From: Acidobacteriota bacterium | GTDB lineage: Bacteria; Acidobacteriota; Blastocatellia; UBA7656 | Assembly (NCBI GenBank): GCA_040754075.1 | Contig: JBFMDH010000006.1 | Coordinates: 228,285 to 292,284 of the forward strand | DNA: 64,000 nt | Reading direction: 5' to 3' | Part shown: positions 1 to 64,000 of the stretch, in pieces | Position numbering within the stretch: position 1 is the first letter of the stretch | Layout of the letters: the number at the start of each line of letters is the position of its first letter | Notes under the pieces: generated by a model | What the model saw: only the letters and a program-made list of their open reading frames with translations | Databases searched by the model: none | Told to the model about the DNA's origin: nothing | Position numbers and translations under genes: made by a program

Positions 1-1300
1 CAACCAGAACCGCAACCTGCCGTTGCAATTCATCCATTCGCGCATCCGGGTGTTGCCAGTCATAAGTGAACGCCGGTTGATTGAGTTTGCCAAGCCACAG
101 GGAAGTTTCTTCGCGTTCAAGCAGGCGCGAACCCGGCGGCACGAGTAAACGAATCGAATATTGCACGGGGTCAACCGCATCGATGAGATTTTCGCGTTCA
201 ACGAAATCCATCACCTCGATGAAATCATCAAGCGTCGTCCAGGGCGTAAATGAAACCAGCGACGGGCGCATGGCAATACCCGCTTCACGCAAAATATTTA
301 AAGCGTCCGTGACATCATTTCGCGTATGGCGTTTTTCAAGGCGCATCAAGACTTCATCGCTTAACGCTTCAACCGCCGATACCACGAAGATACAACCATA
401 CCTGGCAAACGATTTGAATAACTCACGATGTTTGATGATGTGTTCAATCTTTGCCGTGAAATCAAACGTCAAATGCGGAAAGGCTTGGTGCAAGCTTTCG
501 GTCACTCGCAAGGCATGCGTCGGGCCATTCAAAAAATCGGGGTCGCCAAAGGTGATGTGCGCGGCTCCCGCTTCGACGAGTTGACGAATATCTTCAAGCA
601 CGACTTCACGCGGCACCGCAAAAAATCGCCCTTCGTAAATCGGCGGAATCGGACAATGGGTGCAATGATGCAGGCAACCACGCGAGGCTTCCGTATAACC
701 CGCGAGCCGCTGTTCGCCCTGCCAATCGAGTCGCGCATAGCGTTCAAGCCCGGGCATTGCCGTGCGTTCAGGTTTGCTAAACGAAAGCCGCGCCAGCACA
801 GGCATTGCCGCTTGCAGTCTGGTTTTTACGCCCGCCGGAATTGACAACCGCTCAGTCGCATTTTCATCTCGCGCCAATACTTTTTTAATTAACTCAACAA
901 GCGCGGTTTCAAATTCGCCGCCGATGATTGAATCGGCAACCGTATCGAGCAAATAGTCGCTATTGAGCGAAGCATACAAACCATAAAAGCAGATATGACC
1001 ATCAGCATTGATGCGGCGAATCTCTTGTGCGATTGCCACGCCCAGACGCAAAGCCGTGTGCATCGGAACCGAGATGCCAATGAATTTCGCGCGGCTGATT
1101 TTCTCTGCATCGAAGCCTTCAACTGAAACATCCAGCGCGTCTGCGCGAATCCCTTCACGCTTGAAAAAACCAAGCGGCATGGCGATTCCCGCAGGTTGAT
1201 GACCGAGTTCATATGTCGAAATCAACACCACGTCTGCCGAATTTTCAGACATTCGCTGCATTCCATTTTTTTGCAGGCTCAACAAATTCATTGAGGTCAT
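1..1300 (-). CDS. B12-binding radical SAM protein, 3' end cut by window edge
   Basis: An open frame runs from an ATG at 1300 to the left window edge (about 433 residues), so the C-terminus is missing. Residues about 22-140 look like a cobalamin-binding Rossmann-like domain. The radical SAM cluster motif CxxxCxxC is clear at C209, C213 and C216, preceded by EASRG. Known family members use a [4Fe-4S] cluster and SAM for radical chemistry such as methylation or ring rearrangement; the substrate here is unknown. The ATP-grasp gene lies 31 bp upstream in the same direction, so the two are probably co-transcribed. From memory only, one radical SAM family with a CUAEP/CCAEP C-terminal tail occurs in similar company, but that tail would lie outside the window. 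Confidence 0.85.
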   Translation of the reverse strand, partial: MTSMNLLSLQKNGMQRMSENSADVVLISTYELGHQPAGIAMPLGFFKREGIRADALDVSVEGFDAEKISRAKFIGISVPMHTALRLGVAIAQEIRRINADGHICFYGLYASLNSDYLLDTVADSIIGGEFETALVELIKKVLARDENATERLSIPAGVKTRLQAAMPVLARLSFSKPERTAMPGLERYARLDWQGEQRLAGYTEASRGCLHHCTHCPIPPIYEGRFFAVPREVVLEDIRQLVEAGAAHITFGDPDFLNGPTHALRVTESLHQAFPHLTFDFTAKIEHIIKHRELFKSFARYGCIFVVSAVEALSDEVLMRLEKRHTRNDVTDALNILREAGIAMRPSLVSFTPWTTLDDFIEVMDFVERENLIDAVDPVQYSIRLLVPPGSRLLEREETSLWLGKLNQPAFTYDWQHPDARMDELQRQVAVLV

Positions 1301-1331
1301 TTTAACCTAACCGCTGCGTTCACTGTATGCG

Positions 1332-2567
1332 CTAATCTATCACAAACTCCAATTTGCTGTGCGCTTCACGCAAAGCCTGTTCAGCCACATCAGGCGTAGC
1401 GGCGCGACTGAAAATAAAGCCCAGGTAACTCGCGCCTTCGGGCGGCGGCAGTAAATTTTGCGTAAGGTGCGCCGTGATTACGATGTCTTCGATGTGCGCC
1501 ATCTGTTTGGCATCTTCCACGCCAAAAATTTCCCGCAAGCAACCGGCGCGAGGAATCGGAATCATCATCACCGCTGCGGCTTGTCGCTCACGACTAATTT
1601 GCGAAACATCTTCGCCAATCGCCTGCCGTAAAATTAATTCTTCAAGTGAAATTTTCTCTTCGCCAAACCTGAGCGCCCGCGAACAGAGTCCGCCAATCGC
1701 CCGCGCTGCGACTTCGATCACCCACGCGCCTTCTTCATTGATGCGAAGTTCTGCGTGAATTGCGCCCTTCATAAGTCCCATCGCCTGGGTTGCCGCTTGT
1801 GTGGTGGCAAAAATTTCGCTCTGAATTTCTTCGGATAATCGCGAAGGTGTGACATAAATCGTCTCTTCAAAAAACGGCCCGTCGAGCGGGTCGGGTTTAT
1901 CGAATATCGCAAGCAGTTGCAGTTTGCCATCGGTGAGCAATCCTTCGACGGCGACTTCGACGCCGGGCACAAACGATTCGACGAGAATATCGCGCTTTGC
2001 CGCGCCGCCTTTTTTAGCGACCTGCGGCAATTGCAAAATTTTTTCCAGCCGGTTAATCGCGCCAACAAAAGCTTCTTCATTATCCACGCGCATGACGCCG
2101 CGACTCGTGGATAGAAACACCGGCTTAACGACACAGGGATATTCAACCTGCGCGGCGATTTCGCGCGGGTCTTCGTCCAATGTGAAATGACGGAACTCGG
2201 GGACACGCATGTTGGCTTGCTTTAAAGTTTCGCGCATCAGGTGTTTGTTTTTAGCAACCTGCACGGCGCGAATGGAATTTTGTTTGATGCCGATGCCATC
2301 GGCAACAAAGCCGCTGACGACTGCGGTGTCCTCATCAACCGGAATCACTGCATCAACCGGAAATTTTTCGGCATAGCGGGCGGCTTCTTCGGCGGCTTTT
2401 TCAGGCTCAAAGAAACTAAGGGTCAACAGATTTTCTGAATTTTGATTTTGCAACGTGTTGGATATTTCCGAAGCGGCGACCACCTCGACCCCAAGTTTGA
2501 GCGCCGCATCCAGATACGCTTTGGCGCGATAAGTGGTCGTCGGCAAAAGTAAAAGCACACGTGGCAT
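1332..2567 (-). CDS. ATP-grasp ligase
   Basis: A 411-residue protein starting at MPRVLLLLP. An in-frame TTG or ATG-like start 13 codons upstream is possible, but the chosen start matches the usual beginning of the fold. Residues about 1-100 form a preATP-grasp Rossmann domain. The ATP-grasp core has the binding lysine in PCVVKP (about K148), the LVESFVPGVEVAVEG strand (about 195-209) and metal-site residues in HAELR and IEVAARAIGG (about 271-293). Family members join a carboxylate to an amine or thiol through an acyl phosphate. It lies between the ferritin-like gene and the radical SAM gene, which suggests a peptide- or amide-forming step in a small-molecule pathway; the substrates are unknown. 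Confidence 0.85.
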   Translation of the reverse strand: MPRVLLLLPTTTYRAKAYLDAALKLGVEVVAASEISNTLQNQNSENLLTLSFFEPEKAAEEAARYAEKFPVDAVIPVDEDTAVVSGFVADGIGIKQNSIRAVQVAKNKHLMRETLKQANMRVPEFRHFTLDEDPREIAAQVEYPCVVKPVFLSTSRGVMRVDNEEAFVGAINRLEKILQLPQVAKKGGAAKRDILVESFVPGVEVAVEGLLTDGKLQLLAIFDKPDPLDGPFFEETIYVTPSRLSEEIQSEIFATTQAATQAMGLMKGAIHAELRINEEGAWVIEVAARAIGGLCSRALRFGEEKISLEELILRQAIGEDVSQISRERQAAAVMMIPIPRAGCLREIFGVEDAKQMAHIEDIVITAHLTQNLLPPPEGASYLGFIFSRAATPDVAEQALREAHSKLEFVID

Positions 2568-2675
2568 AACATAAAAAAGGGTAATCAGTTGCGCCTTAAA
2601 AGGCAAAAGCGTTGTGTGGTTAAACCCGATTCAAATGATTCGACCTGGAAGAAAAGTTGCAATGATATGAAGAGA

Positions 2676-2768
2676 AAAATCAACTTGGGATTGGGCAGAT
2701 AAACCGAATAGGTTTTGCAATACCTATCCGTCCAATCCGCTTTTTCCGCCTAATCCCAAGTTGATTTT
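2676..2768. repeat. Intergenic palindrome with 17-bp perfect arms
   Basis: Arms 2676-2692 and 2752-2768 are perfect inverted repeats (left arm begins AAAATCAACTTGGG). The 59-bp centre contains further ATCCG and TCCGC words. It fills most of the 275-bp space between the ferritin-like gene and the downstream ATP-grasp gene. It resembles the palindromes at 26531-26634 and 51685-51807. It may act as an RNA hairpin attenuating the operon, or be a dispersed REP-like element. Confidence 0.7.
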
Positions 2769-2842
2769 ATTATTTCGCGTCCAGATGATTTTGTTCAGGA
2801 AAAACCATCAACGCAAAATGAGCCTTCTATCAAACAATAAGG

Positions 2843-4126
2843 CTACATGAAATTGCGTGTGTGCAGGGCAGATAATTCTCTTGCTTCTTTTTCGGAAAAT
2901 CCTAATTTTAAAAGCCGCGCCTGTCGTCCGGCATCCATCTCGGTTTGTAGCTGTTGAACTTGCTTAAAACCTTCGGCAATCGCTTCAACGCGCCATTCAC
3001 CTGCGGCAAGCAAAACGAGCGCATCAAAAACCGCTTCATTGAGTCCGCTGGTTTGCGCCAGTACGTCGTGGCGACGATGAATAGCCTGCGCCAGGCGTGG
3101 GCGCGCGGTTTCATCTTTGGAAATTTGATATTGCAAATGTCCCATGCCGAAGGCGACGTGGCGCGCTTCGTCCTGCGCTGCGAGTCTGGCAACCGCGCGG
3201 GTCACAGGGTCTGGCGCGTGAGTTTCCAGAAACCACAACAGATTTAAAAATGTCCCTTCGCCGAGAACCGAAAGCAAAAACGCCGCCAGCGTGAAATCCG
3301 GTTCATCAATCAGGGTCTTTAAAGATGCCTGCCCGCTTGCCGTCGATAGTCCGAGTTCGTTTCTTCGCAACGTAGCGCGGCGCGTGAAAACTTCGATGTG
3401 CCGCGCTTCGTCGGCGACCTGAATGGCGAGCAGTTGCATCGCTTCGCGAAAATGCGGATGAATCTGCGCGAGAAATCGTGCCGGAACCAGCATCGCCGCC
3501 GTTTCATTTTCGATGAGATAAGTCATAATCTGCACGATGGCGGTTTCGACTTCATCGGGAATCTCAAACGCTTCATCCCAGTTGATGGCAGTTGCAGGGT
3601 TCCATTGCGCGGCAGCAGCTTGCGCATACAGTCGCGGCACATTTTCAGCCCACACCTGAGCTTTTTGATTCAGTCCGAAATAAAATTCCGGCGCGCTCGT
3701 TTCAACCGTTGCGCCGCGCGCCGCTAGTCCCCATCGCGCCGAAGGCTCATCAAGAATTGCGCCGACAACCTGGTAATCGGCTAGACCTGCCGTCTCGGCA
3801 TTCTGCCAGCGACCCGCAAGCGCGCTGCCGCGCACAATCCAACCGATGAGCGGTGAAGTGGCTGAATCATTTTCGTCGCTTGATGATTTTGTTGAATCGT
3901 TCGCGGCATTTGATGATGGCGCATCATTCCAAATCACTTTGTGACCTTGCGCGCGACACCAACCGCGCAGATGAATGGCAAGTTCCGGCGCGCTGCCTCT
4001 GATGCCTAGCTTTGCGCCAACCGGAAGGTCAGCGAGTGCGCGGTTGATGAGCAAATGCGCGCCGCGATCAAGTGACAGGTCTTTAATATCGATAATTTTC
4101 AGCGGTGATATTTCCGTTCGCATCAT
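2843..4126 (-). CDS. TusA-like domain fused to ferritin-like diiron protein
   Basis: A 427-residue protein. Residues about 10-66 resemble the SirA/TusA fold (DLSLDRGAHLLINRALADLP) but lack the catalytic cysteine; the position after the first strand carries no CPxP motif. A Ser/Asn/Asp-rich linker follows (about 68-92). Residues about 190-390 form a ferritin-like four-helix bundle with two DEARH motifs (E240/H243 and E320/H323) plus carboxylates near E208 and E290, the pattern of a diiron or dimanganese site. It may be an oxygenase or N-oxygenase. The start overlaps the end of the PhnD-like gene by 44 bp, which implies translational coupling; an ATG one codon later is also possible. Enzymatic role not established. 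Confidence 0.75.
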   Translation of the reverse strand: MMRTEISPLKIIDIKDLSLDRGAHLLINRALADLPVGAKLGIRGSAPELAIHLRGWCRAQGHKVIWNDAPSSNAANDSTKSSSDENDSATSPLIGWIVRGSALAGRWQNAETAGLADYQVVGAILDEPSARWGLAARGATVETSAPEFYFGLNQKAQVWAENVPRLYAQAAAAQWNPATAINWDEAFEIPDEVETAIVQIMTYLIENETAAMLVPARFLAQIHPHFREAMQLLAIQVADEARHIEVFTRRATLRRNELGLSTASGQASLKTLIDEPDFTLAAFLLSVLGEGTFLNLLWFLETHAPDPVTRAVARLAAQDEARHVAFGMGHLQYQISKDETARPRLAQAIHRRHDVLAQTSGLNEAVFDALVLLAAGEWRVEAIAEGFKQVQQLQTEMDAGRQARLLKLGFSEKEARELSALHTRNFM

Positions 4127-4946
4127 AAAACTTCATCTCATCAACAGCGATTTCGAGCGCGCGATAGTTTTCGACGCGCCCCTCGCGCCAAACCTTTAAC
4201 CCTTCCAAATCCATGAGCGGGCGAACTTCCGGGTCGTCGTAAGACATATTGAGCAAAAGTTCGTAAAAGCGCCCAATCAATTCATCCGGCGTCGTTGAAA
4301 GCACCGTGAAATTGCAATGGTCATAAACGGCAGTTTGCGCAAGCACGCGAGTCGAACCTGCGGGCAGAGTGCCTTCTCTGGCAAACAGCAAGTGATTCCC
4401 ATCAATCATACAGGTGGCGGCGGCTCTGCCGGCAATCAAAGCGCGCGCGGCATCGCGTTCGCCGCCAATGTGGTCGCCATGTTTTCCGCCGAGCACATCA
4501 TGGTATGCAATCTCGAAATCAACTCCGGGCGTGAGTCCATTGGCATTGATGTGCGAGAGCGGAATCAAGCTCGCTTGCGGTGAATCGATTGCACCGACGG
4601 CAACCACTTTTCCTTTCAAATCGGCGATGGATTGAATCGCTGAATCGGCGCGCACCAGAATTAAGGATGTCAAATCCTGGTCGGTATCGCGCATGGCGAT
4701 GGCTTGAGCGGTTAAGCCTGCGGCTTGCGCCAGACGCTGGCTGCGAATCCAGGCGAGCGGCGAATTCCACGCGACCTGAAAATGTCCTGCCAATTGCGCT
4801 TCAACCTGTCGCTCATAATTTGCATAGAGCACATAATCAAACGGCAATCCTTTACGGATGAAAAATGCTTTGAAGCCTTCCCAGATGGTGACGACTTTCG
4901 GGTCATAAGCGACCGCGCCAAGTATTAAAATTTTTGCATTCGACAT
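4083..4946 (-). CDS. PhnD/SsuA-type substrate-binding fold protein, cytosolic
   Basis: A 287-residue protein starting after an AGGAG site. The fold signature is that of PhnD/SsuA/transferrin-type binding proteins: a DLKGKVVAVGAIDSPQAS hinge (about 109-127) and a ligand-side GGKHGDHIGGERDAARALIAGRAAATCMIDG stretch in the second lobe. Normal members are exported receptors of ABC transporters, but this one has no signal peptide or lipobox and no transporter genes beside it. It is more likely an intracellular binding or enzymatic protein (compare NMT1/THI5-like proteins) acting with its neighbours. It overlaps the downstream ferritin-like gene and lies 15 bp after the acyl-CoA dehydrogenase gene. 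Confidence 0.75.
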   Translation of the reverse strand: MSNAKILILGAVAYDPKVVTIWEGFKAFFIRKGLPFDYVLYANYERQVEAQLAGHFQVAWNSPLAWIRSQRLAQAAGLTAQAIAMRDTDQDLTSLILVRADSAIQSIADLKGKVVAVGAIDSPQASLIPLSHINANGLTPGVDFEIAYHDVLGGKHGDHIGGERDAARALIAGRAAATCMIDGNHLLFAREGTLPAGSTRVLAQTAVYDHCNFTVLSTTPDELIGRFYELLLNMSYDDPEVRPLMDLEGLKVWREGRVENYRALEIAVDEMKFYDANGNITAENYRY

Positions 4947-4961
4947 TGGGGGTTTCTCCTG

Positions 4962-6089
4962 TTATTCAAACAACGGCATTTGGCAAAGCGCCTTGCCGAT
5001 GAAGTCATAGAGCGCATCCGAAGTCGGAGCCATTACCAGCGCCGCGCGCGCATCCCGGAAATGGCGTTCGATGCCGACCTCTTTGCGAAACGCCGCGCCG
5101 CCGCAAATCCGCATAGCAAGGTCTGTGACTTCGACTGAAGCCTCCCCGGCAGCGGCTTTCACCTCAAGCACACGCAGCATGGCGTCTTCGCGTCCCTGTT
5201 CTAAAGCATCGAGCGCGTCGAGCAGGAGCGCGCGCGTCGCATCGGTTTTGATACGCATGCGCGAAAGGTAAGCGCGAACGGTCGGCAAATCGGCAAGCGA
5301 TTGTTTTGAATATTCAAATCGGGTGTTGGTGACGTGTTGAATGGATTTGCTGGTTGTGGCTTCCATCGTGCCGACGGAAAACGCTGCGCTCATGATTTGA
5401 AAATAGGGCAGCACCACGCCCATCATGATGTCGAAACCGCCACCATCTGCGCCGAGCATCGCTTCTGTTGAAATCAACACATTTTCGGCTTTAACGGGCG
5501 ATGAAAAGTTGCCTCGCAGTCCAAGCCCATCAAAAGGCGCAGGAATCTGTAGCCCCTGGGCATCCGTAGGCGCCTGCCAGATGGTGATTGCGCCATCGTT
5601 GGCGAGCGCGCGACTCGACCAGACGTAGGAATCGGCTTGCCCTGCCGAAGTGACCCAGCTTTTCTGGGCATTGAGATAAATTCCGTCATAGGATTTTGCC
5701 GCCGTACCGAGTGGCGTCCAGAAATGGCTGCGCGAACCGATTTCGGAAAATGCCAGCGTCGTCAGGTGTTTACCCTTAGCGATGGCTTCGCGCGTTGTGC
5801 GCGTTCCGTGCGCTTCAATGACCGCGGCTCCCGCATAGTGCATACAAGCCACCATCGCGGTCGATGCGCAGGCAGCGGCTAATCGTTCGACGACGAAAGC
5901 CGCAGCGCGATGCCCCTGTCCGAGTCCACCGACTTCTGTTGCAGTGATGAGTCCTAATAATCCCGCTTCGCCGAGCGCCGCGAGTGCAGGGCGCGGAAAA
6001 CTTCCCGTCTGGTCAATCTCCGCCGCCATCGGTTCGACAACCTCTTTTATGATTTTCTCCAGAGCGTCTTTATAGTTTGAATTATTCAT
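4962..6089 (-). CDS. Acyl-CoA dehydrogenase family flavoprotein
   Basis: A 375-residue protein. I chose the ATG at 6089 (MNNSNYKDALEKI) because it follows an AGAGG site and matches the usual family N-terminus; the open frame upstream looks non-coding. Features are the N-terminal helical domain (FPRPALAALGEAGLLGL), the beta domain with LAFSEIGSRSHF, and the C-terminal helical domain ending with MRICGGAAFRKEVGIERHFRD. Family members use FAD to oxidise acyl-CoA, or in side branches to hydroxylate or desulfurise small molecules (SfnC/DszC type). It is the first gene of the minus-strand cluster, so the operon promoter probably lies in 6090-6480. Confidence 0.85.
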   Translation of the reverse strand: MNNSNYKDALEKIIKEVVEPMAAEIDQTGSFPRPALAALGEAGLLGLITATEVGGLGQGHRAAAFVVERLAAACASTAMVACMHYAGAAVIEAHGTRTTREAIAKGKHLTTLAFSEIGSRSHFWTPLGTAAKSYDGIYLNAQKSWVTSAGQADSYVWSSRALANDGAITIWQAPTDAQGLQIPAPFDGLGLRGNFSSPVKAENVLISTEAMLGADGGGFDIMMGVVLPYFQIMSAAFSVGTMEATTSKSIQHVTNTRFEYSKQSLADLPTVRAYLSRMRIKTDATRALLLDALDALEQGREDAMLRVLEVKAAAGEASVEVTDLAMRICGGAAFRKEVGIERHFRDARAALVMAPTSDALYDFIGKALCQMPLFE

Positions 6090-6481
6090 GTAACCTCTCA
6101 AATCTTTCTTCATACCGGTTAGGAAAAAATGAAGCCATTGAGCTATTTGACTTGAAAGGCAAATCGCCATCAGGCATTTACCTTGCTCAATTGCTGTGTG
6201 GTTTTGGGAAGGAATCGGGGCATCACCAACCGCCCCGCTGAAAGGGAGAGGTTTAGGTGAAAAGCCGCGAACCTTGATTTCCAAATCGCAAAACTTGCGC
6301 AACCCCGGAGGCGCAAATTCAGGTTTTTTTAAAATCGTAAATCATGGTTTTTACTTTCAATGTGAAGTCAGATTCATTCGGCATCAGATGATGGATTTAG
6401 AATCTGCACCAATTGTGTTACCACACGGCGAGATAAAAGAACAAGGGTTTCAGGATAAAGGCGTCCGCTGAAGAAAGGTTA
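6090..6481. other. Non-coding gap upstream of the acyl-CoA dehydrogenase cluster
   Basis: About 390 bp without a credible gene. Short open frames on both strands have no Shine-Dalgarno site or recognisable composition. The promoter of the downstream minus-strand cluster should be here, but I see no convincing -35/-10 pair. Confidence 0.5.
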
Positions 6482-7180
6482 CTAAAAAGGCGAATACCTG
6501 TCGGGGCTTTGGTCATACGCGCAATACTCGGTGATGACGCATTGGTCGCAGGCAGGATGTTGCGGGCGACAGATTTTGCGACCGTGGCGAATTAAATTGA
6601 TGTGCGCTTCAAAGTAGCGCGCCTGGGGAAGCCGCATTTCCAGCAGTTGGTGCGCTTCTGCATCACTACATTTTTCAGGAAGCCATCTGAGTCTTCGCGC
6701 GATGCGAAAGATATGCGTGTCAATCGGAAAAACCGGGCGGTTGCAGGCAAAAAGCAGAACACAGGCGACCGTCTTTGGACCTACACCTTTGAAACTTGCA
6801 AGCAACGCGCGCGCCTCTTCAAGCGGCGCAGTGCGCAGAAAGGATAAATCGAAATTGCCGCGTCGCGCATAAATTTCATTGAGGATATTTTTAATGACGA
6901 TGGATTTTTGCTTTGCCAGCCCGCCCGAACGGATGGCGGCTTCTATCGCAGACAAACGCGCCTTGCGGGCGTGTTCCCAGTTTGGAAATTTTTTCTTTAA
7001 ACTGTCAAAGGCGCGACGACTGTTGATATTGGTAGTGGATTGCGAAAGGATGGTTTCAATCAAACAATCCAGCGGGTCTAAATCTTTTTCAAGTTCAGGA
7101 GTGCCATAAACGGCGCGCAGGTTTTGTAAAACGAATGGGATAAATTGCTCAACTTCGTGTCGACGGATTGCTTCTGCCAT
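6482..7180 (-). CDS. nth: Endonuclease III-like DNA glycosylase/AP lyase
   Basis: A 232-residue protein of the HhH-GPD superfamily that excises oxidised pyrimidines and cuts abasic sites. The helix-hairpin-helix KGVGPKTVA lies at 131-139 with the expected catalytic lysine K136, and the catalytic aspartate is D154 in FPIDTHIFRI. The [4Fe-4S] loop is complete with spacing C-x6-C-x2-C-x5-C (C204, C211, C214, C220). Length fits Nth. It stands alone between the cluster above and tRNA-Arg. The exact subfamily (Nth proper or a Pa-AGOG/HP0602-like branch) is less certain. Confidence 0.88.
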   Translation of the reverse strand: MAEAIRRHEVEQFIPFVLQNLRAVYGTPELEKDLDPLDCLIETILSQSTTNINSRRAFDSLKKKFPNWEHARKARLSAIEAAIRSGGLAKQKSIVIKNILNEIYARRGNFDLSFLRTAPLEEARALLASFKGVGPKTVACVLLFACNRPVFPIDTHIFRIARRLRWLPEKCSDAEAHQLLEMRLPQARYFEAHINLIRHGRKICRPQHPACDQCVITEYCAYDQSPDRYSPF

Positions 7181-7388
7181 AGGGTATTATTCATTGCGCG
7201 AAGGATTTTTCACAATGAATTTGACCGGTTTATTGATAATTTTTTCCGGCTTTTTTCAGGGGGTTCAACCGCAAAGGCAAATCGCCTCAAGGGATTTTTC
7301 AAGCCTCGGCAAAGTTGCTGCGTTGACAATGGCTAATGGCGTTTGTAATAATCCTGCTTTGCCAAAAAGGCAAAATTGACAGCATAAA

Positions 7389-7462
7389 GCGTCCGTAGCT
7401 CAGCCGGATAGAGCGTTTGCCTACGAAGCAAAAGGTCGCACGTTCGAGTCGTGCCGGACGCA
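7389..7462 (+). tRNA. tRNA-Arg (anticodon ACG)
   Basis: Complete 74-nt cloverleaf: acceptor arms GCGTCCG and CGGACGC pair fully, D arm GCTC/GAGC, anticodon stem TTTGC/GCAAA with loop CTACGAA giving anticodon ACG (read as ICG after deamination), and T arm GCACG/CGTGC with loop TTCGAGT. Discriminator A. The CCA is not encoded. Confidence 0.95.
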
Positions 7463-7481
7463 TCAATCATTTCAAGCATTT

Positions 7482-7509
7482 AAGGCAAGTCATCCGGCTT
7501 GCCTTTTTT
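7482..7509 (+). terminator. Rho-independent terminator of tRNA-Arg
   Basis: An 8-bp stem, AAGGCAAG paired with CTTGCCTT, closes an 8-nt loop and runs into a T6 tract 20 bp after the tRNA. Good intrinsic terminator geometry. Confidence 0.8.
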
Positions 7510-7554
7510 CATTTGTGGCAGAATTGTGGCACTCGACCTGCCTTTTTTCATTTG
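7501..7554. repeat. 15-bp direct repeat downstream of tRNA-Arg
   Basis: GCCTTTTTTCATTTG occurs at 7501-7515 and again at 7540-7554, and TGTGGCA is repeated between them. Repeats just past a tRNA 3' end are common at integration scars, but no integrase gene is present, so this is only suggestive. Confidence 0.5.
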
Positions 7555-7620
7555 CTCGCATCAGGTTTCAATCGGCTAACAATCGCCTCTTCGATTTTCA
7601 CCCAACTGCTGAGCGCGAGG

Positions 7621-9372
7621 TTAAACGCCGGCTTTGCGTAATTCATCCTGCAATGCCGGTAAGTGTTTGTACATTTGGCGCAATGTGCCGATGTAATCAG
7701 ACCATTCAACGTCTTCATCAAGTTGTAGAGAGAGCTGTTGGGCGCGCTTCAGATATTCGGCGGCTAAATGATATGAAGCGCGGTTGCGTTCTTCGATTGC
7801 CGTCTCGGCTTTCTGTCTGTAGATTCTGATGGCTTCCTGCGGGTAATCTTGCTCGGCAGCCTTAGCGACCTCGCGCCCATAATCGCGCCAGCCGTAGCTT
7901 TTGATCTGCGGCAACAACTCGATAGCGCGCCGCGTATCTTTTTCATAAAGGGCGATTTCCATAAGCGCCGCAAATTGTTTGCCGCGTTCCAAAGTCGCCA
8001 GCGCTTCGCCGCGAACCGCTTGCCAATTCTCGGTCTTGCGACAGACTTCCTCCAGTATCTTAAAGCGTTCAACTGTTGGGCTATCAAAAAAACTTTTCTG
8101 CTGCCACTTAACCGCTTCTTCGGCAGAGCCGAACTTGCGATAATAAGCCGCCAGCCAGTCGTTGCTTCGCCAATTGCCTTTGGCGGCGCGCGCCTGCACG
8201 AATTCGACAGCCGCTTGCCTTGCCCCGGCATCGACAAGTTCATCGGCAAAGCTTTCGACCAATCCCGGCTTATCCTTAACGATGTCGTTAATCCGGCGCA
8301 AGGCTTCTTTAAAATTTTTCTCTCGAATCAACAAACTGGCTTGCTGTTCGGGAGTTCCCGCTTCACGAATCAAAGCCGTCACTTCGCCTTGTCGTTTGCG
8401 CCGTTTCAACCCTTCGGCTATGAAATCAATCAACGAGCCTTGCTCCCAATCGCGGCTGCGCGACGCTTTGTCGCGTACAGTTTCCGCAATCCACTGCCAC
8501 TCGTCGTCGGTCGTCTGTTCAAGGATGATCGCTTCGGCGCTGGCGCCAAAATCAACGCCGCCGAGTTCATGGTCTTTCAAAAAAACCGCTAACAGACATT
8601 GCCACCAGTTGCGCCGCGCCGCATTCTTGAGTCCGCTTTGTTTGAGACAATCGCCCAGCGCCTTGGCGAAATCGTCAACGACCGCCATGACATCGCCATT
8701 TTCATCAACCTGCCACAGCAAGTCGTCATAGGCATTCACAATTTCATCAAGCAGCGCGTAATAGACGGCTCCGGCATTTTGAAAATCTTTCGCCCGGCGC
8801 AACTCCTCGCCGACTTTATCGAGAGCGCGCAATTCTTTGGCAATGGTTCGCGCCCTGCGGTAATCCCACTCGTCGATTTTCAAGACGCGGCGCGCCTGTT
8901 TGCGTATGGCAGCGGTGTCTAGCGGCTTTCCCTGTTTCGCCCTGTGGGTTGCCGTATTGATAGCGACAACGGCTTTAAGTTTCGGGTCTTTGCCGGTGAG
9001 TTCGTTGATCAGAGCGATGAGTTCTGCTTTGCTGCGGTCTGCAAGTTCGCTGGTCGTTGATGAAGCGACTTGAAAATTTTGCGGTTCATAAACGTAAGCG
9101 AGCAATAACGCCACCGCGTGTTTACAAACGCCTTCATATTCATAAGGGCAATCGCAATCGCTATCTACAACGCCATTTTTATCGAGCGTAATGCGCACCG
9201 CATAAGGCTCCGGGTCAGAGCCTTGACATTCGCCGCGCAAACTCATTCCTTCAAGCGCGGTGGCGGAAATTAATCCTTGGTCGTAATAATCCTTGCCGCG
9301 CGCAAACACTTTGGCAGTCGCCAACGCCCGCAGTTGCGCCTCCGTGAGTTTCGGTAATTTCGCTTTCGCCAT
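7621..9372 (-). CDS. SWIM zinc-finger protein
   Basis: A 583-residue protein. The SWIM motif CxCx7CxH is present at C73, C75, C83 and H85 (CDCPYEYEGVCKH). The rest is alpha-helical with repeated helical hairpins (residues about 190-560) resembling TPR-like arrays. SWIM domains bind DNA or proteins and are often found in proteins with no known function in bacteria. It is the last gene before tRNA-Arg and lies 111 bp downstream of the CRISPR locus in the same direction; I see no reason beyond proximity to link it with CRISPR. Confidence 0.75.
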   Translation of the reverse strand: MAKAKLPKLTEAQLRALATAKVFARGKDYYDQGLISATALEGMSLRGECQGSDPEPYAVRITLDKNGVVDSDCDCPYEYEGVCKHAVALLLAYVYEPQNFQVASSTTSELADRSKAELIALINELTGKDPKLKAVVAINTATHRAKQGKPLDTAAIRKQARRVLKIDEWDYRRARTIAKELRALDKVGEELRRAKDFQNAGAVYYALLDEIVNAYDDLLWQVDENGDVMAVVDDFAKALGDCLKQSGLKNAARRNWWQCLLAVFLKDHELGGVDFGASAEAIILEQTTDDEWQWIAETVRDKASRSRDWEQGSLIDFIAEGLKRRKRQGEVTALIREAGTPEQQASLLIREKNFKEALRRINDIVKDKPGLVESFADELVDAGARQAAVEFVQARAAKGNWRSNDWLAAYYRKFGSAEEAVKWQQKSFFDSPTVERFKILEEVCRKTENWQAVRGEALATLERGKQFAALMEIALYEKDTRRAIELLPQIKSYGWRDYGREVAKAAEQDYPQEAIRIYRQKAETAIEERNRASYHLAAEYLKRAQQLSLQLDEDVEWSDYIGTLRQMYKHLPALQDELRKAGV

Positions 9373-9483
9373 AGTGGCAATTTCCAGCAGTTTGATTATT
9401 TTTGCAAGCTGATTACTCTTTTTTTAGAAGAACATCGGTATTCGGTTAGGACTCGAATTGGACACTATTCTTTTCCATATATT

Positions 9484-10146
9484 TCAAGATTTCACGATAC
9501 TCCAGTCAATCTTTACTTCAATCGGGTTGAGAGGCTCTATAGCCTCCAGTTTCTCGTTATAAGGAGCCGGGGTGTATTGAATCGGTCGATCTTTATCAAA
9601 ACAGGCTAAAACTGCGCCGACCGAAGCGGTTGCCGGCATCCCTGTGAAATCAACAATCACATCCTCTTCAGAAAAAAATTGCGGAAGATTTTGATAAATC
9701 TCTTCGATTTTCCATTTGAGCGCTAAGGGGTCGAAAACATCTGTGTCGGTGATGGGGACAATCTCAAAATCCGTAGAATGGTTTTCAAATTCTTCTTTTA
9801 ATCTTTCCCCGATTTTATTTGATTTGGCTGAGCAGACCAACCAACATTTGCTCAAGATTTGCTGATGCCACTTGATGGCTTTTTTGCAGACCGCTTCCTG
9901 ACTGACGAGTAAAATCAAGCCCTTGCGCATTGCGGGCTGTTTTTTGCCAATCAAAGGTGTTGTCTTTCGATGACGATCCAGAAATTTTCTCAGCAGCCAA
10001 CCGGAGAAAAGGATAAACAGAAAAGCGCCGATTGAAATTCTTATCAACGCGCCATTGTCGGTTGTCAGCCAGTTCGTCAACAGTGAAAAGACTGCGTTTC
10101 CCAAGACGCCCAAAGCGACTCCGCCAAGCACAAACGGTAAAAACAT
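9484..10146 (-). CDS. Membrane-anchored CARF-like protein, putative CRISPR ancillary effector
   Basis: A 220-residue protein. Two hydrophobic helices occupy about 2-23 (rich in Gly: GGVALGVLGNAV) and 35-52, followed by a basic stretch and a Rossmann-like domain from about 74. The motif VDFTGMPATASVGAVLAC (about 163-180) matches the nucleotide-contact loop of CARF domains, usually written D-[IF]-TGGTK-x-MS. CARF domains bind cyclic oligoadenylates made by Cas10. The architecture recalls Cam1, a membrane CARF protein that depolarises the membrane, but with two helices instead of one. It is the last gene of the type III locus, 130 bp after the DHH gene. The CARF call is from motif inspection only. 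Confidence 0.6.
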   Translation of the reverse strand: MFLPFVLGGVALGVLGNAVFSLLTNWLTTDNGALIRISIGAFLFILFSGWLLRKFLDRHRKTTPLIGKKQPAMRKGLILLVSQEAVCKKAIKWHQQILSKCWLVCSAKSNKIGERLKEEFENHSTDFEIVPITDTDVFDPLALKWKIEEIYQNLPQFFSEEDVIVDFTGMPATASVGAVLACFDKDRPIQYTPAPYNEKLEAIEPLNPIEVKIDWSIVKS

Positions 10147-10276
10147 ATCCGTAGAAAATAATAATGACCATCCGCCAAATAACTTTTTAGCCGCCCCGCC
10201 GCGAGCGCCGCAACCATCTGGTCGCCCTCGCCGCTGATGGCTTGATGATGGGTGATAATGTTTACGCGAACGTAGC

Positions 10277-11083
10277 TCACTTGGTATTCACCACCTCTTC
10301 CAGAAATTCACACAGAAATTTCAAAACCTCTTCGCCTACGAAATATCCGCCCCAGAAACCCCATTCTGGCAAAGACCCACCATACCAACCTCCTTGAAAC
10401 TGCTTATTAAGAGCTTGAATGATTTGCCCCGTTCCGAAGAAATTGACTTGATCGGGCGAGATGACTAATAAATTTTCATAACCTGTGCCGCTCAAATCTT
10501 TTTCCAGCCTGTCTGTTATAGGAGAAGTGCGACTGTGGGGCAAATTCACAGCCGTCAATTTCCCGTCAAGCAAAACTCTTGCATTGCGAACCGCTTCTTC
10601 GGCTTTTTGTTCTTCTTCTTCTGTCACACCTTGCGCTCGCCTGTCTGCTGCTCGTACTTGTTTTATCTCCTCTTGCGTTGCGCCAATTTCCTTCATGGCT
10701 TTGATATGTCCGCGATCATTCGCAGCAACTAAGTCGTGCCATCGCGTCCATTGTTCCGAGGGAAGATTGAGCAACTCAAATACTTGATGAAGCGATGTAG
10801 GTTTATCGCTACCCGCCCGCTTGCCGTGATGATCAATGGTTATTATTTGCTCGTCAGCCAAATCCAAATCAACGGTCAATTCAATAAACACAGGCGTTTT
10901 GCCTTGTATAATCGCTTTTTCAATTTCCTCTTTGTAATCCGAAGCCTTTGCCCCCCAAACAAGATTCTTATCGCAAAAAGCAAACGGCGCGTGCCGCTCA
11001 AGAAGTTCACGAATCGTCAACATCTCAAGGTCACGCCCGCCTAGAAAGAAAAAAAGCTGATCCTGTTTTGTTACACTCATCAT
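10277..11083 (-). CDS. DHH-family phosphodiesterase (NrN-like), CRISPR-linked
   Basis: About 268 residues. I start it at the ATG whose ATGA overlaps the stop of the RAMP gene; a TTG 9 bp upstream is in frame. The signature IITIDHHGKRAG is the DHH metal-binding motif of the RecJ/NrnA phosphoesterase superfamily. An FLGGRDLEML start and FCDKN could supply further metal ligands. The C-terminal part has a glycine-rich segment (GGWYGGSLPEWGFWGG), perhaps equivalent to the substrate loop of DHHA1. In Bacteroides type III-B loci, a DHH phosphodiesterase called NrN degrades SAM-AMP, the activator of a CorA effector. Finding a DHH protein together with CorA here points to the same role as the off-switch, by inference. 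Confidence 0.7.
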   Translation of the reverse strand: MMSVTKQDQLFFFLGGRDLEMLTIRELLERHAPFAFCDKNLVWGAKASDYKEEIEKAIIQGKTPVFIELTVDLDLADEQIITIDHHGKRAGSDKPTSLHQVFELLNLPSEQWTRWHDLVAANDRGHIKAMKEIGATQEEIKQVRAADRRAQGVTEEEEQKAEEAVRNARVLLDGKLTAVNLPHSRTSPITDRLEKDLSGTGYENLLVISPDQVNFFGTGQIIQALNKQFQGGWYGGSLPEWGFWGGYFVGEEVLKFLCEFLEEVVNTK

Positions 11084-13269
11084 TTCTTCCAAGGATGCTC
11101 AATTAGCGTAGTAAGAATTTGCTCATCCGCCAACGGCTTTAGATAATCTCTGTTGTAATGCTCTCCAGCTTTAATTTTATTTTGTCCTGAGCCAGAGCCT
11201 GTATCATTTGCAACGAACCACTGATAACTATCTTCTTCATCATTACCATTCTGTGGTTGCACAGTTGGATAATGAACTGCTTGAGTCACTTTACTCGGGT
11301 CGCCAATCAGTTCCAAAGCGTTACGAATCGGTGGTTCAATTTTTTCACGAAAATTTTCGTGGAGAGACCCTGGTAAAATCAAATCCGGCGTTCCTATAGT
11401 TGTCTTTTCGCGTCTATAGCGGTCAGGCAATTCGGAAAAATCAACAGCATCTTCAATCCACGGATATACATTTGGATTCTTTATTGCTTTCCAACTCCTT
11501 GCATAACGCGGCGTGAAAAGATTTTCGCTTTTATACCTTTTGCTTCTATCAACTAAAAACAAGCCTAGGGGTTCGATTCTGATTCGTCCTAACCCAATGG
11601 GTTTACCCAATCCAAGTTTGTGGCGAAATTCTTTCGTTGGACGTAAAGCATAGAGCAGTGCGCCCAATTCATCATCATTTAAATTGTCAAAGTCGAGATG
11701 AAAGTAGAAAACCGAATTTTCTTTTACAGGCATTGCCTGCATTTTTAACTTAAAAGTTTGGGGATCAAGATTTTTTGATTTCCAATTTTGAGACCCACTT
11801 GAGTTGTGATGCAAATAAAATTTACGCCCTTGGGGGCTATGTCCACCTATAGGGTTTTCTTCTTTGTTTCGGATAATAGGTTCAAGTTTGTCTTTAGCAA
11901 TATAGCCGCCAGTTCCATCCGCATTTTTGAAATACATAGCAGGTGAAGGCGGTTTCGGACTCCCAAGAGTTTTTAAAATAGTCCATCCTTCCGGGTCTTC
12001 GATGTTTTGGACATAAAAATCCTCATACGATTTTATTGATTGCCACCCGCTTTCGTTCTTAATACCTGCAAACCTTGCGGGGGATGGATAAACACATCCT
12101 GCAAGAGACAATTCTTCCTTGACCTTTTTTTTGTTTTTCAGATGTTCGTTGTTTTCAACAAAGCCAAATATCTGCTCAGCAAGCGTTATCAATTCACGCT
12201 TTTGATTGAAGGGCAAAATATCCGAATCTATTGCCTCGAAAAAATTAAAAGTTGTTTCTGCTCTTTTCGTTGTCTCTGCTTCGACTCTCTTGCGCCAAAT
12301 GCACGAGTATGCAACTTCGACGACAACTTGGTGCTGGTTAATCGTCTCAGACCGAAAATAAACTAAGTCCCCATGTTTCAATTTAAGATTTTTGTCTTCG
12401 TTACCATTATTTCGCTTAGTGCCAACTGGCTCATATGGCAGTTGCTCATCCTCATCAGTTCTTAATTCTGCTAATGACTCAAAACATTCAACCGCTTCGG
12501 GCAGGATGTCGAGAATACCCAAACCACTAAGATCATCAAAATTAGTTTTATTCTTCGGTAGATAGATAAATAGTTCATGTTTGCGTCTGAGTTCATGAAA
12601 ATCTTTTTTTCTATTCGCATTTTCCATTATGCGGAGAATACCACGTTCATAGGTTCCTTTTTGGCTTTGAGGCATTTGATCCCAAACCTCTTCTGCTATA
12701 GGTTGGACAGTCGTTCCATGCCGTTCGTCTTTTTTCATATAATAGTATTGCTGATTTTCAAAGCTGAAAGTTGTGAAGTTTTGAGGTGAACTCAATTTCA
12801 CCTTTAAACAGCCTGTGGGCAGTCTTTGAGAAAAATTACATAAAGGCAATAGCTTAAAATTGCCCGTAGCGCCTGCTTGAACAACCATGCCTATGCCACG
12901 CAGAGCATCTCTTGCCGCTGTTCGATATGAAAAGACTTTGTTACTTAAAACGCGCAACGCAGAATTACTTGCTGCTTCTGTAATACTTGAAAGCAACCCA
13001 CGTAAAGTTGAAGCAGGAATAGCAGGCTTATCATCAAGTTCATATTGAAAAACTTTTGTTGGTGTTTGCTCAGTGCATTGTTTCCCTCCAACTATAAATG
13101 GAGTCTCAGCTATTAAGCGACAGATTATGCGCCCTGAGTGTGTGTTGTCGTAATAACGGTCGTGGGTAACTTGCCCAACCTTTCCGTTTTCAAAATCTTC
13201 TCTATATAAATCTTCAAATCCCGAGCTTTCTTCTACAGGAACAAAATGGTAGGGATTGTGAAATGTCAT
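11080..13269 (-). CDS. Large RAMP (Cas7-like) protein with insertion, type III effector subunit
   Basis: A 729-residue protein starting after AGGAG. The N-terminal part (about 1-150) is a RAMP ferredoxin-like unit: IICRLIAETPFIVGG, then IPASTLRGLLSS, the usual P-x-S-x-x-G motif. A long insertion (about 200-480) separates it from the second half, which ends with the glycine loop LGLGKPIGLGRIRIEPLG (about 582-599). It resembles the large RAMP family known as TIGR03986. By comparison with type III-D complexes it may be the Cas7-with-insertion subunit. The catalytic aspartate position before IPAST is not occupied by Asp, so it may not cut target RNA. It is 10 bp downstream of the fusion gene. Confidence 0.8.
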   Translation of the reverse strand: MTFHNPYHFVPVEESSGFEDLYREDFENGKVGQVTHDRYYDNTHSGRIICRLIAETPFIVGGKQCTEQTPTKVFQYELDDKPAIPASTLRGLLSSITEAASNSALRVLSNKVFSYRTAARDALRGIGMVVQAGATGNFKLLPLCNFSQRLPTGCLKVKLSSPQNFTTFSFENQQYYYMKKDERHGTTVQPIAEEVWDQMPQSQKGTYERGILRIMENANRKKDFHELRRKHELFIYLPKNKTNFDDLSGLGILDILPEAVECFESLAELRTDEDEQLPYEPVGTKRNNGNEDKNLKLKHGDLVYFRSETINQHQVVVEVAYSCIWRKRVEAETTKRAETTFNFFEAIDSDILPFNQKRELITLAEQIFGFVENNEHLKNKKKVKEELSLAGCVYPSPARFAGIKNESGWQSIKSYEDFYVQNIEDPEGWTILKTLGSPKPPSPAMYFKNADGTGGYIAKDKLEPIIRNKEENPIGGHSPQGRKFYLHHNSSGSQNWKSKNLDPQTFKLKMQAMPVKENSVFYFHLDFDNLNDDELGALLYALRPTKEFRHKLGLGKPIGLGRIRIEPLGLFLVDRSKRYKSENLFTPRYARSWKAIKNPNVYPWIEDAVDFSELPDRYRREKTTIGTPDLILPGSLHENFREKIEPPIRNALELIGDPSKVTQAVHYPTVQPQNGNDEEDSYQWFVANDTGSGSGQNKIKAGEHYNRDYLKPLADEQILTTLIEHPWKK

Positions 13270-13279
13270 AATGGTTCTC

Positions 13280-16200
13280 CTATTTGGTGGCTATTACAGA
13301 TTCCAATTCTCGAACGCAATCAATTAAAAATTGCCCGATTGTTGATTGCCCTAAACCTGCAAGCGATGTGTTGCGATCAAGTTGATCTAAATCCTCTTGT
13401 GTCAGTCCAGTTTGAAAGCCGACAGGAATGCTTTGCCAAGAAACTTTGGGTAAGCTTATTAACCTAGCTTCAATCGCACCGTAACCTTTTGCAGCGCCCA
13501 TGCCGATTCGGATGTCTCCTTCGGCTAAATCGCGCATTGTTAAAGCCAACAGTCCGATTGCCCATTTGCCTGCGCCAAGTTGTTCAAGGGATTTTAGGTC
13601 AACTGAAAATTGCCCGGTCAATCCCAAATCCGCTGCAACGGTTTTTTGAAATGATTCAGCATTGAATTTATGACCTTCTGCACCGCCACCTGTAAAACGG
13701 TCTATTGCCACAAATTCTTGTTTTTTTGGAGTGATTGCTTTAGCGCCTAAAAAAGGCGTAGTTTGAAACGGCGAACGCCACCCCGATGCTCCGAAAAGCT
13801 GACAAGCAAGGCAAAGCTTTTCTACTTCACTGGCTTTATTGACGGACGGGCAGCGGTATTCAGTTGGATCATCAACTGAAATGTCCTGCTGCCATTTGGC
13901 GACTTTGGCATCAAGATAACATGCATAGCCGCCCATTGTGCGAATGATTTTTTCAGCTTGGCTTCGCACCGCGCCTTTGATTGAACGCTTTGGCAAAAGT
14001 GGTTTTCCGTTGATGTCTCGCAAAGGAGTATGATTCGGACGTTTGTCAGACTCTCTATCTTTTCCACCTTTTGGTTTCGCATGGCTTGGGTCATTGACGA
14101 TGAAATTTTCTTTAACATCCAATGTCACATCAACCGCTATGTGATAACGTGGGATAGAGGAAGCTTTCAATTGGCTGGCTCTTGCTACCGAGTCGCTTGC
14201 TAATTCTGTTTTTTTCTCAATGAAAAAATTATCGGTGATTGCACACCCTACCCCATTGCCATTTGACGAAATCCACTCTTTGACCTTGTCTCCATCAAGA
14301 ACTTTGACGTTCTTTAACTCCCAATGGAAACGTCCCCAACCTTCTTCGCCTGCATCAGGAGTAATGCCGCTGTTCTTTCTGAAGTTTGTATCGCTTGTTT
14401 CACTTCCTAAAGCTATTCCATTGTTGGCATTGAAGCCTTCGAGTAACGCCAGCAATTCAACCAATCCATTATCGCCATTCGTGGATGGCATATCATCATA
14501 ATCGTTGCCGCTTAGAATCAGTTTGAAACGGATTCCCGGCGGCACGTATTCATAATGAAAAAGCTTTTGATCGCTTGCTGTGCGGCGCTTACGATTGATA
14601 GCAACGGCAGAGGCTACACCTGTCAAACGAGTATCGCACCAATATGGCGGGTCATTGTTTTCACTAAATGAGTAGTCATTTATTTCAGCATACGCATCAT
14701 GAAATTGAATCTTACCAGCTCGTAACTCTTCTTCACCCTTATCGCTTCCGAAAAAGTCCTTTTGTTTTTCTTCTTCTACGTGGCAAGTTATAGCCCATTC
14801 GCGCAAATTCCCTTTTATGGTAGTCGCAGGAAGATAAGCGCGACCGTTTTTATCAACCGCAACAGAAGAGATATCCACTCGCTTCTTTGTCTTGTCGTTT
14901 ATTAAATCGGGTCGTGTAGTTGGGTCGCCATTGCCTATATGCAACGGCGTTCGCGTCGTAAGCGTTCCTTCAATTATCCAACGGTTCAAAAACTTTCGAT
15001 GCGTCTCAACTTTTGGTGTCGGCGGGTGTAAAGGTTGCAGATTGAACGGCGGTTCAGGTTTTAGTGTTATCGGTTTTTCAGAGTCTAACCATTGAATCGG
15101 CAGATAAGAATTTGGATCGAAATTTTCTTTATGAACTTTCAGATTGACAGCGATTTCGCCATAACCATTCTGCGGAATATACGGACAGTTTCTCCAATCG
15201 TCACCGTCATTATTTTCGGCGTTTCTTGCAAAGCGTTTTTTCGCCCATTCGGGAATCGGCAAACCGGTTTTCAACCATAATTGTATTTTGTCTTTTGCAG
15301 TATCCTCTATTGCTTTGAGTACAAAGACGCTTCCGGCTTCGGTCAATAAATAGGGATTGTACGGCTTGCCTGATTGAAACCGCTTGTACAGATATTCGCC
15401 ACCCGCCAAAGATTGGCTTGCATAATAACGCACAAGTTCTAAAGTTGGTTTGTCTTCTTTATCCTTTGAAAGTTGTCTCCAAACTTCTTCGTAGGCTGCT
15501 TTGAGTTCATCTTTCCCACAGGTTTCATCAAGCCGCGCAGGATCACAAAGCAAAGTGGGCGTTTGTAAAGTTACAATCCAGCAATCATCAATTAGGTTAT
15601 CCGGGTCAGACTCTTGGCATTGTCCAATTGTTCCATTTGCTTTTACTTCAACCTCAACCTCCGCTTTAGTTTTTCCAAATCCCTGCAAATCAAACGAAGT
15701 AAGCAACTCAGAAAGTTGGTTCGCTACTTTCTGACGTTCATTTGAATCTACGCCACTGAAATCAACGCGGGCATACCATTCAACTTCTTTTTCGTCATAA
15801 TCTTTGGTTGTAAGCAGTTCATAAGCGAAAAGTTGTTCATCTTTGGCGCGATTGTTTTTAATAGCCGTGTGAATTTCCAATTTCGTTTTTGGGTTTGCCC
15901 ATCCAAATTTTTTCTGAACATCGCAATGCTCTTTCCAATCCATGAAGAATTCCGGCGCAACCGGTTTGCCATCGCTCTTTTTTATCAAGACAGGTGTTTG
16001 GCAACGCGCTACATCGTACTGTTTGTCGTTATTCCCTTCTTTAATTTTCACTAATGAGTAAGGAAACATCGTCGGACGTTTGCGAGTTTCCTTTAGCCCA
16101 GGAAATGCATGAGTAAATCGTAACCGAGAAAAATATTCTCCCAGCTTTTCGCGGTCTGGGTCAGTGTCTTTATTAATCTCACTCCCGCTTTTGCCTAGTA

Positions 16201-16966
16201 GCTTCAACCAAGTCGCGGCTAACGCTCCTTTCAACGCGCCGCCTGAAATCATTACATCAGACTCAAAGATGTTGTCGCTGATTCGTTTTTTTGAGAAACA
16301 AAAAGGCGATTTCGGTTTGAGAATTAAATCCACAGAATCCGCGCTTGGAGCAACTGTAGTTGGAGTTTTGACTTGTTGGTTTTCCTGAGCATTGTCAAAT
16401 TCGACATTAACGCCAATTAGCTTTCCAAAACCCACATTTTCCAAAGCCCCAAGATGAGTTATCCATTTCAAGCCCAGTTCAATATCGCGTTTGACCGTAT
16501 TCGCCTCGTTTTGAGTTTGTGCAAAGAAACTTATAAAGCCCGTGAAATCAATTTCGTCGCCGACAGCAAACGGGCTTTCAATAACTTGCATTTGCCCTTG
16601 ATCCACAGCGCGGCGCTCGCGGTCAATACTGATACGAAAGAGCGTATCTGCATTGGCATCTTCGGTCGTGAAGAAATCCTCGAACATCAACAGACCGCGA
16701 TTCGGTTCAACCGATGACGACGCGCCCATTTCATATTCGGATTGCTTGCCTAAAAGTTGTTCAAGGTTGGGATTGAAGGATGGCTCTGCTTCTTTGAGTT
16801 CTGTCCAAGCTTGGCGCAAACAACCCTTTATCAACTTTCGTGGAAAGCAGCACTTATTATCGGCGTTCTTAGCCATTGCGGCATCTACTCCAAATGCGCC
16901 GATTTCAGATGATTTTGTAATCAAGGGAGCTTTAACTTTTAAGGTAATGTTGAGTTTAACAAGCAT
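13280..16966 (-). CDS. Four-domain RAMP fusion: Cas7-Csx10-like-Cas7-Cas7
   Basis: A 1228-residue protein with a GGAGG site before the ATG. I see four RAMP units. Unit 1 (about 1-195) has FPRKLIKGCLRQ and NVGFGKLIGV. Unit 2 (about 210-625) resembles Csx10/Cas5 of type III-D: SGGALKGALAATWL, LQGFGKTKAEVEV, SLAGGEYLYKRF, TEAGSVFVLKA and GYGEIAVN. Unit 3 (about 660-920) is Csm3-like: TPLHIGNGD and YLPATTIKGNLREW. Unit 4 (about 935-1175) has LPKRSIKGAVRSQ, CQLFGASGW and GMGAAKGYGAIEARL. Aspartates in the Csm3 catalytic position look retained in units 1 (D28) and 3 (D698) and replaced by Asn in unit 4. Such a chain would form most of the crRNA-binding backbone and could slice RNA at two sites. Boundaries and identities are read by eye. 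Confidence 0.75.
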   Translation of the reverse strand: MLVKLNITLKVKAPLITKSSEIGAFGVDAAMAKNADNKCCFPRKLIKGCLRQAWTELKEAEPSFNPNLEQLLGKQSEYEMGASSSVEPNRGLLMFEDFFTTEDANADTLFRISIDRERRAVDQGQMQVIESPFAVGDEIDFTGFISFFAQTQNEANTVKRDIELGLKWITHLGALENVGFGKLIGVNVEFDNAQENQQVKTPTTVAPSADSVDLILKPKSPFCFSKKRISDNIFESDVMISGGALKGALAATWLKLLGKSGSEINKDTDPDREKLGEYFSRLRFTHAFPGLKETRKRPTMFPYSLVKIKEGNNDKQYDVARCQTPVLIKKSDGKPVAPEFFMDWKEHCDVQKKFGWANPKTKLEIHTAIKNNRAKDEQLFAYELLTTKDYDEKEVEWYARVDFSGVDSNERQKVANQLSELLTSFDLQGFGKTKAEVEVEVKANGTIGQCQESDPDNLIDDCWIVTLQTPTLLCDPARLDETCGKDELKAAYEEVWRQLSKDKEDKPTLELVRYYASQSLAGGEYLYKRFQSGKPYNPYLLTEAGSVFVLKAIEDTAKDKIQLWLKTGLPIPEWAKKRFARNAENNDGDDWRNCPYIPQNGYGEIAVNLKVHKENFDPNSYLPIQWLDSEKPITLKPEPPFNLQPLHPPTPKVETHRKFLNRWIIEGTLTTRTPLHIGNGDPTTRPDLINDKTKKRVDISSVAVDKNGRAYLPATTIKGNLREWAITCHVEEEKQKDFFGSDKGEEELRAGKIQFHDAYAEINDYSFSENNDPPYWCDTRLTGVASAVAINRKRRTASDQKLFHYEYVPPGIRFKLILSGNDYDDMPSTNGDNGLVELLALLEGFNANNGIALGSETSDTNFRKNSGITPDAGEEGWGRFHWELKNVKVLDGDKVKEWISSNGNGVGCAITDNFFIEKKTELASDSVARASQLKASSIPRYHIAVDVTLDVKENFIVNDPSHAKPKGGKDRESDKRPNHTPLRDINGKPLLPKRSIKGAVRSQAEKIIRTMGGYACYLDAKVAKWQQDISVDDPTEYRCPSVNKASEVEKLCLACQLFGASGWRSPFQTTPFLGAKAITPKKQEFVAIDRFTGGGAEGHKFNAESFQKTVAADLGLTGQFSVDLKSLEQLGAGKWAIGLLALTMRDLAEGDIRIGMGAAKGYGAIEARLISLPKVSWQSIPVGFQTGLTQEDLDQLDRNTSLAGLGQSTIGQFLIDCVRELESVIATK

Positions 16967-16984
16967 CTTGTGCCTCCTTCATAC

Positions 16985-18586
16985 TCAACCTATGTAATCC
17001 CATAGGGCGTTAATATGAATCCACCAAACTGGGTTCGCATCGTCAGATTTTTTAACCAAATCTTTATCATCAGGATTCTCAATCAACTTCATCCACACGT
17101 CCGCATCTCCGCGAAGAGCGGAAATGAACATTTTCAAATTATCCGTCTCTTGAGAGGCAACTATTCTTCCCTCGCCATCTTTAGGCAAAAGACTGTTACA
17201 GGCGACTAACAAATCTTGTAGCGGTTTGCCTATGTCAGGCAGAGAATCTCCGTTAAGCAATATTTGAACCAACTTGACCAGTTTGCGACGTGGCAAAGTA
17301 TCTTTCAGTTGTTGCATCATTGCCGGATTAACAGCTTGCATCATCGCACCATCTAGGATGAGCGATTCGTTAATCCCTTTTCTAGTCCCGTCTTGTTGAA
17401 AGGGGCAACGCGTTTCTAAATAAGAGTCAAGCGATTTACCTATATGGTCGAAGGATTCAAGAATCTCATAGACAAATTGATTTTTGTCACGGTTGCATTT
17501 TGCTTTCTTCTCACACAACTCTTTTACCAAATCTTTAATCCGTCGAATCGGTGCATTATGGTGACAAAATGCGATTCCCGCTGCGTGCTTGAGTTTCTCC
17601 TTTGGATTTGCAGGGTTTTCCCAACCCTTACTCGTGGCAAAAAAGTCTGCCAATGTTTCCCATCCTTTCCACGCGGGAACAACAATGTATGAATCGTCAC
17701 CGCCCCAAAGCAAAACTTCCATACGGTAATGATCTTCAAGATTTTTCGTCCTCTCGTTCTCTACCTCAACTTGCCAATCTTCTTCATTGTTCATCTGTTC
17801 AACTAAACTTGCTAACCATTCACGGCGATACTCTTTGATTTTGCCATCGAACTTCTTAAGTTCTGTTTGATTCGCAAGACCGCTTTGAATGCCGCTAAAG
17901 CCGTTACCATCAAAGTAGATGACAGCCATCTTTTGATTCAGGTTCCCTTTAGAACCATCTCGCGTTATCTGGTCAAAGTCCCAAGCGAAATTGTATTTAA
18001 CAAGATGATCTTTACGGATATGGTCAAGCTCCGTTTTGATAAATGTCTGCTTTTCTGCAAACCCGTAATCTCGGCGTGCTGCTACTGATGTGCTTACATC
18101 CTTAATATCATCTTTGAACTTACGTTTCGCTTTTGCCGGTCTCAGCTTATCAACCACACAGATTTCGGAAGTGTCCTTTGACGGAAACTCGTCGTTGTGT
18201 TCAGGTACAGTTACTTGCGGCGCGGTCATCTGTCGCCAACGATTCAGAGCCAAAACCGCTTCACGGCTCTTTTGGAATTCTTCATCATTTTCAACAAGCG
18301 TAATATCAGCCACAAAGGTCGCGTGACGATAAGTGAAATTCGTTTTTTTGAGATAATTCTCTACTTCATCACGTTTCTCTTTAGCCCGATCTTCATCATC
18401 GACTTCAAAAGAAAATAACCCAACAGACGCGCCCGTTGAAATTTCTGTTAATCCTGCGACATTCGTTTGTATGTCCTTCACAGCCTGCAATAAAAGCAAA
18501 CTACCGCCGCGTATCGTGCTGAGGTCAGATGTCTCATAAACAAAATTGTTTAGATTTACACCTTCGAGACGCAGATAAAATTTCAT
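16985..18586 (-). CDS. cas10: Small HD-less Cas10 with intact GGDD palm
   Basis: A 533-residue protein. Start at MKFYLRLEG after GAGGAG; the ORF extends 11 codons further upstream without support. The polymerase/cyclase palm carries IYFDGNGFSG (metal-binding D near 226) and LLWGGDDSYIVV (GGDD about 295-298). The first palm-like unit has SDLSTIRGGSLLLLQ near the N-terminus. No HD nuclease motif is visible and the protein is much shorter than usual Cas10 (700-1000 residues), so the predicted output is nucleotide second messengers and not DNA cleavage. Cas10 normally makes cyclic oligoadenylate on target RNA binding; in systems with CorA it makes SAM-AMP. It lies 18 bp upstream of the RAMP fusion gene. 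Confidence 0.85.
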   Translation of the reverse strand: MKFYLRLEGVNLNNFVYETSDLSTIRGGSLLLLQAVKDIQTNVAGLTEISTGASVGLFSFEVDDEDRAKEKRDEVENYLKKTNFTYRHATFVADITLVENDEEFQKSREAVLALNRWRQMTAPQVTVPEHNDEFPSKDTSEICVVDKLRPAKAKRKFKDDIKDVSTSVAARRDYGFAEKQTFIKTELDHIRKDHLVKYNFAWDFDQITRDGSKGNLNQKMAVIYFDGNGFSGIQSGLANQTELKKFDGKIKEYRREWLASLVEQMNNEEDWQVEVENERTKNLEDHYRMEVLLWGGDDSYIVVPAWKGWETLADFFATSKGWENPANPKEKLKHAAGIAFCHHNAPIRRIKDLVKELCEKKAKCNRDKNQFVYEILESFDHIGKSLDSYLETRCPFQQDGTRKGINESLILDGAMMQAVNPAMMQQLKDTLPRRKLVKLVQILLNGDSLPDIGKPLQDLLVACNSLLPKDGEGRIVASQETDNLKMFISALRGDADVWMKLIENPDDKDLVKKSDDANPVWWIHINALWDYIG

Positions 18587-18642
18587 AAATTTTCTCCTCA
18601 TTTTCAGAAGACTCCGCATTCATCCCCCTGCAATCTTTCAAT

Positions 18643-20274
18643 TTATTTTTTAGCTTTCGATAATAACTCTGCAAACCACTTGAAAATGCCTGCGAGGTAT
18701 TTTGAGAGAATCAATACAATAAAGAAGCTAATAATAGAAAGACTCCAGGCGACAATTGCCTCGCCACTCACGCCATCTATAATGTTTTTCACCGTCAATT
18801 GATCCTTCTTATCTACTAATGTCAAACCGATGGCTACTATTGAAAAAACTGCTGCTATAACTGTGAGAATCGTCGTTATATTTGTTTGCTCTTGATTCTG
18901 TTGCTGTGAAAGATAATCATGGCTGCTATGGATTTCTTTTTCTATTTCATTGAAGAGTTCTTGAATATCTAAATGTTTACGCGCGAGTTCGTAAAGTTCC
19001 AGTCCTTGTTGTTGATTGGAAATCAATGGGAACTGGTATAGATTGGTAAACAGGGTGAATTGCCAACGCATCTCTTCAAACTCACGTTGCCAGGTTTCAT
19101 GTTTTGAGGAACTTTCAGAACGCGCATCAACAGATATTTCCGTCAGCCTATTGCTGAAACGAAACAGCACAACACGAATGTAAAAAAGCAGCAAGAACAT
19201 ATCGAAATACATCTGCCCAAAATGCCTCCAAAGAGGTAGATCGGGTATTTCATCACACAGCAGCGCTCCGCTGTGATAACTGAAACCGTAATACGTTCCC
19301 CATTCTTCCCAGCGATGATAGGTATGCTCTTTTGCCCATTCACGCTCGAAAGCCCTCGATTGGTGCGTTGCTTCTGGACCCTTTCCAGGCTGATCCACGT
19401 TGAGTAGTTTTATCCAATGCCCGTATTGATGCGCTTCCCACTCTTTTAAGTCAAACCTGTATTTTTCCCTATACTGATCAATAGGAAAATGTTGACGCAA
19501 AGCCTCTCCGCCCCCTTTCAAAACTGCGCAAGTCCAAACAAAAGCGCGATTGTCTGCATAAATCTCCAACTCTTTTCCATTACACTGGTCATTGCGAGGC
19601 TCAATGAGATTGAAAGGTACATTATTGAAAGCCAGGGGCTGACTTAAAAGAAATTCATAAATATCCCAAAAGATTTTTCCATTCTTGCCCTCAAAAAGTT
19701 TTTCAAGTCCATCAGGGCTTACACACAATTTCCCCTTTTCCTTTTCATCTCCGAAGATTTCCTTTCTATGTGCCTCATAACTTGGTTCTTTATACCGTAA
19801 CGCCTCATTGAGCAATAGCATTTCATCAAGCGTTGTCTCATCCTGAAAGTTAATCTCTATCACCAAAAAGCCCGTTCGCATTGGTGAATTCGCAGCCAAA
19901 CCTTTTGAGTCAGGTAAGTTGCATTCAAAAAGTATTAACTTAGGCGCGTTGATGGCTATTTGTCTTATTGTGGAATCCAGCATTTTAAATGTAATGCCAA
20001 TATCTTTTTTATAAGACACAAACTTGTCATTCACTTTGCTTTTTAACTCAAACCATTTGGCATTCTCAAAAAGCACTTTTGCTGTCTCTTGAGTCAGATA
20101 TTGCTTTCGCCACTTTAGATCATTCGGGTCTTCTTCTTTGATTTCTTCCCAAACTACTTCCTCGTTGCCAACGTCTGTTCGTTCTACCGTATAAGCAAAT
20201 GGCATAACAAAACGTGTATAAGACGCTGCATTCTTTCCTTTAGGATCACCACCCTTAAGTTTAAGTTTTTCCAT
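18643..20274 (-). CDS. CorA-like membrane effector of the type III CRISPR locus
   Basis: A 543-residue protein. The C-terminus has the CorA layout: a long helical stalk with Gln-rich coiled coil (about 395-460), then TM1 (466-486, ITTILTVIAAVFSIVAIGL) and TM2 (507-527, IVAWSLSIISFFIVLILSK). The N-terminal 300 residues are a soluble mixed alpha/beta domain, longer than in Mg2+ transporter CorA. The GMN signature of true Mg2+ channels is absent, as expected for the CRISPR-associated branch. CRISPR CorA proteins open in response to SAM-AMP and damage the membrane of the infected cell. The gene lies between cas6 and cas10, with an AGGAGG site about 12 bp before the ATG. Confidence 0.75.
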   Translation of the reverse strand: MEKLKLKGGDPKGKNAASYTRFVMPFAYTVERTDVGNEEVVWEEIKEEDPNDLKWRKQYLTQETAKVLFENAKWFELKSKVNDKFVSYKKDIGITFKMLDSTIRQIAINAPKLILFECNLPDSKGLAANSPMRTGFLVIEINFQDETTLDEMLLLNEALRYKEPSYEAHRKEIFGDEKEKGKLCVSPDGLEKLFEGKNGKIFWDIYEFLLSQPLAFNNVPFNLIEPRNDQCNGKELEIYADNRAFVWTCAVLKGGGEALRQHFPIDQYREKYRFDLKEWEAHQYGHWIKLLNVDQPGKGPEATHQSRAFEREWAKEHTYHRWEEWGTYYGFSYHSGALLCDEIPDLPLWRHFGQMYFDMFLLLFYIRVVLFRFSNRLTEISVDARSESSSKHETWQREFEEMRWQFTLFTNLYQFPLISNQQQGLELYELARKHLDIQELFNEIEKEIHSSHDYLSQQQNQEQTNITTILTVIAAVFSIVAIGLTLVDKKDQLTVKNIIDGVSGEAIVAWSLSIISFFIVLILSKYLAGIFKWFAELLSKAKK

Positions 20275-20506
20275 ATCAGTATTGATCCTCCTGACAACTC
20301 CTAGAACAACCTACAATGGCACTTCGTTGGTGTTACATTTCAACTTGCTCGAAATTCGCTGTTGGCTTCAAGTTTTAGGACATCACCCTTTTGTCTGACT
20401 TTCCAATTCATGCAACAAGCTAATGCACCTTTCACAATCGAGTGCTCCTTTGGTGGAGTAGCAACAATATTGGCAAATTCCGATTCGCCAAATTCTTACT
20501 GCCTGC
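20275..20506. other. Gap between cas6 and corA
   Basis: 232 bp without a gene. I searched it for CRISPR repeat units and found none; no word longer than about 8 bp recurs at spacer-like distances. It carries the corA Shine-Dalgarno site near its left edge. Confidence 0.5.
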
Positions 20507-21691
20507 TCAAACGACTATCTCGAATTTGCCTAAGCCGAATGCCGTGTTGCTGCCGACGTGTAATAATTCACCGGCAATCAGCAAGGGCAGAAAGGCTTTC
20601 AAGGGGTTATTAACCGAAGGCTCTTCGACCGCCGGATTGCTGACCGAAGGGTCGCCAACAAAAGCAATGTCGCCGATAAAACCGCCGAATTTCATATGCG
20701 TCTGCTGGCGGTTCGAGTAACGCTGCCAATCATGCCAGCCTAGTTTTGACTCAAGGGTTTTGACTGCTGCCGCGCGCGCAATCAATTCGCGATAATCCAA
20801 CGCCAACTCGCCCGCCCCATGCACGGCGGCAAGCAATGACACCCGTCGCAAGAGATTTTTTACCAACGCCGCAAAACTTAAATTGACCTGCAAATCATCA
20901 TTTGCGCGAATCCGCGTCGGCGTCATAAAGCGCAACCGTAAGGGTTCATTTCGCTCAAGCGCCGCTACGACGCCCTGCCTGGCTAAACGGTTGATTCGCT
21001 CTTCAATGAGGTTCACTAAACTGTTCGCGGCGGACTGTCCGGTTAAGCGACTGCCTTCTCCTGCATAAATGCGCGTTCGGTCACCGGCTTCGCTTACGGC
21101 AAAAACTTCTTCAAGCGCAAACCGCGCGCGCTCGGCTCCGAGTCCGCAACCCGCCATTTCGCTCACCGCATAAATGATATAAGGCAAATACTCAATTGCC
21201 GCGCCGAGCAACACCAACTCGAATGCCAGTTCATCGCCAACTGCAAAATGGCGGCGTTCACCGGCAACCGGATTTGCCTGAGTCGATTCAGCGCGTTTAA
21301 CCAATCTGACAGCCGCCGCCATATCCGAGCGCACAGTCGGTGTAGCCCCTGATTTCAATGGAGCAAGCGGCATTTCGCGGTTTTCGATTGCAAATTCTCT
21401 GGTTTCTAATGGCGTTAGAATGAATGGATGCGGGGCGTTTTGTTGTCCGCGCAATTGTTGGACATCGGGTGGAGGCGGCGTTTCAAACAGATAAGGATAA
21501 ATGCAACGGTCACTCACCAGACAACGGTCGCAATTACGATGCGGCATCACACATACTGCCTGCTTCAAGGCGTGACCGAATGCGCCTCTCAAGGTTGAAC
21601 CTAAAAACCTGGGCAAGGTAGTCGCTTCACAGGCGCGCAAACTCAGTTGATAACGCGCAATCGTCAACGGGGCAAAATCTTCGGGGACCAT
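20507..21691 (-). CDS. cas6: Cas6 pre-crRNA endoribonuclease
   Basis: A 394-residue RAMP protein. Start is the ATG at 21691, 8 bp after AGGAG; a GTG three codons earlier sits too close to that site. The N-terminal part has GSTLRGAFGHALKQ followed by a cysteine cluster (MPHRNCDRCLVSDRC) typical of one Cas6 branch. The C-terminus carries the glycine-rich loop LLHVGSNTAFGLGKFEIV. Cas6 cuts repeat RNA to release crRNAs. An insertion with two related PSVxNP units sits just before the last helix (encoded around 20606-20662), where relatives have a short turn. Its presence implies use of a repeat array elsewhere in the genome. Confidence 0.88.
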   Translation of the reverse strand: MVPEDFAPLTIARYQLSLRACEATTLPRFLGSTLRGAFGHALKQAVCVMPHRNCDRCLVSDRCIYPYLFETPPPPDVQQLRGQQNAPHPFILTPLETREFAIENREMPLAPLKSGATPTVRSDMAAAVRLVKRAESTQANPVAGERRHFAVGDELAFELVLLGAAIEYLPYIIYAVSEMAGCGLGAERARFALEEVFAVSEAGDRTRIYAGEGSRLTGQSAANSLVNLIEERINRLARQGVVAALERNEPLRLRFMTPTRIRANDDLQVNLSFAALVKNLLRRVSLLAAVHGAGELALDYRELIARAAAVKTLESKLGWHDWQRYSNRQQTHMKFGGFIGDIAFVGDPSVSNPAVEEPSVNNPLKAFLPLLIAGELLHVGSNTAFGLGKFEIVV

Positions 21692-21935
21692 GTCAGGCAC
21701 TCCTAAAAACCAAAATTATCCTTTATCAGCTAGCGATAACTCCGACATTTGCCTGACCGGTGAATACCTTGTCGGATAGCGTTAAGTTTTTAAACCGCGT
21801 ACTGCTAACTACGTCCCCTCTTGGTGGGTTGACTATTAAGTGGCGCGGATTTTATGCGGCGCGCGAAAAATATGCAAGCATTTTTTGATTGTCGCCTGGA
21901 TGACCGGCAATTTCGCGCGGCTCCACCTGAGACAG

Positions 21936-22319
21936 TTACCGGATGATTCCGGTAAGCAACAATCCGTGCCAGATGAGCAACACGCAATAGGTTCGTGAAA
22001 TCACCTTCAATGCCCTTTGCGCGCTGACCCGGCGTTCATAAAAATGCCAGCAAACGATGGTTCCCAGTAAAGTGGCGAGGAGTTTAACTCCGAAATAAGC
22101 GAGATAATGGTACTCCATCAAACTATTGATGAGCGGGTTGAGTTCAAAACAGCAATCATTGTCGACCAGCAAAAGCGTGCTGATGGCATCCAGAAGGGAC
22201 ATCAGATTAACCGCCGTCACGGCAGCAAGCAATAACCAGACCTTTCGACAAACAAACACACCATACCTCAGTTGCGTCGAAAAAATTTTATCTGAGGAGG
22301 TTTTCAGAAGGGAGTTCAT
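21936..22319 (-). CDS. Small integral membrane protein, DUF5658-like
   Basis: A 127-residue protein from the ATG at 22319; a GTG 48 bp upstream is an alternative start. Three hydrophobic helices are visible: about 26-48, 72-96 and 105-125. The NLMSLLDAISTLLLV segment followed by ELNPLINSLM is the conserved pattern of DUF5658, a family of three-helix membrane proteins of unknown function. No operon partner: cas6 starts 245 bp downstream on the same strand and glnS is divergent. Confidence 0.6.
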   Translation of the reverse strand: MNSLLKTSSDKIFSTQLRYGVFVCRKVWLLLAAVTAVNLMSLLDAISTLLLVDNDCCFELNPLINSLMEYHYLAYFGVKLLATLLGTIVCWHFYERRVSAQRALKVISRTYCVLLIWHGLLLTGIIR

Positions 22320-22391
22320 CAGGTGAGGGGTTATCGCTTTGATGAGAAGACCTGCTCTGTCCCGCACTCAAAGACTCGGTTAAGTTAGCAC

Positions 22392-22543
22392 AAGCTCAAC
22401 CTCACGGGAATACTTTTTTTGCAGCCCGTCACAGCCTCTGCGAATTAGCCGAACAGATATGGCATAGTCACCTGGCAGTAGCCCGACCGTGAGGTTGAGC
22501 TTAGGCATTGGACGCCAAGCCCTCCCTCACGGTCGGGCTACTG
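22392..22543. repeat. Overlapping inverted repeats upstream of glnS
   Basis: Two inverted repeats share a central arm. A 16-bp pair (AAGCTCAACCTCACGG at 22392-22407 with its complement at 22487-22502) overlaps a 19-bp perfect pair (CAGTAGCCCGACCGTGAGG at 22476-22494 with its complement at 22525-22543). The segment 22476-22502 can therefore pair either left or right. Composition differs from the AT-richer surroundings. It looks like a dispersed palindromic element or a switchable hairpin. Confidence 0.7.
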
Positions 22544-22653
22544 GCTGCGCCAAGACGCGCGCATTCGCCTGATAAGCAGCTTGCGCCCGTTTATCAAAAG
22601 AAACTCGGAAACGTCATCCTTAAAGACGCTCGCCTAGTCCCTTACCTTCGATA

Positions 22654-22684
22654 TATAATCGGCGTTTGACCATTCGGGTCAAAC
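22654..22684 (+). promoter_or_regulatory. Possible glnS promoter with operator-like palindrome
   Basis: A TATAAT hexamer at 22654-22659 is followed at once by the perfect palindrome GTTTGACC-ATTCG-GGTCAAAC (22664-22684), which would cover the transcription start. No good -35 box is visible. The palindrome could be an operator or a 5' hairpin of the glnS mRNA. Confidence 0.35.
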
Positions 22685-22773
22685 GGTGACTGAACCGGTC
22701 AATAACCAAAAGCAGCGGGCATTTTATTCATCATCATTCGGCAAATGTTCGCAGAGGAGAAAAAGACAAACAG

Positions 22774-24489
22774 ATGAATTCATCAGCATCCGATTCCGGC
22801 GCGGCGACCATTGAATCGTCGGGACCTTCCAATTTTATTCGCGACATCATCATTAAAGACCTTCGAGACGGTAAACACCACGGGCGCGTACAGACGCGCT
22901 TTCCGCCCGAACCCAACGGCTACCTGCACATCGGTCACGCCAAAGCCATCTTCTTGGACTTTGGTCTCGCGGCGGAATTTGGCGGCAAATGCAATCTGCG
23001 GTTCGACGACACCAACCCCTCCAAAGAAGAGACCGAATATGTCGAATCCATCATGGCGGATGTGCAATGGCTCGGCTATCAGTGGGACGGACTCTATTAC
23101 GCTTCGGATTATTTCCAGCAACTGTATGATTGGGCGGTTCAATTAATCAAAGCCGGAAAAGCCTACGTCTGTGACCTGAGCGCCGATGAAATTCGCGAAT
23201 ATCGCGGCACCCTCACCGAACCCGGTAAAAACTCGCCTTACCGCGAGCGCGCGGTTGCAGAGAATCTCGATTTATTCGAGCGCATGAAAAACGGCGAATT
23301 CCCCGACGGCACGCGCACGCTGCGCGCCAAAATCGATATGGCGTCGCCCAATCTGAATATGCGCGACCCGGTGATGTATCGCATCCTTCACATGGCGCAT
23401 CATCGCACAGGCGATGCATGGTGCATCTATCCGATGTATGACTATGCGCACGGGCAATCGGATTCCATCGAAGAGGTGACACATTCCATCTGCACCCTGG
23501 AATTTGAATCGCACCGCCCGCTCTATAACTGGTTCATTGAAAACCTCGGCATTTTTCCATCACAGCAGTTTGAATTTGACCGGCTCAATCTCACCTACAC
23601 CCTGCTCAGTAAACGTAAGCTATTGCGACTGGTGCAGGATGGTCACGTTGCCGGTTGGGACGACCCGCGTATGCCGACGCTTTCGGGAATCCGGCGACGC
23701 GGTTACACGCCCGAAGCCTTGCATAATTTTTGCGCCAATCTGAGCGTGTCCAAGACCAATAACACGGTGCAGCTTTCGCATCTCGAATATTTCGTGCGCG
23801 AAGATTTGAACAAACACGCGGCGCGGGTGATGGCGGTGCTGAAACCTCTGCGCCTGGTGATTGAAAATTATCCCGATGATTTGGTTGAAGAGATGGAAGC
23901 CGTAAACAATCCCGAAGACCTGAGCGCCGGCACGCGCAAAGTGCCGTTCTCGAAAGTGCTTTACATCGAACAGGACGATTTCAAGGAAGACCCGCCCAAA
24001 CAGTTTTATCGTCTTGCGCCCGGTCGCGAAGTGCGTTTGCGTTACGGTTACATCATCAAATGCGAAAGCGTCGTCAAAGATGAGGCAGGCAATATCGTTG
24101 AACTGCGTTGCACCTATGACCCGGAAACCCGCAGCGGGCAAGCGCAAAGCGGGCGCAAAGTCAAAGCCACGATTCACTGGGTGTCAGCCGCGCACGCCGT
24201 CGATGCAGAGGTTCGCCTCTATGACAATCTGTTTGTCAAAGAGAATCCCAATGAGGTTGAGGAAGGGCAGGAATTTACCGTAAATCTCAATCCCCATTCG
24301 CTCGAAGCGCTTACGGGTTGCAAAGTCGAACCGGGTTTAAAAACCGCGGCGGTTGGCGCGCGTTTTCAGTTTGAACGATTGGGTTATTTTTGTGTTGACC
24401 CGGATTCAACCGCTGAACAACTGGTGTTCAATCGCACCATTGGCTTGCGCGACACCTGGTCGAAGATTGAACAACGCAGCAAGCAGTGA
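22774..24489 (+). CDS. glnS: Glutaminyl-tRNA synthetase
   Basis: A 571-residue class I aminoacyl-tRNA synthetase that charges tRNA-Gln directly. The HIGH motif is at 52-55 within [14 protein letters not shown], and the KMSKS-equivalent is LLSKRKL (about 277-283). The GlnRS-specific segment with [13 protein letters not shown] and the C-terminal beta-barrel anticodon-binding domains are present. Length fits bacterial GlnRS (about 550). A purine-rich GCAGAGGAGAAAA stretch lies upstream of the ATG. It appears monocistronic. Confidence 0.95.
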
Positions 24490-24792
24490 CCGGCGATTCG
24501 CATATACGCCCTGTCGCGCTTTATCAACCTTTCGCCATCAAAGCCCTGAGCGACAAAGATGCAGAAACCTGCGGTCGCTCAGGGCTTGACGGCAAGCAGT
24601 ATGCCAACCCGATGGTGACAGCTTTTGCACAAATTCGTTAAAACAATATTAAGCGTGGAATTCTGCCGAAAGGCTTTGCTGCAATCATCCGGTCAGCCGC
24701 AAGCTTCGCCTGCCGAAAATATGACTGACCGCAGAGGCGCGGAGAACGCAGAGAAGGCGCAGAGAAATCGCGAGTAAACTATCCGGTTTATC
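24490..24792. other. Gap after glnS with a purine-rich repeat
   Basis: About 300 bp without a gene. At 24730-24768 there is a run of related GCAGAG and GGCGCAGAGA words, matching words in the 40446-40530 palindrome. No clear terminator for glnS was identified. Confidence 0.5.
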
Positions 24793-25659
24793 ATGAGCGA
24801 CCGTATCAAAAATTTAATCAACGCGATGGCGCAGGAAGAAGAGCGCGCGCTCAATCAGGAGTTTCTTGCGCCCTGCGTTCGCGGCGGGCGAATTCGCGCC
24901 CGCGTCGCTAACCTCATCTATACCTTCAAAGCCTTGCCCGAAGATTTTGAAGGCTGGGGGATTTTTCTTCCCCTCTCTACAAAAGAGGCTGAACTTCTGG
25001 AAGAAGCCAGCCTCTTTCAAGTGAGCGAGTATCTGCAACTGCTGGCAAGCGTGCGGGTGCGCCTGGCGTTTCATTTGCGCGGGCAGACCTGGCTTGCCTA
25101 TCCGGCGAACGCTTCGGATTTCGCGCAGAAATTCGGCGCGGCGCGTCCCCTACTCGCGCATCTCGTATCGGAAGGCGCAAAATTTGATCAAATCATCGCC
25201 TGCGCCGCAAACGGCACATTTTTCTTTGAAGCGATTGACCGCCGCAGCGACCCCCAACTTGCCGCCCAACTGCGCGAGGAGTTGCAAAAAGAGACCGCGC
25301 CCGATGGTCTCGCATTCGCCAATCTCACGCCGGAAATGCGCGTCTGTTATTCGCTTTCCGCGCATCCGCAACTCCCGGAAAAGCGGCGTCGCAGAGGACG
25401 CCAATCATCCGAGCGAACAAAACCACTAACCGATGAAGAGCGTTTACAGGAAGCTTTGCAAATGGGCGGCGGCGGGCTTAGAAATTTCACTGACCACGGC
25501 GAATTCTGGACTGTCGAATGGACAACCCCGAATGGTGAACATCACACCTCGGCAATCAGCAAAGACGATTTGACGGTCATCAGTTCGGGCATCTGTCTGA
25601 GTGGTCGCGATAGAGATTTCGATTTGCAATCTTTGGTCGGCGTCTTTGACTGGCAATAG
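24793..25659 (+). CDS. Uncharacterised protein with basic linker
   Basis: A 288-residue protein that I do not recognise. The N-terminal 190 residues are mixed alpha/beta without transmembrane segments or signal peptide. A strongly basic linker KRRRRGRQSSER (about 197-208) follows. The C-terminal part has LRNFTDHGEFWTVEWTTPNGEHHTS, suggesting a small beta-rich module. The next gene downstream encodes an E1-like ThiF protein in the same direction, 135 bp away, so a ubiquitin-like or sulfur-carrier context is possible. Nothing in the sequence assigns an enzymatic activity. Confidence 0.6.
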   Translation: MSDRIKNLINAMAQEEERALNQEFLAPCVRGGRIRARVANLIYTFKALPEDFEGWGIFLPLSTKEAELLEEASLFQVSEYLQLLASVRVRLAFHLRGQTWLAYPANASDFAQKFGAARPLLAHLVSEGAKFDQIIACAANGTFFFEAIDRRSDPQLAAQLREELQKETAPDGLAFANLTPEMRVCYSLSAHPQLPEKRRRRGRQSSERTKPLTDEERLQEALQMGGGGLRNFTDHGEFWTVEWTTPNGEHHTSAISKDDLTVISSGICLSGRDRDFDLQSLVGVFDWQ

Positions 25660-25698
25660 TGAACAGGATTCGGGATACAGGATTCTGAACAAGAAAGT

Positions 25699-25765
25699 AT
25701 GAACGATGAATGATGAAGTATGAACAGGATTGCTATATGCAAAGTTCATCGTTCATCGTTCATCG
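25699..25765. repeat. Heptanucleotide repeats in inverted arrangement
   Basis: Four ATGAAxx heptamers at 25699-25726 (ATGAACG, ATGAATG, ATGAAGT, ATGAACA) face three exact TTCATCG heptamers at 25745-25765. TTCATCG is the complement of a rotation of ATGAACG, so the two arrays can form a hairpin. This resembles cyanobacterial short tandemly repeated sequences. Confidence 0.75.
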
Positions 25766-25794
25766 TTTTCATGAGGACTCCAGACTATTCATCT

Positions 25795-26442
25795 ATGAGC
25801 AACACAACATATCTTTTCCACGAGTATCTGCATCGCAGCGATGAAGTGATGCGGCGATTGAGCGAAGCGCGCATCACCGTGTGTGGCGCGGGGGCGCTTG
25901 GCGCAAATCTGGTTGAGACGCTTGCGCGGCAAGGCTTCGCCAATTTGCGAGTGATTGACCGCGACCGCATCGAAGAACGCAACCTGTCAACCCAACCTTA
26001 TTTCGCAACCGATGTCGGGGCATTCAAAGCGAAAATTCTTGCCAACAGTTTGTATCGCGCCATCGGTGTCAAAGTTGATGCGCGCGCCGAAGAATTGACC
26101 ACAACCAATACGGCAAAACTCTTAAAAGATTGTGACCTCGTCGTTGATACTTTTGATAACAGCGCCTCGCGTCGCGCGGTGAAAGATTATTCGGAAACGG
26201 CTGGTGTGCAATGCCTGCACGCAGGGCTTGCCAACGGTTACGCGGAAGTGGTCTGGAATGATATTTATCGCGTGCCATCGGCGGCGCAAGACGACATCTG
26301 CGATTATCCGCTTGCCCGAAATCTGGTGAGTTTGACCATCGCGGTCACCGCAGAGGTCATCGTTCGTTTTGTCGCCGGAAGCGCCCGGCAAAGTTTTACC
26401 ATCACCCTAGATGATTTCGCGGTGCGCCCGTTTCAGTTTTGA
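25795..26442 (+). CDS. E1-like ThiF/MoeB/HesA family protein
   Basis: A 215-residue protein. I start it at MSNTTYLFHEYLH (25795); an ATG at 25771 is also possible and neither has a good Shine-Dalgarno site, perhaps because the heptamer repeat lies just upstream. The nucleotide-binding motif GAGALGANL and the D-R-D-R-IEERNLSTQPYF segment (Arg and Asn for ATP) are characteristic, as is DLVVDTFDNSASRRAV. Family enzymes adenylate the C-terminus of ubiquitin-like or sulfur-carrier proteins. The CxxC zinc pairs and the usual catalytic cysteine region are not obvious, so it may be a short or divergent member. Confidence 0.8.
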   Translation: MSNTTYLFHEYLHRSDEVMRRLSEARITVCGAGALGANLVETLARQGFANLRVIDRDRIEERNLSTQPYFATDVGAFKAKILANSLYRAIGVKVDARAEELTTTNTAKLLKDCDLVVDTFDNSASRRAVKDYSETAGVQCLHAGLANGYAEVVWNDIYRVPSAAQDDICDYPLARNLVSLTIAVTAEVIVRFVAGSARQSFTITLDDFAVRPFQF

Positions 26443-26530
26443 AAGACTGATTGCAAGGTTCAATCGGTTTGTTGATTAAAGCGAAAAGTTTTAATCAGCT
26501 TGCGAAGGCGACCTGACTCATTATCAATTG

Positions 26531-26634
26531 GGATTTCCCGGCGAATATACGCCAAAAATTCAAAAGCACTGGTCGCAAAGGTAGCGGAAAATCCGTCCGC
26601 ATCCGCCGCATCCGCAATATCCGCCGGGAAATCT
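26531..26634. repeat. Intergenic palindrome between convergent genes
   Basis: Arms 26531-26548 and 26617-26634 match at 16 of 18 positions (left arm GGATTTCCCGGCGAATAT). The right half also carries four spaced ATCCGC words. It sits between the convergent ThiF and AMP-ligase genes and belongs to the same family as 51685-51807. It may serve as a two-way terminator. Confidence 0.65.
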
Positions 26635-26696
26635 AAATTGCAATCAAGCCCGGTCTTTTTCCATTTGATAAATAAAACGAAACGGCAAAAAACCCA

Positions 26697-29249
26697 TCAC
26701 GATAAGTTCGCCACCCGCTGTTGTAAATCTCTGGTAATGAAATCCGCATCGCGGTTTGCATAACTCACCGATTCGCCAAAAGTAATTTTAATCTGTCCGG
26801 GCAACGCAAAATGTTTGCCTTTTTGTTTCAACTCAAACAAGCCGTCAATCTTTACCGGCACAACCGGGATATTCAATCCTTCGACCAACAAACCCGTGCC
26901 GCGCATAAACGGATGCAGCAACCCGTCTTTGGCGCGTGTACCTTCGGGAAATACCAGAACGTTATAACCGCGATCAACCGCCTGCCCGGCAAAGGCAAAA
27001 CTTTTTCTGAAGCCACCTTCCTGCGGCAACGGAAAAACATTGAAAAAACCGGTAATCAATAGCCATTCGATTTTCCAGATGACGGCGCGAAACCAGTTGA
27101 CACCCTTTGGCGGATAGCGCATATCGCGCAACCTTTCACCAAGCATAGCGATTGCCAGTTTGCGCCTGAAGCGAAACGGCAAGGCGGCAAGAATGAGTCC
27201 GGCATCGTTTTGGGTGATGTGATTGGAAACCAATAAAACCGGCGCGCGTAAATTTTTGAGATGCGCTTTGCCGCGCACGCTCGGTGAACCCAGCAATCGC
27301 ACAGCCGGCAAAATCAATAGATATAGCGCCACCAAACGAATCCAGGTTGCCGGAAACCGGTAAGCCCACTCGGCAAAGGGATACGGGCGTTTTACTTCAA
27401 CAGGCGGGTTGATTTCCCCGCTTGTCCCGGTTTGGTGAATCATTTTTTCAATGTCGCCAAGCGTGGTTGCCGCGGTGAATGCCGATTCATCGAGTTCAAC
27501 CTGATAGCGTTCTTCGAGCGCGCTCAGCAGTTCAACGCGACCGATGGAATCAAGTTTTAAATCGGTGGCGATATTGGCAGAGGCGTTAAGCTGCGACACC
27601 GCTTCGCCGCTCAGTCGCGCAATCGTTTCAAGCAAAGGTGAGGCACTGGGTTGATGCACTTTGCTGCCAGCCAGTTCACTGCGCACCACTTCAACGATGT
27701 CGCGTTTGCGGGTCTTTTGCGTCGTCGTGGTGCGCGGAAAATCCGCATCCTGCCAGACGAACCAACGACGAATCTGTTGATACTCACTTAAACTTTGATT
27801 GGCGCGTTTGATGATGGTTTGCGCATCCGCGTGTTCGTCGTGCAGCAACAAAACCGCGAGCGGTTCCGCGCCGCGTGCGCCTTCAATAGCAATCACGGCA
27901 CTGTCGCGCACTTCGGGTTGATGGTTGAGCGCGGCTTCGAGGTCTTCGGCATAGATATTCAAACCCGCTGCCGTGACAATCACATCTTTTTTGCGCCCTT
28001 TGAAAAACAGTTTGCCTTCCGCATCGCGTTCGGCAATATCGCCGGTGCGCAACCAGCCTTCCGCGCCGGCAAACGGTTTGACACCGTTTTGCCAGTAACC
28101 GGGCGAGACATTGGTGCCGCGCACCAGGATTTCGCCGCTTTCATCAATCTTGATTTCCTGACTTGCAAAGGTTTTGCCAATCGACCCGCGCGTTGCCTCG
28201 AAAGGATTATTGAAACTCACCAGCGATGCGGTCTCAGTCATCCCATAACCTTGCACGGTTAAATAACCGAGGCGATGCCAGAACTCTTCAGTCTCCGCAT
28301 CGAGGGTTGCGCCGCCCGAAACAAAAGCCCAGAACTTCCAGCCTAAGCGACGGTGAATATCTTTAAAAGCCAGCCATTTTCTGAGGAAATGTTTGCCTTC
28401 GACGGCTTTGAACCGTTGATGAAATTTTTCGGCTTCGCCGCTCGCTTGCCATTCGCGTTCGATTTTATCGCGCAGTGATTCCAGCAGTCGCGGGATGGTG
28501 ACGATGACCGAGATGCGCTCGCGTTTGACAGTCGTAATGATTTCCGATGGGTTTAGAGATTCCTGAAAATGGACTTCGCCGGTCAAAAGTTGCGGCACGA
28601 ACAGTCCCATAAATTGACCGAAGACGTGCGAGAGCGGCACCAGACTCAAAAAGCGCATCGGGTGAATGAGCCATTCAAAGCGCAGATATTTCTGCATTCC
28701 ACGTTCAAGCGGCAAAATATTTGCCAGTAAATTTTTATGCGTCAGGCACACGCCTTTCGGGTCGGCAGTCGTCCCGGATGTGTAAATGATTTCAACCAGG
28801 TCATCTTCATTAATATCGGCTTGTGAATAAGGCGCGGTTGAATGTTGTTTAATGATTTGCGCGAGGTCTTCGAGTTTGATGCGGTCAAGCGTTTGGTCAA
28901 GCGCGATGCCATATTCATCGCTATAGATTAAAAGTTTCGGGGTGGTTTGCGCTTTGACGCGCTCGACAAAATCCAACGAGCTATGTAAATCGAGCGGCAC
29001 GACCACCACGCCGCGCAGCAGACAGCCGAAAAACGCGACCACCCATTCGGGGCGGTTTTTTGCCCACAGCAACACGCGGTCGCCTTTTGCAATCCGGCGG
29101 GCATCAAGTTCGCGGGCGAATTGATAGATGGACTCGGCGACCTGTTCGCCTGACCACTCCACGACTCTGAGTTCGGGTTTATGAGAAAAGACTTTCTCTC
29201 GTTTACGACGGGCAAAATCGTCAATGAAACTGAGTAATGTAGTACGCAT
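26697..29249 (-). CDS. Acyl-AMP ligase / acyl carrier / PlsC acyltransferase fusion
   Basis: An 850-residue three-domain protein. Domain 1 (about 1-530) is an AMP-dependent acyl ligase: IIYTSGTTADPKG, GYGMTETASLV, GWLRTGDIA and GRKKDVIVTAAG. Domain 2 (about 545-620) is an acyl carrier domain with the phosphopantetheine serine in DLKLDSIGRVELL. Domain 3 (about 640-850) is a PlsC-type acyltransferase with the HX4D motif in SNHITQND and FPEGTRAKDG. The likely job is to activate a free fatty acid, hold it as a thioester and pass it to a lysophospholipid or similar acceptor, comparable to the Aas system but with a built-in carrier. Weak Shine-Dalgarno site; apparently single gene. Confidence 0.85.
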   Translation of the reverse strand: MRTTLLSFIDDFARRKREKVFSHKPELRVVEWSGEQVAESIYQFARELDARRIAKGDRVLLWAKNRPEWVVAFFGCLLRGVVVVPLDLHSSLDFVERVKAQTTPKLLIYSDEYGIALDQTLDRIKLEDLAQIIKQHSTAPYSQADINEDDLVEIIYTSGTTADPKGVCLTHKNLLANILPLERGMQKYLRFEWLIHPMRFLSLVPLSHVFGQFMGLFVPQLLTGEVHFQESLNPSEIITTVKRERISVIVTIPRLLESLRDKIEREWQASGEAEKFHQRFKAVEGKHFLRKWLAFKDIHRRLGWKFWAFVSGGATLDAETEEFWHRLGYLTVQGYGMTETASLVSFNNPFEATRGSIGKTFASQEIKIDESGEILVRGTNVSPGYWQNGVKPFAGAEGWLRTGDIAERDAEGKLFFKGRKKDVIVTAAGLNIYAEDLEAALNHQPEVRDSAVIAIEGARGAEPLAVLLLHDEHADAQTIIKRANQSLSEYQQIRRWFVWQDADFPRTTTTQKTRKRDIVEVVRSELAGSKVHQPSASPLLETIARLSGEAVSQLNASANIATDLKLDSIGRVELLSALEERYQVELDESAFTAATTLGDIEKMIHQTGTSGEINPPVEVKRPYPFAEWAYRFPATWIRLVALYLLILPAVRLLGSPSVRGKAHLKNLRAPVLLVSNHITQNDAGLILAALPFRFRRKLAIAMLGERLRDMRYPPKGVNWFRAVIWKIEWLLITGFFNVFPLPQEGGFRKSFAFAGQAVDRGYNVLVFPEGTRAKDGLLHPFMRGTGLLVEGLNIPVVPVKIDGLFELKQKGKHFALPGQIKITFGESVSYANRDADFITRDLQQRVANLS

Positions 29250-29426
29250 GAATATTTTTTCTGAAGCGAATCGAACTCACTGCCCTGCGAGTATTATGGC
29301 GGTTTATAAAAAAAGGCTCAACAGCGCTTTGCAGGTTCCGTCTTAGTCGCATGGAGAAAACTATGCCGGTTACCTGCGTGGCGATGTCGAGCCAAAGGAG
29401 AAACCTCAAGGAGGTGACAACGCAAA

Positions 29427-30347
29427 TTATTCGATAAACCTCACAATGGCGACCGAACAGGGCGCTTGCCAGGCAACTTTTGCAGAGACGCTGCCCAGCA
29501 TATGGTGTTTGGCATCTACGGAGCCGGTGGCTCCGAGAATGATTAAATCGTAATCGCCATTTTCAGCTTCGCCTAAAATCTCGGTCGCCGGATTGCCTTC
29601 CTGAATCACCGTCGAAACCGAATAGTTCAATTTGTCGAGACGGTTCTGAGCTTCTTCCAAAACCGCTTCGGCTTCGCGTTGGAATTCGATTTCGAGTTGA
29701 ATTTCCGGGTCGGATTTGTCGAAGGTATCGGTCGCATAATCGAACCACTCGCGCTCCAAGCCCAGATGAATCCAGGGGGTTTCTTTCACATGAATCAAGG
29801 TGATTTCCGCGCCGCTCAGATTAAAAAACTCGCGCATCACTTTGAGCGCATTGATTGACGCAAGCGAGCCGTCCACGGCAATCAACACGCGCAGGTTTTC
29901 ATCGGTGGTCAACTCTCTGGCAACCAGCACGACGCCCTGCGCGCGTTCGACGACGCGAGAGGCGACGGGACCAAGCCCGACGTTTGCCGCGGTAAATTTG
30001 CCTTTGGAACCGACAACCGTCACCTCATATTCATCAGCCATGCGCACAATGATGTCTGCGGGCGAACCGATTTCCGAAACGGTATGCGCAGCGATGCTTC
30101 GCGAAAGCAGTGCGGTCATGGCTTTATCAAGAATCGCCTTGGTTTCCTGCGCGATGCGTCGTTGATAATGCTGGCGAATTTTGTTCTGATTTGCGCTTGC
30201 CGCGCGGCTTTTGCTTTTGAGTGGATAGAATTCCGGCGCTACGCATAACACATCGACTTCATTGCCGTCCTGACGAATCAGGCGGCTGGCGGTGCGCAAA
30301 GCCGTAGTCGATTCTTTTGAACCATCGGTAGCCATCAAGGTTTTCAT
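29427..30347 (-). CDS. Tandem universal stress protein
   Basis: A 306-residue protein with two Usp domains, starting at MKTLMATDGS after GGAGGT. Domain 1 (about 1-145) has VVGSKGKFTAANVGLGPVASRVV; domain 2 (about 150-306) has the ATP-binding pattern LGATGSVDAKHHMLGSVSAKV, close to the G-x2-G-x9-G-S consensus. Usp proteins bind ATP and support survival in stationary phase, hypoxia or oxidative stress. It is followed in the genome by no close partner, and lies 47 bp after the zinc-ribbon protein gene on the same strand, so the three minus-strand genes 31096 to 29427 may form one operon. Confidence 0.88.
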   Translation of the reverse strand: MKTLMATDGSKESTTALRTASRLIRQDGNEVDVLCVAPEFYPLKSKSRAASANQNKIRQHYQRRIAQETKAILDKAMTALLSRSIAAHTVSEIGSPADIIVRMADEYEVTVVGSKGKFTAANVGLGPVASRVVERAQGVVLVARELTTDENLRVLIAVDGSLASINALKVMREFFNLSGAEITLIHVKETPWIHLGLEREWFDYATDTFDKSDPEIQLEIEFQREAEAVLEEAQNRLDKLNYSVSTVIQEGNPATEILGEAENGDYDLIILGATGSVDAKHHMLGSVSAKVAWQAPCSVAIVRFIE

Positions 30348-30394
30348 ACAACTGACCTCCTCGCCTCTTCGCTTTCGCAAAGCGGTGATTGCGT

Positions 30395-30631
30395 TTAATG
30401 CCCGTGGGCTTCTTCGCCATAGCCGCTTTCACAAGCCTCACACACAAAACGAACTTCCGAAAGGTCGCCGACAAACCCGGCTACGGCGCGGCGGTAAATG
30501 TCTTCGTCAACATAGTAAAGTCGCGCGCATTCCCGACAGTGCAACGGATGAATATTGGTTGCGGTTTTGTAGATTGTCGGACGGTTGAAGGCGTTCAACT
30601 TTTCTTCAGGATTCAGGTTTTCTTTAAGCAT
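30395..30631 (-). CDS. Small zinc-ribbon-like protein
   Basis: A 78-residue protein with two CxxC pairs (HCRECARLYYV and FVCEACESGYGEE) that probably bind one zinc ion. The start follows GAGGGGTGAATT and lies only 3 bp after the stop of the ribosome-hibernation gene, which indicates an operon. No named family recognised. It may modulate its hibernation-factor or Usp neighbours; this is inference from position only. Confidence 0.7.
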   Translation of the reverse strand: MLKENLNPEEKLNAFNRPTIYKTATNIHPLHCRECARLYYVDEDIYRRAVAGFVGDLSEVRFVCEACESGYGEEAHGH

Positions 30632-30634
30632 AAT

Positions 30635-31096
30635 TCACCCCTCATCAAGAATTTCGGTTTTGGCAATTTCAACCTTTTTGCGCCGCTTGATTGCCGGTCG
30701 GCTGTGTTGTTTTACATCCAACCGTTTGCGTTGCGCATAATCGAGCAAGCGGCGTTTGGCAACGTCGAACGCTTCGCGAATTGCCACTTTGATGTCTTTG
30801 TGCGGAGCGTTCCATTCTTCGCTTTTGCTGTACTCCTCGTTTTCAAGCTGCTTTTTCTTGGCATGCAAATTAGGTTCATGGTTGATGACCAGTTCTTCAT
30901 CGGGCACTACCAGGTCAATTTTGATATGACGATGGCGACCCCGCAAGTGATGGCGATTGGGAACCTCGACCAGGACCCGGCATCCTAAAATGCGGTTGTA
31001 GTAATTTTCAAGTTTGGCGGCTCGGTCACGAATTAATGCCTCGATGGCATCCGAAGACTGCATATTGCGAAACGTGATTTGTACTGGAAGTGTCAT
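30635..31096 (-). CDS. Ribosome hibernation factor, HPF/RaiA family
   Basis: A 153-residue protein with the S30AE fold: MTLPVQITFRNMQSSDAIEALIRDRAAKLE and a basic NRHHLRGRHRHIKIDLVVP strand. Residues 1-115 are the ribosome-binding domain; the tail is basic and shorter than that of long HPF, so it lacks the dimerisation domain. Such proteins block the decoding centre of idle ribosomes. The coupling to a Usp gene downstream suggests a dormancy or low-oxygen regulon. Confidence 0.8.
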   Translation of the reverse strand: MTLPVQITFRNMQSSDAIEALIRDRAAKLENYYNRILGCRVLVEVPNRHHLRGRHRHIKIDLVVPDEELVINHEPNLHAKKKQLENEEYSKSEEWNAPHKDIKVAIREAFDVAKRRLLDYAQRKRLDVKQHSRPAIKRRKKVEIAKTEILDEG

Positions 31097-31130
31097 ATCG
31101 TTGCCCTTTCAAAAATAGTTTTAACTACGG

Positions 31131-31150
31131 TGACTCTCCCCTTCGAGAGT
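31131..31150. promoter_or_regulatory. Hairpin in the divergent hpf/cytochrome c spacer
   Basis: GACTCT at 31131-31136 pairs with AGAGTC at 31145-31150 around an 8-nt loop, in the 337-bp space between divergent genes. No T-tract follows on either strand, so it is more likely a 5' leader hairpin or operator of the hibernation-factor gene than a terminator. Confidence 0.3.
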
Positions 31151-31391
31151 CAACATATAAATCAACAGGCAACCGACGTACCGAATCTTGCGAGTGATGC
31201 GACGGGCAGAAAAAGGCTTCAGTGGCGAACAGGGTTGCGCGCTTTCACCCAAGCGATGGGGAAGTTTGCACAAAAGCTTCAGATTGAACAAGGAAATACC
31301 CCTTAATAACTTCGGTCTGAATTTTGCAACAATAAAAAGGATGTGGTTTTTATATATTCATTACGAATGGAGGAATAACTGATCGCTAAGG

Positions 31392-31397
31392 TATAAT
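31392..31397 (+). promoter_or_regulatory. Possible -10 element of the cytochrome c gene
   Basis: A perfect TATAAT lies 37 bp upstream of the ATG. No TTGACA-like box is seen at 16-18 bp, so the promoter may depend on an activator. Confidence 0.3.
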
Positions 31398-31433
31398 GGG
31401 CAGGCTAACAATTGACGAAAGGAGGTGAATCTG

Positions 31434-31847
31434 ATGTTTAAGAGATTTGCCAAGGTAGTCTCCTTTATGATGTTGATTTCGTTAGTCCTTCTCGCAAACA
31501 GTTCTTTTCAAACATTAGCTACTGCAAATGACCGAGGGCGTAAGCTTTACTTACAATATTGTGCCAGCTGTCACGGTATTGATGGCATGGGCAATGGACC
31601 CGTGACACCCAATCTGAAAGTAGCTCCCCCTGATCTGACAGCAATTGAGAAGAACGAAGGGAAATTCCCCAGTCTTCGCATCCAAAATGTCATCGCTGGT
31701 GAGGTAGGTCAAACCGAACTGACCATACACGGAACGAAAGAGATGCCGGTTTGGGGAAATATTTTCCGACTCAAAAAAGGTCAAACTCATTCGATACTTA
31801 ATGTCTATGCATTGACAAAATACATAGAGTCCATTCAGAAAAAGTGA
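31434..31847 (+). CDS. Exported class I cytochrome c
   Basis: A 137-residue protein. The ATG at 31434 follows AAAGGAGG at ideal distance; the earlier in-frame GTG overlaps that site. An N-terminal signal (about 1-31) precedes a single heme-binding site CASCH and a likely distal ligand in EMPVWGNIF. The sequence GRKLYLQYCASCHGIDGMGNGPV is typical of small electron-carrier or oxidase-associated c-type cytochromes. It acts in the periplasm. The gene stands alone between divergent hibernation genes and a CBS protein. Confidence 0.9.
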   Translation: MFKRFAKVVSFMMLISLVLLANSSFQTLATANDRGRKLYLQYCASCHGIDGMGNGPVTPNLKVAPPDLTAIEKNEGKFPSLRIQNVIAGEVGQTELTIHGTKEMPVWGNIFRLKKGQTHSILNVYALTKYIESIQKK

Positions 31848-32115
31848 ACCTCTGAGCAGTCAACCTGAGCGCCCCTCAGCCCGGAGCAACGGTTGAGCGT
31901 GAGAGTTTTTGGAGAATGTTCAATAGGTCACAAACTCGATTAAGGTGAGAAGCGTTCGGAATTCTTTTTCGGCTGCCAAGGTTGGTTATCAGAATGGAAA
32001 TCGCACGGGTTCCCGATTTTAAAAGTGTTCAGAACTTTCAAACCATGACTTAGAACGCTGTTGAGCAGCAAAATCTATTCAGCCCTTTTGCGGCTGACGA
32101 AAGGAGGCAATCGAA
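31848..32115. other. Gap between cytochrome c and CBS genes
   Basis: 268 bp with no gene. Only the AAAGGAGG site of the CBS gene near the right edge is recognisable. Confidence 0.5.
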
Positions 32116-32625
32116 ATGAAAGTGAAAGATGTGATGAGTGAGAGGGTAAGGGTATGTGGGTTTAACACCAATCTGGCAACTGCCGCCGCCATTATGTGGG
32201 AAGGCGATTGCGGCATGCTTCCCGTAATAACCGATGACGGTACGGTTGAAGGCATCATCACTGACCGCGATATAGCCATTGCCGTTGGCACGCGCAATCA
32301 ATGCGCCAATGAAATTATCGCCGGCGAAGTGATGACCGGTCATGTGTGGGGTTGCAAAGCTGATGATGATATTCATACGGCGCTCAAACTGATGCGTAAA
32401 GAGAAAGTTCGCCGGTTGCCGGTAGTCAACGATGAAGCAAAACTTGCAGGCATCCTCTCCCTGAACGATGTGGTTACGCATGCCAAACCGGCTGATGCCC
32501 ATAAGCCTGTGGATTTGACTTACGATGATGTAATGAAAACCTTCAAGGCGATTTGTGAACATTGTCACGCCGAAGATATGGAATTAGAACAACCCACTAT
32601 TGCTTCAATGACCGCAACCACCTGA
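32116..32625 (+). CDS. CBS-pair protein
   Basis: A 169-residue protein, start preceded by AAAGGAGG. Two CBS motifs are evident: MKVKDVMSERVRVCG through GIITDRDIAIA (about 1-58), and GEVMTGHVWGCKADD through AGILSLNDVV (about 70-125). A tail with EHCHAED follows. CBS pairs bind adenine nucleotides or SAM and act as energy sensors. No effector domain is fused, so it probably regulates another protein in trans. Confidence 0.88.
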   Translation: MKVKDVMSERVRVCGFNTNLATAAAIMWEGDCGMLPVITDDGTVEGIITDRDIAIAVGTRNQCANEIIAGEVMTGHVWGCKADDDIHTALKLMRKEKVRRLPVVNDEAKLAGILSLNDVVTHAKPADAHKPVDLTYDDVMKTFKAICEHCHAEDMELEQPTIASMTATT

Positions 32626-32704
32626 CCTGTAACCTTGCGTGAGCGAAATCCAAACTCATGGCGATTTTGCTCACGCAAACTTTTTTGCGTTTTTATTCGG
32701 AAAC

Positions 32705-33808
32705 ATGATGATTGAATCAATATCTCTACTCGACCGCCAATCCATAGACCGCTTCAAAGATTTGAAACACATGATTGGCAACACGCCGCTTCTGGCAATC
32801 CGTTTCACCTACAAAAACCAAGCGCGCATCATTTACGCCAAAGCCGAAAACCTCAACCTTACCGGCAGTATCAAAGACCGCATGGCGTTTCATATTCTCA
32901 AAAAAGCCTATCAATCGGGCAAGATTCAACCCGGCGCGACGATTGCCGAAGCCACCAGCGGCAATACCGGCATCGCTTTTTCGGCAATCGGGCGGGCGCT
33001 CGGTCATCGCGTGGTAATTTTTATGCCCGATTGGATGAGCCGTGAGCGCGTCGCTTTGATTCGCAGCCTCGGCGCGGAAATCGTTCCGGTGTCGCGCGAA
33101 CAGGGCGGCTTTTTAGGCAGCATACGACTCACCGAAGAGCTTGCCCAACGCGATAAGCAGGTTTTTCTGCCGAGCCAGTTCTCTAATGATGCCAACGTTG
33201 AAGCCCACGAACAGACGACCGCGCCGGAAATCTGGCACCAGTTGCAATCCGCAGGGCTTGTGCCCGACGCTTTTGTCGCCGGCGTCGGCACCGGTGGCAC
33301 GATTATGGGGGTCGGGCGCTTTCTTCGGCGGATGAATCCACACATTAAACTGCACCCGCTTGAACCCGCCGAATCGCCGACTCTTTCTACAGGTCACAAA
33401 GTCGGGCAGCATCGCATTCAAGGCATTTCCGATGAATTCATTCCGGCAATCGTTAATCTCGATGAACTCGATCAGGTGATTGCCGTTTCGGATGGCGATG
33501 CGATTTTGATGGCGCAAAAGCTGGCGGCAAATCTCGGACTCGCGGTCGGCATCTCTTCGGGCGCAAATTTTATCGGCGCATTGATGGCGCAAAATGAATT
33601 GGGTCAAGACGCGGTGGTGGTGACTGTGTTTCCCGATGACAACAAAAAATATTTAAGCACCGATTTGCTGCGCGAAGAGCCTGTGAAATTCGACTACCTC
33701 GCGCCCGATATTGAACTACAAAGCTTTCGCGCTTTCCGGCGCGTGTGCCAGACCTGTTTTGATTTTGATGAAGTGACGAATCCGCTCACCTCACTCACCC
33801 TGCATTGA
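32705..33808 (+). CDS. PLP-dependent cysteine synthase family protein
   Basis: A 367-residue protein when started at the ATG pair 32705/32708; a GTG at 32639 is in frame but adds an unrelated-looking leader. The PLP lysine lies in [11 protein letters not shown], and the cofactor-phosphate loop is [25 protein letters not shown] is the asparagine loop. Family enzymes make cysteine or cystathionine from activated serine. The C-terminus (about 330-367) has CQTCFDFDE, an unusual addition that may bind metal or regulate. The next gene, formate-THF ligase, starts 23 bp later; both touch serine/one-carbon metabolism. Confidence 0.85.
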
Positions 33809-33831
33809 TGCGACCCCAGAAGGAAAAAGTT

Positions 33832-35475
33832 ATGTACGAAGGACTCAAACCAATTCGCGCAATCGTTGAACAACTCGCCATACCCGATGAATACGCCGTC
33901 AATTACGGCTGGCACATGGCAAAACTTAGGCTGAAATTGCTGACCGATTTGCAGCCTAAAAAAGACGGCAAATTGATTATGGTCACTGCCATCACCCCCA
34001 CAAATCATGGCGAAGGCAAGACCGTCGTTTCCATAGGGCTTTCGCAAGCCATCAACCGCCTGGGCAAAAAAGCCATCGTCACCTTGCGCGAACCGTCGCT
34101 TGGTCCGGTATTTGGTCTGAAAGGCGGCGCAACCGGCGGCGGCAAATCGCAAGTCCTGCCCGCCGAACGCATCAACCTGCACTTCACAGGTGATTTTCAC
34201 GCGGTCACCACAGCGCACAATCTGCTTGCCGCCGCCGTTGATTCGCACATTCATCACGGCAACGCTTTACGCATCGATGTGGACAATATTTTTCTGCCGC
34301 GCACCATCGATATGAACGACCGCGCCTTGCGGCACATCATCGTCGGGCTTGGCGGCAAAACCAATGGCGTGCCGCGAGAAACCGGCTTTGTGATTACCGC
34401 CGCATCAGAAGTCATGGCGATTATCGGGCTTGCCACTTCGCGTCAGGATTTGCGCCGTCGCTTGGAAGACATAGCTGTCGGGTTTGATTTGGATGGACAT
34501 TTGATTCGCGCCCGCGATTTGAATGTGACGGGCGCGATGATGGTTGTTTTAAACGAAGCGATTATGCCCAATCTGGTGCAGACGACGGAAAACACTCCGG
34601 CGTTTGTGCATACCGGACCGTTTGCCAACATCGCGCACGGCACCAGCAGCATCGTCTCGCAACAGATGGCTTTGAAGCTTGCCGATTATGTCGTCAACGA
34701 ATCGGGATTCGGCGCGGATTTAGGCGCGGAAAAATATTTCGATCTGGTGATGCAGGCATCGGGCATTAAACCTGCTGCCGCCGTCGTCGTCGCCACCATT
34801 AAAGCGTTGGCGGCGCACGGCGCATCCGGCGAGGCAAATGAAGAAACCGGTGTCGCCTTGCGCAGAGGGTTAAGCAATCTCGAAAAACACCTTGAGAATC
34901 TGAAAAAGTTCAACGTGCCGGTGGTCGTCGCCATCAATCGGTTCCCCAATGACAGGGAATCGGAAATCGCCATCGTGCAGAATTTCTGTCGCGAAGCGGG
35001 GGTCGAATGCGCGCTTACGGAAGTCTTCACCAGAGGCGGCGAAGGGGCTTTGGAGTTGGCAGAAAAAGTTATAGCGGTTGCCGATAAAACCAACACAAAT
35101 GAGGTGCGTTCGCTTTATGATTTGAACCTCGGCATTGAACAGAAGGTCGAAAAGATTGCTACGGAAATTTACGGCGCAAGCGGCGTCTATTTTGAATCCG
35201 ATGCCCGCAAGAAATTGAAGAAATTCGCGGCGCTCGGTTTTGACAAAATGCCCGTGTGTATGGCGAAAACCCCTGCATCGCTTTCCGATAACCCGAAATT
35301 GATTGGCGCTCCAAAGGGTTGGACATTGACGGTCACGGATGCGCACGTCTCGGCGGGAGCGGGATTTGTGGTGGTGGTCGCGGGCGCGATGATGTTGATG
35401 CCCGGACTTCCGAAAGTGCCGCAAGCCGCGAAGATGGATGTTGACGAGAGCGGCGCGATTTTCGGATTGAGTTGA
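33832..35475 (+). CDS. fhs: Formate-tetrahydrofolate ligase
   Basis: A 547-residue protein starting at MYEGLKPIRAI after AAGGA. It makes 10-formyl-THF from formate, THF and ATP. The phosphate loop is TPTNHGEGKTVVSIGL, and LREPSLGPVFGLKGGATGGG plus VVVAINRFPNDRESEI are family hallmarks. Length fits Fhs (about 555). Its presence together with hydrogenases suggests formate or one-carbon fluxes, but no other acetogenesis genes are visible in the window. Confidence 0.95.
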   Translation: MYEGLKPIRAIVEQLAIPDEYAVNYGWHMAKLRLKLLTDLQPKKDGKLIMVTAITPTNHGEGKTVVSIGLSQAINRLGKKAIVTLREPSLGPVFGLKGGATGGGKSQVLPAERINLHFTGDFHAVTTAHNLLAAAVDSHIHHGNALRIDVDNIFLPRTIDMNDRALRHIIVGLGGKTNGVPRETGFVITAASEVMAIIGLATSRQDLRRRLEDIAVGFDLDGHLIRARDLNVTGAMMVVLNEAIMPNLVQTTENTPAFVHTGPFANIAHGTSSIVSQQMALKLADYVVNESGFGADLGAEKYFDLVMQASGIKPAAAVVVATIKALAAHGASGEANEETGVALRRGLSNLEKHLENLKKFNVPVVVAINRFPNDRESEIAIVQNFCREAGVECALTEVFTRGGEGALELAEKVIAVADKTNTNEVRSLYDLNLGIEQKVEKIATEIYGASGVYFESDARKKLKKFAALGFDKMPVCMAKTPASLSDNPKLIGAPKGWTLTVTDAHVSAGAGFVVVVAGAMMLMPGLPKVPQAAKMDVDESGAIFGLS

Positions 35476-35897
35476 GCAAGCCTCCTGTCAGGAAAATTTT
35501 TCGCAGGTCGGAAAATTTAATTTTTAGAAAACCTGTTTCAAATTTTAACATTGGTCAAAATCACTCAGGCGCAACGCGGGAATTTCCGCAAGACCGGAAA
35601 TTTCCGCACCATATTTGTACTATAAAACCTCGAACGGTAATTTTTCTCACCTTTTCGGCTGGAATGCATTTTGCCTGATGCCAATCGAAGCCCGTGTGTT
35701 CAAGGGCTGTACGTAAGCTCGAATTCCCGAAATCAATCTCAATCACAGGCACTTGAGAAGATGCGATGGCGCATTTTCTCTGCCGATTTTATTTATTGAT
35801 CTTTGCATTCTATTCATCAATTCCGGCTGCGGCGAAATTCTTTGTTAGTCAGTGCTGTTGGCAAAAGATTCGCCCACAAGCCGCGAAAGGAGGAGTC
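35476..35897 (+). promoter_or_regulatory. Probable control region of the hydrogenase island
   Basis: About 420 bp before the small-subunit gene. Two near-identical palindromic words, GGGAATTTCCGC (35578-35589) and GGAAATTTCCGC (35596-35607), lie 18 bp apart, a spacing that would put two regulator dimers on nearly the same helix face. I find no good sigma-54 -24/-12 pair. Confidence 0.35.
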
Positions 35898-37016
35898 ATG
35901 CCGATTGAAACTTTTTACGAAGCAGCGCGACGGACAGGAATTTCAAGACGCGACTTTTTGAGATTCTGCGCGACCACCACTGCTTTTCTAGGACTTGAAA
36001 CCACCCTCATTCCAACAGTCGTTAAAGCTTTGGAAACCGCGCCGCGTCCGCCTGTCTATTGGCTCAATTTCGCGGCTTGCAGTTGTTGCAGTGAATCGCT
36101 GATTAAATCTTCGCACCCACTGGTCGCCGATGCCATCTTAGGACTCATCTCGCTCGATTACATGGAAACCATACAAGTCGCCGCCGGCACTCAGGCGCAG
36201 GAGATTACCGAAAAAGGCATGAAAGAGAATTTCGGTAAATATATCCTCGCGGTCGAAGGCTCGGTGCCGACCGCCGATGGCGGCATCTATTGCACAGTCG
36301 GCGGGCAAACCGCGCTTGAGCATCTGCAAAAAGCCGCCGAAGGCGCAAGCGCGATTATCTGCGTCGGTTCGTGTTCATCGTTTGGTTGCGTCACGGTTGC
36401 TAAACCCAACCCGACCGGCTGCAAACCTGTGGGTAAAATCATCACCAACAAGCCGGTCGTCAACATTCCCGGCTGCCCGCCGATTGCCGAAGTGATTATG
36501 GGAACGATTGTTCATCTGGTGACTTTCGGTTCGTTGCCGGTGCTCGATAATCTCCAACGTCCGCGCGTCTTTTACGGTCAACGCATCCACGACAAATGCT
36601 ATCGTCGCGCTTTCTTTGACGCCGGTATGTATGTTGAAAAATTTGATGATGAAGGGGCGCGCAAAGGCTGGTGTCTGTACAAAGTCGGCTGTCGCGGACC
36701 TGTAACCTATAACTCATGCTCGGTGACCAAATGGAACGAAGGTGTCAGTTTCCCGATTCAATCCGGGCATCCTTGCCTTGGTTGTTCGGAACCTGATTAC
36801 TGGGATAGACAACCGCTCTATTCGCATGTGCCGGATGTGCCGCTTCCGGGATTTGCGACGGCTGACCAGATTGGCGGACTGTTCGCAGGTGGCGTCGCCG
36901 CCGCCACAGGCATTCATCTCGTTACTTCGGCGATAAAGAAAGCCACCAGCAAGAAACCTGTTGAACCCACTGCAACGCCGCAAGACGCCAGCGCGACCGA
37001 AGGGAAGGAGGAATAA
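35898..37016 (+). CDS. hyaA: [NiFe] hydrogenase small subunit, O2-tolerant group 1d type
   Basis: A 372-residue protein started at the ATG after AAAGGAGGA. The Tat signal SRRDFLRFC is at 16-24. The proximal cluster region has the six-cysteine pattern of O2-tolerant enzymes: C61, C63 and C64 in CSCCSE, C159 and C164 in GSCSSFGCV, and C193 in PGCPP. The medial and distal cluster ligands follow (H231, C234, C259, C265; C274, C293, C296). A hydrophobic segment near 323-345 may be the membrane anchor. It passes electrons from H2 oxidation to the cytochrome b. The large-subunit gene starts 3 bp later. Confidence 0.93.
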   Translation: MPIETFYEAARRTGISRRDFLRFCATTTAFLGLETTLIPTVVKALETAPRPPVYWLNFAACSCCSESLIKSSHPLVADAILGLISLDYMETIQVAAGTQAQEITEKGMKENFGKYILAVEGSVPTADGGIYCTVGGQTALEHLQKAAEGASAIICVGSCSSFGCVTVAKPNPTGCKPVGKIITNKPVVNIPGCPPIAEVIMGTIVHLVTFGSLPVLDNLQRPRVFYGQRIHDKCYRRAFFDAGMYVEKFDDEGARKGWCLYKVGCRGPVTYNSCSVTKWNEGVSFPIQSGHPCLGCSEPDYWDRQPLYSHVPDVPLPGFATADQIGGLFAGGVAAATGIHLVTSAIKKATSKKPVEPTATPQDASATEGKEE

Positions 37017-37019
37017 GTT

Positions 37020-38750
37020 ATGGCTCAAAGAGTTGTTGTTGACCCGATTACCCGCATCGAAGGACACCTTCGCGTGCAAACCGTTGTTGGCGATGATAAC
37101 GTCATCAGTGATGCGTCCTGCACCAGCGCCTTGTTTCGCGGCATCGAAATCATTTTGCAGGGACGCGACCCGCGCGATGCCTGGGCTTTGGCTGAACGCA
37201 TCTGCGGCGTCTGCACCCTGGTGCATGCGGTGACCTCGGTGCGCGCCGTTGAAGATGCGCTCGGCATCAAGATTCCTGCAAACGCCAATAACATTCGCAA
37301 TCAACTGATTGCCGCGTTGCATATTCACGACCACGTGGTTCATTTCTATCACCTGCATGCGCTTGATTGGGTCGATGTGGTGTCATCGCTCAAAGCCGAC
37401 CCGAAAGCGACATCGGAACTGGCGCAAAAAATTTCGCGTTGGCCCAAATCATCCGTCGGTTATTTCACCGATGTGCAGAATCGTTTGAAAAAATTTGTCG
37501 AGTCGGGACAACTCGGCATTTTCGCCAATGGTTACTGGGGACATCCCGCTTATAAGTTGCCGCCCGAAGTCAATCTCCTGGCGGTTGCGCATTATCTTGA
37601 GGCGCTCGACTGGCAACGGGAAATCGTCAAGATTCATGCGGTTTATGGCGGCAAAAATCCGCATCCCAATCTGATTGTCGGCGGCGTCCCCTGCGCCATC
37701 AATCCCAATCATCCCGACGCTATCAACATCGATAAACTCACACTGGTGAAAGCCAAAATCGACGAAGCCATTGATATGGTCGAACAGGTCTATTATCCAG
37801 ACCTCGTCGCCATCGCCGGGTTTTATAAAGACTGGGCGAAATGGGGCGGCGGGGTGAGCAACAAAGGCATTCTCGATTACGGCGATTTTCCGACCGTCGG
37901 CGGCGACCCGAAAACCAATCGCTGGAAAGGCGGCGCGATTTTAAACGGCAACCTCAATGAAATTTTTGAAGTTGACCCGCGCGACCCCGAACAGATTCAG
38001 GAATTCATTTCGCATTCGTGGTTCGAGTATTCGCAAGGCAATGCCAAAGGTTTCCACCCCTGGGATGGCGAAACCGCGCCGAAATATGATGGCCCGAAAC
38101 CGCCCTGGGAATTTCTGGAAATGGACAAGAAATATTCCTGGATGAAAGCGCCGCGCTGGCGCGGTCACGCTATGGAAGGTGGCCCGCTCTCGCGCACCAT
38201 TCTCGCCTATGCCCATAAAGACGAAGAAGTTCGCAGTTACGTTGATGAGGCGTTGAAGATTTTGGGCGTGCCGATTGAAGCGATTTATTCGACGCTTGGT
38301 CGCACGTTGGCGCGCGGCATTGAAACTCGTCGCGCCGCCGTGTTGCTCAAGAAACTTTACGAAGAGTTGATAGCCAACATCAAAGCCGGCGATTATCAAA
38401 CCGCGAATACCGAAAAATGGGAGCCATCGACCTGGGGAGCGGGCGAACTGAAAGGCGTTGGCACTTATGGCGCGCCGCGCGGCGCGCTCGCCCATTGGGT
38501 AAAAATCAAAGACCAGAAAATTTCCAACTATCAAGCGGTCGTTGCCACCACCTGGAACGGTTCCCCGAAAGACCCGACCGGACAGCACGGACCCTTTGAA
38601 GCCTCGTTGATTGGTCTGCCGGTTCACGACCCCAAACAACCGCTCGAAATTCTTCGGGTGATTCACTCATTCGACCCTTGTCTTGCGTGTTCGACGCACG
38701 TTCTCGATATGGACGGCAACGAAATCACGCAGGTCGAAGTGGTCAAATAG
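37020..38750 (+). CDS. hyaB: [NiFe] hydrogenase large subunit, group 1
   Basis: A 576-residue catalytic subunit. The NiFe ligands are C62 and C65 in RICGVC and C554 and C557 in DPCLACSTH near the C-terminus. A maturation protease is expected to cut after H560, removing a 16-residue tail (VLDMDGNEITQVEVVK). The start follows AAGGAGGAATAAGTT. It is exported with the Tat-carrying small subunit. The sequence close to the C-terminal motif is very like HyaB of E. coli hydrogenase 1. Confidence 0.95.
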   Translation: MAQRVVVDPITRIEGHLRVQTVVGDDNVISDASCTSALFRGIEIILQGRDPRDAWALAERICGVCTLVHAVTSVRAVEDALGIKIPANANNIRNQLIAALHIHDHVVHFYHLHALDWVDVVSSLKADPKATSELAQKISRWPKSSVGYFTDVQNRLKKFVESGQLGIFANGYWGHPAYKLPPEVNLLAVAHYLEALDWQREIVKIHAVYGGKNPHPNLIVGGVPCAINPNHPDAINIDKLTLVKAKIDEAIDMVEQVYYPDLVAIAGFYKDWAKWGGGVSNKGILDYGDFPTVGGDPKTNRWKGGAILNGNLNEIFEVDPRDPEQIQEFISHSWFEYSQGNAKGFHPWDGETAPKYDGPKPPWEFLEMDKKYSWMKAPRWRGHAMEGGPLSRTILAYAHKDEEVRSYVDEALKILGVPIEAIYSTLGRTLARGIETRRAAVLLKKLYEELIANIKAGDYQTANTEKWEPSTWGAGELKGVGTYGAPRGALAHWVKIKDQKISNYQAVVATTWNGSPKDPTGQHGPFEASLIGLPVHDPKQPLEILRVIHSFDPCLACSTHVLDMDGNEITQVEVVK

Positions 38751-38770
38751 GGGAAAGGAGGCCACTTGAG

Positions 38771-39523
38771 ATGACAGCGGATGTTCAACACATAAAAGTC
38801 GAGGCTGTGCCGCAGGTGAAGACCGAACGCACGGTCAGGTATTACGTCTGGGACAGAATCGTGCGCCTTACGCACTGGGTCAACCTGTTTGCGGTCGCCA
38901 CTTTGATTTACACGGGTTTTTATATCGGCGGGCCCTTTTTCCGCCCCACGGTTGATGAACCCTACGGCGCGCATTCGATGGCGACGATGAAAAATCTGCA
39001 TTTCATTGCGGCGGTAGTTTTCACCATGAATGGCTTGGTGAGATTTTACTGGTTTTTCGCCGGTAAAACTTACAGCCAGTGGTTTCGCCTCAACCTCTGG
39101 CAAGGCGATTACTGGCGCGAAGTCTGGTGGAAGTTAAAAGAATATCTTTCTCTGCGTTATGTTGACCGCGAACCGCACACCCTCGGTCATAACGCGCTGG
39201 CGTCGCTCAGTTATTCACTGCTGTTTCTTGCCGCCTCGTTTATCGGTGTCACCGGATTTGCGATGGCTGGCAAAATCAATCCCGGCGGATTCCTCGATAC
39301 CTTTTTCGGATGGGTGGTTCCGCTATTTGGCAGCGAAGCCAATGTGCGCAGCATCCATCGGTTGATGATGTGGGCGATCATCGCTTTTATGATTCACCAC
39401 ATCGCTTTCGTTTTTTATTATGAAATTTTCGCGGAGAAAGGCTTGTTGTCGTCGATCATCACCGGCATCAAGATTCGCCCCGCGAGTTGGAAACCGAACG
39501 AGAAACCATGGAAGAAGGAATGA
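38771..39523 (+). CDS. hyaC: Hydrogenase b-type cytochrome subunit
   Basis: A 250-residue membrane protein beginning at MTADVQHI, after AAAGGAGG. Four transmembrane helices are seen (about 30-50, 75-95, 135-160 and 195-215). Probable heme ligands are the histidines in RLTHW, MKNLHF, SIHRL and MIHHI. It anchors the hydrogenase and delivers electrons to the quinone pool. Its stop codon overlaps the protease gene in an ATGA. Confidence 0.92.
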   Translation: MTADVQHIKVEAVPQVKTERTVRYYVWDRIVRLTHWVNLFAVATLIYTGFYIGGPFFRPTVDEPYGAHSMATMKNLHFIAAVVFTMNGLVRFYWFFAGKTYSQWFRLNLWQGDYWREVWWKLKEYLSLRYVDREPHTLGHNALASLSYSLLFLAASFIGVTGFAMAGKINPGGFLDTFFGWVVPLFGSEANVRSIHRLMMWAIIAFMIHHIAFVFYYEIFAEKGLLSSIITGIKIRPASWKPNEKPWKKE

Positions 39524-40017
39524 ATCTGGTCATTTTAGGCATCGGCAATCCGCTTCTCGGCGATGATGGTTTCGGCGTCGAAGTAGCCAGGCGTTGCAAA
39601 ACTTGTAATGATCTCGCCGGAGTTGATGTGGTAGACGGCGGGTCGCAAGGGTTGTACCTGTTGCCTTATCTGAAAGACCGCACCCACATCATTGTTGCCG
39701 ATGCCATAGCCTTTGGCGGAACCCCCGGCGAAATCGTGAGACTTGATGCCGAACAAGTTCCTGCAAAACTGAGCGTCAAAATGTCCGAGCATCAAGTCTC
39801 CTTTCACGAAGTTCTCGCGCTGATGCAACTGCTCAACTATCAACCACAGGAGTTCGTCTTTTTCGGCGTACAACCCAAAAGTCACCTTTGGGGCGAACCG
39901 ATGTGTGCGGAAGTCGCATCTTCGATTGATGCAGTCGTTGAAAAAATAACCGCGCAGGTAAACCGTTGGAGGAATCACACAAATGGAACTCATGAATGCT
40001 TTGGCGCTGCTCAATGA
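39520..40017 (+). CDS. hyaD: Hydrogenase maturation endopeptidase
   Basis: A 165-residue protein. I prefer the ATG at 39520 because it forms an ATGA overlap with the cytochrome stop; an ATG 12 bp earlier is possible. GIGNPLLGDDGFGVEVA carries the nickel-sensing acidic residue, DGGSQGLYLLPYL and the SEHQVSFHE histidine fit the HyaD/HybD family. It cuts the C-terminal tail of the large subunit after nickel insertion. The next gene overlaps its end by 35 bp. Confidence 0.88.
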   Translation: MNLVILGIGNPLLGDDGFGVEVARRCKTCNDLAGVDVVDGGSQGLYLLPYLKDRTHIIVADAIAFGGTPGEIVRLDAEQVPAKLSVKMSEHQVSFHEVLALMQLLNYQPQEFVFFGVQPKSHLWGEPMCAEVASSIDAVVEKITAQVNRWRNHTNGTHECFGAAQ

Positions 40018-40375
40018 AATCAAACATGCGTTGATTGAACTGAGAGTGAATGGCGCAACCCGCACCATCAACATTTTGAATTTCCCGCTTACCAATAATG
40101 ATTCGCAATTTCTCGATGAAACACTCGGACGCGGCAATTTGACGATTGATTATCGCGGCGCCGAACATACCTTCTGGCAAGAAGCGAAAATCGCCGGCGT
40201 CTGGTGGGGTGAATATCGCAACTCGAATAACAAAGTGACGCTCAGAACCATTGAAATCGCCGAAGTGCCGATGCTTACCAAAGCTCAACGCGAAGATATG
40301 GAATTCGGTATCGCGAAATTGGAAGCCTTGACCGCAGAGTATGATTCAGACGGGAAAAAAATCTTGCCGGCGTAG
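39983..40375 (+). CDS. HupH/HyaF C-terminal-domain-like assembly protein
   Basis: A 130-residue protein with GGAGGA before its ATG, overlapping the end of the protease gene. The stretch LGRGNLTIDYRGAEHTFWQEAKIAGVWWGEYR matches the C-terminal domain of HupH/HyaF, a factor needed for assembling the small-subunit clusters of aerobic uptake hydrogenases. The N-terminal half of full-length HupH (about 280 residues) is missing, so this is a short form; no sign of recent truncation. Confidence 0.7.
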   Translation: MELMNALALLNEIKHALIELRVNGATRTINILNFPLTNNDSQFLDETLGRGNLTIDYRGAEHTFWQEAKIAGVWWGEYRNSNNKVTLRTIEIAEVPMLTKAQREDMEFGIAKLEALTAEYDSDGKKILPA

Positions 40376-40445
40376 ATGTGAACATTTGACGACCGGGGTC
40401 AATTTTCAAATTGATTGGCTTAACAAATTGTCGGTGTGAATTTCA

Positions 40446-40530
40446 GCGACCTCTGCGAAAACCTCCGCGTTCTCTGCGGTTTTGCCGGTAAATGAAACCG
40501 CCGAGAGGCAGAGAAAAATGCAGAGGTCGC
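40446..40530. repeat. Palindromic element before hypA
   Basis: GCGACCTCTGC (40446-40456) and its exact complement (40520-40530) flank a second imperfect stem made of CTCTGCGGTTTT and GAAACCGCC. The words CTCTGCG and GCAGAG also occur at 24730-24768. It fills the only sizeable gap in the first half of the hydrogenase island and could end or attenuate the upstream transcript. Confidence 0.6.
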
Positions 40531-40549
40531 CAGGTTTGTAGAGACTTTT

Positions 40550-40891
40550 ATGCACGAAGCCGCCATCATTCAAGGCATTCTCGAAGTCGCCGAACGGCAA
40601 GCCCGCGAGCACGGCGCATGCGCCATAAAAAAAATCAAACTCAAGGTCGGTGAATTTCGCGGCGTGGTTCGCGAGGCGTTGGAATTTTCTTTCGCGGCAA
40701 TGAAACTCGAGACAATGGCTCACAACTCAGAACTTGAAATCGAAACCATCAAACTGCGGGTTCATTGTCAGCGTTGCGGCGAAGTCGAATCATCAATCAA
40801 TGATTTCAATTTGCTCTGTCCCAAGTGCAACGAAATGTTGATAATCATTGCCGGCAGAGAATTGCAAATCGAATATCTCGATATTGAATAG
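40550..40891 (+). CDS. hypA: Hydrogenase nickel chaperone HypA
   Basis: A 113-residue protein starting MHEAAI; the His2/Glu3 pair binds nickel. The zinc site is built by two cysteine pairs, CQRC and CPKC. It hands nickel to the large subunit together with HypB. Ends 12 bp before hypB. It may serve both hydrogenases in this island, since no second copy is seen. Confidence 0.93.
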   Translation: MHEAAIIQGILEVAERQAREHGACAIKKIKLKVGEFRGVVREALEFSFAAMKLETMAHNSELEIETIKLRVHCQRCGEVESSINDFNLLCPKCNEMLIIIAGRELQIEYLDIE

Positions 40892-40903
40892 ACGGGAGAT
40901 AAA

Positions 40904-41584
40904 ATGCATCAGGTAACTCTCGAATCCAACATCCTCGAAGCCAACGAAGCACTGGCGGCGGAAAACCAAATCTTCTTTAACCGTCACAACATCTTCGTTA
41001 TCAATTTTATGTCAGCGCCCGGCGCAGGAAAAACCTCTGTGCTCGAAGCCACCATCAAGCGCATCAAATCGGATTATCGGCTCGGCGTCATCGAAGGCGA
41101 TTTGATGACCACGCTCGACGCCGACCGCATCGCCGCGCTTGGCGTTCCGGCTTATCAAATCACCACCGGAACCGTATGCCACCTCGACGCCAAAATGGTT
41201 CACCATGCGCTTCACCATTTCAAGGTCAATGATTTGGATTTATTGTTGATTGAAAATGTCGGCAATCTGGTTTGCCCCGCCGAATTCAATCTCGGCGAAG
41301 ATTTGCGGGTGATGGTTTACTCGACAGTTGAAGGCGCGGAAAAACCCAAGAAATACCCCTTCATGTTCCATGAATCGCAAGCCGTGTTGCTCAACAAAAT
41401 TGATTTGCTTCCTTATTCGGGGGTTGAACTCGCTGAACTTGAACGCAATGTTTTGGAAGTCAACCCCGAAGCCAAAATTTTTCCGATTTCCTGTCGCACC
41501 CAAGAGGGGTTGGATGAATGGGTCGTGTGGCTTAGGAATTGCGTTGAAACTCATAAGCAAAATGCAATGGCGAATTTTTCATAA
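40904..41584 (+). CDS. hypB: Hydrogenase nickel-incorporation GTPase HypB
   Basis: A 226-residue SIMIBI-class GTPase. P-loop SAPGAGKTS is near 37-45; EGDLMTTLDADRI and LIENVGNLVCPAEFNLGE carry the metal-binding and switch residues; LNKIDLLP is the guanine-specificity motif. The N-terminus has no histidine-rich nickel store. A GGGAG site precedes the ATG. Confidence 0.94.
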   Translation: MHQVTLESNILEANEALAAENQIFFNRHNIFVINFMSAPGAGKTSVLEATIKRIKSDYRLGVIEGDLMTTLDADRIAALGVPAYQITTGTVCHLDAKMVHHALHHFKVNDLDLLLIENVGNLVCPAEFNLGEDLRVMVYSTVEGAEKPKKYPFMFHESQAVLLNKIDLLPYSGVELAELERNVLEVNPEAKIFPISCRTQEGLDEWVVWLRNCVETHKQNAMANFS

Positions 41585-41658
41585 GTTCACCTTTGCTTTT
41601 TAATAATCAGCGCCCCGGATGCAAACTGGTTGAGTAATTTTTACCAACGGCGGATGTC

Positions 41659-42843
41659 ATGAAGCAGGCAATTATCGAAAGCCGCGATTTTCAAAAACTG
41701 ATTGACGTGTTAATCGGTGAAGGTTTTCAAGTGATGGCTCCGACCATCAGTGATGGCGCAATCGTTTATGACCGCGTCGAATCGGTTCAGGAATTCCCCA
41801 TCGGTTGGACGGATGAACAGGAAGCGGGTATCTACCGTTTGAAAAAACGCCATGACCAGGCGTTGTTCGGTTATGTTGTCGGACCGCATTCGTGGAAAAA
41901 ATTTCTTCACCCGCCGACCGTTCGCCTCTGGCAAGCGCGACGTGACGCCAATGGCTTGCATTTCATCGAAGCGCGACGCCAGTCGCCTAAGTTTGCTTTC
42001 TTAGGCGTGCGCGCTTGCGAGATTCACGCCATCGAAATTCAAGACCGGGTTTTTCTGCAAGGACAAATCACCGACCAAACTTACGCAACCAACCGCGAAA
42101 ACCTTTTCATCGTTGCCGTCAATTGCACGCAACCGGGAAACACCTGCTTTTGCACATCGATGAAGACCGGGCCGAAAGCCACCAGGGGTTTCGATTTATC
42201 GCTTACTGAAATTTTGCAGGACAATCAGCATTATTTCGTCGTTGAAAGCGGGAGCGAACGTGGTGAAGCGATTCTCGAACAAATTCCCCATCGCCAATCC
42301 ACAGACGTAGAAAATCAACACGCCGATGAGTTGTTGCGTCAGTCCGCTGAACATATGGGGCGACAACTCAATACCGATGGGATTAAAGAGTTGCTCTATC
42401 GCAATATGGAACATCCGCGTTGGGATGATGTCGCAAAGCGTTGTTTGACCTGTGCCAATTGCACGATGGTCTGTCCGACCTGTTTTTGCACAACCGTTGA
42501 AGACGTAACCGATTTGCGCGGCGAGCATGCCGAGCGTGTGCGCAAGTGGGATTCCTGTTTCACCTTGGATTTTTCTTACATACATGGCGGCAATGTTCGC
42601 CATTCAACCAAATCGCGTTATCGCCAATGGATGACCCATAAACTGGCGAGTTGGATTGATCAATTCGGTTCGTCGGGTTGCGTTGGTTGCGGGCGGTGCA
42701 TCACCTGGTGTCCGGTCGGCATAGACATTACCGAAGAGACGCGGGCGATTCGTGAAAGCGAAAACGCTACCAGCGAAACCGCTACCAGCGAAACCGCTAC
42801 CAGTGACATTATGGCAAGCGAACTGCCGGATAAGGAGGTGTGA
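41659..42843 (+). CDS. hydB: Group 3b hydrogenase beta subunit (Fe-S protein)
   Basis: A 394-residue iron-sulfur subunit of the bidirectional NAD(P)-linked hydrogenase (sulfhydrogenase type). Two ferredoxin-like [4Fe-4S] sites are present: C262, C265, C268, C272 and C341, C344, C347, C351. The N-terminal half carries [10 protein letters not shown] and [10 protein letters not shown], typical of this family. The C-terminal tail (366-383) consists of a threefold ATSET-type repeat encoded by 15-bp units. It links the flavoprotein to the hydrogenase module. First gene of the second hydrogenase operon segment. Confidence 0.9.
42766..42810 (+). repeat. Three 15-bp tandem repeats at the 3' end of hydB
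   Basis: Units GCTACCAGCGAAACC at 42766-42780 and 42781-42795 are identical; the third (42796-42810) is diverged. Being a multiple of 3, copy-number change would lengthen or shorten the tail without frameshift. Confidence 0.85.
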
Positions 42844-42844
42844 A

Positions 42845-43306
42845 GTGGAAACTCTTGAACCGCTGCTGGCGGCGCATCCTTTTTTCAAAAACCTCGAAGA
42901 GAGTTTTCTGAAACTCATCACCGGTTGCGCGTCGAATGTGCGCTTTGAAGCGGGCGAGTTCATCGGTCGCGAAGGCGCAAACGCCGACCATTTTTATCTC
43001 ATACGTCATGGACAGGTCTCTTTACAGGTCGCCTCTCCATCTCGCGGCGCGATGGTTGTGCAAACCATCGGCGAAGGCGAAATACTCGGCTGGTCATGGC
43101 TGGTGCCGCCTTACCGCTGGACGCTCGATGTGCAAGCCATCACCCTCACACGCGCCATTGCACTTGATGGCAAATGCATTCGCGCGAAATGCGAAGAAAA
43201 TCATGATTTGGGTTATGAACTGCTGAAACGCTTTACCCAAATCATGGTGCAGCGACTCGAAGCGACGCGCATTCAACTGTTGGATATTTATGGCACCCAC
43301 GCTTGA
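42845..43306 (+). CDS. Cyclic-nucleotide-binding-domain protein of the hydrogenase operon
   Basis: A 153-residue protein with a GTG start 6 bp after AAGGAGG. It consists of one Crp-type beta-barrel domain ([24 protein letters not shown], then [12 protein letters not shown]) and a C-terminal helix, without a helix-turn-helix. The [12 protein letters not shown] segment differs from the usual phosphate-binding cassette RxA, so cAMP binding is doubtful. Genes like this occur in group 3b hydrogenase operons, where it may modulate activity. It overlaps the next gene by 17 bp. Confidence 0.85.
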
Positions 43307-44156
43307 TGAACAAATGCATATATCAGGTTCAGCTGAAGCGATGTTGCCGCGCGCTTATGCGATTCGCCGGGTGAAGCGCGAAACCGCCGACACCTTCACG
43401 ATGGAATTTGAACCGGTTGATGGCGCGAGTGAATTAACTTTTGCTGCCGGGCAATTCAATATGCTCTACGTCTTCGGCGTCGGTGAAGTGCCGATTTCCA
43501 TCAGCGGCAATCCCGCAAATCCGCAAACTCTGGTGCATACGACGCGCGTTGTCGGAACCGTCACCAAAGCGTTGGGCGAATTAAAACGCGGCGATAGAGT
43601 TGGCATTCGCGGCGCGTATGGTCGCGGCTGGCCGGTTGCCGCAGCCACCGGTAATGATGTGGTCATCGTGGCCGGCGGCATCGGGCTTGCTCCCCTCAGA
43701 CCGGTAATGTACGAGATGCTCGCGGCGCGCGAAAAATTCGGTAAAGTGGTGTTGCTTTACGGCACACGCACGCCTGCGGACATTCTCTTTCGCAAAGAAC
43801 TCGAAGAGTGGCGGGCGCGATTTGACCTCGAAGTTTTCATCACGGTTGACCGCGGCAGTCCCGATTGGCGCGGCAATGTCGGTGTGGTCACCACCTTGAT
43901 TCCCAAAGCGCCGTTTGACCCGACAAATACCCTTGCGATGATTTGCGGACCCGAAGTGATGATGCGATTTACCATCAACGCGCTACAAAAACGCGGCGTG
44001 CCCGCCGAAGCGATTTATGTTTCGATGGAACGCAATATGAAATGCGCCATCGGTTTTTGCGGGCATTGCCAGTACGGCGGCGCGTTTATTTGCAAAGACG
44101 GTCCCGTTTTCAGCTACGCGCAGATTCAAGAACTGTTCGGCAAATCGGAGATTTAG
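43290..44156 (+). CDS. hydG: Group 3b hydrogenase gamma subunit (FAD/NAD(P) oxidoreductase)
   Basis: A 288-residue flavoprotein of the ferredoxin-NADP reductase fold. FAD-binding region about 45-110; the NAD(P) loop is [17 protein letters not shown]; a C-terminal cysteine set, [17 protein letters not shown], binds a [2Fe-2S] cluster. It exchanges electrons between NAD(P)H and the hydrogenase module. It lies 2 bp upstream of the delta-subunit gene. Confidence 0.9.
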
Positions 44157-44158
44157 TT

Positions 44159-44932
44159 ATGCACGCGAAACCCAAACTCGCGGTCTGGAAATTCGCTTCC
44201 TGTGATGGCTGTCAATTGAGTCTGCTGGATTGCGAAGATGAATTGCTGGCGGTTGCGGCGGAAATTGAAATCGCCAATTTTCCCGAAGCCTCGCGGGCAG
44301 TGGTGCGTGGCCCCTATGATTTGTCGTTGGTCGAAGGTTCGATTACCACGCCGCATGATGCCGAACGCATTCATCAGGTGCGCCGCGCCTCGAAACGCCT
44401 CGTTACCATCGGCGCGTGCGCCACTGCCGGAGGTATTCAGGCGCTTAGAAATTTCAAAGACGCGCGCGAATTCATCTCCATCGTTTATGCGACGCCTGAT
44501 TACATTCACACGCTCAATAAATCGACGCCGATTTCCGACCACGTCTTCGTCGATTTTGAATTGCAGGGTTGCCCGATAAACAAAACGCAACTCATCGAAG
44601 TCATCAGCGCGTTTTTGAATAACCGCAAACCCAACACGCCGCCGCACTCGGTTTGTATCGAATGCAAAAGGCGCAACAATGTTTGCGTGATGGTGGCGCG
44701 CGGCACGCCTTGTCTGGGTCCGGTGACGCACGCCGGTTGCGATGCGCTTTGCCCTTCGTATCATCGCGGTTGTTACGGATGTTTCGGGCCGATGGAATCG
44801 CCCAACACCAGAGCGTTAAGCACGCAATTTGCCAAAATGGGTGTGCAAGATATGGAACTGGTTCGCCTGTTTCGCGGCATCAACGCTTATGCGGAGCCGT
44901 TTCGCAAAGAGAGTGAAGCGCATGAAAAATAG
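44159..44932 (+). CDS. hydD: Group 3b hydrogenase delta (small) subunit
   Basis: A 257-residue cytosolic small subunit. The proximal cluster motif is [16 protein letters not shown], with GACATAGG and LQGCPINK providing further ligands. A cysteine-rich C-terminal part ([11 protein letters not shown] through CYGCFGPME) holds two more clusters. It has no Tat signal, unlike the group 1 small subunit, so it stays in the cytoplasm. The gene overlaps the alpha-subunit gene by 11 bp. Confidence 0.92.
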
Positions 44933-46211
44933 AACCATCAAAGTCGAATATTTGGCTCGCGTCGAAGGCGAGGGGGCGCTGTTTGTCAAACTCAAAGGCG
45001 ATGAAGTGGTTGACGTGAAGTTGAAAATTTTCGAGCCGCCGCGTTTTTTTGAAGCCTTTCTTCGCGGACGTCATTTTTCAGAAGTCCCTGATATTACGGC
45101 GCGCATCTGCGGCATTTGCCCGATTGCTTATCAGATGAGTTCGATTCACGCGATTGAAAATGCTTTTGGCGTAAAGGTCGAAGGCGCACTGCGCGCCTTG
45201 CGGCGGCTGATTTATTGCGGCGAATGGATTGAAAGCCATGTGTTGCATGTTGCCATGCTGCACGCGCCGGATTTTCTCGGTTATGCCGATGCCTTGCAGA
45301 TGGCAAAAGACCACCCGGAAATTGTGCAACTGGCGCTCAGATTAAAGAAAGCCGGTAACGCCATAGTGGCGCTGCTCGGCGGCAGAGAAATTCATCCGGT
45401 CAATGTTCGCGTCGGCGGTTTTTATCGCGTGCCGACCCGGCGGGAACTTGCGCCACTCCTTGAACAACTCAAAACGGCGCGTGATGAAGCCGCAACCCTG
45501 GTGCGTTTTGTCGGTGGCTTGGAGTTTCCCGATTTTGAACGCGATTATGAATTCGTCGCCCTGCGTCACGAAAGCGAATATCCGTTTAATGAAGGGCGGT
45601 TGGTTTCCAACCAAGGTTTAGATATCGACATCAGTCAATACGACGCGCATTTCGTTGAAGAACACGTCGAACATTCCAACGCTTTGCAGTCAACCCTGAA
45701 AGCGCGCGGCGCGTATTTCGTCGGACCTTTAGCGCGGTACAATTTGAATTTCGATAAATTGTCGCCGCTCGCTAAAAGCGCCGCCAGCGCCGCAGGACTC
45801 ACGCATACCTGTAACAATCCTTTTAAAAGCATCATTGTTCGCGCCGTTGAAACGCTTTACGCTTTCGATGAAGCAATTCGTATCATTGAAAATTACGAGA
45901 TGCCTGAACGCGCGGCGATTGATTTGGAACCGCAATCTGCAACCGGCTATGGTTGCACCGAAGCGCCGCGCGGCATCTGTTTTCATCGCTACAAGTTTGA
46001 TGAGCAAGGCTTGGTGGCGGATGCGAAAATCGTTCCGCCGACCTCGCAAAATCAGCAGACCATTGAACAGGATTTGCGGGCGTTTGTGCCCGCGCACATC
46101 GCGCTTGACCAGAATGAACTGACCTGGCGATGCGAACAGGCTGTGCGCAATTACGACCCCTGCATCTCTTGCGCGACCCATTTTTTACGACTGGAAATCG
46201 AGCGCGAATAA
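44922..46211 (+). CDS. hydA: Group 3b hydrogenase alpha (large) subunit
   Basis: A 429-residue catalytic subunit started at [18 protein letters not shown]. NiFe ligands are in [12 protein letters not shown] and DPCISCATH at the end. The predicted protease cut after this His would remove a 9-residue tail (FLRLEIERE). Shorter than the group 1 large subunit, as expected for group 3b. The upstream in-frame extension overlaps the delta gene and is not coding. Confidence 0.93.
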
Positions 46212-46239
46212 GGTCTACTGACTTGATGGCGCTAAATGA

Positions 46240-46725
46240 ATGCTTGAGCAAACGATAAAAACTTTAATCATCGGAGTCGGTAATCGCTATCGCCACGATG
46301 ATGCGGTGGGGTTAATCATCGCTTCGCGGTTGTGCGCGAAACTTTCGGATGATTGTGAAATCATCGCACACAGCGGCGAAGGCGCTGCATTGATGGAAAT
46401 GCTGAAAGATAAAAATTCCGTCATTATCATTGATGCGGTGAGTTCAGGCGCAACCGTCGGAACGATTCACCGGCTGAATGCGAATGCGCAAAAAATTCCC
46501 ACGAATTTTTTTAATTATTCAACTCACGCATTCAGCCTTGCCGAAGCGATAGAGATGGCGCGAGTTTTACATCAACTGCCCGAACGATTATTGATTTACG
46601 GCATCGAAGGCGAAAATTTTACGATGGGCGAAGGCTTATCATCGGCGGTTGAACGGGCAGCGCGAGAAGTTGAATCGGAAATTTTGCGCCTCGCGCAACA
46701 GGCGCAATTGATAAAATCGGTTTAA
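46240..46725 (+). CDS. Hydrogenase maturation endopeptidase of the group 3b enzyme
   Basis: A 161-residue HybD/HoxW-type protease. GVGNRYRHDDAVGLIIA carries the nickel-binding acidic pair, and NYSTHAFSLAEAIEMA supplies the conserved histidine. It follows the alpha-subunit gene by 28 bp and is distinct in sequence from the HyaD-like protease at 39520, consistent with one specific protease for each large subunit. Confidence 0.88.
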   Translation: MLEQTIKTLIIGVGNRYRHDDAVGLIIASRLCAKLSDDCEIIAHSGEGAALMEMLKDKNSVIIIDAVSSGATVGTIHRLNANAQKIPTNFFNYSTHAFSLAEAIEMARVLHQLPERLLIYGIEGENFTMGEGLSSAVERAAREVESEILRLAQQAQLIKSV

Positions 46726-46760
46726 GATAGTCATTCGCGAAAAAAATCAGAGATAAATTC

Positions 46761-49193
46761 ATGCAAGGTGAAATGGCACAACCGGTGAGTGGTGTCGAAA
46801 GCCGCAGTCGTTTGCGACTAACGATTCGCGGCGCGGTTCAAGGTGTGGGCTTTCGACCATTCATTTATCGGTTGGCTTTGGAACTCAGGCTCACAGGTTG
46901 GGTCAACAATTCGGCGCAAGGCGTATTTATCGAAGTCGAAGGCGAGCGCCAACAACTCGAAAACTTTCTGCTGCGCATCGAACCCGAAAAACCGCCGCAA
47001 TCGTTTATTCAAAGCCTCGAATCGGCGTTTCTCGACGCCAAAGGCTTTACGAAATTTGAAATCATCAAAAGCGACGACGCGGGTGCAAAGACCGCTATCG
47101 TTTTGCCGGACATCGCCACCTGCAAAGATTGTCTCAGCGAAATATTTGACCCAACCAATCGCCGCTATCGTTATCCCTTCACCAACTGCACCAATTGCGG
47201 GCCGCGTTTTTCCATCATCGAAGCCCTGCCTTACGACCGCGTGAGCACCACGATGAAAAAATTCGCGATGTGCGAAGCCTGCAAAACGGAATATGAAAAC
47301 CCGCTCGACCGCCGCTTTCACGCGCAGCCCAATGCCTGTCCCGCGTGCGGGCCACAACTCGAACTCTGGAACCGTGAAGGCAAATCAATCGCCGCTAAAG
47401 ATAGAGCTTTGCTTGCCGCTGCCGATGCCATCAGACAAGGCGCAGTGGTTGCAGTGAAAGGCTTGGGCGGATTTCATTTGATGGTCGATGCGCGAAATGA
47501 TGAAGCGGTAAAAAATTTACGCCAGCGTAAGCGCCGCGAAGAAAAACCCTTCGCCCTGATGTGCCCGTCGCTCGCCTCCATCAAAGCCCTTTGCCAGGTC
47601 TCTGACCTTGAAGCGCGAATGCTCGTTTCATCGGAATCGCCAATCATCTTGCTCAAGCGAAAACCAAAAGACTCCGGACTCCAGACTCCAGACTCCAGAC
47701 TTTCTGATGTGCTGGCTCCCGATAATCCTTATCTTGGCGTGATGCTTGCCTATACGCCTTTGCATCACTTGTTGATGAATGAACTGGGATTTCCGGTCGT
47801 GGCAACCAGCGGCAATCTTTCCGATGAGCCGATTTGCATTGATGAATTTGAAGCCCTTGAACGATTAAAAAATATTGCCGATGTGTTTCTGGTTCACAAT
47901 CGTCCGATTGCGCGTCACGTCGATGATTCGATTGTGCGGGTGATGGCGGGGCGCGAACTGGTGATGCGGCGGGCGCGCGGTTTTGCGCCGCTGCCTGTGC
48001 ATTTGAAAGAAACATCGAAAGTCATTCTCGCAACCGGCGCGCATTTAAAAAACACTGTGGCGCTTGCCGTCGGCAAAGAAATTTTTCTCAGCCAGCACAT
48101 TGGCGATTTGGAAACCGCCGAGGCTTACGGCGCTTTTCAACAAGTGATTGCAAGTTTCAAAAACCTCTACGAAGCCGAACCCGCACAAATCGCTTGCGAT
48201 GCGCACCCGGATTATCTGTCAACCAAATTTGCCAAAGCTTCGGATGTACCAATCACAAGCATTCAACACCATTTTGCCCATGTAATGGCTTGTCTGGCGG
48301 AAAATGAGATTGCAGAAAGCGCGCTGGGCGTGGCGTGGGACGGCACAGGTTACGGAACGGATGGAACCATCTGGGGCGGTGAATTTTTGCAAGTGTCGGA
48401 TGGCGCATATCGACGTGTGGCGCACTTTCGCGCCTTTCATCTGCCGGGCGGTGATCGGGCAATCAAAGAACCGCGCCGCATTGCGCTTGGCTTGCTCTAT
48501 GAAATTTTCGGCGACGCGGTTTTTGCGATGGATGAACTCGCGCCGGTTGGCGCTTTTACCGCAGAAGAGCTTTCGCTGTTAAAGCAGATGCTGCAAAAGC
48601 AAATCAATGCGCCACTGACCTCAAGCGCCGGACGTTTATTCGATGCTGTCGCCGCAATCATCAACCTCTATCAGCGCGTCAGATTCGAGGGGCAAGCGGC
48701 AATGCAACTGGAATTCGCGCTTGACGGCACCACAAGCAACAACGCTTATCAATTGCGGATTGCGGGAGAGGCTCAAGCCTGCTGCGAATTGCGTAATAAT
48801 AAGTGTCACTCATCACTCATCACTCACCACTCATCACTTGAAGCCAATGACTCCAGACTCCAGACTCCAGACTCCAGACTGATATTCGATTGGCAACCGA
48901 TGATACTTGGAATTATTGAAGACTGGCGCAAGCAGATTCCGGTTGCAGAAATCTCTGTGAAATTTCATAACACACTGGTCGAAGCGATTGTCAGTATCGC
49001 CAGGCTTATCGGCGAACAATGTGTGGTTTTAACCGGCGGATGTTTTCAAAATAAATATTTAACTGAACGAGCGGTTGCGCGCTTGCGCGAGGAAGGCTTT
49101 CGCCCTTACTGGCATCAACGCATTCCACCAAATGATGGCGGCATTGCGTTGGGGCAGGCGTTTGCAACCATTCACACCATGAAAGAGGAGTAA
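46761..49193 (+). CDS. hypF: Carbamoyltransferase HypF with repeat-derived insertions
   Basis: An 810-residue enzyme that makes the thiocyanate precursor of the CN ligands. Order: acylphosphatase domain (RGAVQGVGFRPFIYRLA, about 22-100), zinc fingers (CKDCLSEIFDP, NCTNCGPRF, CEAC, CPACGP), YrdC-like domain (about 215-400) and Kae1-like carbamoyltransferase domain (SIQHHFAHVMACLAE, AWDGTGYGTDG, LTGGCFQNKYL). Two insertions are encoded by repeats: KDSGLQTPDSRLSD near 303-316 and a 44-residue stretch near 664-707. Both lie in likely surface loops and keep the frame. All catalytic motifs are intact, so I expect it to work. Confidence 0.92.
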   Translation: MQGEMAQPVSGVESRSRLRLTIRGAVQGVGFRPFIYRLALELRLTGWVNNSAQGVFIEVEGERQQLENFLLRIEPEKPPQSFIQSLESAFLDAKGFTKFEIIKSDDAGAKTAIVLPDIATCKDCLSEIFDPTNRRYRYPFTNCTNCGPRFSIIEALPYDRVSTTMKKFAMCEACKTEYENPLDRRFHAQPNACPACGPQLELWNREGKSIAAKDRALLAAADAIRQGAVVAVKGLGGFHLMVDARNDEAVKNLRQRKRREEKPFALMCPSLASIKALCQVSDLEARMLVSSESPIILLKRKPKDSGLQTPDSRLSDVLAPDNPYLGVMLAYTPLHHLLMNELGFPVVATSGNLSDEPICIDEFEALERLKNIADVFLVHNRPIARHVDDSIVRVMAGRELVMRRARGFAPLPVHLKETSKVILATGAHLKNTVALAVGKEIFLSQHIGDLETAEAYGAFQQVIASFKNLYEAEPAQIACDAHPDYLSTKFAKASDVPITSIQHHFAHVMACLAENEIAESALGVAWDGTGYGTDGTIWGGEFLQVSDGAYRRVAHFRAFHLPGGDRAIKEPRRIALGLLYEIFGDAVFAMDELAPVGAFTAEELSLLKQMLQKQINAPLTSSAGRLFDAVAAIINLYQRVRFEGQAAMQLEFALDGTTSNNAYQLRIAGEAQACCELRNNKCHSSLITHHSSLEANDSRLQTPDSRLIFDWQPMILGIIEDWRKQIPVAEISVKFHNTLVEAIVSIARLIGEQCVVLTGGCFQNKYLTERAVARLREEGFRPYWHQRIPPNDGGIALGQAFATIHTMKEE
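47670..47700 (+). repeat. GACTCCA heptamer repeat inside hypF (copy 1)
   Basis: GACTCCG followed by three exact GACTCCA units and a partial fourth, within the YrdC-like domain of hypF. The same heptamer recurs at 48849-48880. Confidence 0.9.
48750..48880 (+). repeat. Composite repeat insertion inside hypF
   Basis: Three blocks in a row: a 44-bp element (48750-48793, with paired AATTGCG-type heptamers around GGAGAGGCTCAAGCCTGCT), five TCACTCA-type heptamers (48806-48840), and four GACTCCA heptamers (48849-48880). The 44-bp element is 42/44 identical to 62696-62739. The total insertion keeps the hypF frame. Confidence 0.85.
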
Positions 49194-49196
49194 GCT

Positions 49197-49451
49197 ATGT
49201 GTTTAGCGGTTCCCGGAAAAATTATGAGTATTCGCGGCGATGATCTTTTACGAAGTGGCAAAGTCAATTTCGGTGGCATCGTCAAAGAGGTGAACTTGAG
49301 TTATGTGCCGGAAGCGAAACCTGGCGATTATGTCGTGGTTCACGTCGGTTTTGCCATCAGCATCGTTGATGAACAGGAAGCCAATCAGGTTTTCGAGTAT
49401 TTGAAAGCCATCGGCGAACTCGAAGAGTTGCAGGAAGGAGGTGCAGCATGA
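49197..49451 (+). CDS. hypC: Hydrogenase assembly chaperone HypC
   Basis: An 84-residue protein beginning MCLAVPGKI; Cys2 (after Met removal the N-terminal residue) binds the Fe(CN)2CO unit with HypD and the large subunit. The ATG follows GAGGAG. Overlaps hypD by ATGA. Confidence 0.95.
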
Positions 49452-50560
49452 AATTCGTTGATGAATACCGCGACGCCATTGCCGCCAAACAATTTGTTGA
49501 AGCCATCGCCCGCGTCACCACCAAAGAATGGACGATTATGGAAATTTGCGGCGGGCAAACGCACGCGATTGTCAAATTCGGCATTGATGAATTATTGCCG
49601 AAAAATATCACCCTGGTTCACGGTCCCGGTTGCCCCGTGTGTGTGACCCCGATTGAACTCATTGATAAAGCCATCGAAATCGCTTCACGCCCGGATGTCA
49701 TCTTCTGTTCGTTCGGCGATATGTTGCGCGTGCCGGGAAGTCAGAAAGATTTATTTTTGGTGAAAGCCGCGGGCGGCGATGTGCGCATCGTTTATTCGCC
49801 GCTCGATTGTTTAAAAATCGCCCGGGAAAACCCTGCGAAAGAAATCGTATTTTTTGCCGTCGGCTTTGAAACCACTGCGCCCGCAAACGCCATGGCGGTT
49901 TATCAAGCTTACGCCCAGGGCATCAAAAATTTTTCCATACTGGTTTCGCATGTCCTGGTGCCGCCCGCAATGGAAGCGATTCTCTCTTCGCCGCTCACCC
50001 GCGTGCAGGGATTTCTTGCCGCCGGTCACGTTTGCACCATCATGGGTTATACCGAATACGAACCGATTGCGGCAAAATACCAGGTTCCGATTGTCGTGAC
50101 GGGTTTTGAACCGTTAGACATTTTGCAGGGCGTTTATATGTGCATCAGGCAACTCGAAGAGGAACGCGCCGAAGTCGAAAATCAATATGCCCGTTCGGTT
50201 CGCAAGACCGGCAATGAACCGGCGCAACAAATCATTCGCGAAGTTTTTCGGATTGTGCCACGCAAATGGCGCGGCGTCGGTGAAATTGCCGAAAGCGGCT
50301 TGGGGATGCAGGAAAAATATCAGGCGTATGATGCCGAGCAAAAATTCGGTGTGGCGAGTTATACGGCTGAAGAACCGTCCGAGTGCATCAGCGGGTTGAT
50401 TATGCAGGGGGTCAAAAAACCGAACGAGTGTTCAGCATTTGGAACCCGCTGTACGCCTGAAAATCCGCTCGGCGCGCCGATGGTATCGAACGAAGGCGCG
50501 TGCGCCGCTTATTTCCGCTATCGCCGCGTGGAACTGATGGCAACCCAGGCGGAGGTATAA
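49448..50560 (+). CDS. hypD: Hydrogenase Fe-ligand assembly protein HypD
   Basis: A 370-residue [4Fe-4S] protein on which the Fe(CN)2CO group is built. [13 protein letters not shown] and [11 protein letters not shown] carry the conserved active-site cysteines, ETTAPANA the conserved threonine loop, and the C-terminal C-x-x-x-C set binds the cluster. AGGAGG lies just upstream of the ATG. Confidence 0.95.
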
Positions 50561-50563
50561 GCG

Positions 50564-51619
50564 ATGAAAAACGGAAAAGAATTTACGCTGGCTTGTCCGA
50601 TTCCGATTTCGCAATATCCACAGGTGATGCTGGCGCACGGCGGCGGCGGAAAATTGATGCACCAACTCATTGAACAGATGTTCGTCCCGGCATTTCACAA
50701 TTCATTGCTTGGCGTTCGTCACGACGGCGCGACGCTGAACGTTGGCGGCGCGAAACTCGCTTTCACGACCGATTCCTATGTTGTACGCCCGCTCTTTTTT
50801 CCCGGCGGCGATATTGGAACGCTGGCGATTAACGGCACCGTAAATGATTTGGCGATGTGCGGCGCGCGTCCGCTTTACCTGAGCGCCGGGTTCATCCTCG
50901 AAGAAGGCTTAGAGATGGAAACCCTGTGGCGCGTCATTCAATCCATGCGCGAAGCGGCAGATGCGGCGGGGGTGCAACTGGTGACCGGCGACACCAAAGT
51001 TGTTGATAAAGGCAAAGGCGACGGCATCTTTATCAATACCGCTGGCGTCGGCATTATCGAACATGAGTTGACGATTGCGCCCGCGAGTGTCCAAAGCGGC
51101 GATGCGATTTTAATCAGCGGCGATTTAGGTCGTCACGGCATTGCGATTATGGCAAAGCGCGAAGGCTTGGAATTTGAAAGCGAGATTGAAAGCGATTGCG
51201 CGCCGCTCGCCGGGTTAGTTGCCCAGTTGCTTGGCGCAGGACTTGAGATTCATTGTCTGCGCGACCTGACACGCGGAGGACTGGCAAGCGCCCTGGTTGA
51301 AATCGCTGAAGCAGCGCGTGTGAATGTTCATGTCGAAGAGCGTTTCATTCCGGTTCGCGAAGATGTGCGCGGGGCGTGTGAAATTTTAGGATTTGACCCG
51401 CTTTATCTGGCAAACGAAGGGCGCTTTGTGTTGTTTATTCCCGCCTCGCAAACCGATGCAGCGTTGCGTGTGTTGACCGCGCATCAGTTTGGCGAAGGCG
51501 CTTGCGTGGTTGGCAAAGTCGCCGCCGCGCCGCAAGCGATTGTGACGATGAAAAGTCGCATCGGCGGCAACCGCATCGTTGATATGTTCAGCGGTGAACA
51601 ACTGCCGCGCATCTGCTAA
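50564..51619 (+). CDS. hypE: Hydrogenase cyanide-ligand synthase HypE
   Basis: A 351-residue AIR-synthase-like enzyme that dehydrates the HypF-derived thiocarboxamide. [13 protein letters not shown] is the ATP-binding N-terminus and the protein ends in LPRIC, the C-terminal cysteine that carries the CN group. Last gene of the hydrogenase island; it follows hypD by 3 bp. Confidence 0.95.
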
Positions 51620-51684
51620 CAGAAAATCATTTTCGGGAATGAATGATTAGGACGGAAAATCACCGGGATTTATTTGACGGGACA

Positions 51685-51807
51685 TTCCCAGCGGATAACG
51701 CGGATTGAGCGGATGAGGACGGGTATGTTATGAAGCACTCAATATTGTATTCGATTTATAAATATCCATCCGTCTTCATCCGCGCGATCCGCCGCATCCG
51801 CTGGGAA
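51685..51807. repeat. Palindrome between convergent hypE and cupin genes
   Basis: Perfect 12-bp ends (TTCCCAGCGGAT at 51685-51696 and its complement at 51796-51807) enclose imperfectly paired arms of about 40 bp with repeated GCGGAT words. Related to 26531-26634. The remaining gap (51620-51924) contains nothing else I recognise; the element may terminate both transcripts. Confidence 0.7.
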
Positions 51808-51924
51808 ATCAACCTTGAATGTAAATCCGATGGTTTCCAGTCAAACAATTAAACCACTTCATTGATGAAGAACCCGCGGGCTTTCGGTGAAACGATAAAA
51901 TCACCTCTTCACCTTTTCACCTCT

Positions 51925-52197
51925 TCATCGCTTGTATCCGTACAACCAGCGCGATGTGGTGTTGCCGAGATTGCGAACCGAGTGCAAAGCGCGCGCGGGA
52001 ATCAACAGTTCTTCGCCAATTTGCGGATGATAAATTTTGCCATCGATTGCAAATTCAACTTCGCCTTCCAGAACGAGCACCAACTCATCCATCGCATGCA
52101 CGAAGTCTTCCCAAGTTTGACCGGGCGGGTCTACCCACACGCCGCAACTGAACCCCCGCGATTGCCAATCTTCGGAAATTTTATCTACATCAACCAT
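51925..52197 (-). CDS. Single-domain cupin
   Basis: A 90-residue protein, ATG at 52197 preceded by GGGAGC; a TTG 18 bp upstream is in frame. A cupin barrel is visible: the first motif HAMDELVLVLEGEVEF and second ARALHSVRNLG supply His and Glu metal ligands. Small cupins bind metal and act as isomerases, dioxygenases or sensors; substrate unknown. It lies 21 bp downstream of the ankyrin gene. Confidence 0.8.
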   Translation of the reverse strand: MVDVDKISEDWQSRGFSCGVWVDPPGQTWEDFVHAMDELVLVLEGEVEFAIDGKIYHPQIGEELLIPARALHSVRNLGNTTSRWLYGYKR

Positions 52198-52218
52198 CAA
52201 TATCTTTGCTCCCAAAAT

Positions 52219-52623
52219 TCAATCGCTCTTGCGGGCAATCGCCTGCTTTAATAATTCCATCACCCGCTGGTTTTTGAGCAGTTGCGCGACTCCGAAAGCG
52301 AATTGCAAATCAGCGAGCGCCGCCTCCCGGTTATCGTTGAGTAACAGTTCAAGAATATCTGCGTTGCTCGCTTTGACAGCGAAAACGATTGGATTAAAAC
52401 CCAGATACTTGCCTTTGGCATTGCGATTGGCGCCGCGTTCGATAAGCAGGCGAACGGTTTCGAGGTGTTCGCCTTTAACCGCGTGCATCAAAGCGGTCGC
52501 GCCGCTTTCGTCCTTAACGTCAGCCTCAAGCCCTTGATTCAATAACGCTATCACGCGCTCATATTGTCCAAGCCCGGCGGCTTCCAGAAATTCATCATGT
52601 TCATTTGTGGTTTGGTCTGTCAT
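52219..52623 (-). CDS. Ankyrin-repeat protein
   Basis: A 134-residue protein from MTDQTTNEHDEF. Three ankyrin units are recognisable, for example SGATALMHAVKGEHLETVRL and FNPIVFAVKASNADILELLL. No signal peptide. Such proteins mediate protein contacts; the partner is unknown. Same strand and close spacing suggest an operon with the acyltransferase upstream and the cupin downstream. Confidence 0.8.
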   Translation of the reverse strand: MTDQTTNEHDEFLEAAGLGQYERVIALLNQGLEADVKDESGATALMHAVKGEHLETVRLLIERGANRNAKGKYLGFNPIVFAVKASNADILELLLNDNREAALADLQFAFGVAQLLKNQRVMELLKQAIARKSD

Positions 52624-52693
52624 AGGCAATTCATCTGTTGAGACTGATGGTTGTTTATCGCAGCGAAGCTTGATTTTCAAGCCGGTTTGCCGG

Positions 52694-53554
52694 TCACGCC
52701 AAAATTTGCGATGCCGCTTCGGAAATTTGATTGAGTTTTGCTTGCAACCTCAACTGCGCCTCTTCGATTAATTTTTCATCTGCAAGCGTTGCTAAAACCA
52801 TTGATTCATCAGTTGCCACAACGATACGACCGAAAGGCACGGGATTTCGCGCCGCATCCCATTTATGTCGTTCGGCAATCGCCGGACGGCAATCTGCGCC
52901 GAGCGGAATCAAAGGCGCGCGGGTCGCAGATGCCAGCGCAACGGCTCCCACCTTGGCAATTCGCGCAGGTCCGCCACCATCTGCGGTCATCAACACATAA
53001 CCGCCCTGTTCGATGACCCGCGCAAGTTCACCTAAAGCTTTCCACCCCTGCCCGGAACTATCGCCGCGCACCACTTCAAGTCCTAACCACCTGCACAATA
53101 AAGCCAGCGCATCGCCGCGCGCATCTCGCGCAACCATAATCGCTGTTCGTGCGCTGAGCGGGTGTTTGGCAAATGCCACTAAAAGCGAAGGCGCGCATCC
53201 ATGCCAGAGGGCAATCACCGCCGGCGCAGGAAGATTGGGAAACCGATATGCGCCCGTTGCGGTGAGCCGCGAAGTGAAAGCGACCAGGCGAGCGTAAACG
53301 CGCAAACCCAGAGCAGACAAAGTTGCGCCGAGGCGATGAATGAACGGAAGATGTTCACGAAAAAATGCGAGGATGGTATCAAATGAGCGTGTCCATAAAT
53401 TTCTCTGGCTTTCAGGATTGTGCGTCGTGGTCACTTCGCCCGATTGTTTCAAGCGTTGCAAAATTTCTTCGAGCCGTTGCAACGCTTCACAAGATTTTTC
53501 ACCAGTGTATTCATGGTTTGTGTATAATTCATCGTTGTGAAGTACAGGTTGCAT
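52694..53554 (-). CDS. DUF374 lysophospholipid acyltransferase-like protein
   Basis: A 286-residue protein. The DUF374 core has VIALWHGCAPSLL (catalytic-histidine region) and MTADGGGPARIAKVGAVALA, matching the KdkA/LpxL-like acyltransferase superfamily branch that decorates lipids. An extra N-terminal 70 residues are polar and might be non-native; an internal start is possible. The 5' end overlaps the divergent patatin gene by 18 bp, so the two share control sequences. Confidence 0.75.
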   Translation of the reverse strand: MQPVLHNDELYTNHEYTGEKSCEALQRLEEILQRLKQSGEVTTTHNPESQRNLWTRSFDTILAFFREHLPFIHRLGATLSALGLRVYARLVAFTSRLTATGAYRFPNLPAPAVIALWHGCAPSLLVAFAKHPLSARTAIMVARDARGDALALLCRWLGLEVVRGDSSGQGWKALGELARVIEQGGYVLMTADGGGPARIAKVGAVALASATRAPLIPLGADCRPAIAERHKWDAARNPVPFGRIVVATDESMVLATLADEKLIEEAQLRLQAKLNQISEAASQILA

Positions 53555-54295
53555 GATTTACGCTCTCGAAGAATCGGTTTGGCTTTGAGCGGTGGTTCGG
53601 TTCGCGGACTTGCACATATAGGAGTCGTCAAAGCCTTAACCGAAGTTGGTATTCAGCCCGAAATTATAACAGGAACCAGCGCCGGTAGTCTTATCGGCGC
53701 GGCGCTGGCTGCGGGAATGACCTGGCAAGACCTTGCCGACCTGGCGCGTTCCGTCGTCTGGTTCAAATTGTTGCACGGCGACACCCTGGAAAAATTCTGC
53801 GCCGAACGATTTCCTGAAACCTTCAAAGAATTACGGCTGCCATTTGCTGCCATCGCCACTCACGTCCCAACTAAAAAAGTCGTTACCATTAAGGACGGTC
53901 ATCTGCCATCGGCAATCAGCGCCAGTTGTGCGATGCGCGGCGTGCGCGGCGCAGTCATACGCGAAGGTCAACGTTTGAAAGATGGCGGTATCGCTTGTGT
54001 GTTGCCATCGGTGTCCTGTCGCGAGATGGGCGCGGATTTCGTCATCGGGTCGGATGTGTGGGAACTGAGTTCGTTGCTCCGCAGCGTTGGCATTCACCCG
54101 ACGCATTCGCAAAGGCAGCGAATCTACCCGTCGCATTATCGCCGCGCACTGCATCACACCGATATGCTCGTCACCCCGGCAATTCCGCACAGAGGTTACG
54201 TGCCGGGAAAAAAAGCCGTTGAATTGATGATTGCCGCAGGGGAACAAGCCACGCATCAGGCGCTCAAACGGTTGTTCATTCACCGGGCTGCCTGA
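53537..54295 (+). CDS. Patatin-like phospholipase
   Basis: A 252-residue protein with a GTG start that overlaps the divergent acyltransferase gene. LALSGGSVRGLAHIGVV is the oxyanion loop, GTSAGSL holds the nucleophile serine and DGGIACVLP the catalytic aspartate, so the Ser-Asp dyad is complete. It belongs to the RssA/YchK-type bacterial patatins that hydrolyse membrane lipids. Divergent placement next to an acyltransferase suggests lipid remodelling. Confidence 0.88.
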   Translation: MKYRLHDLRSRRIGLALSGGSVRGLAHIGVVKALTEVGIQPEIITGTSAGSLIGAALAAGMTWQDLADLARSVVWFKLLHGDTLEKFCAERFPETFKELRLPFAAIATHVPTKKVVTIKDGHLPSAISASCAMRGVRGAVIREGQRLKDGGIACVLPSVSCREMGADFVIGSDVWELSSLLRSVGIHPTHSQRQRIYPSHYRRALHHTDMLVTPAIPHRGYVPGKKAVELMIAAGEQATHQALKRLFIHRAA

Positions 54296-54306
54296 AGCCG
54301 TTTTTT

Positions 54307-55653
54307 CTATATCCCTGAGGGAAAAGTTTCAGGCGCTTCACCCGCTTCCCACTCCGATGTGCGCTCCAACGGTTCGACGGCTCGCGTTTCATCAAAGTGC
54401 AGAACGGCGTCAAATTGATTTGCCAGACGCGCCCGAAAGTAATGGCTCTGGCGTTCGCTCTCAGGCAAATAGATAACTCCGATGGCGCGCTCCAGCATCG
54501 GTTCGCGCAAACTTCTGGCAGCGCGGCTTGCCTCTTGTAGGTTCAGCATAAATCGTGGCATCCCCACTTCATGAAATACCGCTTCATAGCTTCCGGTGAG
54601 CGCCGGACGAACCCGTTTGCGTTCAGCCGGTCTGCCCCAGTTGGACGCCGCCGTAACCGTACCGCTGTAGGTGGTGAACCCGACCAGCACTGCATCGCCG
54701 TGATAACGCTCGCGCACCAGTTCACCGACATTTAATTCGCCGGCGCGACCCATATCGGTGGCTCGCGCATCGCCAAGGTGTGAATTGTGCGCCCACAAAA
54801 CCACTTTCGCATAACCATCCTGCTGTTCCAGATGCGCGATGAGCGCGTGCAGGGTTTCCGCCATATGACGGTCGCGGAGATTCCATGAAGAGATGCGCCC
54901 TTGAAACATCTTGCGATAATACTCTTCAGCGTTTTTCACCAAACGCGCATTCTGCTCGGCATAAAAGAAATCGTCTGCGGCAATGCGACCATCAAGGCTG
55001 GCGTAGTGACGGGCTTGACGTTGAATTTCGATTAACTGTTGTACAACTTCCCGCTCGCAAGACTGCGCCAGACCGAAGGTTGCCGCATAACCGTACTCTT
55101 GTGGCTCCTCACCAAAATGCTCGAAACATGAATAACGCCGCCGCGCCGCTGCGGCTGCCCCAGGGTCAACTTTATCCAGATAATTCAACACCGCTTCGAT
55201 GGAGGTGTGCAGGCTGTACAAATCAAGCCCGTAAAAACCGCTCATGACGGCTTTCCCCTTGAGCGATTCATTATGGGCGCGCAGCCAGCCGATGAAATCC
55301 AGCACATCAGCATTGCGCCACATCCAGGCAGGAAATCGTTTAAAGCCATCGAGAGCATCTATGGCTTCCGCGTCGGCGCTCTCGCCGCGCACATAGCGAT
55401 TGATGCGATAGGCATCAGGCCAATCCGCTTCGACGGCAATCGCATTAAAGCCTTTTTCGTTAATCAACCGCTTGGTGATTTGCGCGCGCTCTTTATAGAA
55501 TTCGTGTGTGCCGTGCGAAGCTTCGCCAAGCAAAACCAATCGCGCATCGCCAATCAAATTCATCAACGGGTCGTAATCTTCCATCGAAGCTTCGAGCGGA
55601 TGCGCCGCTACGCGCAAGACATCAGTTAAAATAATGGTATCGACATTAATCAT
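54307..55653 (-). CDS. Erythromycin esterase family protein
   Basis: A 448-residue protein after a strong AAAGGAGG. The family motif GEASHGTHEFY (about 43-53) contains the catalytic histidine and glutamate region; LWAHNSHLGDAR is the second conserved block. Many members without drug substrates lie beside phosphoribosyltransferase genes, as here (next gene upstream), or are fused to them. The true substrate is unknown; macrolide resistance should not be assumed. Confidence 0.88.
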   Translation of the reverse strand: MINVDTIILTDVLRVAAHPLEASMEDYDPLMNLIGDARLVLLGEASHGTHEFYKERAQITKRLINEKGFNAIAVEADWPDAYRINRYVRGESADAEAIDALDGFKRFPAWMWRNADVLDFIGWLRAHNESLKGKAVMSGFYGLDLYSLHTSIEAVLNYLDKVDPGAAAAARRRYSCFEHFGEEPQEYGYAATFGLAQSCEREVVQQLIEIQRQARHYASLDGRIAADDFFYAEQNARLVKNAEEYYRKMFQGRISSWNLRDRHMAETLHALIAHLEQQDGYAKVVLWAHNSHLGDARATDMGRAGELNVGELVRERYHGDAVLVGFTTYSGTVTAASNWGRPAERKRVRPALTGSYEAVFHEVGMPRFMLNLQEASRAARSLREPMLERAIGVIYLPESERQSHYFRARLANQFDAVLHFDETRAVEPLERTSEWEAGEAPETFPSGI

Positions 55654-55694
55654 CGTTTCACCTCCTTTACAGAAAATAATCTTCAGGTTTCGCT

Positions 55695-56354
55695 TTACGC
55701 GGTCTGCTGTTTTCGCCGGGCGCGTTCCAGTAAATCGCGAACTTCTTCATCGGTTGTTTGCGAAAAATCGCGATACCATTTGCCAACCCCACCGAAAAAT
55801 TGCGGAGTGAGCGCGCAAATGCATTCATCGGCGATTCGGCTAAATTCCCTGCACACATTGGGCGGCGAAACCGGAACCGCAATGATGATACGCGCAGGGG
55901 CGAGCTGGCGTAGCGCCTCGACCGCCGCGCGCATGGTTGAACCGGTGGCTAAGCCATCATCAACCAAAATTACTGTCCGTCCATCAACCTCAAGAGCCGG
56001 GCGATGATTTCGATAAAGCTGTTCGCGTCGTTCAAGTTCTTGTTGTTCCTGTGCCGCAACCCTGTCAATCAACTCTTCGGGAATGTTCAGATAATTCACC
56101 AACTGCTGATTGAGGACGCGCACCCCGCCACTGGCTATCGCGCCCATCGCCAATTCTTCCTGACCGGGAAGTCCGAGTTTGCGAACCACAAAAATATCGA
56201 GCGGCGCGTTGAGGGTTTTCGCCACTTCAAAAGCGACCGGCACGCCGCCTCGCGGAAGCGCCAGCACCACAACCTCACTAAGGTTGGCATAGCCTTTGAG
56301 CTTTTCTGCCAAAGCGCGACCGGCTTCAACTCGGTTTTGAAATTTATCTGCCAT
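55695..56354 (-). CDS. Phosphoribosyltransferase family protein
   Basis: A 219-residue protein starting after GGAGGA. The PRPP-binding motif [17 protein letters not shown] is intact, and [18 protein letters not shown] is the usual N-terminal signature of the stress-associated branch linked to erythromycin-esterase and DLH genes. Substrate unknown. It lies 41 bp upstream of the esterase-family gene in the same direction. Confidence 0.9.
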
Positions 56355-56393
56355 AGCTTTCCTCCTATGAAAAGCAGGACAAAAAGTCTCGCC

Positions 56394-57053
56394 TTATTTC
56401 GTTGATAAATATTTTTTGAACCAGGCTGCCGCCAGATGCGCGACTGCTTCGAGAGTTCCCGGCTCTTCAAAAAGATGCGTAGCGCCCGGCACAATCTGTA
56501 GCTCTTTTTCGCATTGCAGTTGTCGATAAGCCGTTTCGTTCAATTCAATCACGACATCATCCAAGCCTCCGACAATCAGCAAGGTCGGCGATTTGACGCG
56601 AGTGAGCGCGTCGCCCGCAAGGTCAGGTCGTCCGCCGCGTGAGACCACAGCGCCAACCCGGTCGCCGAGTTCGGCGGCGGCAACCAGTGCCGCGCCACCG
56701 CCAGTGCTGGCGCCAAAATAACCAACTTGGAATTCTCTGGTATCGGGTAAATTTGCCAGCCATTGCGTTGCATCCAGCAATCTTTTCGCCAATAAATGAA
56801 TGTCGAAACGCAAATGACGGGTAACTAAATCAATTCGTTCTTCCTCTTTGGTCAATAAATCGAATAACAACGTGCCAATCCCTGCTTCACGGATGGTTCG
56901 CGCGACATATTGATTGCGCGGACTGTGCCGACTGCTGCCGCTGCCGTGCGCGAATAACACAACGCCTGAGGTTTCGTGTGGCAGGATTAACTCGCCTTCG
57001 AGTTCTACTGTACCGGAAGGAATGAAAACACTATGTTGCGCGTGCATTTTCAT
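56394..57053 (-). CDS. Dienelactone-hydrolase-type alpha/beta hydrolase
   Basis: A 219-residue protein from the ATG after GGGAGGTG. Catalytic triad candidates: Ser in YFGASTGGGAAL, Asp in IVGGLDDVV and His in PGATHLFEEPG. FAHGSGSSRHSPRNQYVA is the oxyanion region. It precedes the phosphoribosyltransferase gene by 39 bp; these three genes (DLH, PRTase, erythromycin-esterase family) recur together in bacteria and form one operon here. Confidence 0.88.
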   Translation of the reverse strand: MKMHAQHSVFIPSGTVELEGELILPHETSGVVLFAHGSGSSRHSPRNQYVARTIREAGIGTLLFDLLTKEEERIDLVTRHLRFDIHLLAKRLLDATQWLANLPDTREFQVGYFGASTGGGAALVAAAELGDRVGAVVSRGGRPDLAGDALTRVKSPTLLIVGGLDDVVIELNETAYRQLQCEKELQIVPGATHLFEEPGTLEAVAHLAAAWFKKYLSTK

Positions 57054-57308
57054 AACCAACACCTCCCGGAGGTTGATTAGCAAGAATTGTTCCTTGGGAT
57101 TTTGCGGGTAATTGGGGAAAATTTGGGTAAACGTTACACAAAACGGAAGAACCGATCATTTGGCTCACCGGGCACACCTTTAACCGTCGATTGGCACAGT
57201 TGCCAAAACCTACAACTCGCTAACCAATGCGGTGTTAAAGCCCGTCATTGCCGGACTAAACCGCGCTGCAAAAAACCAACCGCAGGCAAGGTGTGAAGCG
57301 GAAAACGG

Positions 57309-57338
57309 GCGCTTCACGCAGCGTGCTGCATGAAGCGC
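57309..57338 (-). terminator. Hairpin terminator of the Usp-DUF302 operon
   Basis: On the minus strand GCGCTTCA-T-GCAGC-AC-GCTGC-G-TGAAGCGC forms a 13-bp stem with one mismatch, followed by CCGTTTTCC, 20 bp after the DUF302 stop codon. The T-tract is short, so efficiency is uncertain. Confidence 0.55.
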
Positions 57339-57356
57339 GGATTTCAAAGCTGACTT

Positions 57357-57776
57357 TTATAGATTATCAATGGCGCGGCGGAGTTTTTCATTGACCTGCT
57401 CGGCTGCGCCGGCGAGCGCCGGGTTGCCGACAATCGATAGCATCTTTGCCGCATCAATCGCTGCAACGAATGATTGACCCTGCTTTTCATACACCACGAC
57501 ATTGCAGGGCAACAGCAACCCTAAATCGGGTTCGGCTTGCAAGGCTTGATAAGCGATGGGCGGATTGCAAGCGCCCAAAATCACATAATCATTAAACTCG
57601 ACGCCCAGTTTTTCTTTGAGCTTGTCTTTGATATTGATTTCGCAAAGCACGCCAAAACCTTCCGCTTGCAAAACCGTTTTGGCGCGTTCGATGGCTTGAG
57701 GAAATGGCAGGTCAAGCGTGCGACCATAGCCATACTTCAAGTCGTTTTTGGCTGTTGAAATTGATGATTCGCTCAT
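57357..57776 (-). CDS. DUF302 family protein
   Basis: A 139-residue protein with AAGGAG before its [25 protein letters not shown] and [32 protein letters not shown] are family hallmarks. DUF302 proteins are small, probably metal- or redox-linked, of unknown function and often found near stress and thiosulfate-related genes. Two cysteines (ACNPP and LPCNVVV) are conserved in the family. It is the last gene of the Usp operon. Confidence 0.85.
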
Positions 57777-57819
57777 AAATTCTCTCCTTATCGGTTAAAT
57801 TTTCTCCTTTCAAAAAATC

Positions 57820-57972
57820 TCAAGGCGCTTTGGACTCAGGGTCATCTTCCGGTCGAAACTCGACCTTGCAGGAATTGGCGGCTCAGGTCGAAACCCCAAA
57901 CCTGGGTAACACCCAGCGCATCAGAATGAGATAGCCGATAAAAAACAGCAGTGGCATTAACCAATCGGACAT
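57820..57972 (-). CDS. Tiny membrane protein, candidate selenoprotein
   Basis: The ATG at 57972 follows AGGAGG and starts a 29-residue protein, MSDWLMPLLFFIGYLILMRW then VLPRFGVST: one transmembrane helix and a short tail, ending at TGA (57883-57885). If this TGA is read as selenocysteine (U), translation continues 20 residues as STUAANSC and a charged tail with KVEFRPEDDPESKAP to a TGA at 57820, giving 50 residues with a U-x4-C pair. A SECIS-like hairpin starts 17 nt after the TGA. Without Sec decoding the product is the 29-residue form. The gene lies between Usp (5 bp) and DUF302 in one operon. Confidence 0.55.
57847..57874 (-). promoter_or_regulatory. SECIS-like hairpin after an in-frame TGA
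   Basis: On the minus strand TTCC-TGCAA-GGTCGA-GTT-TCGACC-GGAA can fold as a 6-bp upper stem with apical loop GTT and a 4-bp lower stem with a 5-nt bulge. The apical G is 24 nt after the first base of the TGA, within the range known for bacterial SECIS elements. Confidence 0.45.
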
Positions 57973-57977
57973 GAAAA

Positions 57978-58850
57978 TTATTCCTCCTCTTTATGAACAA
58001 CTGTCAATACAGGACAGGGCGCGTAACGGGCAACGCGCATAGTAGTCGAACCGATGACCGTGGTATCTCTGAAACGGCGATGGCGCGCGCCCAAGACAAT
58101 TAAATCGGTTGCTGTTGATTCGGCAATCGAAACGATCTCCTCGGGCGCATCACCGCTCACCGCAATCTCTTTCAAGCGGCACTGATTGCGCAGCGATTCG
58201 GGAACCCACTGACATAGCCGCTCTCGCCTTGCGGCTTCATTGGTCTCAGCATCGGCTTCGATAACATGCACAACCAGCAGTTCGGCGTTGAAAGCTTTGG
58301 CGACCGCAGCAGCGTATGCCAGGGCGCGATGCGCGGTTTCCGTAAAGTTGACCGGGCAGAGAATTCGCTGAAGACGAAAGGCTGTCGCTTCGCTCGCTTT
58401 TTCCGCCCGATGAACCGTCAGGACGGGACGATTGGTTTCACGTAAGACGCGCTCGGTAACTGAGCCGAGCAAGAAGCGATTGATGCCGTTATGCCCGTGT
58501 GTTCCCATTACAATCATATCGGCATTGCGGGCTTCGGCAGTATTGATGATTGCCGCGACTGGCAAATCATCAACCACGAAAATTTCCGTATTGCGAGTGT
58601 CGCCGATTACCTCTTTAACATAACTGTGCAAATTTTCGTGCGCTGCCTGTTTGGAATGCGCCAGCGTTTTTGCCATCGCTTCGACTTGTCCGGCGGTGAA
58701 ATGCGGCGGCGGCAAAAACTGATGGGCGTACAAGACCAGCAAGCGCGCATCCATTTTGGCGCTCAAAGCTGTGGCATAACGCAATGCCGAAGCAGCAACA
58801 TCGCTGAAATCAACCGGGCACAAAATCAGTTTGGGGTGAAAGTTGTTCAT
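57978..58850 (-). CDS. Tandem universal stress protein
   Basis: A 290-residue protein started at the ATG 5 bp after GGAGG. Two Usp domains: the first with VMGTHGHNGINRFLLGSVTERVL (complete G-x2-G-x9-G-S ATP motif), the second with VLGARHRRFRDTTVIGSTTMRV (a degenerate motif). The two domains are of different lineage from the Usp protein at 29427. Its 3' end contains the Shine-Dalgarno site of the tiny membrane protein gene. Confidence 0.9.
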   Translation of the reverse strand: MNNFHPKLILCPVDFSDVAASALRYATALSAKMDARLLVLYAHQFLPPPHFTAGQVEAMAKTLAHSKQAAHENLHSYVKEVIGDTRNTEIFVVDDLPVAAIINTAEARNADMIVMGTHGHNGINRFLLGSVTERVLRETNRPVLTVHRAEKASEATAFRLQRILCPVNFTETAHRALAYAAAVAKAFNAELLVVHVIEADAETNEAARRERLCQWVPESLRNQCRLKEIAVSGDAPEEIVSIAESTATDLIVLGARHRRFRDTTVIGSTTMRVARYAPCPVLTVVHKEEE

Positions 58851-58883
58851 CACATCCTCCCAATCTCTTGACCTTCTTAAAAA

Positions 58884-59630
58884 TTATTTCTTCAAATACA
58901 GTTCAGGATTTTTCTTCACCGTATCGCGACAATTCGGGCAACAGAAATAAACTGTGCGTCCATAGATTTCTGCGCTCACTTCTTTATTCACAGGTTCGCC
59001 GGTCACCGGGCAGGTGGTCACGCCATCGCCTTTCCCTAAAAATTTGTTGGGTTCAGGTTTCGCGCCCGGCAATTCATGGGGTTTATGCATCACCGCCATG
59101 CCTTCTTTGACAAATTCCGTAACCCCCTGCGCATGCGATTGAATCAACTTCACGACATACGGGTCGTTGGAGGTTTCGGTAATTTTTACGCCCTTTTCGG
59201 TTCGGGTGACGAGCAACTCGATTTTATCGGCGTGTTCAAAGAGCGCGGCAAACAGCGGGTCCCATATACGAATCGGTTGTTTGTTGACCAACCGTTCTTT
59301 CATGGCAAACGTGTGTTCGATAATCAAGGCTTTGACTTTCGGGTCGTTTGATTCCGTCGTGGCTTCAACGCCATTGGCGATATTTTTGACCGAGCGTTTG
59401 ATTTTTTTGTTATCGGCAAACAGCGCATGGATGGTTTCCATATCCTGCATTCTGCCGCTATCTTGCATCATGCCTTTGCCCTGCATCATGCCGCCCTCTT
59501 TATTCATCGGGCAGTTGGCGCATTGCGCTTTGCCGTGTTGATGCTGCTGCGCAAAAACCGCAACCCCGAAAACCGCAATGATCATGGCAAAGATGGTTGT
59601 GGTCAGAATGGCTTTAACATTTAGCTTCAT
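58884..59630 (-). CDS. Exported protein with C-terminal YHS domain
   Basis: A 248-residue protein. Signal peptide about 1-27 (cut after AVFAQ). A Met/Cys/His-rich segment follows ([19 protein letters not shown], about 37-55), which looks suited to copper or other soft metals. A helical middle domain precedes a YHS module (TCPVTGEPV through [19 protein letters not shown], about 205-247). Upstream on the same strand lie the OsmC gene and the RND pump genes, so a periplasmic metal-handling role is plausible. Confidence 0.8.
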
Positions 59631-59692
59631 AATCAGTCTCCTTGTTTTTCAAGTATCAGTATTTCAACATCAATCAGGTAACCGGCGGGCGG

Positions 59693-60166
59693 TTAAGACC
59701 CGGAAGCCACGACTTGTTCTTTCATTTCCTCAAAAGCGATTTCCGGCTCAAGCTTGACGATAGTGTTGATTGAGTTCGAGATCAGACAATTGCGTTCGGC
59801 TTTTTCCAGTATTCGACCGGCGCGTTCGAGGTCGCGGCTTTGACGAATGACGAGTTTCGGATGCAGGGTGATTTCGGTAACTTTAAACCCTTCGCCTTCG
59901 ATTTTTTCCAGTTTGCCGCTGGCGTTGCAGGTAAAACTCGTAAAGTCGAGTTTCGAGAGTTCGGCAATTGCCAGAAAGGTCGTCATAAAACAGACATTGA
60001 CCGAGGCAACATAGAGATGCTCAGGCGTCCAGATATTTTCGTGCCCTTTGAATTCCGGTGGCGCAGCGATTTCAAGACTTGGCAGATGCAGAGCGCGTAA
60101 TTCACCTTTGCGCGCTCCCTTCCATTCAACTTGGGTGTCATAAAAATACGGTAATTCGTTATTCAT
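59693..60166 (-). CDS. OsmC-like redox protein
   Basis: A 157-residue protein starting at MNNELPYF after AAAGGA. The OsmC fold is suggested by PEHLYVASVNVCFMTTFLAIAE and by the GFKVTEITLHPKLVIRQ strand. Only one of the two reactive cysteines of the classical peroxidase pair is certain (NVCF); the second is near NCLIS. It may reduce organic peroxides or disulfides. Confidence 0.8.
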   Translation of the reverse strand: MNNELPYFYDTQVEWKGARKGELRALHLPSLEIAAPPEFKGHENIWTPEHLYVASVNVCFMTTFLAIAELSKLDFTSFTCNASGKLEKIEGEGFKVTEITLHPKLVIRQSRDLERAGRILEKAERNCLISNSINTIVKLEPEIAFEEMKEQVVASGS

Positions 60167-60298
60167 AATAATCCTTTCGGCATTTAATGCCTGCTTATGA
60201 TTTGCAATATAATGTTCGACCAACTTCGTTTCCCTTTGCTGGCAGAAGAACCGACGATGCGCTTATGCCGTCGTCGTTTCTTTCGCAAGTCCTACACC

Positions 60299-63200
60299 TC
60301 AATCAGCCGCGGTTCCAATCGCTGATGGGTTGTCGGAATCATCCGAGGCATCCAGTTGTTCAGGCGGCGGCACACTTTCAGGTTCAGGTTCCTGGTGTTT
60401 CCTGCGTTCACTCAGGTAATACAAAATCGGCACCGTCATGCGTGAAAGCAGCAGCGATGCGACTTCGCCAGCCATCAACGAAATCGCCAAGCCCTGAAAT
60501 ATCGGGTCAAACAAAATCACCGCCGAACCGACGATGACCGCCGCCGCCGTCAGCATCATTGGGCGAAATCGCACAGCGCCCGCATCAATTACTGCATCAG
60601 CAAGCGGCATTCCCTGTTTCAAGCGCAACTCGACAAAATCAACCAGAATAATCGAATTGCGCACCACGATGCCTGCGCCCGCAATGAAGCCAATCATCGA
60701 TGTCGCTGTGAAAAACGCATTCATCAATCCGTGCGCGGGCAAAATACCGACCAGCGAAAACGGAATCGCCGCCATAATCGTTATTGGGGTTTTGAATGAT
60801 TGAAACCAGCCGACCACGAGAATGTAAATCAAAATCAACACGGCTGCGAAAGCTATCCCCAAATCACGGAAAACTTCATAAGTGATGTGCCATTCACCGT
60901 CCCATTTCATGGCGAATTTATTGGCGATGAACGGTTGCGTCGCGGTGTAACGCTCCATCGCGTAACCTTCCGGCAACTGCATATTTTCAATCGCTTCGTT
61001 GAGATTGAAAATCGCATAGACCGGGCTTTCAACGCTTCCCGCCACATCACCCGTGACATAAGTCACCGGCATCAGGTTTTTGTGATAGATGCTTTTGTCT
61101 TGCAGGGTTTCTTCGACGTGAACCAGTTCGCTCAGCGGTACGAGATTGCCGCGCCCGCCCATGACTTTGATTTGTTTCAAATCATCAACGCTTGAACGCT
61201 CCTGACGCGGCAGACGCAAAACAATCGGCAAATCCTCTTTCTCCTGCGGTTGATGCGCCAGTCCAACTTGCATTCCATCAACCGCTATCTTCAAGGTCGC
61301 GGCGACCTGTTCGGTTGAAACCCCATTCAAAGCGGCTTTCTGTTTATCGACCACGAAACGATATTTCGGCTGGTCGTCTTCGACATACCAATCGACATCC
61401 ACGACGCCTTCGGTTTTATCGAAAATATCGCGAACCTGTCTGGCAATTTCGATTTGCCTGTTGTAATCAGGTCCGTAAATTTCCGCAACCAGAGTTTGTA
61501 ACACCGGAGGTCCCGGCGGCACCTCTGCAACTTTGACGCGCGCCTGATATTTTGTGGCGATTTGTTGAACGAACGGACGCACACGTTTGGCAATCTCGTG
61601 GCTTTGGGTATCGCGTTCGCCTTTCGGAACCAGATTGACCTGAATATCCGCGACATTCGACCCGCGCCTTAAATAGTAATGACGCACCAACCCGTTGAAG
61701 TTGTAAGGCGAGGCGGTGCCAACATAGGTTTGATAGTCTGTGACTTCCGGCACCGTGCGAATGTAATCGCCAATCTCGCGAGTGAGTGCGGCTGTTTGTT
61801 CAAGCGTCGTGCCTTCGGGCGTGTCGATGATGATTTGAAATTCGCTCTTGTTATCAAACGGCAACATTTTCACCCGCACCAATTTGAAAGCCACAAGCGA
61901 CATTGAACCGAGCAATAGAACCGTAACCAGCAATAAAAATCCGTATCGCCATTTCGGAAGGCGAATCAATCTGCTCATTACCGTGCGATAGAGTTTCGTT
62001 GCGCGCCCTTCTTCGGGTTCAACATGTCCGCCTGTGTGTTTAAGCAAGCGAAAACTCGCCCACGGGGTGACGACAAAAGCGACCAGCAATGAAAAGAGCA
62101 TCGCGGCGGTTGCGCCAATCGGAATCGGGCGCATATAGGGTCCCATTAGTCCGCTCACAAAAGCCATTGGCAAAATCGCTGCGACGACGGCGAAGGTCGC
62201 AAGAATCGTCGGGTTGCCAACTTCATCGACGGCTTCAACGGCGATGTTCAGAATCGAACGCCCGCGATTTCCCGGCAAGTGATAATGGCGCGCGATGTTT
62301 TCAACAACCACGATGGCGTCGTCAACCAGAATGCCGATGGAAAAAATCAGCGCAAACAGCGTGATGCGATTGAGCGTGTAGCCGTAAAAATAGAAAACCG
62401 CCAGCGTCAATGCCAAAGTCACGGGAATCGCTATCGCGACAATCCCCGATTCGCGAAATCCCAACGTGATCCAGATAAGCAGAGCGACTGAAAAAATCGC
62501 AATCAACATATGAAAGAGCAATTCGTTCGATTTTTCGCTGGCGGTTTCGCCGTAATTGCGCGTGGTTGTCAATTGCACATCCGCGGGAATCAACTGCCCT
62601 TTCAGTTCATTGACTTTTTCCAAAACGTGGTCGGCAATTTCAATGGCGTTGGTGCCCTGGCGCTTGGCAATCGAAAGCGTGACCGCAGGCAATAACAATT
62701 GCGAATTGCGGGAGAGGCTCAAGCCTGCTGCGGATTGCGGATTGACTGCTTCGTTGCCTTGTTGGGTTGTCGGTTCTTTTGCTGCGCCATTGCCGAACAT
62801 CACGTAATCGCTCGGTTCTTCGGCTGCGTCTTCAATGTTAGCGACCTCGCGCAAATAGACCGGACGATTATTGAAGACGCCGACAACGACATTGCCAACC
62901 TCTTCGGCAGTGTGCAGAAAGCCGCCGGTTTCAACTAAAAATTCGCGGTTGTTTGCTGCAAAACTTCCCGATTGTAACTGACGATTCGCCTGTTCGAGCA
63001 TCGGCACCAGGCTTGCGGGCGCGACATTGTACGCCGCCATCTTCGCTTCATCCAAAGTGACGCGCAATTGCCGACGTTCGCCACCGATGATTTTTACTTC
63101 CGAGACATCTTTAATCTCTTTTATCTGGTCGTGCAGTTGCGCGGCGATGCGCCGCAAAGTGAAATGGTCATAGCGGTCACTGGAAAGCGTCAGTGCCAGA

Positions 63201-63634
63201 ATCGGCACATCATCAATCGAACGCGGTTTGACGATGGGCGGAGTTGCGCCCTGCGGAATCAAATCGAAATTGGCGAGCATCTTTTGATTGAGGCGAACGA
63301 TGGCGTCTTCTTCTTTTTGCCCGACATAAAACCGCACAACCACCATTGCCATCCCCGGCGAAGAAGTTGAATAGAGATATTCAACGCCGGGCACTTCCCA
63401 GAGTAATTTCTCCATCGGCTTGGTGACGCGCTCTTCGACCTCTTTCGCGGATGCGCCGGGCATCGCGACGAACACATCGATCATCGGCACGATGATTTGC
63501 GGTTCTTCTTCACGCGGCAACATCACGACCGCGCCGAGTCCTAAAAGAATCGCTGCGGCAATCACCAAAGGCGTGAGCTTTGAATCGATGAACGCCCGCG
63601 CCATTTTTCCAGCTATTCCAAGTTCTTCTTTCAT
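60299..63634 (-). CDS. RND-type efflux pump inner-membrane transporter
   Basis: A 1111-residue protein of the AcrB/CusA superfamily: 12 predicted transmembrane helices in two halves, each followed by a large periplasmic loop. The proton-relay pair lies in [20 protein letters not shown] (TM4). It works with the membrane-fusion protein upstream (11 bp gap) and an outer-membrane factor not seen here. Substrate class is open: the overall sequence is closer to HAE1-like or unassigned bacterial RND pumps than to metal-specific CusA, since no Met triad was evident. Residues about 299-313 are encoded by the 44-bp repeat also present in hypF. Confidence 0.9.
62696..62739. repeat. 44-bp element inside the RND pump gene
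   Basis: 42 of 44 bases match 48750-48793 in hypF on the same plus strand, while the host genes run in opposite directions. AATTGCG-type heptamer pairs flank GGAGAGGCTCAAGCCTGCT, whose AGGCT-CA-AGCCT centre is palindromic. Confidence 0.85.
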
Positions 63635-63644
63635 CGCTTCAACC

Positions 63645-64000
63645 TCATTGCAACTGAATGCCGTCGCTCACCTGAGCAACATTATCAACGACGATGCGTT
63701 CGCCATCGTTTAAGCCCGATAACACTTCAACCCGGTCGCCCAAAGTTTTTCCGGTTTTAATCAAGCGAAACCGCGCGATGTGGTTATCATCGACCACATA
63801 AACGCCTGTCAGTTGTCCTTGTTGCACAAGCGATTTCTGCGCCACTGTAAGCGCCTGTTTTTGTCCTGTGATAAACCGCGCTTTGCCATACAAACCGGTG
63901 CGGAGTGTGGGTTTGGCGGAAAGTTCAATCTTGACCGTGTAGCTGCGACTGGCAGCGTCAGCCGTGGGCACGATTTCCGCAACCGTTCCTTCAAAAAAAT
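63645..64000 (-). CDS. RND membrane-fusion protein, 5' part beyond window
   Basis: The last about 118 residues of a HlyD/AcrA-type adaptor, open through the right window edge. [26 protein letters not shown] and a beta-barrel/membrane-proximal end ([17 protein letters not shown]) are typical. It bridges the inner-membrane pump to an outer-membrane channel. Its stop is 10 bp before the pump gene, so the two are co-transcribed. Confidence 0.88.

Follow-up and report, generated by a model that had tools for sequence, protein, structure and literature searches.

A 50-residue membrane protein of an Acidobacteriota bacterium very likely carries selenocysteine at an in-frame UGA

We analyzed a 64,000-nucleotide stretch of DNA from an Acidobacteriota bacterium (the window) and conclude that a tiny gene on its reverse strand very likely encodes a one-helix membrane protein of 50 residues, the reading of which continues through an in-frame TGA as selenocysteine (Sec). 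Sec incorporation is without experimental proof, there being neither protein nor 75Se data. Our high confidence that UGA codon 30 is decoded as Sec rests on the gene itself, conservation of the UGA, covariation in a hairpin just downstream, the Sec machinery, and the genomic neighborhood. For the hairpin as for Sec, the decisive evidence is comparative and does not come from the window alone.

The tiny gene and the codon at position 30

The coding sequence, MSDWLMPLLFFIGYLILMRWVLPRFGVST-U-AANSCKVEFRPEDDPESKAP, occupies 57820..57972 (-), final stop included. It starts with an ATG at 57970-57972 (-), is preceded by the Shine-Dalgarno sequence AGGAGG at 57983..57988 (-), and terminates in a TGA at 57820-57822 (-). 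The 29 codons before the in-frame TGA specify a hydrophobic helix followed by LPRFGVST, and 20 codons come after it. The TGA itself is codon 30 (57883..57885 (-)), where standard annotation ends the gene and which we read as Sec30; Cys35, encoded by TGC at 57868..57870 (-), is a possible selenenylsulfide partner of Sec30. An earlier, sequence-only reading had claimed a well-started 29-residue membrane ORF up to the TGA, a frame continuing for 20 residues past it with a cysteine five positions on, and a GGTCGA/TCGACC hairpin starting 17 nt past the TGA with G and T in its loop. All three claims held (the first on the AGGAGG, ATG and hydrophobic helix, the second on the translation and Cys35, the third with a loop of GUU), and its interpretation as Sec insertion is supported, mainly by the comparative evidence.

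A single-sequence AlphaFold2 model predicts one membrane helix at residues 5-24 (57901..57960 (-)) and a loose tail. Confidence in the model was low overall (pLDDT 69.3), with block means of 82 and 88 over residues 1-20. Across the 51 phylum members described below, the first five residues carried a mean net charge of -0.67 and the 12 residues preceding the Sec site one of +1.6. The orientation of a membrane protein can be judged from such charges by the positive-inside rule, which would therefore put the Sec end at the inner membrane face and the N-terminus outside. This N-out, Sec-in topology is suggested by the charges and is inferred from sequence alone.

To collect relatives, 297 Acidobacteriota genomes were searched using a query with Cys in place of U. 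Matches were obtained in 52 genomes, of which 51 were real and one false (L094 in genome G026, excluded because its TGA is not at the motif). The codon at the site was TGA in 50 of the real members and TGT in the remaining one. The terminal stops of the same 51 genes comprised 28 TGA, 14 TAG and 8 TAA, with one gene cut off; since these terminal stops are mixed, stop-codon bias does not account for the TGA at the inner site. In the 51-member alignment, P23, G26, T29 and U/C30 were invariant. A cysteine at +4 to +6 from the site was present in 45 of the 51 phylum members and in 54 of 56 further members, and was absent from the other six and two, respectively. One further locus (L169), which has the TGA but has lost its 5' end at a contig end, was left out of the hairpin tests and of the codon, Cys and terminal-stop counts.

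A profile search of the phylum matched 74 of the 297 genomes at E <= 0.01, and inspection of the weak matches left 68 genomes with the TGA form and one with a Cys form. Four weakly matched genomes (G294, G198, G138 and G086) lacked the motif and were excluded, as was G215, whose motif is similar but is not preceded by a clear helix; G055, also a weak match, proved to be a genuine TGA member and was included. Beyond the phylum, contigs were scanned with the conserved stretch [VAI]LMRWVLP[RAK], which gave 37 loci. Of these, 36 were real (L135, without the motif, was excluded), 35 with TGA and one with TGT; nine of the 36 were taken as identical to loci among the 51. The groups named in their records included Acidobacteria, Blastocatellia, Bryobacterales, Deltaproteobacteria, Planctomycetota, Candidatus Kuenenia, Rokuibacteriota, Verrucomicrobia and others. 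Profile matches were obtained in 22 of 246 genomes of the phylum of the Planctomycetota-titled record and in 103 of 247 of the phylum of the Deltaproteobacteria-titled record (genome G297), the weakest of the latter being doubtful. Loci were inspected from 60 of those 125 genomes, and 57 carried TGA and three Cys.

Overall, a Cys codon (TGT or TGC) occupied the TGA position in four genomes, which answers the proposed check for orthologues with TGC there. The Sec reading would have been refuted had orthologues all stopped at this codon with nothing conserved downstream; this was checked and is not so, as TGA, Cys and hairpin are kept. One member (L227 in G172) has a shortened motif, LGLGU. Separately, one genome holds a second copy of the gene, also with TGA (L234, G029:C24:25964-26119), and one Cys form (L121/L051) comes from a record titled as a Bordetella parapertussis bin that is taken to group in the window's phylum and is probably a mislabelled MAG.

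The hairpin downstream of the UGA

The SECIS-like hairpin, GGUCGA-GUU-UCGACC, lies at 57851..57865 (-) and has a 6-bp stem and a loop of GUU; it begins 17 nt past the TGA, and its loop begins 23 nt past it. Folding of the 25-nt stretch 57870-57846 gave -8.2 kcal/mol, which 2 of 200 dinucleotide shuffles equaled, while the hairpin alone (15 nt) gave -6.8 kcal/mol. In a 45-nt stretch the hairpin was retained, but the energy was no better than that of shuffles (z -0.61), and a 76-nt stretch was likewise no better than shuffles (z 0.13), its minimum-energy structure differing from the hairpin. By itself, then, the window's hairpin is only modestly unusual, being equaled in 2.2% of 2000 synonymous resamplings.

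The comparative tests used 104 distinct downstream regions, two repeats having been removed from 106. The mean best-hairpin score was 17.1, compared to 10.6 ± 0.29 under synonymous resampling (reached in 0 of 200), and 97 of the 104 members had a stem of 5 bp or more, compared to a resampled mean of 41. Published bSECIS rules require a loop of 3-9 nt, a stem of 4-16 bp, a minimum free energy <= -7.5, a G in the first two loop bases, and a loop 16-37 nt from the UGA (PMC13188914). The loop, stem and spacing rules were met by 101 of the 104 members against a resampled mean of 64 and maximum of 77; the other three had no hairpin meeting them. The text that we consulted for the -7.5 rule does not specify the stretch to be folded. 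Applied to the bare stem, -7.5 kcal/mol was reached by 60 of the 104 members, compared to a resampled mean of 7.9. The window's own hairpin fits in loop (GUU), stem (6 bp) and distance (23 nt); in energy it passes when folded as 25 nt (-8.2) and fails as a bare stem (-6.8).

Covariation was assessed in 49 sequences (47 distinct) sharing one geometry. Since these had been selected for formation of the three innermost pairs, only the outer five pairs are free of selection bias. The covariation score was 0.641, compared to 0.228 in shuffled sets and 0.06-0.17 with the partner slid; i.e., sliding the partner strand abolished the signal. Paired cells made up 86.6%, and both sides had changed in 97 cells, compared to 35 after shuffling. 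Two of the five measures were weak: the number of pairs changed on both sides (7 vs. 5.8; 30 of 500 shuffles) and the number of pair types (21 vs. 19.1; 39 of 500 shuffles). The outermost pair was unpaired in 29 of 46. The Cys form L051 (G187) had a best stem of just 3 bp and no matching hairpin. Among the loops of the 104 members, GGA (27) and GUC (21) were the two main types, and it is possible that they mark different types of SelB recognition.

Selenocysteine machinery and co-occurrence with SelB

A genome without Sec machinery would also have refuted the Sec reading; this was checked and is not the case, as selA, selB, selC and selD are all there. The window's own genome has a tRNA-Sec scoring 65.5 bits, over the Rfam cut-off and in agreement with ARAGORN (SeC tca), together with matches to SelB (383.5 bits), SelA (565.9 bits) and SelD (353.2 bits), the last with one in-frame TGA. 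This SelD (L221, C29:72690-73613) has its TGA in the motif CAGUAAK and is a second probable selenoprotein; the organism therefore appears to decode Sec elsewhere too.

Across the phylum, with SelB presence defined as E <= 1e-60, SelB was found in 65 of 68 TGA genomes and in 131 of 229 others (Fisher p 1.8e-10, uncorrected for relatedness). Two of the 196 SelB genomes, probably including the TGA genome G242 (E 1.9e-61), fell under the curated cut-off; counting both as lacking SelB gave p 7.8e-10. The set was initially made up of 68 of the 74 profile-matched genomes (E <= 1e-5; 67 TGA, one Cys), to which G055 was then added. The TGA genomes without a match in the SelB search were G118 (86% complete), G127 (64%) and G055 (99%), and the Cys genome G187 gave no match either; among the four Cys genomes, SelB status in the phylum search covers G187 only. 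As a separate observation, G055 (TGA member L222) has no SelB match, and its same-genus relative G098 has SelB.

In the phylum of G297, 221 of 247 genomes had SelB: it was present in 96 of the 103 genomes matched by the profile and in 125 of the other 144 (p 0.14), a comparison that tests little because SelB is nearly universal there. For the conserved-stretch scan, SelB was checked in the genomes that hold 20 of its 37 loci: it exceeded the cut-off in 15 of 19 TGA genomes and did not in the other four, and the Cys genome had no match. One of the genomes with loci of this family, the Planctomycetota MAG G300 (L119), has three SelB matches over the cut-off.

Neighborhood, possible function and known systems

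The tiny gene sits in a run of genes on the same strand. Upstream, a universal stress protein gene (57978..58853 (-); PF00582, E 2.4e-55) ends 5 nt before its start, and downstream, 43 nt past its stop, lies a gene for a DUF302 protein (57357..57776 (-); PF03625, E 6.7e-26), a probable partner in view of their adjacency elsewhere. An OsmC-like protein (59693..60223 (-); PF02566, E 2.2e-15) and an RND-type transporter (60299..63634 (-)) belong to the same run; the latter is an open reading frame that belongs to the RND cluster counted below and is named from Pfam counts of neighbors (ACR_tran, 8 of 126), not from its own scan.

A census of neighbors covered 107 loci with up to six genes per side, names being assigned partly by Pfam on a subset and partly by eye. 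The RND cluster was near the gene at 17 of the 107 loci, and clusters interpreted as its fusion and outer-membrane partners at 14 and 11. A YgaP-like transmembrane cluster and another that we take, by its motif, to be an FmdB-like zinc ribbon were each found at eight loci, ArsR-like regulators at seven, and the DUF302 cluster at six; TlpA/thioredoxin-like proteins occurred at six and CcdA-like proteins at five, some on the opposite strand, with Pfam confirmation of the CcdA-like neighbor for L210 only. Many copies of the gene have other neighbors. In the 51 genomes, 10 of 46 DUF302 genes lay within 1 kb of the tiny gene, compared to about 0.03 expected (uncorrected for relatedness), and nine of these ten shared its strand; this proximity was seen in 10 of the 51 genomes. 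At L083 the order is ArsR, TauE, metallo-beta-lactamase/rhodanese, tiny gene, cytochrome bd and FAD oxidoreductase, and at L091 it is rhodanese/YgaP-like, metallo-beta-lactamase/rhodanese, TauE, tiny gene and DUF302. The regions of L208 and L210 each bring together an ArsR-like regulator, the tiny gene, a zinc-ribbon protein and a thioredoxin-like or CcdA-like protein.

We propose that the hairpin just 3' of codon 30 would direct SelB and tRNA-Sec to insert Sec at the UGA, and that the product would be a 50-residue membrane protein consisting of one helix followed by LPRFGVST-U. The Sec-Cys spacing of five suggests a reversible selenenylsulfide, so that Sec30 would probably pair with Cys35, an Se-S bond that is inferred. 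The pair may act as a membrane-anchored relay for redox equivalents or sulfane sulfur, with DUF302, rhodanese/persulfide-dioxygenase-like, thioredoxin or RND proteins as putative partners. Since the neighbors include DUF302, TauE, persulfide-dioxygenase-like/rhodanese, ArsR and RND proteins, our best guess is that this membrane-anchored selenol handles reactive sulfur (sulfide, persulfides). The guess is inferred from neighbors alone, and we hold it tentatively, as one that may well prove wrong.

Two other functions remain possible for the selenoprotein. It might be an accessory of the neighboring RND efflux system in metal or metalloid handling, as suggested by the RND cluster at 17 of 107 loci, its presumed fusion and outer-membrane partners at 14 and 11, and the ArsR-like regulators at seven; however, the DUF302, TauE and rhodanese neighbors indicate sulfur, and an RND gene was nearby in just 1 of 43 loci from the phylum of G297. 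Alternatively, it could serve general membrane redox (linked to thioredoxin/CcdA, or in peroxide defense) with no tie to sulfur compounds. The thioredoxin/TlpA-like and CcdA-like neighbors (six and five of 107 loci) and the Usp and OsmC genes within the window favor this idea, but it leaves unexplained both the repeated DUF302 adjacency and the gene runs of L083 and L091.

Very unlikely, in our view, is that the TGA is a plain stop closing a 29-residue membrane peptide, with the frame behind it due to chance or left over. In its favor, standard annotation ends there, the window's hairpin taken alone is only modestly unusual, and the 99%-complete G055 has a TGA gene without a SelB match. Against it, the site is never TAA or TAG, being TGA in 50 of 51 phylum members (plus one Cys) and in 57 of 60 further loci (plus three Cys), unlike the terminal stops, which vary; moreover, the downstream Cys is conserved, the hairpin covaries, Cys codons occur in four genomes, and SelB co-occurs. 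Genome-wide reassignment of TGA to another residue was rejected, as TGA is the commonest terminal stop (28 of 50 readable) and Cys stands at the site in relatives.

For the tiny protein, scans of 51 and 58 members (the latter without L174 and L217) gave no convincing match to Pfam or NCBIfam families, the best ones being weak and scattered (best E, respectively, 0.024 and 0.0021 for NCBIfam and 0.0051 and 0.0085 for Pfam), and searches of plasmid, PDB and PHROG collections yielded nothing of use. We recognized no entry as this family in the 119-family selenoprotein table of a 2026 review (PMC13188914), nor did we find such a selenoprotein described in the open-access literature searched, which did not cover most subscription papers and preprints. 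The deep-Sep authors state that selenoproteins lacking Cys homologues may escape their method (PMC12013277), which agrees with the absence of this family.

A bolder reading, which we offer as a conjecture rather more apt to fail than to hold, is that membrane-anchored selenol microproteins, nearly always with Sec and only very rarely with Cys, form a common, uncatalogued class whose role is to handle reactive sulfur, spread over Acidobacteriota, Planctomycetota, Deltaproteobacteria-type bacteria and others. Such a class would have escaped notice since its genes are tiny and appear truncated, and since for the most part they have no Cys homologues, on which homology-based selenoprotein finders rely. 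If the Sec reading is right, some bacterial phyla have a frequent selenoprotein that went unnoticed (the TGA form is in 68 of the 297 sampled Acidobacteriota genomes). The scarce Cys forms offer a natural test of what makes selenium necessary, and adjacency to DUF302 opens a way into the study of a domain whose function is unknown.

Among known systems, the bigR sulfide operon combines a repressor with a sulfur transferase/dioxygenase (PMC5823870). The layout of that operon also includes TauE. The L083 neighborhood is alike and that of L091 similar, and no selenoprotein is noted in what we consulted of the bigR work. YgaP-like transmembrane proteins (PF11127) are likewise tiny membrane proteins, with Cys-Pro behind the helix, but have no Sec, and the members scanned did not match PF11127. 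The putative mercuric transport selenoprotein (PF02411) has the motif C/SxxU (PMC13188914, Table 1). It is a membrane protein and resembles the tiny family in combining a membrane location with Sec, whereas the motif differs and the members scanned had no PF02411 match. Compared to bSECIS selenoproteins in general (PMC13188914), the 50-residue protein does not have a thioredoxin-like fold, its low-confidence model being a lone helix with a short, loose tail; its motif is T-U-x4-C, not UxxC or CxxU, and Cys homologues were rare among the genomes searched. With those selenoproteins it shares an in-frame UGA, a hairpin whose small loop lies 16-37 nt downstream and has an early G, and a genome encoding SelA, SelB, SelC and SelD.
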